From Solirubrobacterales bacterium (GTDB lineage: Bacteria; Actinomycetota; Thermoleophilia; Solirubrobacterales; 70-9): a stretch of 37,585 nucleotides of DNA. The DNA is taken from positions 1 through 37,585 of the forward strand of contig JAJTCK010000013.1 of the NCBI GenBank assembly GCA_021323175.1, given 5' to 3'. Position numbers and translations under genes: made by a program. The notes under the pieces were generated by a model. That model worked only from the letters and a program-made list of their open reading frames with translations. It ran no database searches and was not told the origin of the DNA. This document shows positions 1-37,585 of this stretch, one piece after another; the first letter of the stretch is position 1, and every line of letters begins with the position of its first letter.

Positions 1-195
1 GACTTCGGGATGGAGATCGGGATGACGGTGGACGCGGTGCGCGCCGGGTACCGAGTCAAGGAGATCGACCTGCCGCTCTCGCACCGGGCGACGGGCAGGA
101 CGCTCGGCGGTTTCGTGCACCGGGGACGCCAGCTCCGTGACTTCCGGCGCGCCGTGAGGGCCCGGAGCCGAGGCGATAGCTTGAGCCCACCGTGA
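1..195 (+). CDS. Glycosyltransferase family 2, C-terminal fragment
   Basis: The reading frame is open from the first base, so only the last 64 codons are present. The residues DFGMEIGMTVDAVRAGYRV followed by E-I-D-L-P-L-SHRATGRT resemble the C-terminal end of actinobacterial family 2 (dolichyl-phosphate-mannose synthase-like) glycosyltransferases. In that family this segment follows the GT-A catalytic core and ends in a basic tail (here RGRQLRDFRRAVRARSRG). Its TGA stop overlaps the GTG start of glycerol kinase by 4 bp (GTGA), so the two genes are probably co-transcribed. The family assignment rests on a short conserved tail; the catalytic DxD region lies outside the window. Confidence 0.6.
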   Translation, partial: DFGMEIGMTVDAVRAGYRVKEIDLPLSHRATGRTLGGFVHRGRQLRDFRRAVRARSRGDSLSPP

Positions 196-1670
196 TCCTC
201 GCGATCGACCAGGGGACCAGCGGGACGACCTGCATCGTCTTCGGCGAGGACGGCCGCGAGCGCGGGCGCGGCTACAGCGAGTTCCGCCAGCACTTCCCGC
301 GTCCCGGCCTGGTGGAGCACGATGCAGCCGAGATCTGGGAGGTCACACGCAAGGTGGCCATCGCGGCGCTCGCGGACGCGGGGGTGCAGGGATCCGATCT
401 CGCGGGAATCGGGATCACGAACCAGCGCGAGACGGTCGTGGCCTGGGACCCGGACACCGGCGAGCCCGTCCACAACGCGCTCGTCTGGCAGGACCGACGC
501 ACCGCCGACCGCTGCGACGAGTTGCGCGAGCAGGGACACGAGGACCTGATCCGCGAGCGCACCGGCCTGGTCATCGACCCCTACTTCTCGGGGACGAAGA
601 TCGAGTGGCTGCTCCGCAACGTGCCAGAGGCGAAGCGCGCGGTCTTCGGCACGATCGACTCATGGCTCGTCTTCAAGCTCACGGGCCGCCACGTCACCGA
701 CTACACGAACGCGTCGCGGACGCTCCTGTTCGACATCCGCCGCTTGACCTGGGACGGTGGCCTGTGCGAGCTGCTGGGAGTCGATCCCGGCACGCTGCCC
801 GAGCCCGCCGCCTCGGCGCAGGTCTACGGGACGACCTCGGTCTTCGGCGGCCGGGTGCCCGTGGCCGGAATCGCCGGCGACCAGCAGGCCGCCCTGTTCG
901 GGCAGGCATGCCATTCACCGGGCGAGGCCAAGAACACCTACGGCACCGGCAGCTTCGTCCTGCTCAACGTGGGGTCCGAAGCGCCCGACCCCCAGGACGG
1001 GCTGCTGACGACGGTCGCCTGGGGACTGGCGAGGGGCGACGGTGACGCCGCGGCGGGCGCGGAGGTCGACTACGCGCTGGAGGCGCCGATCTTCGTGACG
1101 GGCGCCGCCGTCCAGTGGCTGCGCGACGGCCTCGGCGTGATCGGGGAGGCGTCCGAGACCGAGGACCTGGCAGCCTCGCTCGAGTCCAACGACGACGTCT
1201 ATTTCGTCCCTGCTCTCACCGGCCTCGGTTCTCCGCACTGGGACCCCTACGCGCGCGGCACGATCGTCGGGCTGACGCGCGGAACCGGCCGCGCGCACCT
1301 CGCGCGGTCCGCCCTGGAGTCGATCGCCTACCAGACGGTGGATGCCGTCCGCGCCCAGGAGAGCGCCGCCGGAGAGAGCATCCCTGAGCTCAAGGCCGAC
1401 GGTGGCGCAGCAGAGAATGCCTGGCTGATGCAGTTCCAGTCCGACCTGCTCGGGGTACCGGTGGTCGTGCCGGAGGTCGCCGAGACGACCGCGCTCGGAG
1501 CTGCGTACCTGGCCGGGATCGCGACGGGGCTGTGGGAGCGCGAGACGGTCAGGGAGATGTGGCGCGAGGCGGCCCGCTACGAGCCTTCGATGGCCGCGGA
1601 CGAGCGCGACGCTCTGATCGGGCGGTGGCGGCAGGCGGTCGAGCGCTCGCGCGGCTGGGCGCGGTCCTGA
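192..1670 (+). CDS. glpK: Glycerol kinase
   Basis: This 492-residue protein phosphorylates glycerol with ATP to sn-glycerol 3-phosphate in the cytoplasm and is a typical full-length FGGY-family kinase. The N-terminal phosphate-binding loop is AIDQGTSGTT (Asp6), followed by the glycerol-binding NQRET (about 77-81) and VWQDRR. The second lobe shows GDQQAALFGQ, YGTGSF, LTGLGSPHWDPYARG and the C-terminal DGGAAENAWLMQFQSDLL adenosine-binding motif. The start is GTG at 192, overlapping the upstream stop by 4 bp. The following gene is a PlsC-type acyltransferase, so the product glycerol 3-phosphate may feed phosphatidic acid synthesis, although 129 bp separate them. No facilitator (glpF) or dehydrogenase (glpD) is in view. 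Confidence 0.95.
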   Translation: MILAIDQGTSGTTCIVFGEDGRERGRGYSEFRQHFPRPGLVEHDAAEIWEVTRKVAIAALADAGVQGSDLAGIGITNQRETVVAWDPDTGEPVHNALVWQDRRTADRCDELREQGHEDLIRERTGLVIDPYFSGTKIEWLLRNVPEAKRAVFGTIDSWLVFKLTGRHVTDYTNASRTLLFDIRRLTWDGGLCELLGVDPGTLPEPAASAQVYGTTSVFGGRVPVAGIAGDQQAALFGQACHSPGEAKNTYGTGSFVLLNVGSEAPDPQDGLLTTVAWGLARGDGDAAAGAEVDYALEAPIFVTGAAVQWLRDGLGVIGEASETEDLAASLESNDDVYFVPALTGLGSPHWDPYARGTIVGLTRGTGRAHLARSALESIAYQTVDAVRAQESAAGESIPELKADGGAAENAWLMQFQSDLLGVPVVVPEVAETTALGAAYLAGIATGLWERETVREMWREAARYEPSMAADERDALIGRWRQAVERSRGWARS

Positions 1671-1680
1671 GCCCGCGGAT

Positions 1681-1714
1681 CCGGGTATGACGGGGATCAA
1701 CGCCCGTGACCCGG
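1681..1714 (+). terminator. Possible hairpin downstream of glpK
   Basis: CCGGGT (1681-1686) pairs with ACCCGG (1709-1714), and inside it ACGGG (1690-1694) pairs with CCCGT (1703-1707), leaving an 8-nt loop and a small internal loop. It lies 11 bases after the glycerol kinase stop. There is no T-run after it, so termination is only suggested by its position and stem strength. Confidence 0.35.
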
Positions 1715-1799
1715 AACGGCGCGTAACCGACCGCGTGCGCACGGGTAGAAACCACCACGCCGCCCAACCCTGGCTGCGCAACGGTGCCCGGAGGGAAAG

Positions 1800-2618
1800 A
1801 TGTCTCAGCAAAACGTCAAGGAGAAGGTCAAGGAAACCGACCTGAAGCCGCAGGTCTACAAGGACCCGCGCCCGGCTGAGTTCTTCGACCGCTACCACGC
1901 CAAGGCGCGCAGGGGGATCGGGTTCATCTACGACGTCGTCAGGGTGATCCTGACCCCGCCGACGATCCTGTTCTACCGCGCCCGGGCGATCGGCGTCGAG
2001 AACGTCCCGTCGAGCGGTCCGGTGATCGTGACCCCCAATCACTTCAGCCAGATGGACCACTTCTTCGCGGCGGTCTATCTCCGGCGCAAGGTCCAGTTCA
2101 TGGCGAAGTCCCAGCTGTTCAGCAACGGCTTCGTCAAGTGGGTCTTCTACCACGGGGGCGTCTTCCCGGTTCGCCGCGGCTACGACGACAAGGAGGCCTT
2201 CACGACCGCCCATACAGTCCTCGGCCGCGACGGCGCGGTCCTCATGTACGCCGAGGGGGGCCGCTCGCGCAGCGGCGACCTGGGGACTCCCAAGCGGGGC
2301 GTCGGCAAGCTCGCTCTGGAGTCCGGGGCGCCCGTGGTCCCGGTGGCCATCCACGGCTCGCTCGGCGTCCGCGCCTGGAAGCGGCTCCACATGCCCAAGG
2401 TGACGATCCAGTACGGCGAGCCCCTGACCTTTCCCGTCAAGCAGGACCCCACGCGCGAGGAGCAGAAGCAGGTCGCAGAGCAGGTCTTCGACCACGTCCG
2501 CGCCATGTACGTGGACCTGGAGGAGAATGGCCGCGCCAGCGTGCTGCGGCGCATCAGGGAGGGCCTGCCCGCCGGCTCGCCCGAGCCGGATCCGGCGAGC
2601 GCCCGCAGCCGACCCTGA
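1800..2618 (+). CDS. 1-acylglycerol-3-phosphate acyltransferase (PlsC-like)
   Basis: This 272-residue PlsC-family acyltransferase is expected to transfer an acyl chain to lysophosphatidic acid or a related acceptor at the membrane. The HX4D catalytic motif is NHFSQMDH (His81, Asp86), and the acceptor phosphate-binding motif is AEGGRSRSG (Glu152), followed by PKRGVGKLALESGAPVVPVAI. A hydrophobic stretch around residues 40-58 is the likely membrane anchor. A long charged N-terminus (KEKVKETDLK) precedes the domain. The start is ATG 1800 with GGAGGGAAAG just upstream. Actinobacteria have several paralogues of this enzyme, so the exact acceptor is uncertain. It ends 11 bp before the 3' end of the convergent hydrolase gene. 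Confidence 0.85.
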   Translation: MSQQNVKEKVKETDLKPQVYKDPRPAEFFDRYHAKARRGIGFIYDVVRVILTPPTILFYRARAIGVENVPSSGPVIVTPNHFSQMDHFFAAVYLRRKVQFMAKSQLFSNGFVKWVFYHGGVFPVRRGYDDKEAFTTAHTVLGRDGAVLMYAEGGRSRSGDLGTPKRGVGKLALESGAPVVPVAIHGSLGVRAWKRLHMPKVTIQYGEPLTFPVKQDPTREEQKQVAEQVFDHVRAMYVDLEENGRASVLRRIREGLPAGSPEPDPASARSRP

Positions 2619-2629
2619 CGCTGCGGCGC

Positions 2630-3535
2630 CTACTTCTCGTAGCGCGCGTCCAGCTTCTGCCAGAACTCCGGGTCGTGGCCCGGGACCACGAGGGCATAGG
2701 GGTAGGCCCTGATGTAGGCCTGTGCCTCGTGCAGTGAGCGGCGCCAGTTGTGGCGGTCCTGCGGGCGCAGCGGCTCGGGTCCGCCCTGGAGCTGGCGCCA
2801 GGTGTAGGAGACGTCGGCCAGGACGACGAAGTCCCGGCGGGGGAGGCGCAGCAGGACGGAGCAGTGGCCGGCGCTATGGCCGGGAGTGAACGCCAGGCGC
2901 ACCGACCCGTCACCGAACAAGTCGAACGTGCGGCCGAACGAGCCGTAGGACTCGATCCCGTCGCCGTCGAAGTCGACCGTCCGGTAATCGACGGCGTGGT
3001 CGAAGTGCGCGCGGCGGTATCCGCCCAGCAGCGGGATGCGGGCGCCGGTGGCGGCCTCCCACTCCGGGCCGCTCAGCACGAACGTCGACTCGGGGAATTC
3101 CGAGATCGCGGAGGCGTGGTCGATGTGAAGGTGGGTCAGGACGACCACCTCGATGTCGCCAGGGCCGAGGCCGCGCTCCCGCAGCTGAGAGGTCACGTCG
3201 CGGCCGTGCTCCAGCGAGTACCAGCCCGCGGCGCGACGACCGAGGTTGTGAGAGGGGTCCGACGCGATCGAGGGATGCAGACCGGTGTCGACCAGGAGCG
3301 CTCCGGCGGTCGGATGGCGCACCAGGTATGCCGGGACCGGGACGTCCAGATAGGCCTCGTCGTCGGCTCGGCCCAGAAGCGCGCTGTAGGCGGCGAGCTT
3401 GCCACCCTCGTGCTCGAAGAAATCGCGTGGGAACCGCGCTCGGCCGGCCTCCAGCGGCTCGACGACGACACTGGCGTTCTCCCTGCCGCCGTCGAGCGGG
3501 CCGTCCAGGGGGAGCGCTTCCGCAGCGATGCCCAT
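2630..3535 (-). CDS. Metallo-beta-lactamase-fold hydrolase, AHL-lactonase-like
   Basis: This 301-residue protein (from ATG 3535) carries the two-zinc signature THLHIDHAS (His135, His137, Asp139, His140), a preceding LLVDTGLHPSI strand, a later TPGHSAGHCSVLL histidine and a terminal VPGHDPEFW. The order and spacing resemble N-acyl-homoserine lactonases of the AiiA/AttM group, but the same fold covers many lactonases and thioesterases, so the substrate is open. The ATG at 3535 is chosen over an upstream GTG at 3589 because a TACGCT hexamer (3543-3548, minus strand) ends 7 nt before it, as in a leaderless transcript. It diverges from the SDR gene at 3640. Confidence 0.8.
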   Translation of the reverse strand: MGIAAEALPLDGPLDGGRENASVVVEPLEAGRARFPRDFFEHEGGKLAAYSALLGRADDEAYLDVPVPAYLVRHPTAGALLVDTGLHPSIASDPSHNLGRRAAGWYSLEHGRDVTSQLRERGLGPGDIEVVVLTHLHIDHASAISEFPESTFVLSGPEWEAATGARIPLLGGYRRAHFDHAVDYRTVDFDGDGIESYGSFGRTFDLFGDGSVRLAFTPGHSAGHCSVLLRLPRRDFVVLADVSYTWRQLQGGPEPLRPQDRHNWRRSLHEAQAYIRAYPYALVVPGHDPEFWQKLDARYEK

Positions 3536-3542
3536 CCGGAGC

Positions 3543-3548
3543 AGCGTA
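3543..3548 (-). promoter_or_regulatory. -10 element for leaderless transcript of the lactonase-like gene
   Basis: TACGCT on the minus strand ends 7 nt before ATG 3535 and fits the actinobacterial TANNNT -10 hexamer. No Shine-Dalgarno sequence is present, consistent with transcription starting at or next to the start codon. Confidence 0.5.
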
Positions 3549-3625
3549 GTCGCGGGTGCGGATCCAGGCGCCGAAACGGTCCTCGGCACGGTCTGGGCGG
3601 GCCCCTCGCCGGCTCTCTCGGCTCA

Positions 3626-3631
3626 TATGCT
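3626..3631 (+). promoter_or_regulatory. -10 element for leaderless transcript of the SDR gene
   Basis: TATGCT ends 8 nt before ATG 3640, and no ribosome-binding site lies between them. The sequence from the hexamer to the ATG resembles that of the divergent gene (TAYGCTGCTC, then a few bases, then ATG). Confidence 0.5.
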
Positions 3632-3639
3632 GCTCGCCG

Positions 3640-4494
3640 ATGGCACAGGCACCCTCGCAGATCTTCGCGCCCGACCTGCTGAAGGGCCAGGTCTGCGTGA
3701 TCTCGGGCGCCGGCACCGGCCTGGGCAGGGCGACGGCCCGGGAGCTGGCGTCGCTCGGCGCGACGATCGTTGGGTGCGGCAGGCGCGAGGAGCCCTTGCT
3801 GGGCATGGTCGAGGAGGTGACCAGCCGCGGCGGCACGGCCGGGTTCGAGTCGATGGACATCCGCGACGACGAGGCCGTGGACCGCCTGATGGACGGGGTA
3901 CTCGAGCGCCACGGGCGCATCGACCTGCTGGTCAACAACGCGGGCGGGCAATTCCTGAGTCCGGCGGAGGGGATCAGCTCCAAGGGGTTTCGCACCGTGA
4001 TCGAGCTGAACGTCCAGGGAACGTGGCAGATGACTCACGCAGCCGCGACCAAGGCGTTCATCCCGCAGGAGTCCGGCAAGGTGGTGAGCCTCACCGTCTC
4101 ACCGCATCAGGGGTTCCCGGGCATGGTCCACACCGGCGCCGCTCGCGCCGCTGTCGAGAACATGATGCGCACGCTGTCCGTGGAGTGGGCCCGCTTCGGG
4201 ATCCGCACCGTCGCGGTCGCCGTGGGCCAGTTCGACACCGAGACGCTGCGCACCAAGTACCCGAAGGCGGTCGTGGACAACGTCGCGGGCACGGTGCCCC
4301 TCGGCCGCCTGGGCAGTGAGGAGGAGTTGGCCTGGCTCGTCGCCTACCTCGCCTCGCCGGCGGGAGATTTCTACTCGGGCTGCGTGATCACGATCGACGG
4401 AGCGCGCGACAACTGGTTCGGAACCTGGCCTCCGGGCGGGGCCGCGGGCGAGCGGGGCGAGCCGCTGGCCGAGGAGCGGCGCAATGAGCCCTGA
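3640..4494 (+). CDS. SDR oxidoreductase, peroxisomal enoyl-CoA reductase/dienoyl-CoA reductase-like
   Basis: This 284-residue short-chain dehydrogenase has the Rossmann motif SGAGTGLG (about 22-29), NNAGGQF, and a C-terminal MMRTLSVEWARFGIR segment. The usual YxxxK catalytic pair is replaced by HTGAARAAVENM. This HxGAA(R/K) form is the one I know from the PECR/DECR branch (trans-2-enoyl-CoA and 2,4-dienoyl-CoA reductases) rather than from FabG, so an NADPH-dependent enoyl- or dienoyl-CoA reductase role is likely. ATG 3640 is preferred over upstream in-frame starts because homology begins there and a -10 hexamer lies 8 nt upstream. A Gly/Glu-rich tail ends inside the next small ORF. Confidence 0.85.
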   Translation: MAQAPSQIFAPDLLKGQVCVISGAGTGLGRATARELASLGATIVGCGRREEPLLGMVEEVTSRGGTAGFESMDIRDDEAVDRLMDGVLERHGRIDLLVNNAGGQFLSPAEGISSKGFRTVIELNVQGTWQMTHAAATKAFIPQESGKVVSLTVSPHQGFPGMVHTGAARAAVENMMRTLSVEWARFGIRTVAVAVGQFDTETLRTKYPKAVVDNVAGTVPLGRLGSEEELAWLVAYLASPAGDFYSGCVITIDGARDNWFGTWPPGGAAGERGEPLAEERRNEP

Positions 4495-4648
4495 CCCGGA
4501 TGAGCCCCAGGCCGGTTTAGCCACCCCGATCTCGCGGAACACCAGTGTCATGCGGAGCGTATGGACATGCAAGCTGGCGCTCGCAGGGCACTTCATCGCC
4601 GCGGCGGTGTTCGTGCTCCTGTTCGCGCCCGTCTTCGCGTCGGCCTAG
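4484..4648 (+). CDS. Small single-pass membrane protein, 54 residues (hypothetical)
   Basis: The ORF runs from ATG 4484, overlapping the end of the reductase gene by 11 bp, to TAG 4648. Its first half is polar (SPDPDEPQAG) and its last 24 residues form one hydrophobic helix (LALAGHFIAAAVFVLLFAPV) ending FASA. Third codon positions in the second half are almost all G or C, as in the flanking genes, which supports coding. A second in-frame ATG at 4550 would give a 32-residue membrane peptide. No family is recognised. It could be a translationally coupled partner of the reductase or a chance ORF. Confidence 0.45.
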   Translation: MSPDPDEPQAGLATPISRNTSVMRSVWTCKLALAGHFIAAAVFVLLFAPVFASA

Positions 4649-4687
4649 CAGCAGCGCGGGGGCCACCGCCTGTCGCCGCGGAGGCGC

Positions 4688-5293
4688 TCAGGCTCCGATG
4701 CGCGCCGCCAGCCAGGCCCGCACCGCCTCGCCGACCGCGTCCGGGTCAGCCTTCAGGCCATGGTTGCCCGCCACCTTTGCGACCTGCCGGCCGGGCGCCT
4801 CGGGCGGCATCCCGAACGGGTCGCTCTCACCCTGCACCACCAGCACCGGCAACTCGACCGCGTCCAGCTCATCCAGCCGGTTCCTCTCCGGCTTGCCCGG
4901 CGGGTGGACGGGGAAGGCGAGGCAGAGGACCGCCGAGACTTCGGTCGCGGCGGCGGTGCGGCAGGCCACCCGGGCCCCCAGCGAGCGGCCGCCCGCGATC
5001 ACGGGATCGGGCAGGCTGCGGTCACGCAGGGCGGGGATCACGGCGAGCCAGGCGGCGTCGAGCTGCTTCGGCGGCGCCGGAGCCTTGCGGCCGGCGACGC
5101 GATAGGGCTGCTCGACGAGAGCCACCGTCAGGCCCAGTTCGCGGGCCACGCCGGCGGCGGCCTGGATGTCGGGCGCCTCGATCCCCCCGCCTGCACCATG
5201 ACCCAGGACCAGCGAGCCGCGCGGCGCCTCTGCGTCGTCGAGATGGACAGTGGCCGGCCCGTGCGGCGTCTCGATCTTCACGCGCTCGGCCAT
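4688..5293 (-). CDS. Alpha/beta hydrolase, Tex30/KANL3-like (COG3571 type)
   Basis: This compact 201-residue hydrolase starts with a short beta-rich leader and LVLGHGAGGG. The nucleophile elbow is GGRSLGA (Ser104), the acid is GESDPFG (Asp148) and the histidine is GNHGL (His168), giving a complete catalytic triad. The length and the early HGAGGG oxyanion loop match the small COG3571/Tex30 hydrolases, whose substrates are generally unknown (dienelactone hydrolase is the closest named family). It lies 31 bp downstream of the FabG-like gene on the same strand and is probably its operon partner. No separate promoter is evident. Confidence 0.8.
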   Translation of the reverse strand: MAERVKIETPHGPATVHLDDAEAPRGSLVLGHGAGGGIEAPDIQAAAGVARELGLTVALVEQPYRVAGRKAPAPPKQLDAAWLAVIPALRDRSLPDPVIAGGRSLGARVACRTAAATEVSAVLCLAFPVHPPGKPERNRLDELDAVELPVLVVQGESDPFGMPPEAPGRQVAKVAGNHGLKADPDAVGEAVRAWLAARIGA

Positions 5294-5324
5294 CGCGGGG
5301 TCGGCCGGCGGGACGAGGTCACGC

Positions 5325-6161
5325 CTACGAGTACATCCCCGTGAACTGGCCGCCGGTCACGTTGATGACCTGGCCGTGGATGTAGTTGGCGAGGTCCGAG
5401 CACAGGAACAGGACCGGGCCGGCCGCCTCCTCGGGCTGAGCCGGACGGCCCAGCGGGATCATCATCGAAGCCATGCTGCGCATCTGCTCGGGGATTCCCA
5501 GCTCGACCTTCTCGCCGGACTCGCCCGCCGCCGTCATCGTCTCGCCCTTCTCCTTGGCCTGGGTCAGCCGCGTCTCGACGAAGCCGAAGGCGACGGCGTT
5601 GCAGTTGATGTTGAACTGTCCCCACTCCTTGGCCACGGTCTTCGTGAGGCCGGTGACACCCGCCTTCGCGGCGGAGTAGTTGACCTGGCCCGCGTTCCCC
5701 ATCGTGCCCGAGATCGAGCTGACGTTGACGATCTTGCGAAACACCTGCTTGCCCTCGGCCTTCTCGGACTTGGCGGCCTCGCGCCAGCTCGGCGCAAGCG
5801 CCCGCAGCACGCGGAACGGCACGACGGTGTGGATGTCGAGCATGGCCTGGAATTGCTCGTCGCTCATCTTGTGCAGCACGCCGTCCCAGGTGTAGCCGGC
5901 GTTGTTGACGACCGCATCGATGCTGCCGAACGCGTCGATTCCCGCCTGAACCAGGTTGTCGCAGGCGCCGGGCTGGGTCAGGTCGCCGGCGAAGACGGTG
6001 GTTTCGCCGTCGATCTCCTTCGCGGCCTCCTCGGCGACGTCGCCGTCGAGGTCGTTGACGAGCACCCTGGCTCCCTCGCCGGCGAACAGCTCCGCGGTCG
6101 CGCGGCCGATGCCTCGCGCCGAGCCGGTGATGATCGCGCTCTTTCCGTCAAGCAGTCCCAA
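5325..6161 (-). CDS. FabG-like 3-oxoacyl/3-hydroxyacyl reductase (SDR)
   Basis: This 278-residue classical SDR has TGSARGIG (12-19), NNAG (86-89) and an intact Ser149/Tyr162/Lys166 triad in VNVSSI and NYSAAK. Asp37 at the end of the second strand (VNDLD) suggests NAD(H) preference, more typical of beta-oxidation-type hydroxyacyl-CoA dehydrogenases than of biosynthetic FabG. It has two insertions relative to minimal FabG: a charged EAAKSEKAEGKQVFRK segment (about 128-143) and an extended loop before the C-terminal region (QAKEKGETMTAAGESGEKVEL). The start is TTG 6161 with AAGGAG six bases upstream. A palindrome 55 bp upstream (6216-6233) resembles the one in front of the TetR operon. Confidence 0.88.
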   Translation of the reverse strand: MGLLDGKSAIITGSARGIGRATAELFAGEGARVLVNDLDGDVAEEAAKEIDGETTVFAGDLTQPGACDNLVQAGIDAFGSIDAVVNNAGYTWDGVLHKMSDEQFQAMLDIHTVVPFRVLRALAPSWREAAKSEKAEGKQVFRKIVNVSSISGTMGNAGQVNYSAAKAGVTGLTKTVAKEWGQFNINCNAVAFGFVETRLTQAKEKGETMTAAGESGEKVELGIPEQMRSMASMMIPLGRPAQPEEAAGPVLFLCSDLANYIHGQVINVTGGQFTGMYS

Positions 6162-6215
6162 AGTCTTCTCCTTGTGGGCGGTGGCAGGAAGGCGTGATTC
6201 TTGCGGTTTTTCCTG

Positions 6216-6233
6216 GCTGACGGGCCAGTCAGC
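6216..6233. promoter_or_regulatory. Palindromic operator-like site upstream of the FabG-like gene
   Basis: GCTGAC (6216-6221) and GTCAGC (6228-6233) form a perfect inverted repeat with a 6-bp spacer. Its right arm shares the 8-mer CAGTCAGC with the site at 22945-22960 that precedes the nitrilase/TetR operon. It lies 55-72 bp upstream of the TTG start, a suitable place for a TetR-type repressor. Confidence 0.45.
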
Positions 6234-6326
6234 GGGCGCCCGGGCTCACCTGTATCGCGATCAGCCCGGAAACCCCGGCGGGCCGGTGCGCCCGCCAAAG
6301 ATATCCCGTGGCGGCGCGGTGCGCGC

Positions 6327-7994
6327 TCACAGCCCGATGATCGCGGGCCCGAGGTCCTCTATGGACCCCGGGTCCTCCCCGTAGGCCCGCTCGTAGGCTT
6401 CGCGCTCGTCTTCGTCGACGAGGGCCAGGAGCAGCTCTTCGCGACTCGACCCGAATTCGCACGCGGCGCGATCGAGCGCCTCCAGGGTGCGGTCCTGGAG
6501 GAAGCCGCCGATCCCGCCGCTCTGAGGGTCCTCGCGCTCTGCGTCGCATGGATCCTGGATCGCGATCGTCTCGCGCTCGGAGTCGGCGAAAGCGACGCCG
6601 TATCCCGCCAGGCCGATCACAGCCGCCACGGCGCATGCCAGGACCGGCTGCGGTCTCGCGCCGCGCCCCGCGAGCAGCAGGATCCCCGCAAGCAGCGCCA
6701 TGGCGGCGGTCGCGACGAAGGCGAACCGGAATGCCGACCTGACCGCGCCGGTGACGACGTCGTCCAGGCGGGTCTCGAGCTGCGCCAGCTCGTCGCGGTC
6801 CTCGCCCTCGAAGTCCGATTGGACTTCGTCGAACGCGTCGGAGAGTGCGGACCTGGGATCGTCGGTGTCGAGGCCAGCGAACAGGCTCGGGGCGATGTCG
6901 AACTTGTCCTCCGGATCCAGGCTGGCGTCGAGCAGGGCCGCCGTCCCCTGCAGCCGGGCCTCGGAGATGGTGTCGTCGAGGCTGTCGGCGACTATCGGCG
7001 CGATCACCGCCAGTGCGACCGCGATGCCGGCGTGCCTGATCGAGAGCACCCGGGCCACATCTCGCCGGGTGCGCTCGGGAAGCAGCTCACCGGCCAGTGC
7101 GGGAAGGGCCATGCCCATCCCCGCTCCTGCCAGCAGCTGCGGCACGACGGTGAACCAGGCCGAATCGCCGGGCAGCAAAGCGAGGCATCCCACGCCGCCC
7201 GCGACCAGCAGGCAGCCCGCGACGCCTCGCGTCTCGGGGTCGCCCGGGATCCTGGCTGCGGCGATCGCCGCCACCGGCAGGACCGACACCGCCAGCGCGG
7301 CTGCGAGGGGGTCCACACTCCACCCGGCCACGAGCAGCAGGACGACTAAAAAGATCACTGCCGTCAGCGCGGCCGAGAGCAAGGCGAGCGCGAGCGCCGG
7401 CCGCAGGCGCAGGGGAGACCCGCAGGTGCGGTCGGCGCCTTCGGGGCGCCCAGCCCGCCATCGCCGGCGCTCCCTCAGGGCGGCGGTGGCGGCGACCGCG
7501 GCTCCCGGCAGGATCAGCGGCAACTGCGCCAGGAAGATCGCCCGCCAGTCGAACAGCTCCGTCAGCACGCCGCCCAGCGCAGGCCCGATCGCAGCCCCGA
7601 AGATGGACGCGGCGAACCACACGCGCCTGCCCGGGCCGTCGGCGCCCCCGTCGAGCAGTGAGAACGAACCGACCAGTGTCGCTGCGCCGCCCACGGCCTG
7701 CACTCCGCGCATCCAGAGCAGGGAGCCCATCGAGTCGGCCAGCCCGCAGGCCAGTGAGGCGGCGCCGAACAGCGCGATCCCGCCAGCAGCGATGGCCGCG
7801 CCGCCGATGCGCCGGGACAGCACCGCCGCGAGCGGCAGGGCGATGGCCATGACGGCCGTGTACACGCCCAGGACGAGCGCGACGCCCTCGACGGTCGTGT
7901 CCAGCTCCGAGAGGATCGACGGCAGGCCCAGGGTGACGATCGACGCGTCGGCCAGGGCCAGGGCCGCCGCCGCGGCGATCGCCGTCCGTCGCAT
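6327..7994 (-). CDS. MFS transporter (DHA2-like) with extra C-terminal domain
   Basis: The 555-residue protein is a major facilitator with about a dozen or more hydrophobic helices. The first part (ADASIVTLGLPSIL, then MRGVQAVGGAATLVG and AIGPALGGVL motif C) is typical of DHA2 drug exporters. Two features are unusual. A long acidic soluble segment (about residues 330-415) separates two C-terminal helices, and the last 85 residues after the final helix form a separate charged domain (GGIGGFLQDRTLEALDRAAC, then FGSSREELLLAL). ATG 7994 is chosen because TAGCGT ends 7 nt before it; a GTG lies three codons upstream. It follows the MMPL gene by 66 bp on the same strand, suggesting a joint export locus. 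Substrate unknown. Confidence 0.8.
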   Translation of the reverse strand: MRRTAIAAAAALALADASIVTLGLPSILSELDTTVEGVALVLGVYTAVMAIALPLAAVLSRRIGGAAIAAGGIALFGAASLACGLADSMGSLLWMRGVQAVGGAATLVGSFSLLDGGADGPGRRVWFAASIFGAAIGPALGGVLTELFDWRAIFLAQLPLILPGAAVAATAALRERRRWRAGRPEGADRTCGSPLRLRPALALALLSAALTAVIFLVVLLLVAGWSVDPLAAALAVSVLPVAAIAAARIPGDPETRGVAGCLLVAGGVGCLALLPGDSAWFTVVPQLLAGAGMGMALPALAGELLPERTRRDVARVLSIRHAGIAVALAVIAPIVADSLDDTISEARLQGTAALLDASLDPEDKFDIAPSLFAGLDTDDPRSALSDAFDEVQSDFEGEDRDELAQLETRLDDVVTGAVRSAFRFAFVATAAMALLAGILLLAGRGARPQPVLACAVAAVIGLAGYGVAFADSERETIAIQDPCDAEREDPQSGGIGGFLQDRTLEALDRAACEFGSSREELLLALVDEDEREAYERAYGEDPGSIEDLGPAIIGL

Positions 7995-8001
7995 CCCGGC
8001 C

Positions 8002-8007
8002 ACGCTA
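8002..8007 (-). promoter_or_regulatory. -10 element for leaderless transcript of the MFS gene
   Basis: TAGCGT on the minus strand ends 7 nt before ATG 7994 and no Shine-Dalgarno sequence is present. This gives the MFS gene its own promoter downstream of the MMPL gene. Confidence 0.5.
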
Positions 8008-8060
8008 GCGGGTGGGCCCGGCGCCCCCGAGACGCGAGAGCACCGGGCGCGCGGCTGCGG

Positions 8061-10202
8061 CTATGTGGTCTCGGCGGCGGGCTTGACCGGCGCCTTGGTG
8101 CGCCCCGCCTTGGCGGCAATCGTCGCCAACGCGGACGGCCACCAGACGCGGTCCCCGATCTCCAGCACCAATGAGGGCACGAGCAGGGTCCGGACGATGA
8201 ACGTGTCGATCAGGACCCCAGTCGCGACCGTGAACCCGATCTGGGTCAGGCCGACGAGCGGCAGGACCGCCAGCGCCGAGAATGTCCCGGCCAGCACGAT
8301 CCCCGCCGACGTGATCACGGTGCCCGTGACCGCCAGCCCGCGCAACGTCCCCTCCCTGGTGCCGTGCGCGAGGGATTCCTCGCGCACCCTCGCCATCAGG
8401 AAGATGTTGTAGTCGATGCCCAGCGCCACCAGGAAGATGAAGGCGAACAGGGGCAGGCTCGGGTCCATGCCCGGGAAGTCGAAGACGTTCTCGAAGAAGA
8501 ACGAGCCGAGCCCAAGGGCGGCGCCGAAGGAAAGGATCACCGTCCCGATCAGGACCAGCGGCGCGATCACGGCGCGCAGCAGGGCCGCGAGGATCAGGAA
8601 GACCAGGATCAGCGCGATCGGTACGACCACCCTGTTGTCGCGGACTGACGACTGGCGCAGGTCGTACTCCTCCGCGGTGGGGCCTCCGACCAGCACGTCG
8701 TCGCCGCCGGCGTCCTGGGCCGCGTCCCTGATCCCGGGGATCAGGTCGAAGCCCTGGGTGCTGAGGGGGTCCTCTTCGAGCGTCAGCTCGAGCTTGGTTC
8801 CGGTCGGACCGACCTCCTCGTTCGGGCTCAGCTCCGCCACGCCGGGAGCTCCGGCGACGGCGTCGCGCACCGCCGCGAGCTTCGAGTCGTCGGTGACAAC
8901 GACGTTGGTCGGCGAGTTGGCCCCGGCCGGGAAGCCCTCCTCGACGAGCTCCTGGCCCTGCACGGAGTCGACGTCGTCGCGGAAGCCATTGCCCGACGTC
9001 AGGTCGGTGTTGAGGTAGGTGAGTCCCAGGCACAGCACCAGCAGCAGGGCCGTCGTACCGATCCACACCCTGCGGGTGTGCTGGCCGACCCAGCTCGCGA
9101 TCCGGCTCCAGAGGCCATGCGTCTCGTCGACGCCCTCGGATCCGACCCGAGGTATGAAGGGCCAGAAAGCCCTGCGCCCGGTGATCGCGAGCAGCGCGGG
9201 CAGGATCGTCAGCATCGAGATCATCGCGAGGCCGACGCCCAGGGCACCGATCGGGCCCAGGCCCGAGGTGCCGGTGACCTCGGCGAGGGTCAGGGTCAGC
9301 AGGGCGGCCATGACCGTCAGCCCGGAGGCGACGATCGCAGGTCCCGCCTTTCGCATCGCGACCTTGACCGCCGCGTGCTTGTCCTCGTGGCGCCGGAGCT
9401 CCTCGCGATAACGGGAGACCAGCAGCAGCGCATAGTCCGTGCCCGCGCCGAACACGAGGACGGGCAGGATGCCTCCCGACTGGCCGGTGACGGTGACCCC
9501 GGCCTCGGCCAGCAGGTAGCCCATGCCGCGGGAGGTGACCTCGGCGAGTATCACCGAGAAGAAGGGGATCAGCCAGAAGATCGGGCTGCGGTAGATGATG
9601 ATCAGCAGGATCAGGACCAGCAGGGCGGTCGCGTACAGCAGCGTGCCGTCGATCTGACCGAACACGTCGATGGCGTCGGCCGAGAACCCGGCCGGGCCCG
9701 TGACCTTCGCCTCCAGCCCCTCGGGAAGGCCCTCGAGGTCGGCCTTGATGTCGTCGGTTGCGTCCACCAGCAGCTCGGCGGCTTCGTTGGTGCCGTCCTC
9801 GACGGTGATCGGCGTGATCAGCAGCGCCGTCGACCCGTCGTCCGAGGCGACGGGTGCGCGGGTCTCGCCGACTCCCTCGCGCCGCTCGGCGTTGATCTGG
9901 GCGCGGGTCTCGGCGATCGTCGCCCGGTCCTCGGGGCTGAGGCCGCCGTCGCGGTGGAAGACGGTGATCGCGTCGGCGATGTCGCCCGAGGGGAACTCCT
10001 CCAGCTCCTCGATCGCCTTGACCGACTCCGCCTTGGCGGGCAGGTAGTCGGCCGGATCGTTCTCCTGGGCGTCCTCGAACTTGCCCGCCAGAGGCCCCAT
10101 CGCGAAGAAGATCACCAGCCAGACACCGAGCAGCGCCCACTTCGTGCGCCGTCCGCCCGGGAGCTCCGCGAACCACCTGCCTACAGCCCTGACGCGCTCC
10201 AT
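8061..10202 (-). CDS. MMPL-family RND transporter
   Basis: This is a 713-residue exporter with two repeats. Each repeat has one N-terminal helix, a large extracytoplasmic domain and a bundle of helices. The signature sequences GAGTDYALLLVSRYREEL in repeat 1 and ALGIDYNIFLMARVREE in repeat 2 carry the intramembrane Asp-Tyr pairs used for proton transfer in MmpL proteins. Known MmpL proteins export lipids or hydrophobic compounds. ATG 10202 (MERVRAVGRWF) is preferred over TTG 10253 because the family begins with this amphipathic segment; AAGGGAG lies upstream with loose spacing. A TAACTT hexamer at 10252-10257 (minus strand) could be its -10, giving a leader of roughly 45 nt. Confidence 0.9.
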   Translation of the reverse strand: MERVRAVGRWFAELPGGRRTKWALLGVWLVIFFAMGPLAGKFEDAQENDPADYLPAKAESVKAIEELEEFPSGDIADAITVFHRDGGLSPEDRATIAETRAQINAERREGVGETRAPVASDDGSTALLITPITVEDGTNEAAELLVDATDDIKADLEGLPEGLEAKVTGPAGFSADAIDVFGQIDGTLLYATALLVLILLIIIYRSPIFWLIPFFSVILAEVTSRGMGYLLAEAGVTVTGQSGGILPVLVFGAGTDYALLLVSRYREELRRHEDKHAAVKVAMRKAGPAIVASGLTVMAALLTLTLAEVTGTSGLGPIGALGVGLAMISMLTILPALLAITGRRAFWPFIPRVGSEGVDETHGLWSRIASWVGQHTRRVWIGTTALLLVLCLGLTYLNTDLTSGNGFRDDVDSVQGQELVEEGFPAGANSPTNVVVTDDSKLAAVRDAVAGAPGVAELSPNEEVGPTGTKLELTLEEDPLSTQGFDLIPGIRDAAQDAGGDDVLVGGPTAEEYDLRQSSVRDNRVVVPIALILVFLILAALLRAVIAPLVLIGTVILSFGAALGLGSFFFENVFDFPGMDPSLPLFAFIFLVALGIDYNIFLMARVREESLAHGTREGTLRGLAVTGTVITSAGIVLAGTFSALAVLPLVGLTQIGFTVATGVLIDTFIVRTLLVPSLVLEIGDRVWWPSALATIAAKAGRTKAPVKPAAETT

Positions 10203-10303
10203 CTGATTACCAGCTCCCTTGGGTCGAGTTTGGTCTTCTGAGAGGCACCCCAAGTTACGAGGATGCCCCCGCGAACGGTTGCCTTTCGGTGAATAAGACC
10301 GCG

Positions 10304-10372
10304 GAGGTCCCCGAAACTGATCGCCCGCGACGTCGCCTCTTCGGCCGGCACGATCGCTGAGCCCGGGACCTC
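10304..10372 (-). promoter_or_regulatory. Candidate structured leader or operator upstream of MMPL
   Basis: GAGGTCCC (10304-10311) is the exact reverse complement of GGGACCTC (10365-10372). Inside, GATCG near 10319 pairs with CGATC near 10351, and the 10-bp palindrome GCGACGTCGC lies at 10327-10336. As RNA on the minus strand this would fold into a long stem of about 69 nt some 100-170 nt upstream of the MMPL start. No known riboswitch class is recognised. Confidence 0.3.
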
Positions 10373-10379
10373 AGTCAAT

Positions 10380-10393
10380 CAGGGATCTCCCTG
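10380..10393. repeat. Palindrome with repeated arm
   Basis: CAGGGA-TC-TCCCTG is a perfect 6+2+6 inverted repeat. The 11-mer CAGGGATCTCC occurs again at 10451-10461, 71 bp away, in the same intergenic region. The pair could be two binding sites for one regulator. Confidence 0.4.
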
Positions 10394-10506
10394 AGCCCGC
10401 CCTCGGTCCCTGGCGCGCTTTGAGCACCTCCAGGACGACGACGGGGGTCCCAGGGATCTCCGGGGACGGGCCCTTCGTCAAGGTTCAGGAGGAAACCTGA
10501 TTGGAG

Positions 10507-10532
10507 GGAGGTAAACCTCCGAGTATCGGAGG
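10507..10532 (-). terminator. Overlapping hairpins just after the acyl-CoA dehydrogenase stop
   Basis: On the minus strand, two bases after the stop codon, CCTCCGA-TAC-TCGGAGG (10532-10516) forms a 7-bp stem with a 3-nt loop followed by TTTA. The same TCGGAGG arm overlaps a second perfect palindrome, GGAGGT-TT-ACCTCC on this strand (10520-10507), so the two structures exclude each other. The first is a plausible short intrinsic terminator. Confidence 0.55.
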
Positions 10533-10534
10533 AA

Positions 10535-11764
10535 CTACAGGCCCAGCTGCTTCGAGAGGATCTCCTTCATCACCTCGTCCGTGCCCCCGCCGATCGGCCC
10601 GAGCCTGGCGTCGCGGTAGGACTGCTCGACCCCGTATTCACGCATGTACCCATAGCCGCCGTGGATCTGGATCGCCTCGTCGGCGACGTCACACGCCGCG
10701 CGCTGGGTGAAGAGCTTCGCCTGGGTGACCTCGCGGGTCGCGTCCTCGCCGGCCGCGAACTTGCGCAGGGCCGCGTAGGTCATGGCGCGAGCTGCCGAGA
10801 TCGTGACCGACATCTCGGCGAGCTTGTGCCGGATCGCCTGGAACCGGCCGACCGGCCTGCCGAACGCCTCCCGTTCCTTGGCGTAGGCGAGAGCCTGCTC
10901 GAACACCCTCTGCATGCCCCCGGCGGCGCCGAGGGCCATGGTCAGCCGCTCCCACTGGAAGTTGGCCATGATCAAGGTGAAACCGCCGTTCTCCTCGCCG
11001 AGCAGGTTCTGCTCGGGCACCTCGACGTCGGTGAAGGACAGCTCGCCTGTGTCGGAGGAGTGCCAGCCCATCTTCTCCAGTTTCCCCACCACCTCGTAGC
11101 CCGGCATGTCGCGCTCCAACACCAGGAACGAGATGCCGTGGTGGCCTCCCTGCTCCGTGGTCTTGACCGCGCAGACCAGGAAGTCGGCCCGCACTCCGTT
11201 GGTGATGAACGTCTTGGCTCCGTTGACCACGTAGCCGCCGTCGACCTTGCGCGCCGTCGTCGCCATGGAGGCGACGTCGGACCCGGCCCCGGGCTCCGTT
11301 ATTCCGAGGGCGCCGACCAGCTCGCCCTTGACCCCCGGCACGAGCCAGCGCTGCTTCTGCTCAGAGGTTCCGAACTTCCAGATCGGAGGGGTGGCGATCT
11401 CGGAGTGCGCGCCCAGGCCCGCGGCCACGCCTCCGCCGGCGCCCGAGTACGCCAGCTCCTCGATCCAGACGGCGTTGTGGACGTAGTCGCCGCCCTGCCC
11501 GCCGTACTCGATCGGGTACTTGAGGCCGAGGAACCCCAGCTCGCCGCAGCGCTCGAACAGCCCTCGCGGAAACTCCCTGGCCTCCTCCCATTCGCTTCGG
11601 TGGGGTGCCATCTCATTCGAGACGAACTTCCGCGCCGAGGCACGCAGCTCCTCGTGCTCCTCTCCGAACGGGGGGAGCAGCGCCCGGTCGCCGCTGTCCT
11701 TGATCACCGTCACCGCTCCAGTGTCTCCCAATTGCGGCTCGAGTGCGGCAGGCGGGACCGGCAT
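10535..11764 (-). CDS. Acyl-CoA dehydrogenase (LCAD/IVD-type)
   Basis: This 409-residue FAD enzyme dehydrogenates an acyl-CoA to the 2-enoyl-CoA and passes electrons to ETF. Signatures are [37 protein letters not shown] and [13 protein letters not shown]. The catalytic base site used by MCAD is Gly in IGGGTDE, whereas FQWERL contains Glu272, the position used in isovaleryl- and long-chain-type dehydrogenases; this argues for branched or long substrates. The start is ATG 11764. GTG 11713 (TVIKDSGD), with GGGAG upstream, is a serious alternative and gives 392 residues. It is a paralogue of the dehydrogenase at 14536-15807, sharing motif order and the ERL-type base. Confidence 0.9.
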   Translation of the reverse strand: MPVPPAALEPQLGDTGAVTVIKDSGDRALLPPFGEEHEELRASARKFVSNEMAPHRSEWEEAREFPRGLFERCGELGFLGLKYPIEYGGQGGDYVHNAVWIEELAYSGAGGGVAAGLGAHSEIATPPIWKFGTSEQKQRWLVPGVKGELVGALGITEPGAGSDVASMATTARKVDGGYVVNGAKTFITNGVRADFLVCAVKTTEQGGHHGISFLVLERDMPGYEVVGKLEKMGWHSSDTGELSFTDVEVPEQNLLGEENGGFTLIMANFQWERLTMALGAAGGMQRVFEQALAYAKEREAFGRPVGRFQAIRHKLAEMSVTISAARAMTYAALRKFAAGEDATREVTQAKLFTQRAACDVADEAIQIHGGYGYMREYGVEQSYRDARLGPIGGGTDEVMKEILSKQLGL

Positions 11765-11810
11765 CTGGGCGCAGGCGAAGGGTTACGAGAGGTAGCCGCC
11801 GTCCGCTCGT

Positions 11811-12251
11811 TCACTCGCGTCCGGCCGGGGGCCGCCACCGATCCAGGGTGGTGTGTCCTCGGCCCGCGTGGTCGAAGCCCAGCAGGTCGCCCTGCGGGTT
11901 CTTCCTGTCGCCGTGGTGGTATGCCCGAACCTCGGCGATCTTCCCATCGCGCAGGCGGAACCACTCGGTGCCGCGGTTCAGCCGCTTCTCGCCCGACTTC
12001 GGATCCCTCCAGGTCATCGTCCACTCGATCACGGCCTCGTCGCCGGACTCGATGCCGTGCTCCAGCCACCATCGGCCGTCGAGATGCTCGACGCCCCATG
12101 CCGCGTTGTCGGCGATCTCGTGCCCGTGATGGGGACCGAGGCGGGTGTAGTAGTGGACGGCGGCTTCGGTGAAATGGTTGGCGACCAGGTCGGCGTCGCC
12201 GGTGTTGAGCGCCTCGTAATAGGAGCGGATGTGATCTAGATTCTCGCCCAC
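11811..12251 (-). CDS. SnoaL/NTF2-like fold protein
   Basis: A 146-residue protein beginning ENLDHIRSYYEALNTGDADLVANHFTE, the typical first helix-loop of SnoaL-like polyketide-cyclase/NTF2-fold proteins. The later GTEWFRLRDGKIAEVRAYHH is the characteristic final strand pair. Members bind or turn over small hydrophobic molecules, and many have no known substrate. The start is GTG 12251 without a clear ribosome-binding site. It diverges from the first DGPF gene, and the 98-bp gap contains the ECF-type promoter that reads away from it. A C-terminal extension (GHTTLDRWRPPAGRE) follows the fold. Confidence 0.75.
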   Translation of the reverse strand: MGENLDHIRSYYEALNTGDADLVANHFTEAAVHYYTRLGPHHGHEIADNAAWGVEHLDGRWWLEHGIESGDEAVIEWTMTWRDPKSGEKRLNRGTEWFRLRDGKIAEVRAYHHGDRKNPQGDLLGFDHAGRGHTTLDRWRPPAGRE

Positions 12252-12273
12252 CAGGGTTGATTCTCTCCGACCG

Positions 12274-12302
12274 TGTCGATCAGCGGCGTCCCGGTTCGTC
12301 GT
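12274..12302 (+). promoter_or_regulatory. ECF42-type promoter of the first DGPF gene
   Basis: TGTCGAT (12274-12280), 14 bp, then TTCGTCGT (12295-12302). The same two blocks at the same spacing precede the second DGPF gene. From memory, ECF42 promoters carry TGTCGA at -35 and a CGTC-like -10, which fits. The predicted transcription start is about 40 nt before ATG 12350. Confidence 0.75.
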
Positions 12303-12313
12303 CTCTATAGAGA
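12302..12313. repeat. Perfect 12-bp palindrome at the predicted transcription start
   Basis: TCTCTATAGAGA is fully self-complementary and begins at the last base of the ECF-type -10 block. It is absent from the second DGPF promoter. It might be an operator or a small 5' hairpin in the leader. Confidence 0.4.
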
Positions 12314-12349
12314 GGCGAACGGCGCCGCTCCAAACGACAGGAGGAAACG

Positions 12350-12784
12350 ATGCAGTTCATGCTTGCGATGGTCGGCGAGGAGTCCGGGTGGGACAGCTCG
12401 CCGGAGGAGATGGAGAAGGTCGTCGAGGAGATGGAGAACTTCAATCGGGAACTGGTCAGGGCCGGCGCCCTCGTGGACGGGGCCGGGCTGATGCCGCCCT
12501 CCACCGCGTCAACGGTCAGCTTCGGCGAGGACGGAGCGACCGTGACCGACGGGCCGTTCGCCGAGACCAAGGAGCACCTGGCCGGCTATTGGGTCATCGA
12601 GGTCGCCAGCAAGGACGAGGCACTGGAGTGGGTGAGGAAGGTCCCTGTCAGGGAGGGCAAGATCGAGGTGCGCGAGATGATGGGCTACGGCAAGCCCGTT
12701 GACCTCGAGACCTTCGAGCGGCTTCAGGCCGAGGCGAAGAATGATCTGCTCGAGGCGGTCGAGAAGCGCGCTGCCGGCAACTAG
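12350..12784 (+). CDS. YCII-related DGPF-domain protein, first copy
   Basis: A 144-residue protein of the YCII/DGPF family, a dimeric alpha-beta barrel-like fold. It starts MQFMLAMVGEE and has the family signature VTDGPFAETKEHLAGYWVIEV, followed by LEWVRKVPVREGKIEVREMM. The His/Asp pair of catalytic YciI is not evident, so a direct enzymatic function cannot be claimed. The ATG is preceded by ACAGGAGGAAACG, an excellent ribosome-binding site. DGPF proteins are the conserved partners of ECF42 sigma factors, and the sigma gene lies 0.5 kb downstream with a second DGPF gene between. Confidence 0.88.
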   Translation: MQFMLAMVGEESGWDSSPEEMEKVVEEMENFNRELVRAGALVDGAGLMPPSTASTVSFGEDGATVTDGPFAETKEHLAGYWVIEVASKDEALEWVRKVPVREGKIEVREMMGYGKPVDLETFERLQAEAKNDLLEAVEKRAAGN

Positions 12785-12837
12785 GCCATCCATGGCGCGC
12801 CGTGCGACGGCCGGGCGGGCGAGTTTTCGCCTTCGGC

Positions 12838-12866
12838 TGTCGATTTCGGCTCCTCTCGTTCGTCGT
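12838..12866 (+). promoter_or_regulatory. ECF42-type promoter of the second DGPF gene
   Basis: TGTCGAT (12838-12844), 14 bp, then TTCGTCGT (12859-12866), identical in both blocks and spacing to 12274-12302 although the spacer sequence differs. Because the sigma gene follows the second DGPF gene without a gap, this promoter would also make the sigma factor autoregulated. Confidence 0.75.
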
Positions 12867-12911
12867 GGGGTTGAATGCGGCGATAGGCGCCGCGCGACCA
12901 AGGAGGACCAC

Positions 12912-13316
12912 ATGAAGTACCTGCTGACGCTGATCGGCGAGGAGGGCGGCATGGAGGACGCCAGCCCCGAGGAGATGAAGGCGGTGATGGACGCCTGGGG
13001 CGCCTTCACCCAGGAGACGGTGGACAGGGGCGCGTTCATCGCCGGCGAGGGCCTGCAGCCCAGCGCCACGGCCACGACGGTCAAGGTCCCTGAGGGCGGC
13101 GGCGAGCGCATCGTCACCGATGGCCCGTTCACTGAGTCCAAGGAGCAGCTCGGCGGGTTCTACCTGCTCGAGTGCAAGGACCTCGACGACGCCCTGGAAT
13201 GGGCCAGGAAGGTCCCCGTCCGGGCGGGATCGATCGAGGTGCGCCCGGTGATGGACTACGAGGCCGCCGGCTACGAGGGACCCACCTCCGAAGAGGCCGC
13301 GGCCGCCCGGTCCTGA
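12912..13316 (+). CDS. YCII-related DGPF-domain protein, second copy
   Basis: A 134-residue paralogue of the preceding gene, starting [13 protein letters not shown] and containing [21 protein letters not shown] and [26 protein letters not shown] 12912 follows a perfect AAGGAGG ribosome-binding site. The two copies share the DGPF motif, the order of elements and the promoter, but differ at many positions, so the duplication is not recent. The TGA stop (13314-13316) overlaps the start of the sigma factor gene, which implies translational coupling. The product may act as partner or modulator of the sigma factor; this is known only by genomic association. Confidence 0.88.
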
Positions 13317-14548
13317 CCGAGCCCTCGTCCAAGGTCGTCGACCGCCTGTTCCGGCATGAGTCGGGACGGGCGGTCGCGAGCCTGATCCGGGTGCTCGGCG
13401 ACTTCGACCTGGCCGAGGAGGCGGTGCAGGAGGCGTTCGTGGTCGCGCTGGAGCGCTGGGCGACTGACGGCCTCCCGCACAACCCGGGGGCCTGGATCAC
13501 CCGGGTCGCCCGCAACAAGGCCATCGACCGGCTGCGCCGGGAGAAGACCTACACGGTGAAGCGCGAGATCCTCGAGGGACTCGAGCGCCTGGAGCCTGAC
13601 GCCGAGGTGATCGTCCCCGACGACACGCCCGCGCTTCCCGACGACCGGCTGCGCCTCGTCTTCACGTGCTGCCATCCGGCGTTGGCACCCGAGGCGAGGG
13701 TGGCACTGACGCTGCGCACGCTCGGCGGGCTGAGCACTTCCGAGATCGCGGCGGCGTTCCTCACCTCGGAGTCCACCATGGCCCAGCGCCTGGTCCGCGC
13801 GAAGAGGAAGATCCGCGACGCCGGCATCCCCTACGAGGTCCCCGGGCCGAGCCGGCTTCCCGAGCGGCTGCCCTCGGTCCTCGCCACCCTGTACCTGATC
13901 TTCAACGAGGGCTACTTCGCCTCGGGTTCGGACTCCCTGCTCCGCACCGAGCTGGCCGACGAGGCGATCCGCCTCGCCCGCGTCCTCGTCGAGACGCTCC
14001 CGGACCCCGAGGCCCGCGCCCTGCTCGCCCTGATGCTCCTGCAGAACTCGCGGCGCGATGCCCGCCTGGACGAGTCCGGCGAGATGGTCCTTCTGGAGGA
14101 CCAGGACCGCTCCCGCTGGGACCGCGCCCAGATCAAGGACGGCCTGGCGCTGGTGGACACCCTCACCGGCGTCGTCGGCCCGTATGCGATCCAGGCCCGC
14201 ATCGCCGCCGAGCACGCCCGCGCGGAGCGCGCCGAGGACACCGACTGGCGCCGCATCGGCCTTCTGTACGGGCAGCTCACCAGGATCCAGCCATCACCGG
14301 TGATCGAGCTGAACCGTGCGATCGCCGTCGCGATGGATCAAGGCCCCGAGGCCGGCCTGGCCCTGATTGACGCGATCGATGGCCTTGACCGCTACGCCCC
14401 GCTCCACGTCAGCCGAGCCGACCTGCTGGCTCGCCTGGACCGCAACCCGGAGGCGGTCGAGGCCTATCGGCGGGGCCTGGAGCTGAGCACGAACCCTGTC
14501 CAGCAGGCCTTCCTGAAGAAGCGCATCGCCGAGCTCTACAGGCCGTAA
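13313..14548 (+). CDS. ECF42-type RNA polymerase sigma factor with C-terminal extension
   Basis: A 411-residue ECF sigma factor. Region 2 is [26 protein letters not shown] with [20 protein letters not shown], and region 4 is [32 protein letters not shown] helical TPR-like extension of roughly 230 residues follows ([48 protein letters not shown]). This layout and the DGPF neighbours define ECF42; no anti-sigma factor is present, and the extension is thought to control activity. Homology begins at [12 protein letters not shown], and the only nearby initiator is CTG 13313, overlapping the upstream stop as CTGA. Conventional starts in frame lie far upstream, as at 13172, inside the DGPF gene. Confidence 0.88.
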
Positions 14549-15807
14549 CTGCGGCCGATCACCTCAAGCATGATCTCGTCGGTGCCGGCGCCGATGCGGT
14601 TCAGGCGGGCGTCGCGGTAGGCGCGCTCGATCTCGTACTCCTTCATGTAGCCGTAGCCGCCGTGGATCTGGATGCACTCGTCGGCGACCTCGCATATCAC
14701 CCGCGACGTGAACAGCTTGCACTGGGAGATCTCGCGCACCGGGTACTCGCCGTTGGCGAAGCGCCAGGCCGTCGAGTAGGTGAACTGCTTCGCGGCCTCG
14801 ATCTTGGTCGACATGTCGGCGAACTTGTGGCGGATCGCCTGAAACCTGCCGATCGGGCGGCCGAAGGCCTCGCGCTCCATCGCGTACTCCAGGGTGCGCT
14901 CGAACATGCGCTCGGCGCCGGCGACGCAGCCCGCGGCCGCCACCAGCCGCTCTCCCTGGAGCTCCCAGGAGATGTGGTAGAAGCCCTTGCCCTCCTCGCC
15001 CAGCATGTTCTCGGCGGGCACGCGGACGTCCTCGAAGGCCAGCTCGCCGGTGTCAGACGCGTGCATCCCCATCTTCTCCAGCTCGGCCGAGACGGTGAAG
15101 CCGGGGACCAGGTTGCCGTTCTCGTCGCGCAGGTCCACCACGAACAGGGTGATCCCGTCGTGCCCCTTTTCAGGGTCGGTCTTGGTGACCAGCACGATGT
15201 AATCGGCCCTGGCGCCGTTGGTGATGAAGGTCTTGGCGCCGTTGATCACGTACTCGTCGCCGTCCCGGACGGCCGTTGTGCGGATGCTCGCCACGTCCGA
15301 GCCCGCCCCCGGCTCGGTGATCCCGAGGCAGCTGATCCTCTCGCCGGCCAGCGAGGGGGGCAGGTACTTCTGCTTCAGCTCGTCCGAGCCGAGCAGGTGG
15401 ATCGGCGGGGTCGCCATGTCGGTGTGGACGGCGAACCCCATGTTGAGGCCGCCCGAGCCGGAGTAGCTCATGCACTCTGCGCGCACGAGCGAGTAGAAGT
15501 AGTCCCCTCCCTGCCCACCGTATTCCTCGGGGTAGCACAGCCCCAGGTACCCCAGGTCCCCGGCCCGCTTCAGGATCGAGTTCGGCCAGTAGCTCTCCTC
15601 CCACTCGTTGCGGTGCGGGAAGCACTCCTTCTGGACCCACGCCTTCATCGACTCCCGCAGCTGCTCGTGCTCGTCGGTGAAGATCAGGTGCTTGCGAGCG
15701 GCTTCGTGATCAGGCTTGATGACGGTGTCGGTTGCGGCTGACAGGGTGTGCTCCTCGCAATTCGGCGGGTGCAGGCTCTCCTGCGGCGGACGAGTGAACA
15801 CTAGCAC
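14536..15807 (-). CDS. Acyl-CoA dehydrogenase, second copy (LCAD/IVD-type)
   Basis: A 423-residue acyl-CoA dehydrogenase with [55 protein letters not shown] and [33 protein letters not shown]. The MCAD-type base is Ala here, and Glu286 in LQGERLV takes the IVD/LCAD position. It diverges from the crotonase operon and probably supplies its enoyl-CoA substrate. GTG 15807 has AGGAAG upstream. CTG 15744 preceded by GAGGAG six bases earlier fits the family length better (402 residues) and would place inverted repeats in the leader. The 3' end overlaps the sigma factor gene by 13 bp tail to tail. Confidence 0.9.
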
Positions 15808-15839
15808 CTGCTACTTCCTGGGGGTAGGAAGTGTCACTT
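15793..15839. promoter_or_regulatory. Cluster of inverted repeats between divergent dehydrogenase and crotonase genes
   Basis: Three palindromes lie close together: AGTG-AA-CACT (15793-15802), ACTTCCT-N6-AGGAAGT (15813-15819 with 15826-15832) and AAGTG-T-CACTT (15829-15839). They sit between the two divergent genes or at the very 5' end of the dehydrogenase frame. They are candidate binding sites for the operon's MerR regulator or another factor. Confidence 0.5.
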
Positions 15840-15860
15840 TCCATTGCACGCAAGATCCAC

Positions 15861-15866
15861 TAGGCT
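15861..15866 (+). promoter_or_regulatory. -10 element of the crotonase operon
   Basis: TAGGCT ends 9 nt before ATG 15876 with no ribosome-binding site between, so the mRNA should start within a base or two of the ATG. The inverted repeats at 15813-15839 would cover the -35 region. Confidence 0.5.
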
Positions 15867-15875
15867 GCGCGTCCG

Positions 15876-16658
15876 ATGGGCGACCAGGAGCTGCTCTACG
15901 ACGTGAGCGAGGGGGTGGCCACGCTCACCCTCAACCGGCCGGACCAGCGAAACGCGCTGAACGGCCCGCTGCTCCAGCAGCTGCTGGACGCTCTCAGATC
16001 CGCGCGCGACGACGACGGGGTCAAGGCCATCGTCCTCACGGGCGCCGGGGACAAGGTCTTCTGCGCCGGGGCGGATCTGGGAGGGTTCGCGGCCGACGCC
16101 GCGCTGGTTCAGAAGCACTTCGCGTCGGACCTGTTCCTGGAGTTCTTTCGCCTGATGCCGCGCCTGGGCAAGCCGTCGCTGTGCGCGGCCAACGGGCACG
16201 TCCTCGCCGGCGGCATGGGACTGGCCCTCTCCTGCGACCTGCTGATCGCCAAGGAGGAAGCGTCTTTCGGCACACCCGAGATCAACGTGGGCGCTTTCCC
16301 CTACATGATCATGTCGATCATCTACCGCAACGTCCCCCGCAAGAAGGTCAACGAGATGATGCTCCTCGGGGAGCGGATCTCGGCGGAGGAAGCCGTCGGC
16401 TACGGCCTGGCCAACAAGGTCGTCCCGGCAGGCGAGTTCGACGCGGCCGTGGCCGACTGGGCGGGCAAGCTAGCTTCGAAGAGCCCCGTGCTGATGCGCC
16501 TGGGCCACGACGCGATGCACCGCCAGCAGGACATGGCCTTCGACGACGCGTTGGAGTTCCTGCGCTCCCAGCTCTCGCTGACCTTCTCGACCGAGGACAT
16601 CAAGGAGGGCGTCGAGGCGTTCTTCGAGAAGCGGGAGCCGAACTGGAAGGGACGATGA
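15876..16658 (+). CDS. Enoyl-CoA hydratase/isomerase family protein (crotonase)
   Basis: A 260-residue crotonase with NRPDQRNALN, the oxyanion loop CAGADLGG and AGGMGLALSCDLLIAKEEASFGTPEINVG. Of the two crotonase acid residues, the one in TPEINVG is present (Glu135), while the other position, 20 residues earlier, is Gly115. Single-Glu members include isomerases and some branched enoyl-CoA hydratases, so simple hydration of crotonyl-CoA should not be assumed. First gene of an operon; its TGA overlaps the ATG of the carboxyltransferase (ATGA). By neighbourhood it could correspond to LiuC/AtuE-type hydratases, which act on products of acyl-CoA carboxylases. Confidence 0.9.
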   Translation: MGDQELLYDVSEGVATLTLNRPDQRNALNGPLLQQLLDALRSARDDDGVKAIVLTGAGDKVFCAGADLGGFAADAALVQKHFASDLFLEFFRLMPRLGKPSLCAANGHVLAGGMGLALSCDLLIAKEEASFGTPEINVGAFPYMIMSIIYRNVPRKKVNEMMLLGERISAEEAVGYGLANKVVPAGEFDAAVADWAGKLASKSPVLMRLGHDAMHRQQDMAFDDALEFLRSQLSLTFSTEDIKEGVEAFFEKREPNWKGR

Positions 16659-18217
16659 GCGACGACAACGCCCTCAAGGGACAGACCGAGGAGCTGCACG
16701 AGCGGCGCGAGCGGGCCAAGCTCGGCGGCGGCGAAGACAAGATCGCCAAGCAGCACGAGCGCGGCAAGCTGACCGCGCGCGAGCGCATCGAGCTGCTCTG
16801 CGACGAGGGGACGTTCGTGGAGATGGGCATCCACGGGCGCCCGCACAGCTCACAGCGGGCGATGGAGGGCAAGGAGGCCCCCGCCGACGGCGTCATCACC
16901 GGCTGGGGCGACGTCGAGGGCAAGACCTGCTGCATCGCCGCATACGACTTCACGGTGATGGCCGGGTCGATGGGGATGACCGGCGAGTTCAAGGTCGGGC
17001 GCCTGCGCGAGACGGCCCTGAACAAGCGGATGCCGTTCATCTGGCTGCTCGACTCGGCCGGCGCGCGCATCCAGGAGGCCGCCGGCTCGATGTTCGCGGG
17101 CTCGGGCCACCTGTTCCAGGAGGAGGTGGTGATGTCGGGGGTGATCCCAATGGTCGCCGCGATGCTGGGCCCCTGCGCGGCCGGCACCGCCTACATCCCG
17201 GGGCTCTCGGACTTCGTGCCGATGGTCTCCGGGCAGGGCGCGATGGCGCTGGCGGGACCGCACCTGACCAAGGCCGTGACCGGCGAGGACATCTCCATGG
17301 AGGACCTGGGCGGCGCCAAGGTGCACTGCCGCAAATCGGGCGTGGGTGACCTCGAGGTGAAGGACGACGAGGAGTGCATCCAGGCGGTCAAGGACTACCT
17401 GTCCTACTTCCCCTCCAACTGCGAGCAGCGGCCGCCGGTCCGCGACACCGAGGACCCCCATGACCGCATGTCCGAGAAGCTGCTGGAGATCGTCCCCGAG
17501 TCGAACCGCCAGCCCTACGACATGTACGAGCTGATCTCCGAGATCGTGGACGACGGCACCTACTTCGACATCAAGCCGAAGTTCGCGAGGACCATCATCA
17601 CCTGCCTGGCGCGCTTCGGCGGCATGCCGTGTGGGATCGTCGCCAACCAGCCCAAGCAGCTCGGAGGCATCCTCGAGAACGACTCAGCCGACAAGGCAGC
17701 GCGCTTCGTCAACCTCTGCGACGCCTTCAACATCCCGCTCCTCTTCCTGCAGGACGTGCCCGGCTTCATGGTCGGCTCCAAGGTCGAGCACGCCGGAATC
17801 ATCCGCCACGGGGCGAAGATGCTCTACGCGGTTTCCCGCGCAACGGTGCCCAAGGTCACCGTGGTGGTCCGCAAGGCTTACGGCGCCGGCTACTACGTGA
17901 TGAACGGAAAGGCCTACGAGCCGGACCTGATCGTAGCCTGGCCGTCGGCCGAGATCTCGGTCATGGGGGCCGAGGGGGCCGTCAACATCATCGGCCGCTC
18001 AGCGATCGAGGCCTCGGAAGATCCCGAGACGACCCGCGACGAGATGATCGCGGGGATCCGCAAGACGATCGACCCCTACATCGCGGCCGGAAACGCCCTG
18101 ATCGACGACATCATCGACCCGCGCGAGACCCGTCCCACGATCATCAACGGCCTGCGCATGGCCAAGGACAAGCGTGTCCAGCGCCCCTGGAAGAAGCACG
18201 GGGTGATGCCGGTATGA
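16655..18217 (+). CDS. Acyl-CoA carboxylase, carboxyltransferase (beta) subunit
   Basis: A 520-residue biotin-dependent carboxyltransferase of the PccB/MccB family. Two crotonase-like halves are visible: HERGKLTARERIELL and LLDSAGARIQEAAGSMF in the N-domain, and LFLQDVPGFMVGSKVEHAGIIRHGAKMLYA with VTVVVRKAYGAGYYVM in the C-domain. The C-domain mixes the propionyl type (DVPGF, GIIRHGAK) with the methylcrotonyl type (LFLQ, FMVG), so its substrate cannot be named. The biotin carboxylase/BCCP subunit is not in the window and must be supplied from elsewhere. ATG 16655 overlaps the crotonase stop, and its own TGA overlaps the BKACE start; upstream in-frame codons are not used. Confidence 0.92.
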   Translation: MSDDNALKGQTEELHERRERAKLGGGEDKIAKQHERGKLTARERIELLCDEGTFVEMGIHGRPHSSQRAMEGKEAPADGVITGWGDVEGKTCCIAAYDFTVMAGSMGMTGEFKVGRLRETALNKRMPFIWLLDSAGARIQEAAGSMFAGSGHLFQEEVVMSGVIPMVAAMLGPCAAGTAYIPGLSDFVPMVSGQGAMALAGPHLTKAVTGEDISMEDLGGAKVHCRKSGVGDLEVKDDEECIQAVKDYLSYFPSNCEQRPPVRDTEDPHDRMSEKLLEIVPESNRQPYDMYELISEIVDDGTYFDIKPKFARTIITCLARFGGMPCGIVANQPKQLGGILENDSADKAARFVNLCDAFNIPLLFLQDVPGFMVGSKVEHAGIIRHGAKMLYAVSRATVPKVTVVVRKAYGAGYYVMNGKAYEPDLIVAWPSAEISVMGAEGAVNIIGRSAIEASEDPETTRDEMIAGIRKTIDPYIAAGNALIDDIIDPRETRPTIINGLRMAKDKRVQRPWKKHGVMPV

Positions 18218-19155
18218 GCCGCTTCGAGGATCCCGTGATCATCAGCAACTCGATCTCGGGGGCGATCGCCAATCGCGAGCAGTGCCCCGCGATCCCGTAC
18301 ACGCCCGCGGAATACGCGGCCGAGGCGCGCAGGGCCGTAGACGAGGGCGCCAGCCAGATTCACATCCACGCGCGCAGCCCCGATGGCACGCCCTCGTACG
18401 AGATCGAGGACTTCCGCGCGATCACCGAGGCGATCCGCGCCGAGGTGGACGACGTGATCATCAACTACTCGACAGGTGCGATCGGCGTCCCGGTCGAAAA
18501 GCGCCTCGCCTACCTGCGCGAGCTGCGGCCCGACGTGGCGGCGCTGAACATGAGCAGCATGAACTACGCGAAGTACTCCCGCAGGCGCAAGGACTTCGTC
18601 TTTGCGGCGGTCTTCGAGAACAGCTTCGACCTGATCGCCCGGTTCATGGAGGAGATGCTGGACCTCGGGATCCAGCCGGAGCACGAGTGCTTCGACGCCG
18701 GCCACGTCGCGAACCTGGACCCGTTCCTCGACATGGGGATGCTCAAGCCGCCCCTGCAGATCTCGCTGGTGATGGGGGTGACGGGCGGCATCCGCCCGAC
18801 CCCGCGGAACGTGGCCTTCATGGCCGACCAGATTCCGGGCGGGCCGGAGGGCCCGAACAGCTGGCAGGTGATCGGGGTCTCGCGCGACCAGTGGAAGCTG
18901 CTCGCGGCCTCGCTCGACCTGGGCGGCAACGTGCGCGCCGGACTCGAGGACAACCTGTATCTGCCGAACGGCGAGATGGCGAAGTCGAACGGCGAGCTGG
19001 TCGCCAAGGCGCGCCAGATGGCCGAGGACATCGGCCGCCGTGCCGCGAGTGTGGCCGAGGCACGCGAGATGCTCGGCATCCCGAAGCGCGACGAGCCCAC
19101 CCGCCGCGAGGTCCTGGCCCACCCGATCGAAACCTCAGAGGCGTCGCCCGAATGA
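18214..19155 (+). CDS. Beta-keto acid cleavage enzyme (BKACE, formerly DUF849)
   Basis: A 313-residue TIM-barrel enzyme. BKACE proteins use Zn to react a beta-keto acid with acetyl-CoA, giving acetoacetate and a shortened acyl-CoA; the founding member is 3-keto-5-aminohexanoate cleavage enzyme. The metal site IHIHAR (His50, His52) is intact, and HECFDAGHV, MGVTGGIRPT and GGNVRAGLEDNLYLPNG with a following SNGELV are family signatures. The position that reads GSVNF in many members is NMSSMNY here. The N-terminus ISNSISGAIANREQCPAIP fits the family. ATG 18214 overlaps the carboxyltransferase stop by 4 bp and its TGA overlaps the next gene. The substrate is not predictable from the family alone. 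Confidence 0.9.
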   Translation: MSRFEDPVIISNSISGAIANREQCPAIPYTPAEYAAEARRAVDEGASQIHIHARSPDGTPSYEIEDFRAITEAIRAEVDDVIINYSTGAIGVPVEKRLAYLRELRPDVAALNMSSMNYAKYSRRRKDFVFAAVFENSFDLIARFMEEMLDLGIQPEHECFDAGHVANLDPFLDMGMLKPPLQISLVMGVTGGIRPTPRNVAFMADQIPGGPEGPNSWQVIGVSRDQWKLLAASLDLGGNVRAGLEDNLYLPNGEMAKSNGELVAKARQMAEDIGRRAASVAEAREMLGIPKRDEPTRREVLAHPIETSEASPE

Positions 19156-20393
19156 GCGGCCAGGGCGCGCTCTCCGACGTTCGCGTCCTGGACCTGACCA
19201 GGCTGCTGCCCGGAGGCTTCTGCACACTGCTCCTCGCCGACCTCGGCGCCGACGTGATCAAGGTCGAGGACACCGGCGCCGGCGACTACGTTCGCTGGGC
19301 GCCCCCGTTCTACGGCGACGACGAGCACACCCCGCTCGGGACCCGCTCCGCGCTCTACCTGTCCCTCAATCGCAACAAGCGCTCGGTCCGGCTGGACCTT
19401 AAGAACGACGGGGGGCGCGAGGCGCTGCTTAAGCTGGCCGCCGGCGCCGACGTCCTGGTCGAGAGCTTCAGGCCCGGGGTGCTGGACCGGCTGGGCGTCG
19501 GGTACGTGCGACTGGCGCAGGCGAACCCGGCGCTCGTCTACTGCCCGATCACGGGCTACGGGCAGGACGGCCCGAACCGCGACCGCGCGGGCCACGACCA
19601 GAACTACCTCGGGCTGAACGGCATCCTCGGTCTGACCGGCGACGCCGACGGCCCCCCGGTTCAGGCTGCCGGCCAGATCGCCGACCTGGGCGGGGGCGCG
19701 CTGATGGCGGCGGTCGGGATCCTGGCCGCGCTCACCGAGGCGCGGCGGTCCGGCCGGGGCCAGATGGTCGATATCTCGATGACCGACGGGTCGCTCTCGT
19801 GGCTGGCGATGGTCGCCGGCCAGTACCTGTGCGACGGGGTCGTCCCCAAGCGCGGGGAGCTGCCCCTGGCGGGACGGATCATCTGCTACCGGCCCTACGA
19901 GGCCAGGGACGGCTGGGTCAGCTGCGGAGCCCTGGAGCAGAAGTTCTGGGCGGCGTGGTGCAAGGGGGTCGCCCGCGAGGACCTGATCGCCCACCAGTTC
20001 GACGCCCCCGGCTCGGACGCCCACCGCGAGGTGCAGGAGATCTTCAAGGGGCGGACCCGCGAGGAGTGGAAGGCCTTCAACGACGAGCACGACTGCTGCA
20101 TCGAGCCGATCCTCGAAGTGGACGAGGTCCTGGAGTCCGACCAGGTGGCCGCGCGCCAGATGGTCGTTTCATACGAGCAGCCGGAGCTGGGGGAGGTCCG
20201 CCAGCTGGGGGTGCCGGTGAAGCTCTCGCGCACTCCGGGCGGAGTGCACCGCCCGGCGCCCGCCCTGGGGGAGCACACGGCGGAGGTCCTGGGAGAGGCG
20301 GGGGTCGCCGAGCGGGAGATCGCGGCACTGTTCGAGTCGGGCGCCGCCAAGGGCCCCGACGCCGCGCAGAAGGCGGAGGCGTTCCGGGCATGA
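19152..20393 (+). CDS. Class III CoA-transferase family, alpha-methylacyl-CoA racemase-like
   Basis: A 413-residue CaiB/BaiF-family protein with RVLDLTRLLPGGFCTLLLADLGADVIKVE and VLVESFRPGVLDRLG. Instead of behaving like a plain transferase it has the racemase arrangement: RAGHDQNYLGLNG supplies His148 and IADLGGGAL supplies Asp178, 30 residues apart, matching the His126/Asp156 pair I recall for mycobacterial MCR. It may therefore epimerise 2-methylacyl-CoAs, although CoA transfer remains possible because Asp149 is also present at the transferase position. It sits in the operon with ATGA overlaps at both ends. A racemase would suit an IVD-type dehydrogenase acting on methyl-branched acyl-CoAs. 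Confidence 0.85.
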   Translation: MSGQGALSDVRVLDLTRLLPGGFCTLLLADLGADVIKVEDTGAGDYVRWAPPFYGDDEHTPLGTRSALYLSLNRNKRSVRLDLKNDGGREALLKLAAGADVLVESFRPGVLDRLGVGYVRLAQANPALVYCPITGYGQDGPNRDRAGHDQNYLGLNGILGLTGDADGPPVQAAGQIADLGGGALMAAVGILAALTEARRSGRGQMVDISMTDGSLSWLAMVAGQYLCDGVVPKRGELPLAGRIICYRPYEARDGWVSCGALEQKFWAAWCKGVAREDLIAHQFDAPGSDAHREVQEIFKGRTREEWKAFNDEHDCCIEPILEVDEVLESDQVAARQMVVSYEQPELGEVRQLGVPVKLSRTPGGVHRPAPALGEHTAEVLGEAGVAEREIAALFESGAAKGPDAAQKAEAFRA

Positions 20394-21208
20394 CCCCCGA
20401 GCGGACCAAGCTTGCCACGCCCAGAGGGCCCAAGCCCTCCACCCCCGGACGTGAAGCGGAGGAGGCGGGGGGCGAGGAGATGCTTCGCATGGGTGAGCTT
20501 GCCGAGGCCAGCGGAGTCTCGGCGGCGACGATCAAGCACTACCTGCGCGAGGGCCTGCTGCCGGAGCCGGTCAAGACCTCCCGGAACATGGCCTACTACC
20601 CGGCGGAGTTCGTCGACCGCATCCGGCTGATCAAGCAGCTCCAGGAGGAGCGCTACATGCCGCTGAAGGTCATCAAAGACCTGCTGGACGAGGATCCCGA
20701 CCGCGCCAGGGCGCTGATCGAGTTGGGGGACCGCCTACTCGCGCGGGTCAGGGAGGGGGAGGAGCAGCGGATCACCTCGGCCGAGGTCCACCACCGCTAC
20801 GAGATCCCGCAGGAGGTGCTGGACCGTCTGGCCGAGATCGGGGTACTGAGTCCCGACCAGGAGGGCTATTCGCCAACCGACGTGCGGATCATCGGGGCCA
20901 TCGCGCGCTTCCGCGCCGGCGGCTATGACGAGCAGATTGGGTTCACGGTCTACGACACGCTTCGTTACAAGCATGTGATGGGCGACCTCGTCAAGGAGGA
21001 GGTCGACGTCCTCATGGAGCGGCTCGCGGGCGAGGTCCCGCCCGAGCGCGCGATCGAGCTGATCGAAGCGGGCTCCGAGCCCCTCAACGAACTGATGGCG
21101 GCGATGCGCACCAAGGAAGTGCTGGCCGAGCTCGAGAGGCGGCGGGGGTCCGAGGGCGGCGCGCCGGGCGAGGACGGCCAGGGCGGCTCGGAGGACGGAA
21201 AGGGCTGA
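20390..21208 (+). CDS. MerR-family transcriptional regulator
   Basis: A 272-residue regulator. A disordered leader of about 30 residues precedes the winged helix-turn-helix MGELAEASGVSAATIKHYLREGLLPEPVKTS, followed by the MerR wing and RIRLIKQLQEERYMPLKVIKDLL. The C-terminal part is a long helical effector domain with no Cys cluster, so metal sensing is unlikely; it resembles regulators of acyl-CoA catabolism such as LiuR only in general layout. ATG 20390 overlaps the racemase stop (ATGA). Being inside the catabolic operon, it is the best candidate for controlling the divergent promoter pair at 15.8 kb. The C-terminus is a low-complexity Gly/Glu/Asp tail. Confidence 0.88.
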   Translation: MTPERTKLATPRGPKPSTPGREAEEAGGEEMLRMGELAEASGVSAATIKHYLREGLLPEPVKTSRNMAYYPAEFVDRIRLIKQLQEERYMPLKVIKDLLDEDPDRARALIELGDRLLARVREGEEQRITSAEVHHRYEIPQEVLDRLAEIGVLSPDQEGYSPTDVRIIGAIARFRAGGYDEQIGFTVYDTLRYKHVMGDLVKEEVDVLMERLAGEVPPERAIELIEAGSEPLNELMAAMRTKEVLAELERRRGSEGGAPGEDGQGGSEDGKG

Positions 21209-21209
21209 G

Positions 21210-21812
21210 TTGGCCGGCTGGGCGCTGGCGCTGCTGATCGCATACCTGGCGCTCGCCTTCGGAGTGCGGGTCGGGGTGGCCGTGCGCACGACCGGTACGA
21301 CCGGCATCGCCAACCCGATGGCGGCGCCCCCGATGGAGGTCCTGGGCGGCGCGCTGTTCATCGCAGCCCTCCTGATGGGGTCGCTGACGCCGCCCCTTGT
21401 GCTCGCGGGCGCTCTGGAGACGATCGACCCGCTCGACCGGAGCGGCTTTCACGCAGTCGGGTTCATGTTCGCCGGGACCGGCATCGCCGGGACGTTCGCC
21501 GCGCAGATGGCGATGGGCTCGTCCTGGCGTATCGGGGTCGACCAGAGCGAGCGCACCGACCTCATCACCGGCGGCGTTTTCTCGCTCTGCCGCAACCCGA
21601 TCTACAGCTTCATGGTCATCGCTTGGATCGGCCTGTCCCTGCTGGTGCCGACCTGGCTGTCGATCGCCTCGATCCCGCTGGGGGTGCTGGCGTTCCAGGT
21701 TCAGGTGCGCCTGGTGGAGGAGCCGTTCCTGATCAGCGCGCACGGCGAGCCCTACCTGGTCTGGGCGCGCCGCGTGGGCCGCTTCGTTCCAGGCGTTGGG
21801 CGCCTGCCCTGA
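21210..21812 (+). CDS. ICMT/PEMT-like membrane methyltransferase family protein
   Basis: A 200-residue polytopic protein with about five hydrophobic segments. The C-terminal half carries the isoprenylcysteine carboxyl methyltransferase-like signature LITGGVFSLCRNPIYSFMVIAW and VRLVEEPFLISAHGEPYLVWARRVGRFVP, which forms the SAM site in this family. Bacterial members methylate unknown lipids or small molecules, so the family name should not be read as protein prenyl-cysteine methylation. The start is TTG 21210, one base after the MerR stop, so it is the last gene of the operon. The N-terminal half is divergent. The link to the acyl-CoA genes is by position only. Confidence 0.8.
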   Translation: MAGWALALLIAYLALAFGVRVGVAVRTTGTTGIANPMAAPPMEVLGGALFIAALLMGSLTPPLVLAGALETIDPLDRSGFHAVGFMFAGTGIAGTFAAQMAMGSSWRIGVDQSERTDLITGGVFSLCRNPIYSFMVIAWIGLSLLVPTWLSIASIPLGVLAFQVQVRLVEEPFLISAHGEPYLVWARRVGRFVPGVGRLP

Positions 21813-21842
21813 GCCACTCGGCGGGCTGACGCGCTCGTGCCG

Positions 21843-22370
21843 TTATGGCCAGGCCCTGGGGCCCCGCAGGAGGGACGCTTCCAGCACTTCCGGCGGGGAC
21901 GCCAGGTTCTGCGGCAGGGCGACCAGGTTCGCCCCGACTCCGGTCACCGACGGGACCAGCAGCGCTCCGGCGCCCTCGTCCGCGGCAGCGGCGCCGATGG
22001 CGCGCGTGGACTCCAGCGGGGTCAGCACAGAGGGCGGCTCATCGACCTCCAGCGAGGACAGCGCTCCGCGGCGCCTCAGGTCGATCGTCGCGGCGCGAAC
22101 CGCGATCACCCCGAGCCTGAGCGGATAAGCCGCCGTCTCCGGCAGCCCCTGCCGCTCCATCGCCCGGGCCCACTCGGCCCGGACCGTCGCCGGCTCGAGG
22201 CTCGCATAGAGCACCGGCAGTCCCGGCGGGTTCCAGCGGCCGCCGTTGACCCGGGCGCCGTGGGTGCCGAGAAGCTCATAGGCGGGCCGTACGGCCCGCC
22301 ACACCTGAAAGGAGCGATTTCGCTGCGGCAGTCCGGCGACGCCCCGGCGCAGCTCCCTAGAGGTAAGCAC
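21843..22370 (-). CDS. RES-domain toxin
   Basis: A 175-residue RES-domain protein: FQVWRAVRPAYELLGTHGARVNGGRWNPPGLPVLYASLEPATVRAEW shows the conserved Arg25, Arg45 and Glu66 of the NAD-binding pocket. RES toxins such as MbcT destroy NAD by ADP-ribosyl transfer or phosphorolysis, stopping growth. The gene follows its antitoxin and overlaps it by 14 bp, the usual order for RES/Xre systems. Length and motif positions are normal, with no sign of inactivation. It ends 30 bp from the convergent ICMT-like gene. Confidence 0.85.
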   Translation of the reverse strand: MLTSRELRRGVAGLPQRNRSFQVWRAVRPAYELLGTHGARVNGGRWNPPGLPVLYASLEPATVRAEWARAMERQGLPETAAYPLRLGVIAVRAATIDLRRRGALSSLEVDEPPSVLTPLESTRAIGAAAADEGAGALLVPSVTGVGANLVALPQNLASPPEVLEASLLRGPRAWP

Positions 22371-22701
22371 CCTCTCCGATCGCCGTCAGCAGGGCCAGCA
22401 CGCGCTTGGCCTCGCCGTGCTCGATCGCCTCGGCCGGAGAGTCGAAGTCCAGCTCCACGTTGGGCCGTTGCAGCCAATCGGCCGGGTCGGCCCTCGGCAG
22501 CGCGGCCGCGAGCGCCTCGACCACCCCGCCGAGGGCGAGCAGCCGCTTCCGGCCCTCTCCGCGCGGATTCGTCTCCCCGTTCGCCCATCGTTCCGCCGTT
22601 CGCGTCGAGCGCCCGGTCAGCCGGGCGATCGCGGGAGGATCGAGCCCGGCATCCAGCAGAGGCGCGACTTCCTTCGATGGCCTTGTCCGGACCGCCGGCA
22701 T
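22357..22701 (-). CDS. Xre/MbcA/ParS-family antitoxin
   Basis: A 114-residue antitoxin partner of the RES toxin. The N-terminal part, EVAPLLDAGLDPPAIARLTGRSTRTAERWANGETNPRGEGRKRLLAL, is an Xre-type helix-turn-helix. The C-terminal WLQRPNVELDFDSPAEAIEHGEAKRVLALLTAIGEGAYL is the ParS/MbcA toxin-binding domain, whose final residues block the NAD pocket of the toxin. ATG 22701 (MPAVRTRPS) is preferred; an in-frame start at 22773 would read through the likely promoter and operator. It should repress its own operon through the palindrome at 22729-22755. Confidence 0.85.
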   Translation of the reverse strand: MPAVRTRPSKEVAPLLDAGLDPPAIARLTGRSTRTAERWANGETNPRGEGRKRLLALGGVVEALAAALPRADPADWLQRPNVELDFDSPAEAIEHGEAKRVLALLTAIGEGAYL

Positions 22702-22728
22702 GCTCCCAAGGGTAGCGATTCTGTCACC

Positions 22729-22764
22729 GCACTGACGACATTGCTCCGACAGTGCAGGACTATA
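22729..22764 (-). promoter_or_regulatory. Promoter and operator of the toxin-antitoxin operon
   Basis: Reading leftward, TATAGT (22764-22759) is a good -10 hexamer. Immediately downstream GCACTG (22729-22734) and CAGTGC (22750-22755) form a perfect inverted repeat with a 15-bp spacer, placed over the expected transcription start. This arrangement suits autorepression by the antitoxin. No clear -35 is seen. Confidence 0.45.
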
Positions 22765-22871
22765 GCCCCTCACCAGCGGCCGGGCTCGAACGCTGAACGA
22801 CCATCCCGGCCCCTGAAGGACCTAACGTACCGTCCCCGCTGATTTCCTTGTTCGCTGGCGCCTACACCGTG

Positions 22872-22890
22872 CGTGGCACACACGTGGCAC
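22872..22890 (+). repeat. Direct repeat CGTGGCAC x2
   Basis: CGTGGCAC occurs at 22872-22879 and 22883-22890, an 11-bp period that puts both copies on one helix face. It lies about 50 bp upstream of the -10 of the nitrilase operon. It may be an activator or repressor site. Confidence 0.35.
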
Positions 22891-22939
22891 GAACCCGCGG
22901 ACGCGTTCGCCGGCTCCCGCAAGCCGCTGGCATCGTCGC

Positions 22940-22958
22940 TAGATTGACTGGTCAGTCA
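22940..22958 (+). promoter_or_regulatory. -10 element and TetR-type operator of the nitrilase-tetR operon
   Basis: TAGATT (22940-22945) is a likely -10. It abuts the palindrome TGACTG-GT-CAGTCA (22945-22958), which would cover the transcription start, a classic position for repression by the TetR encoded by the second gene. The downstream bases GTCAGTCAGCCTGAC add a further GTCAG/CTGAC inverted pair (22951-22965). Confidence 0.6.
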
Positions 22959-22998
22959 GCCTGACCGGCGGACGAGGCGCCGGCCGAGTCGAAAGGGC

Positions 22999-23907
22999 AT
23001 GTGGATGCGCGCTGCGGCGATACAGCTCAACTCAACCGACGACCGGGACCGCAACCTCGAGGTGGCGGAGAAGCTCGTGCGCGATGCGGCGGCGGGCGGT
23101 GCGGAGCTCGTCGGCCTGCCCGAGAAATGGACCTTCCTGGGTCCTCCGGAAGGGATCGCCGAGGCCGCCGAGCCGCTCAGCGGGCCCTCCATGGGCGCGG
23201 CGTCCGATTGGGCGGCGGAACTCGGCATCCATCTGCTCGCAGGAAGCTTCCCCGAGCGCCTCGCCGGCCACGAGAAGCCGTTCAACACGTCGGTCATGTT
23301 CGGCCCGGACGGCGCGGTCGAGTCGGTCTACCGCAAGCTCCACATGTTCGACGTGGACGTCGGGGGCGTGGCCTATCGGGAGTCCGAGGCAGAGGACCCC
23401 GGCGACGAGATCGTCGTCACGAACGTGGACGGCTTGCCGGTCGGGTTGAGCGTCTGCTACGACCTCCGCTTCCCGGAGCTCTACCGAATCATGGCCGTGC
23501 GGGGCGCGCGACTGATCACCGTACCCGCGGCCTTCACCGAGCGGACCGGCCGCGACCACTGGGAGGTCCTGCTGCGCGCCCGCGCAATCGAGAACCAGGC
23601 GTTCGTGCTGGCGCCGAACCAGATCGGCGAGGCTCCTCCGCACTACCGCAGCTACGGGCATTCGATGATCGTGGACCCGTGGGGGCTGGTTATCGCGCGC
23701 GCTCCGGACACCGAGGGCTTCGTGATCGCCGATCTGGACCTGGGGGCGCTCGATGACATCCGCGACAAGCTGCCGTCTCTGCGCAACCGCCGCCCCGACG
23801 CCTACCGCTGGCCCGAGGAAACAGCCGAAGAGCCGAGCGCGAAGGCGGAATCGCCGAACGGGCCTGCCGGAATCGCGGAGCCGGCCAACCCGAGCGGGGC
23901 GCCCTGA
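22999..23907 (+). CDS. Nitrilase-superfamily amidohydrolase (Nit1/omega-amidase-like)
   Basis: A 302-residue carbon-nitrogen hydrolase with the complete Glu42-Lys113-Cys153 triad in GLPEKWTFLG, YRKLHMFDVD and VCYDLRFPELYR. The DLRFPELYR and RARAIENQAFVLAPNQ sequences are closest to the Nit1/NitFhit group, which hydrolyses deaminated glutathione and other omega-amides, rather than to true nitrilases. ATG 22999 has GAAAGGG upstream; ATG 23005 is possible. The last 35 residues are a Pro/Glu/Ala-rich tail beyond the domain. The stop overlaps the TetR start by one base (TGATG), so it is the first gene of a TetR-controlled operon. Confidence 0.88.
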   Translation: MWMRAAAIQLNSTDDRDRNLEVAEKLVRDAAAGGAELVGLPEKWTFLGPPEGIAEAAEPLSGPSMGAASDWAAELGIHLLAGSFPERLAGHEKPFNTSVMFGPDGAVESVYRKLHMFDVDVGGVAYRESEAEDPGDEIVVTNVDGLPVGLSVCYDLRFPELYRIMAVRGARLITVPAAFTERTGRDHWEVLLRARAIENQAFVLAPNQIGEAPPHYRSYGHSMIVDPWGLVIARAPDTEGFVIADLDLGALDDIRDKLPSLRNRRPDAYRWPEETAEEPSAKAESPNGPAGIAEPANPSGAP

Positions 23908-24542
23908 TGGCGACCACCGCGAACCGCGACGAGCGCGCGGCCGACAAGCGCCGCCAGATCCTCGACGCCGCGATCCGCGTCTTCGCTCGCCAGGGCTTCC
24001 ACAGCGCGCGGGTGTCGGACATCGCCGAGGAGGCTGGAGTCGCCTATGGGCTCGTCTACCACTACTTCGACTCGAAGGACCAGATGCTGAACGAGCTGTT
24101 CACGGAGCGCTGGTCCCTGCTGCTCGACGCCATCCGCCAAGCCGACTCGCAGCTCGACAACCCTCGCGCCAAGCTCGGCGCGGCCGCCGGGTTCATCATC
24201 GACTCCTACCGGCACGACCCCGAGCTGATGAAGGTGATCATCGTCGAGGTCACGCGCGCGGCCAACTCCTTCGGACGCACGCACCTGGCCGAGATCCGAC
24301 AGGCCTACGACGCCATCGCGAAGATCGTCGCGGACGCCCAGCGGGCGGGTGAATTCCGCACGGACGTCAGCTCGGAGTTCGCCGCGATGCTGTTCTACGG
24401 CGCGATCGAACAGCTCCTGACCGGCTGGATCTTCGAGGTCGTTCCGGCCGCCGACGAGGACTACGACAGCGCAAAGGCGCTGATCGTGGAAACGATCTGC
24501 GGCGGCCTGGAGCCGCGCGTGGCCGCCGAGCTGCCCGGCTAG
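23907..24542 (+). CDS. TetR-family regulator, FadR-like
   Basis: A 211-residue TetR regulator with the DNA-binding domain RRQILDAAIRVFARQGFHSARVSDIAEEAGVAYGLVYHYFDSKDQMLNELF. The C-terminal ligand domain (IRQAYDAIAKIVADAQRAGEF, SEFAAMLFYGAIEQLLTGWIF) resembles Bacillus-type TetR FadR, a repressor released by long-chain acyl-CoA. It probably binds TGACTGGTCAGTCA at its own operon promoter and possibly the related palindrome before the FabG-like gene. This is inferred from site similarity and the surrounding acyl-CoA genes. It starts on the last base of the nitrilase stop codon and ends 4 bp before the next gene. Confidence 0.88.
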   Translation: MATTANRDERAADKRRQILDAAIRVFARQGFHSARVSDIAEEAGVAYGLVYHYFDSKDQMLNELFTERWSLLLDAIRQADSQLDNPRAKLGAAAGFIIDSYRHDPELMKVIIVEVTRAANSFGRTHLAEIRQAYDAIAKIVADAQRAGEFRTDVSSEFAAMLFYGAIEQLLTGWIFEVVPAADEDYDSAKALIVETICGGLEPRVAAELPG

Positions 24543-24546
24543 GGCC

Positions 24547-25827
24547 ATGTGGGAGGGACTCGCCCGCACGCGCCGCCAGGACCATGTCCTGCACGGTACG
24601 GCCAAGGCCGCCAACGTGGCGTTCGGGCTGGTCGCGCTGCCCGTGTGGCTGATCGGCCAGCTGCTGGGGGGCTGGATCCGCGACCTGCTGGTCCGGCTGG
24701 AGCGCAGGGGCCGCCGGCCGCTGCCCGTCCCGCCCCCGGGGGAGCGCTCGATGCCGGCCCTGCTGCGGGACTTGGAGGCCCTCCCACAGCATCTCGAGCG
24801 GCACCCGCTGGCCGAGGTCCGGTTCGGGATGGGGGACCTGTCCAACTTCGTCCTGGCCCAGCAGCGGGCCGGCGTGGTGCTGGGCTACCGCTACCCCGCC
24901 CAATTCGACGACCACATCTTCGAAGGGGCGGACGGCGAGCGCATCGCCGCCTCCATCGCCCTCCAGGAGGCTGCCCGCCCCGGCCTGATCGTGGTCCACG
25001 GGCTGTTCACGTCCAGCCGCTTCGACTACGTGCGGGCGATCGCGGTGCGGGCGTTCTACGAGTGGGGCTTCAACGTCGCCGTGATCGACCTGCGCAGCTT
25101 CGGGATGACCGAGCTGACCACTCCGGCGCCGTCGACCGCCGGCTGGAAGGAGGGCGAGGACATCGTCGCCCTGGCCCGCTATCTGAAGGGCCTGGGCGCG
25201 ACCAGCGTGGGCGCGCTCGGCATCTCGCTGGGAGGCAGCTCCGTGCTGAATGCGTGCCACCAGCCCGAGGCCGGCGAGCTGCTGGACGGCGGCATCCTGG
25301 CGGTCTCGCCCCCGGCCGTGCCCGAGCTCGCCTGGGAACGGCTGTCCGAGCCTGTGCCGCGGAGGCACCCGCGCTTTCCGATCCACGCCGCGTTCAAGGC
25401 GGCCCTCAAGTCCAGGGTGCGCTCCGGGCGCTGGCCCGCGGAGGCCGAGGACATGGCTCGCGTCCTGCAATACGTGGCCGCGCCCTACTACGGGGTCAGC
25501 GCGGACGAGATCTGGCGAAACGCCGACAACCGCGGGCACGTGGCCGCGTCAAAGGTGCCTCTGCTGGTGCTGCATCCGGAGAACGACCAGATCGTCAAGG
25601 TCGAGCACGCTCGCCTGCTGGCCGAAGCCTCCGCCCAGAACGAGATGGTGCGCGTCTGGATCCTCCCCGCGGGCGCGCATGGGCTGCTGGAAACGGCCGA
25701 CGCCGCGTGGACCCAAGCGATCTACCGGGGCTTCTTCGAGCGGTTCGCCGTCTACGCGGAGCGCGGCGGCGGAGCGAATGGTGGAGCGAGCGCCGAGGTG
25801 GTTTACTCCGCGTCGGACATCGGGTAA
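24547..25827 (+). CDS. Alpha/beta hydrolase (YheT-like, COG0429 type)
   Basis: A 426-residue hydrolase. An N-terminal hydrophobic stretch (VAFGLVALPVWLIGQLLGGWI, about 24-44) probably anchors it to the membrane. The core begins at LIVVHGLFTSSRFDYVRAI and contains the nucleophile GISLGGSS (Ser227), acid PENDQIV (Asp347) and GAHGLLE (His378). The WGFNVAVIDLRSFGMTE strand fits the YheT/COG0429 group of predicted esterases, whose substrates are probably lipids. It is preceded by a 4-bp gap from the TetR gene and is therefore likely under the same control. Confidence 0.82.
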   Translation: MWEGLARTRRQDHVLHGTAKAANVAFGLVALPVWLIGQLLGGWIRDLLVRLERRGRRPLPVPPPGERSMPALLRDLEALPQHLERHPLAEVRFGMGDLSNFVLAQQRAGVVLGYRYPAQFDDHIFEGADGERIAASIALQEAARPGLIVVHGLFTSSRFDYVRAIAVRAFYEWGFNVAVIDLRSFGMTELTTPAPSTAGWKEGEDIVALARYLKGLGATSVGALGISLGGSSVLNACHQPEAGELLDGGILAVSPPAVPELAWERLSEPVPRRHPRFPIHAAFKAALKSRVRSGRWPAEAEDMARVLQYVAAPYYGVSADEIWRNADNRGHVAASKVPLLVLHPENDQIVKVEHARLLAEASAQNEMVRVWILPAGAHGLLETADAAWTQAIYRGFFERFAVYAERGGGANGGASAEVVYSASDIG

Positions 25828-25850
25828 CGGCGAATAGGAGCGGAGCTGAC

Positions 25851-25985
25851 GTGGACACCGACATCGTGAGACGACTCATATGGGGAGGCATGCTCGCCGC
25901 CACCGGCGCACTCGCGACGGTGGCCGCGCACCGCGTCTCGGAGGTCCTCTACAGGCGGGTCTTCAACGAGGAACCGCCCGAGTGA
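25851..25985 (+). CDS. Small DUF4235-like membrane protein
   Basis: A 44-residue protein starting at GTG 25851 with GGAGCGGAG upstream. It has one hydrophobic helix (GGMLAATGALATVAA) followed by HRVSEVLYRRVFNEEPPE. The layout and the position next to Holin-X and DUF3618 genes match DUF4235-type actinobacterial membrane proteins, though this copy is shorter than usual. The stop overlaps the GTG of the next gene by 4 bp (GTGA). Function unknown. Confidence 0.7.
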   Translation: MDTDIVRRLIWGGMLAATGALATVAAHRVSEVLYRRVFNEEPPE

Positions 25986-26581
25986 GCGGGACCCCGACAG
26001 GCGGGACACCGCCGGGCGGCCGGCCGTCGAGCAGCGGCCCTGAGGTCGGCACCCCGGCAGGGGGGCCCCCGCCTCCCGCCCCGGACCCGTCCCCGACCCC
26101 GGGCGTGGCCGGCCCCACCGCGCCCGGCCCCACCGCGCCCGGCGCCGCCGCGTCACGGGAGCAGGCCGCCTTGGGGAATGGCCGCTCGCCCGAGGAGATG
26201 AGCGTCGGGGAGCTGGTCTTCGAGATCTCCGACCGCGCATCGGTGCTGGTACGCGAGGAGATCGAGCTCGCGAAGACCGAGGTCACCGAGAAGGTCAACA
26301 AGCTCCTGCGCGGGGGGGTCGCCGGAGGGGCCGCGGCCGTCTTCCTGATCGCAGCCCTGATCCTGCTCATGCACGGGGTGGCCTGGCTTCTGAACGACCT
26401 CGTGTTCGACAACTTCTGGGCCGGCTTCTTCGTCGAGGCCCTGCTCTTCCTCCTGATCGCGGCGGGGGCCGGGTTCTTCGCCTACCGGGCCTTCCAGTCT
26501 GCGTCGCCACCGACGCCTGACATGGCGATCGAGGAAGCCAAGGAGATCAAGGCGGCATTCGACACCGAGGAGGGAACCTGA
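25982..26581 (+). CDS. Putative actinobacterial Holin-X / phage holin-family membrane protein (DUF1469)
   Basis: A 199-residue membrane protein. The first 65 residues are disordered and rich in Gly, Pro and Thr, with repeated GPTAPG-like units. The domain then follows: MSVGELVFEISDRASVLVREEIELAKTEVTEKV is an amphipathic helix, and GAAAVFLIAALILLMHGVAWLL and GFFVEALLFLLIAAGAGFFAYRAF are two transmembrane helices. Despite its name the family is chromosomal in actinobacteria and not tied to prophage. The GTG 25982 start overlaps the preceding stop (GTGA), and the stop overlaps the next ATG (TGATG). An internal start at M74 would remove the disordered part. Confidence 0.8.
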   Translation: MSGTPTGGTPPGGRPSSSGPEVGTPAGGPPPPAPDPSPTPGVAGPTAPGPTAPGAAASREQAALGNGRSPEEMSVGELVFEISDRASVLVREEIELAKTEVTEKVNKLLRGGVAGGAAAVFLIAALILLMHGVAWLLNDLVFDNFWAGFFVEALLFLLIAAGAGFFAYRAFQSASPPTPDMAIEEAKEIKAAFDTEEGT

Positions 26582-26880
26582 TGGAGTCCACAGCCGGCAC
26601 GCAGCGCGCCCATGGCGCCGGGATCTCCACTTCCGCGGCGGGCAACGGCCGCGCGGCCGTCCCACCGCCCGGCACCCGTTCGGCCGAGCAGATCCGCCGC
26701 GACATCGTGGCGCAGCGCGGCGAGCTCTCCCGCTCGGTGGACGCCCTGCGCCACCGCTGGGTCGAGGTGACCGACGTCAAGAGCCAGCTGCGCAAGCATA
26801 AGAGCACGCTCCTCGCCGGAGCCGCGGTCGCCGGGTTGGCGATCGGCGCGGCGGCGATACGGCGCCGCCGCCGGCGCTAG
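26581..26880 (+). CDS. DUF3618-domain membrane protein
   Basis: A 99-residue protein with the DUF3618 signature RSAEQIRRDIVAQRGELSRSVDALRHRW, a coiled-coil-like helix, then a C-terminal transmembrane helix (LLAGAAVAGLAIGAAAI) and an RRRRRR end. It is the third member of the DUF4235/Holin-X/DUF3618 set. The start shares one base with the previous stop. Its TAG stop overlaps that of the convergent arsC gene through the four bases CTAG. Function unknown; a membrane or envelope role is inferred. Confidence 0.82.
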   Translation: MESTAGTQRAHGAGISTSAAGNGRAAVPPPGTRSAEQIRRDIVAQRGELSRSVDALRHRWVEVTDVKSQLRKHKSTLLAGAAVAGLAIGAAAIRRRRRR

Positions 26881-27302
26881 CTCGGGCGCGGCCCCTCCAG
26901 GCTCTCGAGCAATTCGTCCACGCGCGACGCGATCTCGTCGCGGATGCGGCGGACCGTGCCCAGGTCCTTGCCCGCCGGGTCCTCGAGCTCCCAGTCCTCG
27001 TAGCGCCTGCCGGGATAGAAGGGGCATTCGTCGCCGCAGCCCATCGTGATCACGACATCCGCGGCGCGAACGCCTTCGTCGTGGAGCGGACTGGGATGCT
27101 CCCGAGAGATGTCGAGGCCGATCTCGGCCATGGCCTCGACGGCCACCGGGTTGATCTCGGCCGCCGGCTCAGACCCGGCCGAGGTGACCCTGACTCGATC
27201 CCCGCCGCGCTCGGACAGCAACGCCGCGGCCATCTGGCTGCGCCCGGCGTTGTGGACGCAGACGAACAGGACCTCGGAAGCCTCGCTAGACGCGGTGGTC
27301 AT
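26877..27302 (-). CDS. arsC: Arsenate reductase, low-molecular-weight phosphatase type
   Basis: A 141-residue ArsC of the LMW-phosphatase fold. It has the P-loop CVHNAGR (Cys15-Arg21), the redox cysteines in MGCGDEC (Cys89, Cys93) and the Asp-Pro general acid (Asp108) in ELEDPAGKD. The cysteine pair suits thioredoxin-coupled reduction of arsenate to arsenite, although mycothiol-dependent chemistry occurs in actinobacteria. It diverges from arsR with 53 bp between the starts, and TAGGAT ends 6 nt before its ATG. No arsenite efflux pump (ArsB/Acr3) is in the window. Some relatives are simple protein phosphatases, but the DECPFYPGRRYEDW context is typical of ArsC. Confidence 0.9.
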   Translation of the reverse strand: MTTASSEASEVLFVCVHNAGRSQMAAALLSERGGDRVRVTSAGSEPAAEINPVAVEAMAEIGLDISREHPSPLHDEGVRAADVVITMGCGDECPFYPGRRYEDWELEDPAGKDLGTVRRIRDEIASRVDELLESLEGPRPS

Positions 27303-27308
27303 GAGGCG

Positions 27309-27314
27309 ATCCTA
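27309..27314 (-). promoter_or_regulatory. -10 element for leaderless arsC
   Basis: TAGGAT on the minus strand ends 6 nt before ATG 27302. There is no ribosome-binding site. Confidence 0.55.
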
Positions 27315-27318
27315 TTGC

Positions 27319-27358
27319 ATCGATATCTATCGCTTCAATTGATACTCTTGGATCGATG
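27319..27358. promoter_or_regulatory. arsR/arsC control region: repeated ATYGATR sites and leaderless arsR promoter
   Basis: The AT-rich gap contains ATCGATA (27319-27325), ATTGATA (27338-27344) and ATCGATG (27352-27358, including the arsR ATG). TACTCT (27343-27348) ends 7 nt before the arsR ATG and is its likely -10. The repeats cover both divergent promoters and are probable ArsR binding sites. Confidence 0.5.
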
Positions 27359-27709
27359 GTCGTCGATCTACAACTCGCGCCGAAGCAGAAGCGCTCGCCC
27401 GGCGAGCCGTGCTGCGAGCCGGTCGCCTATCCCGAGATCGAGCGCTCGCAGGCCGAGCGGATGTCCGCCGTGGCGAAGGCGCTGGGCGATCCGATCAGGA
27501 TGCAGCTCGTCGACGTCCTCCGCAAGAACGCGGGGAGGGTCTGCGTCTGCGAGCTGGTGCCTCTGTTCGACCTTTCCCAGCCCACGATCTCACACCATCT
27601 CAAGGTGCTTCGGGAGGCCGGCATCGTCGGCTCCGAGCGCGAAGGCCTGTGGGCCTACTACTTCGTCCACGCGGATTCACTCGACGAGCTGAGGAGGTGG
27701 CTTGCATGA
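27356..27709 (+). CDS. arsR: ArsR-family arsenite-responsive repressor
   Basis: A 117-residue winged-helix repressor with LGDPIRMQLVDVLRKN and LFDLSQPTISHHLKVLREAGIVGSEREGLWAYYFV. As(III) ligands are likely the adjacent Cys19-Cys20 near the N-terminus and Cys63/Cys65 in RVCVCEL. This combination resembles Corynebacterium ArsR (Cys15-Cys16 with Cys55) more than the E. coli type. It should repress itself and the divergent arsC until arsenite binds. ATG 27356 has a -10 hexamer 7 nt upstream and no ribosome-binding site. The stop overlaps the start of a 13-codon Cys-rich ORF (ATGA). Confidence 0.9.
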   Translation: MVVDLQLAPKQKRSPGEPCCEPVAYPEIERSQAERMSAVAKALGDPIRMQLVDVLRKNAGRVCVCELVPLFDLSQPTISHHLKVLREAGIVGSEREGLWAYYFVHADSLDELRRWLA

Positions 27710-27747
27710 CCGACCCGTGCTGCGGCGGCGATCCGGGCTGCTGCTAG
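27706..27747 (+). CDS. 13-residue cysteine-rich micro-ORF
   Basis: ATG 27706 overlaps the arsR stop as ATGA and the frame ends at TAG 27747, encoding MTDPCCGGDPGCC. Four of 13 residues are Cys, in two CC pairs, in an operon that responds to a thiol-binding metalloid. The overlap is the same kind used by real operons in this window. It could be a metalloid-binding peptide, or the remnant of a longer ars gene whose N-terminus began with CC motifs. A strong terminator follows 9 bp later, so nothing longer is encoded. Confidence 0.45.
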   Translation: MTDPCCGGDPGCC

Positions 27748-27756
27748 GAATCCTGG

Positions 27757-27793
27757 GCCGGGGCTGCCGCTCGCGCGAGCGGCGTGCCCCGGC
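27757..27793. terminator. Strong bidirectional hairpin between arsR unit and degV
   Basis: GCCGGGGC (27757-27764) pairs with GCCCCGGC (27786-27793). Inside, GCCGCTCGC-GCGAGCGGC (27766-27783) is a perfect 18-bp palindrome. It lies 9 bp after the micro-ORF stop and one base after the convergent DegV stop, so it probably ends both transcripts. No long T-run is present on either side. Confidence 0.75.
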
Positions 27794-27794
27794 T

Positions 27795-28697
27795 CTACTC
27801 CAGACCCAGCGCCGCCTTGGTGGTGGATCCGATGCCGAGCAGGCCCGGGCCGGCGTGCGCGCCGACCACGGGTCCCATCTCCGAGGTGAAGAGCGGGGCG
27901 CCCCCGAAGATCGGCCGGCAGCGCTCCACCAGCGCAGCGGCGGAGTCGGGGTCTTGGATGTGCTGCACGATCCAGGCGTCGGCGCCGCCTTCGTGGCGCT
28001 GCTCGGCGTAGCTCACCAGCCGCTCGATCGCACGAGACCGCGTCCGGACCCTCTCTACGGGCTCGACCTCGTCCTCGAAGGTAAGGATCGGCTTGATCTT
28101 CAGGGTGGTTCCGATCCATGCCCCCGCGGCGCCGATCCGGCCACCGCGCCGCAGGTACTCCAGCGTGTTGACCGCGAACCAGACCTTCAGGTGCGAGCGC
28201 GCCTCGTGCGCCTTCGCCACGGCCTCCTCGGCTGACGCGCCCGCCCGAATGGCGTTGGCCGCCGCCAGGATCACGACGCCCATGCCGCCCGCCGCCGTCC
28301 GCGAGTCGAACAGGTGGATGCGCTCGCCGCCCCTGTGCTCGGAGATCAGATGCTCGCGGGCCTGGACGGCCGTCTGAAAGGTGCCGGAGATCCCGGCCGA
28401 GATGTGGACCGAGACGATCTCGCCTCCGTCATCCAGCAGCGGCTCGTATACGGCGAGGAAGTCGCCGACAGACGGCTGCGAGGTCGTGATGGCCTCCTCG
28501 GAGACGCGCAGGTGCTCGTAGAACCCGTCGAGGTTCCCGAGCAGCCGGATCTCGGCCTGCTGCTCTCCCTCGAGCGCGACGTAAAGGCTGACCAGCTTGA
28601 TGTCGTGCTCGGCGATGAGCTCGTCGGGCAGGTACGAGGTGGTGTCGGAGACCAGAGCCGGGCGGGGGGAGGCGCTCACCACGGACGGTTCTACCAT
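27795..28697 (-). CDS. DegV-family fatty-acid-binding protein
   Basis: A 300-residue DegV protein (ATG 28697). ALVSDTTSYLP at the start, ITTSQPSVGDFLAVYEPLLDDGGEIVSVHISAGISGTFQTA and VNTLEYLRRGGRIGAAGAWIGTTLKIKPIL are family signatures. The Ser/Thr residues of TSQPS and SAGISGT line the fatty-acid carboxylate site. In firmicutes such proteins (FakB) present fatty acids to FakA kinase, but no fakA is in the window. GTG 28712 is an alternative start. The final IGSTTKAALGLE is typical of actinobacterial copies. It faces the strong hairpin at its 3' end. Confidence 0.88.
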   Translation of the reverse strand: MVEPSVVSASPRPALVSDTTSYLPDELIAEHDIKLVSLYVALEGEQQAEIRLLGNLDGFYEHLRVSEEAITTSQPSVGDFLAVYEPLLDDGGEIVSVHISAGISGTFQTAVQAREHLISEHRGGERIHLFDSRTAAGGMGVVILAAANAIRAGASAEEAVAKAHEARSHLKVWFAVNTLEYLRRGGRIGAAGAWIGTTLKIKPILTFEDEVEPVERVRTRSRAIERLVSYAEQRHEGGADAWIVQHIQDPDSAAALVERCRPIFGGAPLFTSEMGPVVGAHAGPGLLGIGSTTKAALGLE

Positions 28698-28776
28698 CTC
28701 CGGGCATGGCACCGAGCGACACCGCGATGTGCGGGGCGGGCCTGGCGTCTCGGGTGCTCCCTCTCGGGGCGGCGTG

Positions 28777-29046
28777 ATGGAGGGCGCCCGGCGGGTTCTC
28801 TACCGTTGCCGCATGCCGACCGACTTCCTGTGTCCATGCGGCGCTGCGGCTCGTGCCCTCCGCAAGCGGGGCCTCGAGTACCGCACCGAGCGGGTGCCCT
28901 ACGGTCGCGACAAGCGCCCCGAGATCGTGGAGCTGACCGGGCAGAACCGGGTGCCGGTCCTCATCGACGCGGATGAGGTGATCCACGATTCCAGGCGCAT
29001 TCGCGAATACGTGGAGTGGCGCTATACAATGGATAGCGATGACTGA
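28777..29046 (+). CDS. Thioredoxin-fold protein, glutathione S-transferase N-terminal type
   Basis: An 89-residue single-domain protein. RRVLYRCRMPTDFLCPCGAAARALRKRGLEYRTERVPYGRDKRPEIVELTGQNRVPVLIDADEVIHDSRRIREYVEWRY gives the beta-alpha-beta fold, the cis-Pro (RVPVL) and a D-S-R helix cap typical of GST N-domains. The active-site region has C-P-C rather than the glutaredoxin C-P-x-C. No C-terminal GST helical domain follows. ATG 28777 retains strand beta-1; ATG 28813 has TACCGT 6 nt upstream but would delete that strand. Its last 8 bp overlap the HesB gene, suggesting a shared redox or Fe-S setting. Confidence 0.75.
   Translation: MEGARRVLYRCRMPTDFLCPCGAAARALRKRGLEYRTERVPYGRDKRPEIVELTGQNRVPVLIDADEVIHDSRRIREYVEWRYTMDSDD
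29025..29030 (+). promoter_or_regulatory. -10 element for leaderless HesB/ErpA-like gene
   Basis: TACAAT, within TATACAAT, ends 8 nt before ATG 29039. It lies inside the end of the upstream thioredoxin-fold gene, so the Fe-S gene has its own promoter. Confidence 0.5.
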
Positions 29047-29413
29047 CTCTGCCGAGCCCATCGTCCTCACCGACAAGGCCGCCGAGAAGATCAACGAGCT
29101 TCTCGCGTCCACGCCGGACGGCACCGAGCAGGCGCTCCGGGTCGCCGTCCGCGGCGGCGGCTGCTCCGGCTTCCAGTACGCGCTCGCGTTCGACGCGCCG
29201 AAGGACGACGACCACCGCTTCGAGCACAAGGGCGTCTCGGTCGTGGTCGACAAGACCAGCATGCAGTTCGTCTTCGGCTCCCAGGTCGACTGGGTCGACG
29301 GGCTCCAGGGGGCCGGCTTCTCGGTCAACAACCCGAACGTCGTCGCCGCCTGCGGCTGCGGGTCCTCCTTCCAGGTGAAGGAAGACACGGCCGATCAGGC
29401 CGCCACCGTCTAG
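29039..29413 (+). CDS. Iron-sulfur cluster insertion protein, HesB/IscA/ErpA family
   Basis: A 124-residue A-type carrier that receives and delivers Fe-S clusters. The three ligand cysteines are present: Cys42 in GGGCSGFQYAL and Cys105/Cys107 in ACGCGSSF. VDKTSMQFVFGSQVDW and NNPN are also conserved. The actinobacterial single-copy homologue usually acts like ErpA and serves many apo-enzymes. The following genes on the opposite strand encode monothiol glutaredoxin and BolA, which form the partner chaperone complex, so this is an Fe-S trafficking locus. It ends 13 bp from the convergent glutaredoxin stop. Confidence 0.9.
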   Translation: MTDSAEPIVLTDKAAEKINELLASTPDGTEQALRVAVRGGGCSGFQYALAFDAPKDDDHRFEHKGVSVVVDKTSMQFVFGSQVDWVDGLQGAGFSVNNPNVVAACGCGSSFQVKEDTADQAATV

Positions 29414-29426
29414 CTTCGAGACACCG

Positions 29427-29828
29427 CTAGTTCTCAATCTGCATCGGCGGGCTCTGCTGCGGGTCCGCCTGCAGTTCCTGCTTGGCCGTGAGCTCCTCGG
29501 CCGCCGGTTGACGAGCGCCGAGCATCTCGGCCAGCTCGCCCGACTCCGCCATCTCCTCGACGATGTCGCAGCCGCCGACCAGCTCGCCCTTCACGTAGAG
29601 CTGCGGGAAGGTGCGCCAGTCGGCGATCTCGCCGGTGGCCTGCCGCAGCGGGTCCAGCGCGGGCAGCACGTCCAGCGCGGCGTACTCGATGCCCATCGAC
29701 TCCAGCACGTGGACCACGCGCATCGAGAAGCCGCACTGCGGCTGCTCGGGGGTCCCCTTCATGAAGAGGAGGACCTCGTGATCGTTGATCAGCTCCTCGA
29801 CCTTGGTCTTCAGTTCTGGCTCAGCCAT
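29427..29828 (-). CDS. grxD: Monothiol glutaredoxin (Grx4/GrxD type)
   Basis: A 133-residue CGFS glutaredoxin: LFMKGTPEQPQCGFSMRVVHVLESMG gives the monothiol Cys32 and conserved Lys24, and WRTFPQLYVKGELVGGCDIVEEM gives the cis-Pro and glutathione-binding GGCD. Such proteins bind a bridging [2Fe-2S] cluster with glutathione or another thiol and pair with BolA. The C-terminal 25 residues form a Gln/Glu-rich tail beyond the fold. It is downstream of bolA by 32 bp and also has its own TACACT hexamer 8 nt before ATG. The usual WPT motif reads WRT here. Confidence 0.9.
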   Translation of the reverse strand: MAEPELKTKVEELINDHEVLLFMKGTPEQPQCGFSMRVVHVLESMGIEYAALDVLPALDPLRQATGEIADWRTFPQLYVKGELVGGCDIVEEMAESGELAEMLGARQPAAEELTAKQELQADPQQSPPMQIEN

Positions 29829-29836
29829 GGCCTGTC

Positions 29837-29842
29837 AGTGTA
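29837..29842 (-). promoter_or_regulatory. -10 element for leaderless grxD
   Basis: TACACT on the minus strand ends 8 nt before ATG 29828. It provides a promoter separate from that of fprA-bolA. Confidence 0.45.
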
Positions 29843-29860
29843 CGGATCGGGTCGCCTGAC

Positions 29861-30097
29861 CTAGCCCGGCACGCCCGTCTTGATCGTGAGCGCGTGGATC
29901 GAGCCGTCGTCGAAGCGCGCCTGGACCGCCTTCTTCACGAGGCGGTGCTGATCGATTCGGGAGAGCCCCTTGAATTGGGCGGCGGTCACGGTCGCCTCCA
30001 GGTGGTCCTGGGAGCCCGTCTGGTCGCTCACCTCGACCTCGGCCCCCGGGAGGGATGCTTCGATCAGCAGCCGGACCTCCGCGAGCGCGATCGCCAT
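29861..30097 (-). CDS. bolA: BolA-family protein
   Basis: A 78-residue BolA protein: VRLLIEASLPGAEVEVSDQTGSQDHLEATVTAAQFKGLSRIDQHRLVKKAVQARFDDGSIHALTIKT covers the whole fold. The conserved His in HRLV and the C-terminal SIHALTIKT are those of BolA/IbaG types that coordinate a [2Fe-2S] cluster with monothiol glutaredoxin. Its ATG overlaps the fprA stop by one base (TGATG), so it is translationally coupled to the ferredoxin reductase. The next gene is the glutaredoxin. Confidence 0.9.
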   Translation of the reverse strand: MAIALAEVRLLIEASLPGAEVEVSDQTGSQDHLEATVTAAQFKGLSRIDQHRLVKKAVQARFDDGSIHALTIKTGVPG

Positions 30098-31542
30098 CAG
30101 ACCGGCGTCTTGTCCGCAGGTTCGGAGGACGAGGCGGGTTGGGCGTTGCGCCGGGCGGCCTCGACCATCTCCTTGACCGTGACGAACTTGACGCGCGGGC
30201 GCCCGTGCGGCTCGCCCGCGGCCACCTCGGCCGCGTCGATGTTGCGCCAGTGCTCGAACGTGATGTGCTCCGGGACGCGTTCGCTCAGCCAGGCCTCGAG
30301 GCCGGCGTGATCGAGCTTCTCGGCGGCCTCTGGGATACGCCCGGCGTCCAGGTCCTCGAGCATGTTGGAGACGGTCTCGTGCGCGTCCTTCTTATTGGTG
30401 CCGATGACTCCGGAGGGACCGCGCTTGATCCAGCCGTTGGCGTAGAGGCCGGGAATCTGCTCGCCCGTCTCGGGATCCGTGATGCGCCCGCCGTCGTTGG
30501 GGATCAGTCCCCTGCGTTCGTCGAAAGGCAGGCCCTCGAGCGGCACGCCGCGGTATCCGATCGAGCGCAGGACGAGCCCGCACTCGATCTCCTCGCGCTC
30601 ACCGGTGTCGCGCGCGCTGACCCGCCCCTCAGACTCGACCAGCTCGTTTCGCCCGATCACGACCCTCTCCACCTTGCCGTCCCCCTGGATCTCCACCGGG
30701 GAGCGGAGGAACCGCAGGACGATCCGCTGCTTCTTGCCCTGGGGCGTGCGCTGTGAGAACTCCTGGAAGATCTCGACGTTGCGCCGGTGGGTGGGGTCGC
30801 AGTCTTCCGACTCGACGTATGCGCGACTGATGTCGTCCAGCTCCATGTCGGCCGGGGCGACGATCACGTCAGCCTGGCCCATCTCGCCCAGCTCGCGGAC
30901 CTCGGGGTTGGTGAAGGCCGCCTGCGCCGGTCCGCGGCGGCCGAGCACGACGATCTCCTCGACCTCGCTGTCGGCGAGGGCCTCGATCGCGTGGTCTGCT
31001 GTGTCGGTGGTCTCAAGCTCGTCGCGCGACAGGGCGAGCATCCGGGCCACGTCGGCGGCGACGTTGCCGTTGCCGATCACGACCACCCGCTTGCAGCTCA
31101 AGTCGTAGGTGACGTCGGCGAAGTCGGGGTGGGCGTTGTACCAGTTGACGAACTCGGTTGCCGAATGGCTGCCGGGCAGGTCCTCCCCGGGGATCCCGAG
31201 CTTGTTGTCCACGCTGGTGCCGTAGGAGAGGAGGACCGCGTTGTAGTGCCTGCGCAGCTCCGCGACGCTGACGTCCTCGCCGACCTCGACGTTTCCGAAG
31301 AAGCGGAAGCCCGGGCGGGCTGCGGTCTTCTCGTAGACCCGGATCACCGACTTGATCTTCGGATGGTCGGGCGCCACGCCTGCGCGCACCAGCCCGTACG
31401 GGGTGGGCAGCCGGTCGTAGATGTCGACCTCGACGGCCCGTTCGCCGTCCTTCATCAGGTGCTCGGCGGCGTAGAAACCGGCCGGCCCGGAGCCGACGAT
31501 GGCCACGCGCAGCGGGTTCTCGGATGTCCCCAGGTCAGCCAT
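30097..31542 (-). CDS. fprA: Ferredoxin/adrenodoxin-NADP reductase, FprA-like
   Basis: A 481-residue flavoprotein of the glutathione-reductase superfamily. AIVGSGPAGFYAAEHL binds FAD, and PTPYGLVRAGVAPDHPKIKSV is the signature of the mitochondrial adrenodoxin reductase/FprA group. VVVIGNGNVAADVARML is the NADP Rossmann motif, and GWIKRGPSGVIGTNKKDA is near the C-terminus. It would transfer electrons between NADPH and ferredoxin for Fe-S assembly, P450s or desaturases. The C-terminal part (VEAARRNAQPASSSEP) is a variable tail. A TACCCT hexamer (31555-31560, minus) ends 12 nt before the ATG, giving a leader of about 5 nt. It heads an fprA-bolA(-grxD) operon. Confidence 0.92.
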   Translation of the reverse strand: MADLGTSENPLRVAIVGSGPAGFYAAEHLMKDGERAVEVDIYDRLPTPYGLVRAGVAPDHPKIKSVIRVYEKTAARPGFRFFGNVEVGEDVSVAELRRHYNAVLLSYGTSVDNKLGIPGEDLPGSHSATEFVNWYNAHPDFADVTYDLSCKRVVVIGNGNVAADVARMLALSRDELETTDTADHAIEALADSEVEEIVVLGRRGPAQAAFTNPEVRELGEMGQADVIVAPADMELDDISRAYVESEDCDPTHRRNVEIFQEFSQRTPQGKKQRIVLRFLRSPVEIQGDGKVERVVIGRNELVESEGRVSARDTGEREEIECGLVLRSIGYRGVPLEGLPFDERRGLIPNDGGRITDPETGEQIPGLYANGWIKRGPSGVIGTNKKDAHETVSNMLEDLDAGRIPEAAEKLDHAGLEAWLSERVPEHITFEHWRNIDAAEVAAGEPHGRPRVKFVTVKEMVEAARRNAQPASSSEPADKTPV

Positions 31543-31554
31543 TGCGAGCGGAAA

Positions 31555-31560
31555 AGGGTA
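31555..31560 (-). promoter_or_regulatory. -10 element of fprA
   Basis: TACCCT ends 12 nt before ATG 31542 on the minus strand, so the leader should be very short. The same TACCCT hexamer is used before hemQ and the GT4 fusion gene. Confidence 0.45.
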
Positions 31561-31600
31561 GGGGATCGGTGCTCAGCCGACCCCCACCCGATCCGCGCGC

Positions 31601-31987
31601 TTACGGAGTGACGAGGCCGACCACGTGGCCCTCGGGATCCGTGAACTGCCCGATGGTCATCCGGCCCAGGATCTCGTCGGGGCCCATCATCCGGGTGCCG
31701 CCCAGCTCCTCGGCCTTCTGGAGCGCCGCCTCGACGTCATCAACGGCCACGTAGAACGTGACGTGGCCGTCGTAGCCCTCCGGTGCCGCGCCGATGCCGC
31801 CTCCGATCCCAGAGCCGTCGGGGGCGGTGTTGCCCTCTCGCTGTGTGACCTGGTAGTCCATGCCGTCGGGGGAGGTTCCCTCGGGCATCGGCGATTCGAA
31901 CTTCCATCCGAACATCTCGGCGTAGTAGCTCCGCAGCTTGTCCCCGTCCTTGCCGAGGACCTCGAAATGCACGACCGGCTGTCCCAT
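31601..31987 (-). CDS. VOC-family (glyoxalase/bleomycin-resistance fold) protein
   Basis: A 128-residue vicinal-oxygen-chelate protein: QPVVHFEVLGKDGDKLRSYYAEMFGWKFE and HVTFYVAVDDVEAALQKAEELGGTRMMGPDEI form the two beta-alpha-beta-beta-beta modules, and FTDPEGHVVGLV is the terminal metal-side strand. A metal ligand His7 is visible, but the substrate cannot be predicted. The ATG follows GGAAAGGAGCC, a good ribosome-binding site. A second VOC gene lies 31 bp upstream on the same strand, so the two are probably an operon of distant paralogues. Confidence 0.88.
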   Translation of the reverse strand: MGQPVVHFEVLGKDGDKLRSYYAEMFGWKFESPMPEGTSPDGMDYQVTQREGNTAPDGSGIGGGIGAAPEGYDGHVTFYVAVDDVEAALQKAEELGGTRMMGPDEILGRMTIGQFTDPEGHVVGLVTP

Positions 31988-32018
31988 CTGTGGCTCCTTT
32001 CCGCGCTTGCGCGCCGGG

Positions 32019-32414
32019 TTACGACCCGTTCAGGGCGTGCGTGTTGCCGTCCGGGTCACGGAAGAACGCGACCTTGAAAGCGTCCCCCTCGACGATCCCC
32101 TTGTCGTTCGTCTTCAGGTCATCCTCGTCGTATCGCTCGAAGGCGACTCCGTTCGCCGTGAGTTCGTCAACCAGCGCCTCGACGTCCTCGACCTCCCACC
32201 CGGCCAGGGTGGCGGTCGACTTGCCCGCATGGTCCGGCGACAGGTAGACGTTGATCCCCGTGCCCTTGCCGCAGGGGTAGGTAATCGGCACCCGCTCGTC
32301 ACCCGACGGCTCCTCGGCCGGCGTCAGTCCCAGCTTGTCCTCATAGAACTCGCGCGCCGCCTTCATGTCGGCCGTGGCCAGCACGACCCCGACCTCGCAA
32401 TCGCTCAATTTCAT
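32019..32414 (-). CDS. VOC-family protein, second copy
   Basis: A 131-residue VOC protein with KLSDCEVGVVLATADMKAAREFYEDKLGL at the start and KVAFFRDPDGNTHALNGS at the end. The middle part, TYPCGKGTGINVYLSPDHAGKSTATLAGWEVEDVEALVDELTANGVAFERYD, is typical of small single-domain VOC proteins of actinobacteria. ATG 32414 is preferred because AAGGACGGAG lies just upstream; ATG 32432 is an alternative. It is only distantly similar to the following VOC gene. No substrate can be assigned. Confidence 0.85.
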   Translation of the reverse strand: MKLSDCEVGVVLATADMKAAREFYEDKLGLTPAEEPSGDERVPITYPCGKGTGINVYLSPDHAGKSTATLAGWEVEDVEALVDELTANGVAFERYDEDDLKTNDKGIVEGDAFKVAFFRDPDGNTHALNGS

Positions 32415-32540
32415 CCGCTCCGTCCTTTCCATGGCGTCATCCCTTTAGACCCGCCCACGGGCCCGAATTAATCGCCGCGTGCGGTTGGCAGCCGCGAACA
32501 CTCACTCCCATATATCGGGTCAACCGTTCACACCGCCGTT

Positions 32541-32553
32541 CGACGGTCCGTCG
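32541..32553. repeat. 13-bp palindrome downstream of hemQ
   Basis: CGACGG-T-CCGTCG lies 10 bp beyond the hemQ stop. The central spacing is too short for a full RNA stem, so if it folds only the outer four pairs would form. It may help to end the hemQ transcript or be a protein site. Confidence 0.25.
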
Positions 32554-32563
32554 GCCCCGCGGA

Positions 32564-33259
32564 TCAAGCGGGCGTGACCGCGGTGGCGGCGGTCCCGTCC
32601 AGGGCGTCGAGGGCACGGCCCAGGGACATCGCCACGCAGGTGAAGATCGGGGTGTCGCGCAGGGTATAGGCGCTGGACTCGGTGGTCCGGAGCTCCTGCA
32701 CCAGGTCCAGGAACTCGCCGGGCTCGTCGCCCTCGAACGAGACCACGAACTCCTGGTCGTCGAGACCGAACGAGTACGTCGTGTTGATCGCGATCTCGGG
32801 ATAGCGCCGGCCGACCTCGACGTGGGACTTCATGATCCGCTGGCGCTCCTCGAGCGGCAGCAGATACCAGTCGCGTTTCTTGTCGAAGGGGTAGACGAAC
32901 AGGAACTTGCGCTCGGAGACCGCGATCTCGGGCCGCACCGATTCCTCCGAGTATGGCGAGGGCTTCGTCATCGCCAGGTAGGAGTAGGGCGTATCGGTCC
33001 ACCGCGCCAGCCCGCTCTGGCCGAGCACGACGTGGAAGGTGTGCAAATCCTCCAGCCGGGGGCTCTGGCTGAGCAGCATCAAGTCGGTGTCGCCCCGCGT
33101 GCCCACCGTCGAATACGCTCGCAGCGACCGGTCCTCGGCGAAGTCATCGCAGGCGGCCTGAAACTCGGCCTTGTCGCGGGCGCGCTCTGAGGCGCTGCGC
33201 CGCCTCCAGGCGGGATCGAGCTTGAAGAACGTGAACTTGACGAAGGTGCGCTGGGGCAC
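32564..33259 (-). CDS. hemQ: Coproheme decarboxylase, chlorite-dismutase-like (HemQ/ChdC)
   Basis: A 231-residue member of the chlorite dismutase family. In actinobacteria it decarboxylates coproheme III to heme b, the last step of the coproporphyrin-dependent pathway. WYLLPLEERQRIMKSHVEVGRRYPEIAINTTYSFGLDDQEFVVSFE holds the proximal heme His146, and TPYSYLAMTKPSPYS contains the conserved tyrosines. ELRTTESSAYTLRDTPIF closes the domain. GTG 33259 is chosen because family homology starts there and TACCCT ends 7 nt upstream; longer frames are unsupported. It diverges from a membrane protein whose start appears to overlap it by 14 bp. No other heme genes are present. Confidence 0.9.
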   Translation of the reverse strand: MPQRTFVKFTFFKLDPAWRRRSASERARDKAEFQAACDDFAEDRSLRAYSTVGTRGDTDLMLLSQSPRLEDLHTFHVVLGQSGLARWTDTPYSYLAMTKPSPYSEESVRPEIAVSERKFLFVYPFDKKRDWYLLPLEERQRIMKSHVEVGRRYPEIAINTTYSFGLDDQEFVVSFEGDEPGEFLDLVQELRTTESSAYTLRDTPIFTCVAMSLGRALDALDGTAATAVTPA

Positions 33260-35234
33260 GATTACAAGGGTAGTCGCGGCGGGGCTCGCGACTGGTGCTG
33301 TCGCGTGCAGCGGCGCGATGGCCCAGGGGCCCGGGCCGCCCGAGAGCGAGCGAATTGCGCAGGCGGGTGGAGGCAAGGCTGGTGTAGACCGGGTCGGCGT
33401 CGAGCCACCCGACGTGCCGAGCGTCACCGTGGCGATCCTCCCCCGGCGAACCGAACCCGAGGACCTCGAGCGCTTCGAGGGCCTGGCGCCCGGGACGATG
33501 AGCGCGGGACTCTCGCGCGTCACGCCCGCCCAGACGTTCCTCGACATGGGCGCCGGGAACCGGGTCTTCACCTCGCTCTACGGTCCCGAGCTGCCGGTGA
33601 TGACCCGCTTCCGGAAGCGCGTGCCCGGCTGGCCGCTGATCGTCGAGCGAGCGGATGATGCGCCGGCGCAGATCGTTCCCGGCCTGCTGGGATCGGAGGT
33701 CCGCGAGGCTGGCATCCCGATCCGGGCCGACTCGCTGCTGACGACCCCGGCCCTGATGGCCGCCGACGGGCAGGGCCGCGTCGGGCGCGCACGTCCTTGG
33801 CAGTGCCTCGATCGCGCCTGCGACGGGGTGGCGGTCGTGCCGGCGGCGCTGGGACAGCTGCAGCCGCTGGTGAACAGGCTGCGCGGCGATGACCTCCTGA
33901 TCGCGATGGAGCGGCCCCCGCCGGGAGAGCAGGAGGTGCTGGCGATCGGCCTCGCGGGTGATGGCTACGAGGGCAACCTCACTTCCGACACCACCCGGAC
34001 TCCGGGCCTGGCGCTGACGACCGACATCGCCCCCACGATCCTCGACCGGCTGGGGCTCCCGGTCCCAGGAGAGATGGCGGGACATTCCATTCGCTCCGAA
34101 GGGGACCGTGACCCCGCGGCGGTCCAGGAGCGCTCGGAGCGGATGAAAGTGGTCTCCAAGCGGCGCGCCCCGGTGGTGCTACGCAACCTGATGATTTGGT
34201 TTGCGCTCGCCATCCTGGTGGCGGCTCTTTCACGCGGGCGCCTGGCTCGTCCGGCGTTTGCCCTCGCAGGCCTGTCGGCCGTGTACCTGCCCGCCATGCT
34301 GCTGGTCGGCGCCGCGCTCGGACCGGACGAGACGCTGGCGGAGCGGCTGGTCGTCGGGATCGGCGCGCCGGCGCTGGCGGCGGCCAGCATCGCGCTGGTC
34401 CGGGGCTGGGCCGCGCTGGCGGTGGCGTGCGGCGTGACTCTGGGCGCCTACATGGTGGACGTGGCGGCGGGATCGCCGCTGACGGCCCAATCGATCCTGG
34501 GGCCGAATCCGGGGCTCGGCGTTCGCTTCTTCGGGATCGGCAACGAGCTCGAGAGCATCCTCGCCGTGGTGATCCCCATCGGCACCGGAGCCGCGCTGGC
34601 GGCGTTCGCGGCCCGCGGCCATGAGCCGGGCATTCGCGTGAGCGCGCTGGCGTTCCTGGGCGCCGGGGCCGTGACGGCGCTGCTATTCGCCGCGGGGCAG
34701 TTCGGCGCGGATGTGGGAGCGGCGATCGTGCTCCCCGCCGGCGCGGCGATCGCGACGCTGGCCGTTCCGGGTATGGCTGAGGTCGTGCGCGAGCGCCGGT
34801 GGCTGCTCCTGCTGCTCGCCGCGCCGGTCCTGGGGCTTGCGGTGCTGTTCGCGATCGACCTGGCGTTCGGGGGCGACGCCCACCTGAGCCGCTCGGTGCT
34901 CGACGCCGGCGGGGCCGGGGAGCTGGCGGACGTGGTAGAGCGCCGGCTGCGGCTGGCCGCGCGAAGCTTCAACAGCGGGGTCAAGACGGTGCTGTTCTGG
35001 TTCTGCGTCGCGTCGGTGATCGTCGCGGTCCTGGGTCGCAGCCGGATTCTGCGGTGGCTCGCCCAAGCGCCGTACGCGAGGGCGGGGTTCGCCGGCGCCG
35101 CGGCCGCCACGGCCCTCGGCGTGGTCGCCAACGACTCGGCGGCGACGTTCTTCACCGTGGGCACGATCGCGCTGCTCACGTGCCTGGCGTATGCCTGGAG
35201 CCAGACGCGCCCGGGTGACGGTTCGCACTCATAG
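33246..35234 (+). CDS. Polytopic membrane protein with degenerate alkaline-phosphatase-like domain
   Basis: About 662 residues. The N-terminus has a hydrophobic signal (VVAAGLATGAVACSGAMAQ, with a possible lipobox Cys). A soluble domain of roughly 280 residues ends in LALTTDIAPTILDRLGLPVPGEMAGHSI, a sequence typical of the alkaline phosphatase/sulfatase superfamily. The expected first metal Asp and the nucleophile region are not recognisable (VTVAILPRRTEPEDLERF), so this looks catalytically dead. About ten transmembrane helices follow from residue 315. GTG 33246 is the only start that keeps the signal, although it overlaps hemQ head to head and lacks a ribosome-binding site; ATG 33318 is the alternative. 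Function unknown; envelope assembly is a guess. Confidence 0.7.
   Translation: MRWGTITRVVAAGLATGAVACSGAMAQGPGPPESERIAQAGGGKAGVDRVGVEPPDVPSVTVAILPRRTEPEDLERFEGLAPGTMSAGLSRVTPAQTFLDMGAGNRVFTSLYGPELPVMTRFRKRVPGWPLIVERADDAPAQIVPGLLGSEVREAGIPIRADSLLTTPALMAADGQGRVGRARPWQCLDRACDGVAVVPAALGQLQPLVNRLRGDDLLIAMERPPPGEQEVLAIGLAGDGYEGNLTSDTTRTPGLALTTDIAPTILDRLGLPVPGEMAGHSIRSEGDRDPAAVQERSERMKVVSKRRAPVVLRNLMIWFALAILVAALSRGRLARPAFALAGLSAVYLPAMLLVGAALGPDETLAERLVVGIGAPALAAASIALVRGWAALAVACGVTLGAYMVDVAAGSPLTAQSILGPNPGLGVRFFGIGNELESILAVVIPIGTGAALAAFAARGHEPGIRVSALAFLGAGAVTALLFAAGQFGADVGAAIVLPAGAAIATLAVPGMAEVVRERRWLLLLLAAPVLGLAVLFAIDLAFGGDAHLSRSVLDAGGAGELADVVERRLRLAARSFNSGVKTVLFWFCVASVIVAVLGRSRILRWLAQAPYARAGFAGAAAATALGVVANDSAATFFTVGTIALLTCLAYAWSQTRPGDGSHS
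33267..33272 (-). promoter_or_regulatory. -10 element for leaderless hemQ
   Basis: TACCCT on the minus strand ends 7 nt before GTG 33259. It lies inside the 5' end of the divergent membrane protein gene. Confidence 0.5.
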
Positions 35235-35251
35235 GGGGCTGCCGGGATCGT

Positions 35252-35257
35252 TACCCT
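35252..35257 (+). promoter_or_regulatory. -10 element for leaderless GT4 fusion gene
   Basis: TACCCT ends 6 nt before ATG 35264, 18 bp after the upstream stop. No ribosome-binding site is present. Confidence 0.5.
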
Positions 35258-35263
35258 GGACGG

Positions 35264-37582
35264 ATGCGCATCGCCCTCGTTTCTCCTTATTCCTGGACCT
35301 ACCAGGGGGGCGTCAACAGGCACGTAGAGGCGCTGGCGGAGCAGTTCATCGCGCGGGGGGACCACGTCCGCGTGCTCGCGCCGTTCGACCCGCCCGACGC
35401 GCTCACCCGTCGCCTGCACGGCTCCGCTGCGCCTGAGGTGCGGGAGCAGCCGGGCTACCTGGTCCCGCTCGGGCGCACGATCGGCATCGGCTCGAACGGG
35501 GCGGTATCGAACATCTCGCCGTTCCCGGAGGGCCTCGCGAGGATGCGCCGCGAGCTCCGCACCGGCGACTACGACGTGGTCCATGTCCACGAGCCGCCCG
35601 CCCCACTGATCAGCTGGGACGCCAACACCTTCCGCGGAGCGCCGGTCGTCGGCACCTTCCATGCGTATGCGACGAAGCCGGTGCCCAACCACATCGCCTC
35701 TCTGCTGGGCGCGCGCCGCATCTTCAACCAGCTCTCCGCGCGCATTGCGGTATCGGAGGCCGCCGCCTGGACCGGCCGCCGCTGGTTCGGCGGCGACTAC
35801 ACGATCGTCCCGAACGGGGTCGACGTGGAGGCCGCGCACGACGAGCCCAAGCTGCATTCGGACGACCTCCGCCTGCTGTTCGTCGGCCGCGCCGAGGAGC
35901 GCAAGGGCCTGCCGGTCCTGCTGGCGGCCTTCCAGGCACTGGTGGACCACGTGCCGGCACGCTTGACCGTCATCGGCGCCGACCCCCAGGACGTCCACCG
36001 GTCGATCGCCGACCCGGACGTCGCCGCTCGCGTCGACGTGCGCGGCAAGGTCTCTGACGCCGAGCTCTGGGCCGCCCTGGGCGAGGCCGACCTGCTGTGC
36101 GCGCCGTCGCTCTCTGGTGAGAGCTTCGGAATGGTCTTGATCGAGGCGATGGCGTCGGGGACGCCGCCGGTCGCCTCGGCCATCGCCGGCTACAACGACG
36201 TCGTCACCGACGGCGTGGACGGTGTCCTGGTTCCTCCCGCCGATCCCCAGGCGCTCGGCGAGGAGCTGCTTTCCCTGGCTCACGAGCCGGAGCGCCGCGC
36301 GAAGCTCGGCGAGGCCGGGCGCGATAGCGCCCAGCGCTACGCCTGGCCGCGGGTCGCCGACGAGGTGACCGAGGTCTACGAGCGGGCCGTCCGCCCGCTC
36401 ACGGTTCCGCTCGACGGCCTGCAGGCCGTCGCTCGACGCGCCGGCATGGTTCGGCTGGATGGCGGCCCCCGCCGCCCCGCCCGGCGCCTGGCCTCGCTCG
36501 ATCCTGAGCCCGTCACCAGCGGTCCCCGCCGTCTCGCTCGCCGGCTTGGGCTCGGCATCGCGGGCGTCCTCGGGGTAGGGCTCACTTACCTGGCCGCGCG
36601 CAAGATAGGCGTGGACAAGGTCGCCCACAGCGTCATCGGCTCGGACCTGACCTGGGTCCTGATCGCGCTGGCGCTGATGATCGGCGCAATGTTCGCCCGC
36701 GCCGCCTCGTGGGTCGCGATCGTCCGGGCCGCCCTTCCCGGGCGCACGGTGCGCCGCCGCGACGTCACCTCGGCCACGATGATCGGCGTGCTGATGTCGG
36801 CGACCCTCCCGGCCCGCCTCGGTGAGCCGGCGCGCGCCACGGTCCTGGCCAGACGGGTCGGACGCATGCGCGAGACCTTCGCGGTACTGATCGGGACGCT
36901 GGTCAGCCAGACCGTGCTGAACATCGTCGCGCTCGGGATCCTGGGCGCGATCATCGTCGGCACCACCGATCTCTTCCACCGCAGCACCGAGAAGGTCTTC
37001 CTGTTCTCGCTGGCGCCGTTGGCGCTGCTGGTCGCGGTGCTGCTGGCGCCGATGCTGGTGCGCTCGCACGGCGAGGGACGCGTCGCCCGCATCGCCGCGT
37101 CCGCCCGACGGTCGCTTCAGCAGGTCCGTACCGGGCTCGTTGTGTTCAAGGACCCACGCCGCGGCCCGTTCGCGGCCGTCGCCCAGCTGGGTGCCTGGTT
37201 CCTGCAGCTGCTCGCGTGCTGGGCGCTGTTCGCGGCGCTCGGGCTGGACCACGAGGTCGGCATCGGCGCCGCGGCCGCAGTCCTGTTCGCGGTCAACGTC
37301 ACGGCGGTGATCCCGGCGACGCCGTCGAACATCGGTGTGTTCCAGTTCGCCACGGTGAGCGTCCTGACCGGCGGCTTCGGAGTGGGAGCCGCTGACGCGC
37401 TCGCATACGGCGTGATCCTCCAGGCTGTCGAGATCGCGACCGCCGTCGGCCTGGGCCTGCCGGCCCTGGTCCGCGAGGGCGTCACCTGGAAGGACATGCG
37501 CCTGCGCGCCATCTCGGCGGCGCCGGTTCGCCTGCAGCCTCGCAGCGAGCGCGAGAGCGCCCGCGACGCGATCTCGGCCTAG
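35264..37582 (+). CDS. Fusion: family 4 glycosyltransferase (PimA-like) with LPG-synthase/flippase-like membrane domain
   Basis: A 772-residue two-part protein. Residues 1-385 form a GT-B glycosyltransferase: MRIALVSPYSWTYQGGVNRHVEALAEQF, DVVHVHEPPAPLISW, GTFHAY and NGVDV, with the donor site LFVGRAEERKGL and SLSGESFGMVLIEAMASGTPPVAS carrying the EX7E-type glutamates. This half resembles actinobacterial phosphatidylinositol mannosyltransferase PimA. After a basic linker (about 390-430) come roughly eight transmembrane helices with SATLPARLGEPARATVLARR and AVIPATPSNIGVFQFATV, the signatures of the LPG_synthase_TM/UPF0104 (YbhN/AglD) family. It could glycosylate a lipid and assist its transfer across the membrane. 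The frame is continuous, so the fusion is not an assembly join visible here. Confidence 0.88.
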   Translation: MRIALVSPYSWTYQGGVNRHVEALAEQFIARGDHVRVLAPFDPPDALTRRLHGSAAPEVREQPGYLVPLGRTIGIGSNGAVSNISPFPEGLARMRRELRTGDYDVVHVHEPPAPLISWDANTFRGAPVVGTFHAYATKPVPNHIASLLGARRIFNQLSARIAVSEAAAWTGRRWFGGDYTIVPNGVDVEAAHDEPKLHSDDLRLLFVGRAEERKGLPVLLAAFQALVDHVPARLTVIGADPQDVHRSIADPDVAARVDVRGKVSDAELWAALGEADLLCAPSLSGESFGMVLIEAMASGTPPVASAIAGYNDVVTDGVDGVLVPPADPQALGEELLSLAHEPERRAKLGEAGRDSAQRYAWPRVADEVTEVYERAVRPLTVPLDGLQAVARRAGMVRLDGGPRRPARRLASLDPEPVTSGPRRLARRLGLGIAGVLGVGLTYLAARKIGVDKVAHSVIGSDLTWVLIALALMIGAMFARAASWVAIVRAALPGRTVRRRDVTSATMIGVLMSATLPARLGEPARATVLARRVGRMRETFAVLIGTLVSQTVLNIVALGILGAIIVGTTDLFHRSTEKVFLFSLAPLALLVAVLLAPMLVRSHGEGRVARIAASARRSLQQVRTGLVVFKDPRRGPFAAVAQLGAWFLQLLACWALFAALGLDHEVGIGAAAAVLFAVNVTAVIPATPSNIGVFQFATVSVLTGGFGVGAADALAYGVILQAVEIATAVGLGLPALVREGVTWKDMRLRAISAAPVRLQPRSERESARDAISA

Positions 37583-37585
37583 CCG

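What the first reader, a model, noticed from the sequence alone, without database searches (positions are those of the whole stretch)
35264..37582. Glycosyltransferase fused in one chain to an LPG-synthase/YbhN-like membrane domain
A PimA-like GT4 (1-385) is joined by a basic linker to about eight helices of the UPF0104/LPG_synthase_TM family. Separate proteins of these two kinds are common, and their fusion suggests coupling of lipid glycosylation to membrane transfer or modification. It sits directly after a polytopic protein with a dead phosphatase-like domain.
Basis: partly seen in the sequence, partly recalled or inferred. Interest (0 to 1): 0.5.

Follow-up and report, generated by a model that had tools for sequence, protein, structure and literature searches.

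The report
Glycolipid-making enzyme fused to flippase domain
A bacterial enzyme closely related to the one that adds mannose to phosphatidylinositol in mycobacteria is joined, in one protein shared by most of its bacterial order, to a membrane domain of a family of lipid flippases; it probably makes a sugar-bearing membrane lipid and carries it to the outer face, a step whose machinery is still unknown in mycobacteria.

Summary
The fusion is real. One 772-aa frame (35264-37582) holds a PimA-type GT4 glycosyltransferase (aa 1-377), a basic linker and an LPG_synthase_TM (UPF0104, MprF-flippase family) domain (aa 433-729). It is not a sequencing join: it reads in one frame in 115 of 151 sampled genomes of the order, including 9 of 10 single-contig genomes. 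In related families of the class, GT4 and membrane domain are separate neighbouring genes (18 of 30 loci read). One such family has a GT4-deacetylase-membrane-protein operon like GpgSDF and HexSDF; another fuses the GT4 to PAP2_3 next to the membrane gene. The GT keeps PimA's catalytic residues, the window's genome has inositol-lipid synthesis genes, and one Solirubrobacter strain is reported to make phosphatidylinositol mannosides. Best reading: an MprF-like synthase-flippase for a mannosylated inositol lipid. Coupling is well supported; sugar, lipid and flipping are inferred. Against a general link: outside the class 79 of 80 genomes with a PimA-type GT have no recognisable relative of the membrane domain, and some class families keep the GT without it. 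New variant of a known kind (AglD, MprF, GpgS/GpgF). The upstream gene's 'dead phosphatase' label rests on a weak signature.

The parts
35264..36394 (+). PimA-type GT4 glycosyltransferase domain, aa 1-377
   Evidence: Pfam; PimA 4n9w E 2.2e-54, next families from 2e-19; model Z 33.9 to 2gej over 338 residues
35660..35662 (+). His133, equivalent of PimA His118
   Evidence: alignment; role of His118 from PMC9883506 (passages)
36119..36145 (+). E286-S287-F288 ... E294, equivalents of PimA E274-S275-F276 ... E282 (donor sugar and ribose contacts)
   Evidence: PimA roles from PMC9883506 (passages)
36395..36553 (+). basic linker, about aa 378-430
   Evidence: net charge +8 over residues 377-430
36560..37450 (+). 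LPG_synthase_TM (UPF0104) membrane domain, aa 433-729
   Evidence: Pfam PF03706 111.6 bits; TIGR00374 'flippase-like' below cut-off, 32.4 of 43.2 bits
36809..36826 (+). P-A-R-L-G-E motif aa 516-521 (G520 and E521 invariant in 29 of 29 rows)
   Evidence: alignment A2
37313..37345 (+). P-A-T-P-S-N-I-G-V-F-Q motif aa 684-694 (P684 and Q694 invariant in 29 of 29 rows)
   Evidence: alignment A2
33171..35234 (+). upstream polytopic protein, conserved neighbour of the fusion (true start probably later: the listed start lies over the divergent chlorite-dismutase-family gene)

Best explanation
A bifunctional glycolipid synthase-flippase built like MprF but with a sugar transferase as its synthase. The N-terminal PimA-type GT4 domain, at the cytoplasmic membrane face, transfers a sugar (most likely mannose from GDP-mannose) to an inositol phospholipid. 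The covalently attached UPF0104 domain then takes the product and moves it to the outer leaflet. Shown: one chain, conserved; PimA fold and catalytic residues; membership of the flippase-domain family; recurrent neighbourhood of separate GT4 and UPF0104 genes. Inferred: donor sugar, acceptor lipid, flipping, direct hand-over.
For: One frame in 115 of 151 order genomes (hand count), 9 of 10 single-contig ones. GT closest to PimA by sequence, fold and residues G16, H133, R209, K214, E286, S287, F288, E294. Separate GT4 then UPF0104 genes, same strand, in 18 of 30 class loci. GT4-deacetylase-UPF0104 operons in 4 loci. PAP2_3-GT4 fusion overlapping a UPF0104 gene in G249, and the same order in G156. 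PAP2_3 also sits beside PI-phosphate synthase and inositol-3-phosphate synthase in the own genome, which ties the GT to inositol lipid. Solirubrobacter CPCC 204708 is reported to contain PI and PIM (PMC10722151, passages). Precedents: GpgSDF (PMC12713373, passages), HexSDF (PMC10128005, passages), AglD C-terminal domain as MprF-type flippase (PMC5898192, passages).
Against: No assay here. Families f6 and f8 of the class keep the GT, but 22 of 24 of their genomes show no such membrane domain; G109 in the order has the GT without it (L083). Outside the class 0 of 19 GT loci have it nearby and 79 of 80 GT-bearing genomes have none. The acyltransferase family of PatA is absent in 14 of 14 genomes tested, so the pathway is not the mycobacterial one in full. 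PI-phosphate synthase is also present in order genomes without the fusion (G025, G052, G058, G128), so co-occurrence does not discriminate; G121 and G129 carry the GT without it. R209 is Q in 7 of 23 fused rows. The species description in PMC10722151 omits PI and PIM. GpgF and HexF flippase activity is itself unproven, and HexF is not needed for synthesis of its lipid. The membrane fold could not be compared.
Confidence: 0.5

Rival explanations
1. Synthase-flippase as above, but for another lipid: the GT glycosylates phosphatidylglycerol, diacylglycerol or a polyprenyl phosphate, as GpgS or HexS do with their lipids, and the UPF0104 domain flips that product.
For: The same membrane family pairs with other GT4 subfamilies: a GpgS-like GT (158.8 bits to GlcN_PG_synth, cut-off 480) overlaps a UPF0104 gene in G085, and the TM of that pair groups with the fused TM at 100/100. 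P0001 itself scores 65.5 bits on the GlcN_PG_synth model. The guanine-contact equivalent D265 is not conserved (D in 10 of 23).
Against: The fused GT is far closer to PimA than to any other solved GT4, and a sister family fuses it to PAP2_3, found next to PI-phosphate synthase elsewhere.
Confidence: 0.25
2. The membrane domain does not flip: it is an anchor or lipid-presenting scaffold that holds the GT at the membrane and regulates it.
For: PimA-type GTs work without it in most relatives; HexF is not needed for HNHDRG synthesis and gpgF mutants still make GlcN-PG; the basic linker could serve membrane binding.
Against: The polytopic domain keeps invariant residues over 29 divergent relatives (W483, G508, G520, E521, G544, W645, Q648, P684, Q694, G731), more than an anchor needs; [quoted passage not shown]
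Confidence: 0.2
3. A sequencing or assembly join of two separate genes.
For: Contig ends fall in or near the linker in 7 genomes (G045, G050, G077, G090, G101, G110, G116).
Against: One frame in 115 of 151 order genomes, including 9 of 10 single-contig assemblies, and 17 aligned relatives share conserved sequence on both sides of and into the join.
Confidence: 0.01

Closest known systems
PimA (phosphatidylinositol mannosyltransferase, GT4; PDB 2gej, 4n9w)
   Same: About 34-37% identity over the GT domain, same fold (Z 33.9), same catalytic and donor-contact residues
   Different: PimA has no membrane domain; outside the class it can sit in the order PI synthase, PatA, PimA (L210) with no UPF0104 gene nearby
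GpgSDF of Pseudomonas aeruginosa and HexSDF of Clostridioides difficile
   Same: Glycolipid GT (GpgS is GT4) plus a UPF0104/MprF-like predicted flippase encoded together (PMC12713373, PMC10128005, passages)
   Different: Separate genes with a deacetylase between them, different GTs and lipids; the fusion has no deacetylase
AglD (archaeal N-glycosylation)
   Same: GT at the N-terminus fused to a C-terminal UPF0104 domain (PMC5898192, passages)
   Different: AglD's GT is of family GT2 (recalled), not GT4; archaeal protein glycosylation
MprF
   Same: One chain with a lipid-modifying synthase and a flippase domain of the same Pfam family
   Different: The synthase transfers an amino acid from tRNA, and the flippase domain is N-terminal (PMC5898192, passages)

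Membership tests
PimA / PIM1 synthase | Sequence and fold closest to PimA among GT4 enzymes of known structure | tested here: met
PimA / PIM1 synthase | Residues equivalent to G16, H118, R196, K202, E274, E282 | tested here: met
   (all present in P0001; R196 position is Q in 7 of 23 fused rows)
PimA / PIM1 synthase | PI synthase, PatA, PimA gene neighbourhood | tested here: not met
   window neighbours are a chlorite-dismutase-family gene and the polytopic gene; PatA family absent in 14 of 14
PimA / PIM1 synthase | Transfers mannose from GDP-mannose to PI | not testable with these tools
   needs an enzyme assay
LPG_synthase_TM / UPF0104 flippase-domain family | Match above the curated Pfam cut-off | tested here: met
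   111.6 bits vs 33.4; 17 of 17 relatives. The NCBIfam TIGR00374 cut-off was not reached (32.4 of 43.2)
LPG_synthase_TM / UPF0104 flippase-domain family | MprF flippase-domain fold | tested here: inconclusive
   sequence profile found no solved chain; whole-chain fold search filled by the GT; single-sequence model of the domain poor, pLDDT 47
LPG_synthase_TM / UPF0104 flippase-domain family | Lipid translocation | not testable with these tools
   needs a leaflet or proteoliposome assay
AglD-type GT-UPF0104 fusion | N-terminal GT plus C-terminal UPF0104 in one chain | tested here: met
AglD-type GT-UPF0104 fusion | GT2 catalytic domain (recalled feature) | tested here: not met
   GT4-type families only; so not an AglD, only built alike
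MprF | C-terminal aminoacyl-transferase (DUF2156-type) domain | tested here: not met
   no such domain in P0001
GpgSDF/HexSDF operon | Deacetylase gene in the same operon | tested here: inconclusive
   no deacetylase upstream in the window; downstream is cut off and neighbours in other order loci were clustered but not all annotated; present in sister family f9

The most novel reading that the evidence does not exclude
The fusion makes and flips a phosphatidylinositol mannoside in one protein. It would be the first genetic lead to a PIM flippase, and would make the UPF0104 family the candidate pool for the mycobacterial PIM flippase, which a 2025 paper calls uncharacterized.
Probability: 0.3. 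Interest if true: 0.7.

Novelty: new variant of a known kind. Interest (0 to 1): 0.45.

Why it matters
A PimA-type enzyme bound to a flippase-family domain would put synthesis and export of an inositol glycolipid in one chain. It offers a system, in an order with cultured soil members (Solirubrobacter), for testing whether UPF0104 proteins flip such lipids, a step called uncharacterized in mycobacteria (PMC12041525, passages). Sister families carry the same two parts as neighbouring genes, with a deacetylase between them, or with a PAP2_3-GT4 fusion; this turns a single odd protein into a set of related arrangements that predict one another's function.

Tried and rejected
Sequencing join: rejected. 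Second GT in the inositol locus (L124, L126) as the real PimA: unlikely; its PimA catalytic positions are mostly lost in the alignment and the L124 protein carries a PHP domain. Co-occurrence of the fusion with PI-phosphate synthase (135 of 151) or inositol-3-phosphate synthase (132 of 151) as a test of the acceptor: not discriminating, since both are nearly universal in the order. Origin of the fusion from the neighbouring genes of sister families: the GT tree joins the two clades only at 88/28, and the TM tree leaves it open. PDB search with the TM sequence (only a chance hit, E 0.53) or its 29-row profile (none). In the whole-chain fold search no MprF row was listed; the GT filled the list. 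DNA hairpin at the linker as cause of contig ends: one window at its start is among the more stable ones of the gene, the rest of the linker is not. Papers: the searches listed no description of a GT4-UPF0104 fusion; most subscription papers are not held and no architecture database was available. The fusion was searched for only within the phylum, apart from one pattern-based scan of genome contigs; other phyla were not tested further.

Full report
WHAT IS THERE. The frame 35264-37582 (+) encodes 772 aa from ATG to stop without interruption. Pfam finds Glyco_transf_4 (15-189), Glycos_transf_1 (190-354) and LPG_synthase_TM (433-729, 111.6 bits against a cut-off of 33.4). NCBIfam's flippase-like model TIGR00374 also matches but below its cut-off (32.4 of 43.2). 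Between them lies a linker with net charge +8 (residues 377-430). The window is a whole contig (G000:C131, 37585 bp), so the region downstream of the gene cannot be read in this genome. Relatives fetched from a named collection are mostly titled Solirubrobacterales, Thermoleophilia or Actinomycetota MAGs, one only 'uncultured bacterium'.

NOT AN ARTEFACT. In the family sample 41 of 50 genomes carry the full-length fusion (hand count). In the order sample 115 of 151 have both parts in one frame (hand count): 111 as one uninterrupted alignment, 2 with a stop codon inside the aligned range (G086, G106) and 2 as two alignments in frames of one length (G095, G100), taken here as one frame. Of the other 36, 18 have partial or broken matches, 4 only weak matches and 14 none at E <= 1e-30. 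Nine of ten single-contig genomes have it; G025 lacks it. Seven broken genes have contig ends in or near the linker (G045, G050, G077, G090, G101, G110, G116); the contig lengths show this for six, and G045 rests on coordinates alone. G109 is a true exception: its GT is a 440-aa gene followed by a lyase-type gene (L083), and its GT sits inside the fused clade, so the membrane part was lost there.

THE ENZYME PART IS PimA-LIKE. Against solved structures the GT domain matches PimA at E 2.2e-54; the next family follows at 2e-19. The AlphaFold model (17 sequences, pLDDT 68.9, pTM 0.57) matches PimA best with Foldseek and with VIA-align (2gej, Z 33.9, rmsd 2.9, 338 residues). The positions that PMC9883506 (passages) names for PimA, G16, H118, R196, K202, E274, S275, F276 and E282, are G16, H133, R209, K214, E286, S287, F288 and E294 here. 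In 23 fused rows all are invariant except R209 (R in 16, Q in 7). The guanine contact D253 corresponds to D265, which varies (D in 10 of 23).

THE MEMBRANE PART. An alignment of 29 fused, neighbouring and stand-alone relatives keeps W483, G508, G520, E521, G544, W645, Q648, P684, Q694 and G731, among others, in every row (renumbered to P0001). Its fold could not be compared with MprF: the sequence profile finds no solved chain, the whole-chain search is filled by the GT, and a single-sequence model of the domain is poor. Its place in the flippase-domain family therefore rests on Pfam and on the published argument that UPF0104 proteins are homologous to the MprF flippase domain (PMC5898192, passages).

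SPLIT RELATIVES SIDE BY SIDE. In 71 genomes of the same class outside the order, 46 have a relative of the membrane part. Thirty of these loci were read: in 18 it lies on the same strand after a GT4 relative. In 15 the two are direct neighbours. In three (L149, L154, L166) about 800 bp separate them; in G165 and G200 (L171, L172), and in two further loci (L179, L182), the intervening gene was read; the four are one protein cluster, and Pfam identifies the L172 copy as a polysaccharide deacetylase. That is the GpgSDF/HexSDF layout (PMC12713373, PMC10128005, passages). In family f5, G249 has an LPG_synthase_TM gene overlapping a PAP2_3-GT4 fusion, and G156 the same order. Within the order itself a second, GpgS-like GT4 overlaps a UPF0104 gene by 4 bp (G085), and the membrane protein of that pair groups with the fused membrane domains at 100/100. 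So GT4 and UPF0104 are coupled repeatedly, with more than one GT4 subfamily.

RESULTS AGAINST A STRICT COUPLING. In families f6 and f8, 22 of 24 genomes tested show no such membrane protein, although the GT is present in members read. Outside the class 0 of 19 GT loci have it within the roughly 1.5 kb read on each side. Of 80 GT-bearing genomes searched (of 110), one has a relative, on a different contig from its GT. The class search listed no fusion outside the order, though its row list was cut. Trees give one origin for the fused GT clade with one loss; its sister relation to the neighbouring-gene clade is weak (88/28), and the TM tree does not settle whether the fused membrane domain came from that neighbour.

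ACCEPTOR AND PATHWAY. The window's genome has an inositol locus: PAP2_3, a CDP-alcohol transferase scoring 136.9 bits on the PI-phosphate synthase model (cut-off 170), and inositol-3-phosphate synthase (556.8 bits, cut-off 638) (L127). PAP2_3 beside PI-phosphate synthase there, and fused to the PimA-like GT in f5, is the best hint that the acceptor is an inositol lipid; but PAP2_3 is a broad family with several copies per genome. PI-phosphate synthase relatives occur in 135 of 151 and inositol-3-phosphate synthase in 132 of 151 order genomes, all below the curated cut-offs, including fusion-less ones, so presence alone proves nothing. The PatA family is absent in 14 of 14 genomes tested. Solirubrobacter CPCC 204708 is reported to contain PI and PIM in its results text, while its species description omits both (PMC10722151, passages).

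MOST LIKELY MECHANISM. The GT works on the cytoplasmic face, sugar is passed to an inositol lipid, and the attached UPF0104 domain hands the product to the outer leaflet, as MprF does with aminoacyl lipids. Shown: architecture, conservation, PimA fold and residues, family membership, gene coupling. Inferred: mannose, inositol lipid, flipping.

KNOWN OR NEW. Separate GT plus UPF0104 pairs (Gpg, Hex) and GT fused to UPF0104 (AglD, whose GT class I recall as GT2) are published. A PimA-type GT4 fused to UPF0104 was not found in the held papers. I rate it a new variant of a known kind. Its interest lies in the open PIM flippase question, stated in PMC12041525 (passages) and PMC3229680 (passages).

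THE UPSTREAM GENE. The 687-aa polytopic protein 29 bp upstream has a same-strand relative upstream of the fusion in 44 of 52 order genomes with enough sequence (hand count, at least 60 bits, spacing from a 52-bp overlap to 662 bp). None was labelled beside the GT in 22 class loci outside the order (single-sequence query). It matches no Pfam family above cut-off. Only a short C-terminal 'DIAPTIL' stretch recalls the alkaline phosphatase superfamily. It may belong to the same pathway; its role is unknown.

Noticed in passing
window 33171-35234 and A3 relatives: Polytopic family with conserved GPNPxLGxRFxGIGNELE and FGADVGAA motifs, no Pfam family above cut-off, directly upstream of the fusion in most order genomes.
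   Followed up: partly
L089 9006-12088, L090 9753-12838: PAP2_3-GT4 fusion overlapping an LPG_synthase_TM gene (L089) or in the same order with it (L090) in family f5: another fusion of the same GT type, pointing to PI-phosphate metabolism.
   Followed up: partly
L171, L172, L179, L182: GT4, polysaccharide deacetylase and UPF0104 genes with overlapping or touching ends, a GpgSDF/HexSDF-like operon in actinobacteria.
   Followed up: partly
L124 3964-6147; L125, L126, L130, L131, L133: Protein with a GT4 and a C-terminal PHP domain (domains read in L124) next to inositol-3-phosphate synthase; the PimA catalytic positions are mostly lost in the five rows aligned.
   Followed up: partly
L136 7784-10146; L128: GpgS-like GT4 overlapping a UPF0104 gene by 4 bp in family f2; its membrane protein groups with the fused membrane domains.
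   Followed up: partly
linker of the fusion in G045, G050, G077, G090, G101, G110, G116: Contig ends cluster in or near the linker, perhaps because of high-GC low-complexity sequence.
   Followed up: partly
L087 1-8060 (G029:C14): Second GT-like partial copy and a repeated upstream-gene piece next to runs of N, so a possible scaffold join or duplication in that MAG.
   Followed up: no
window 7001-8000: Strong AT skew (0.328) and the window's highest GC (0.747) in one kilobase.
   Followed up: no
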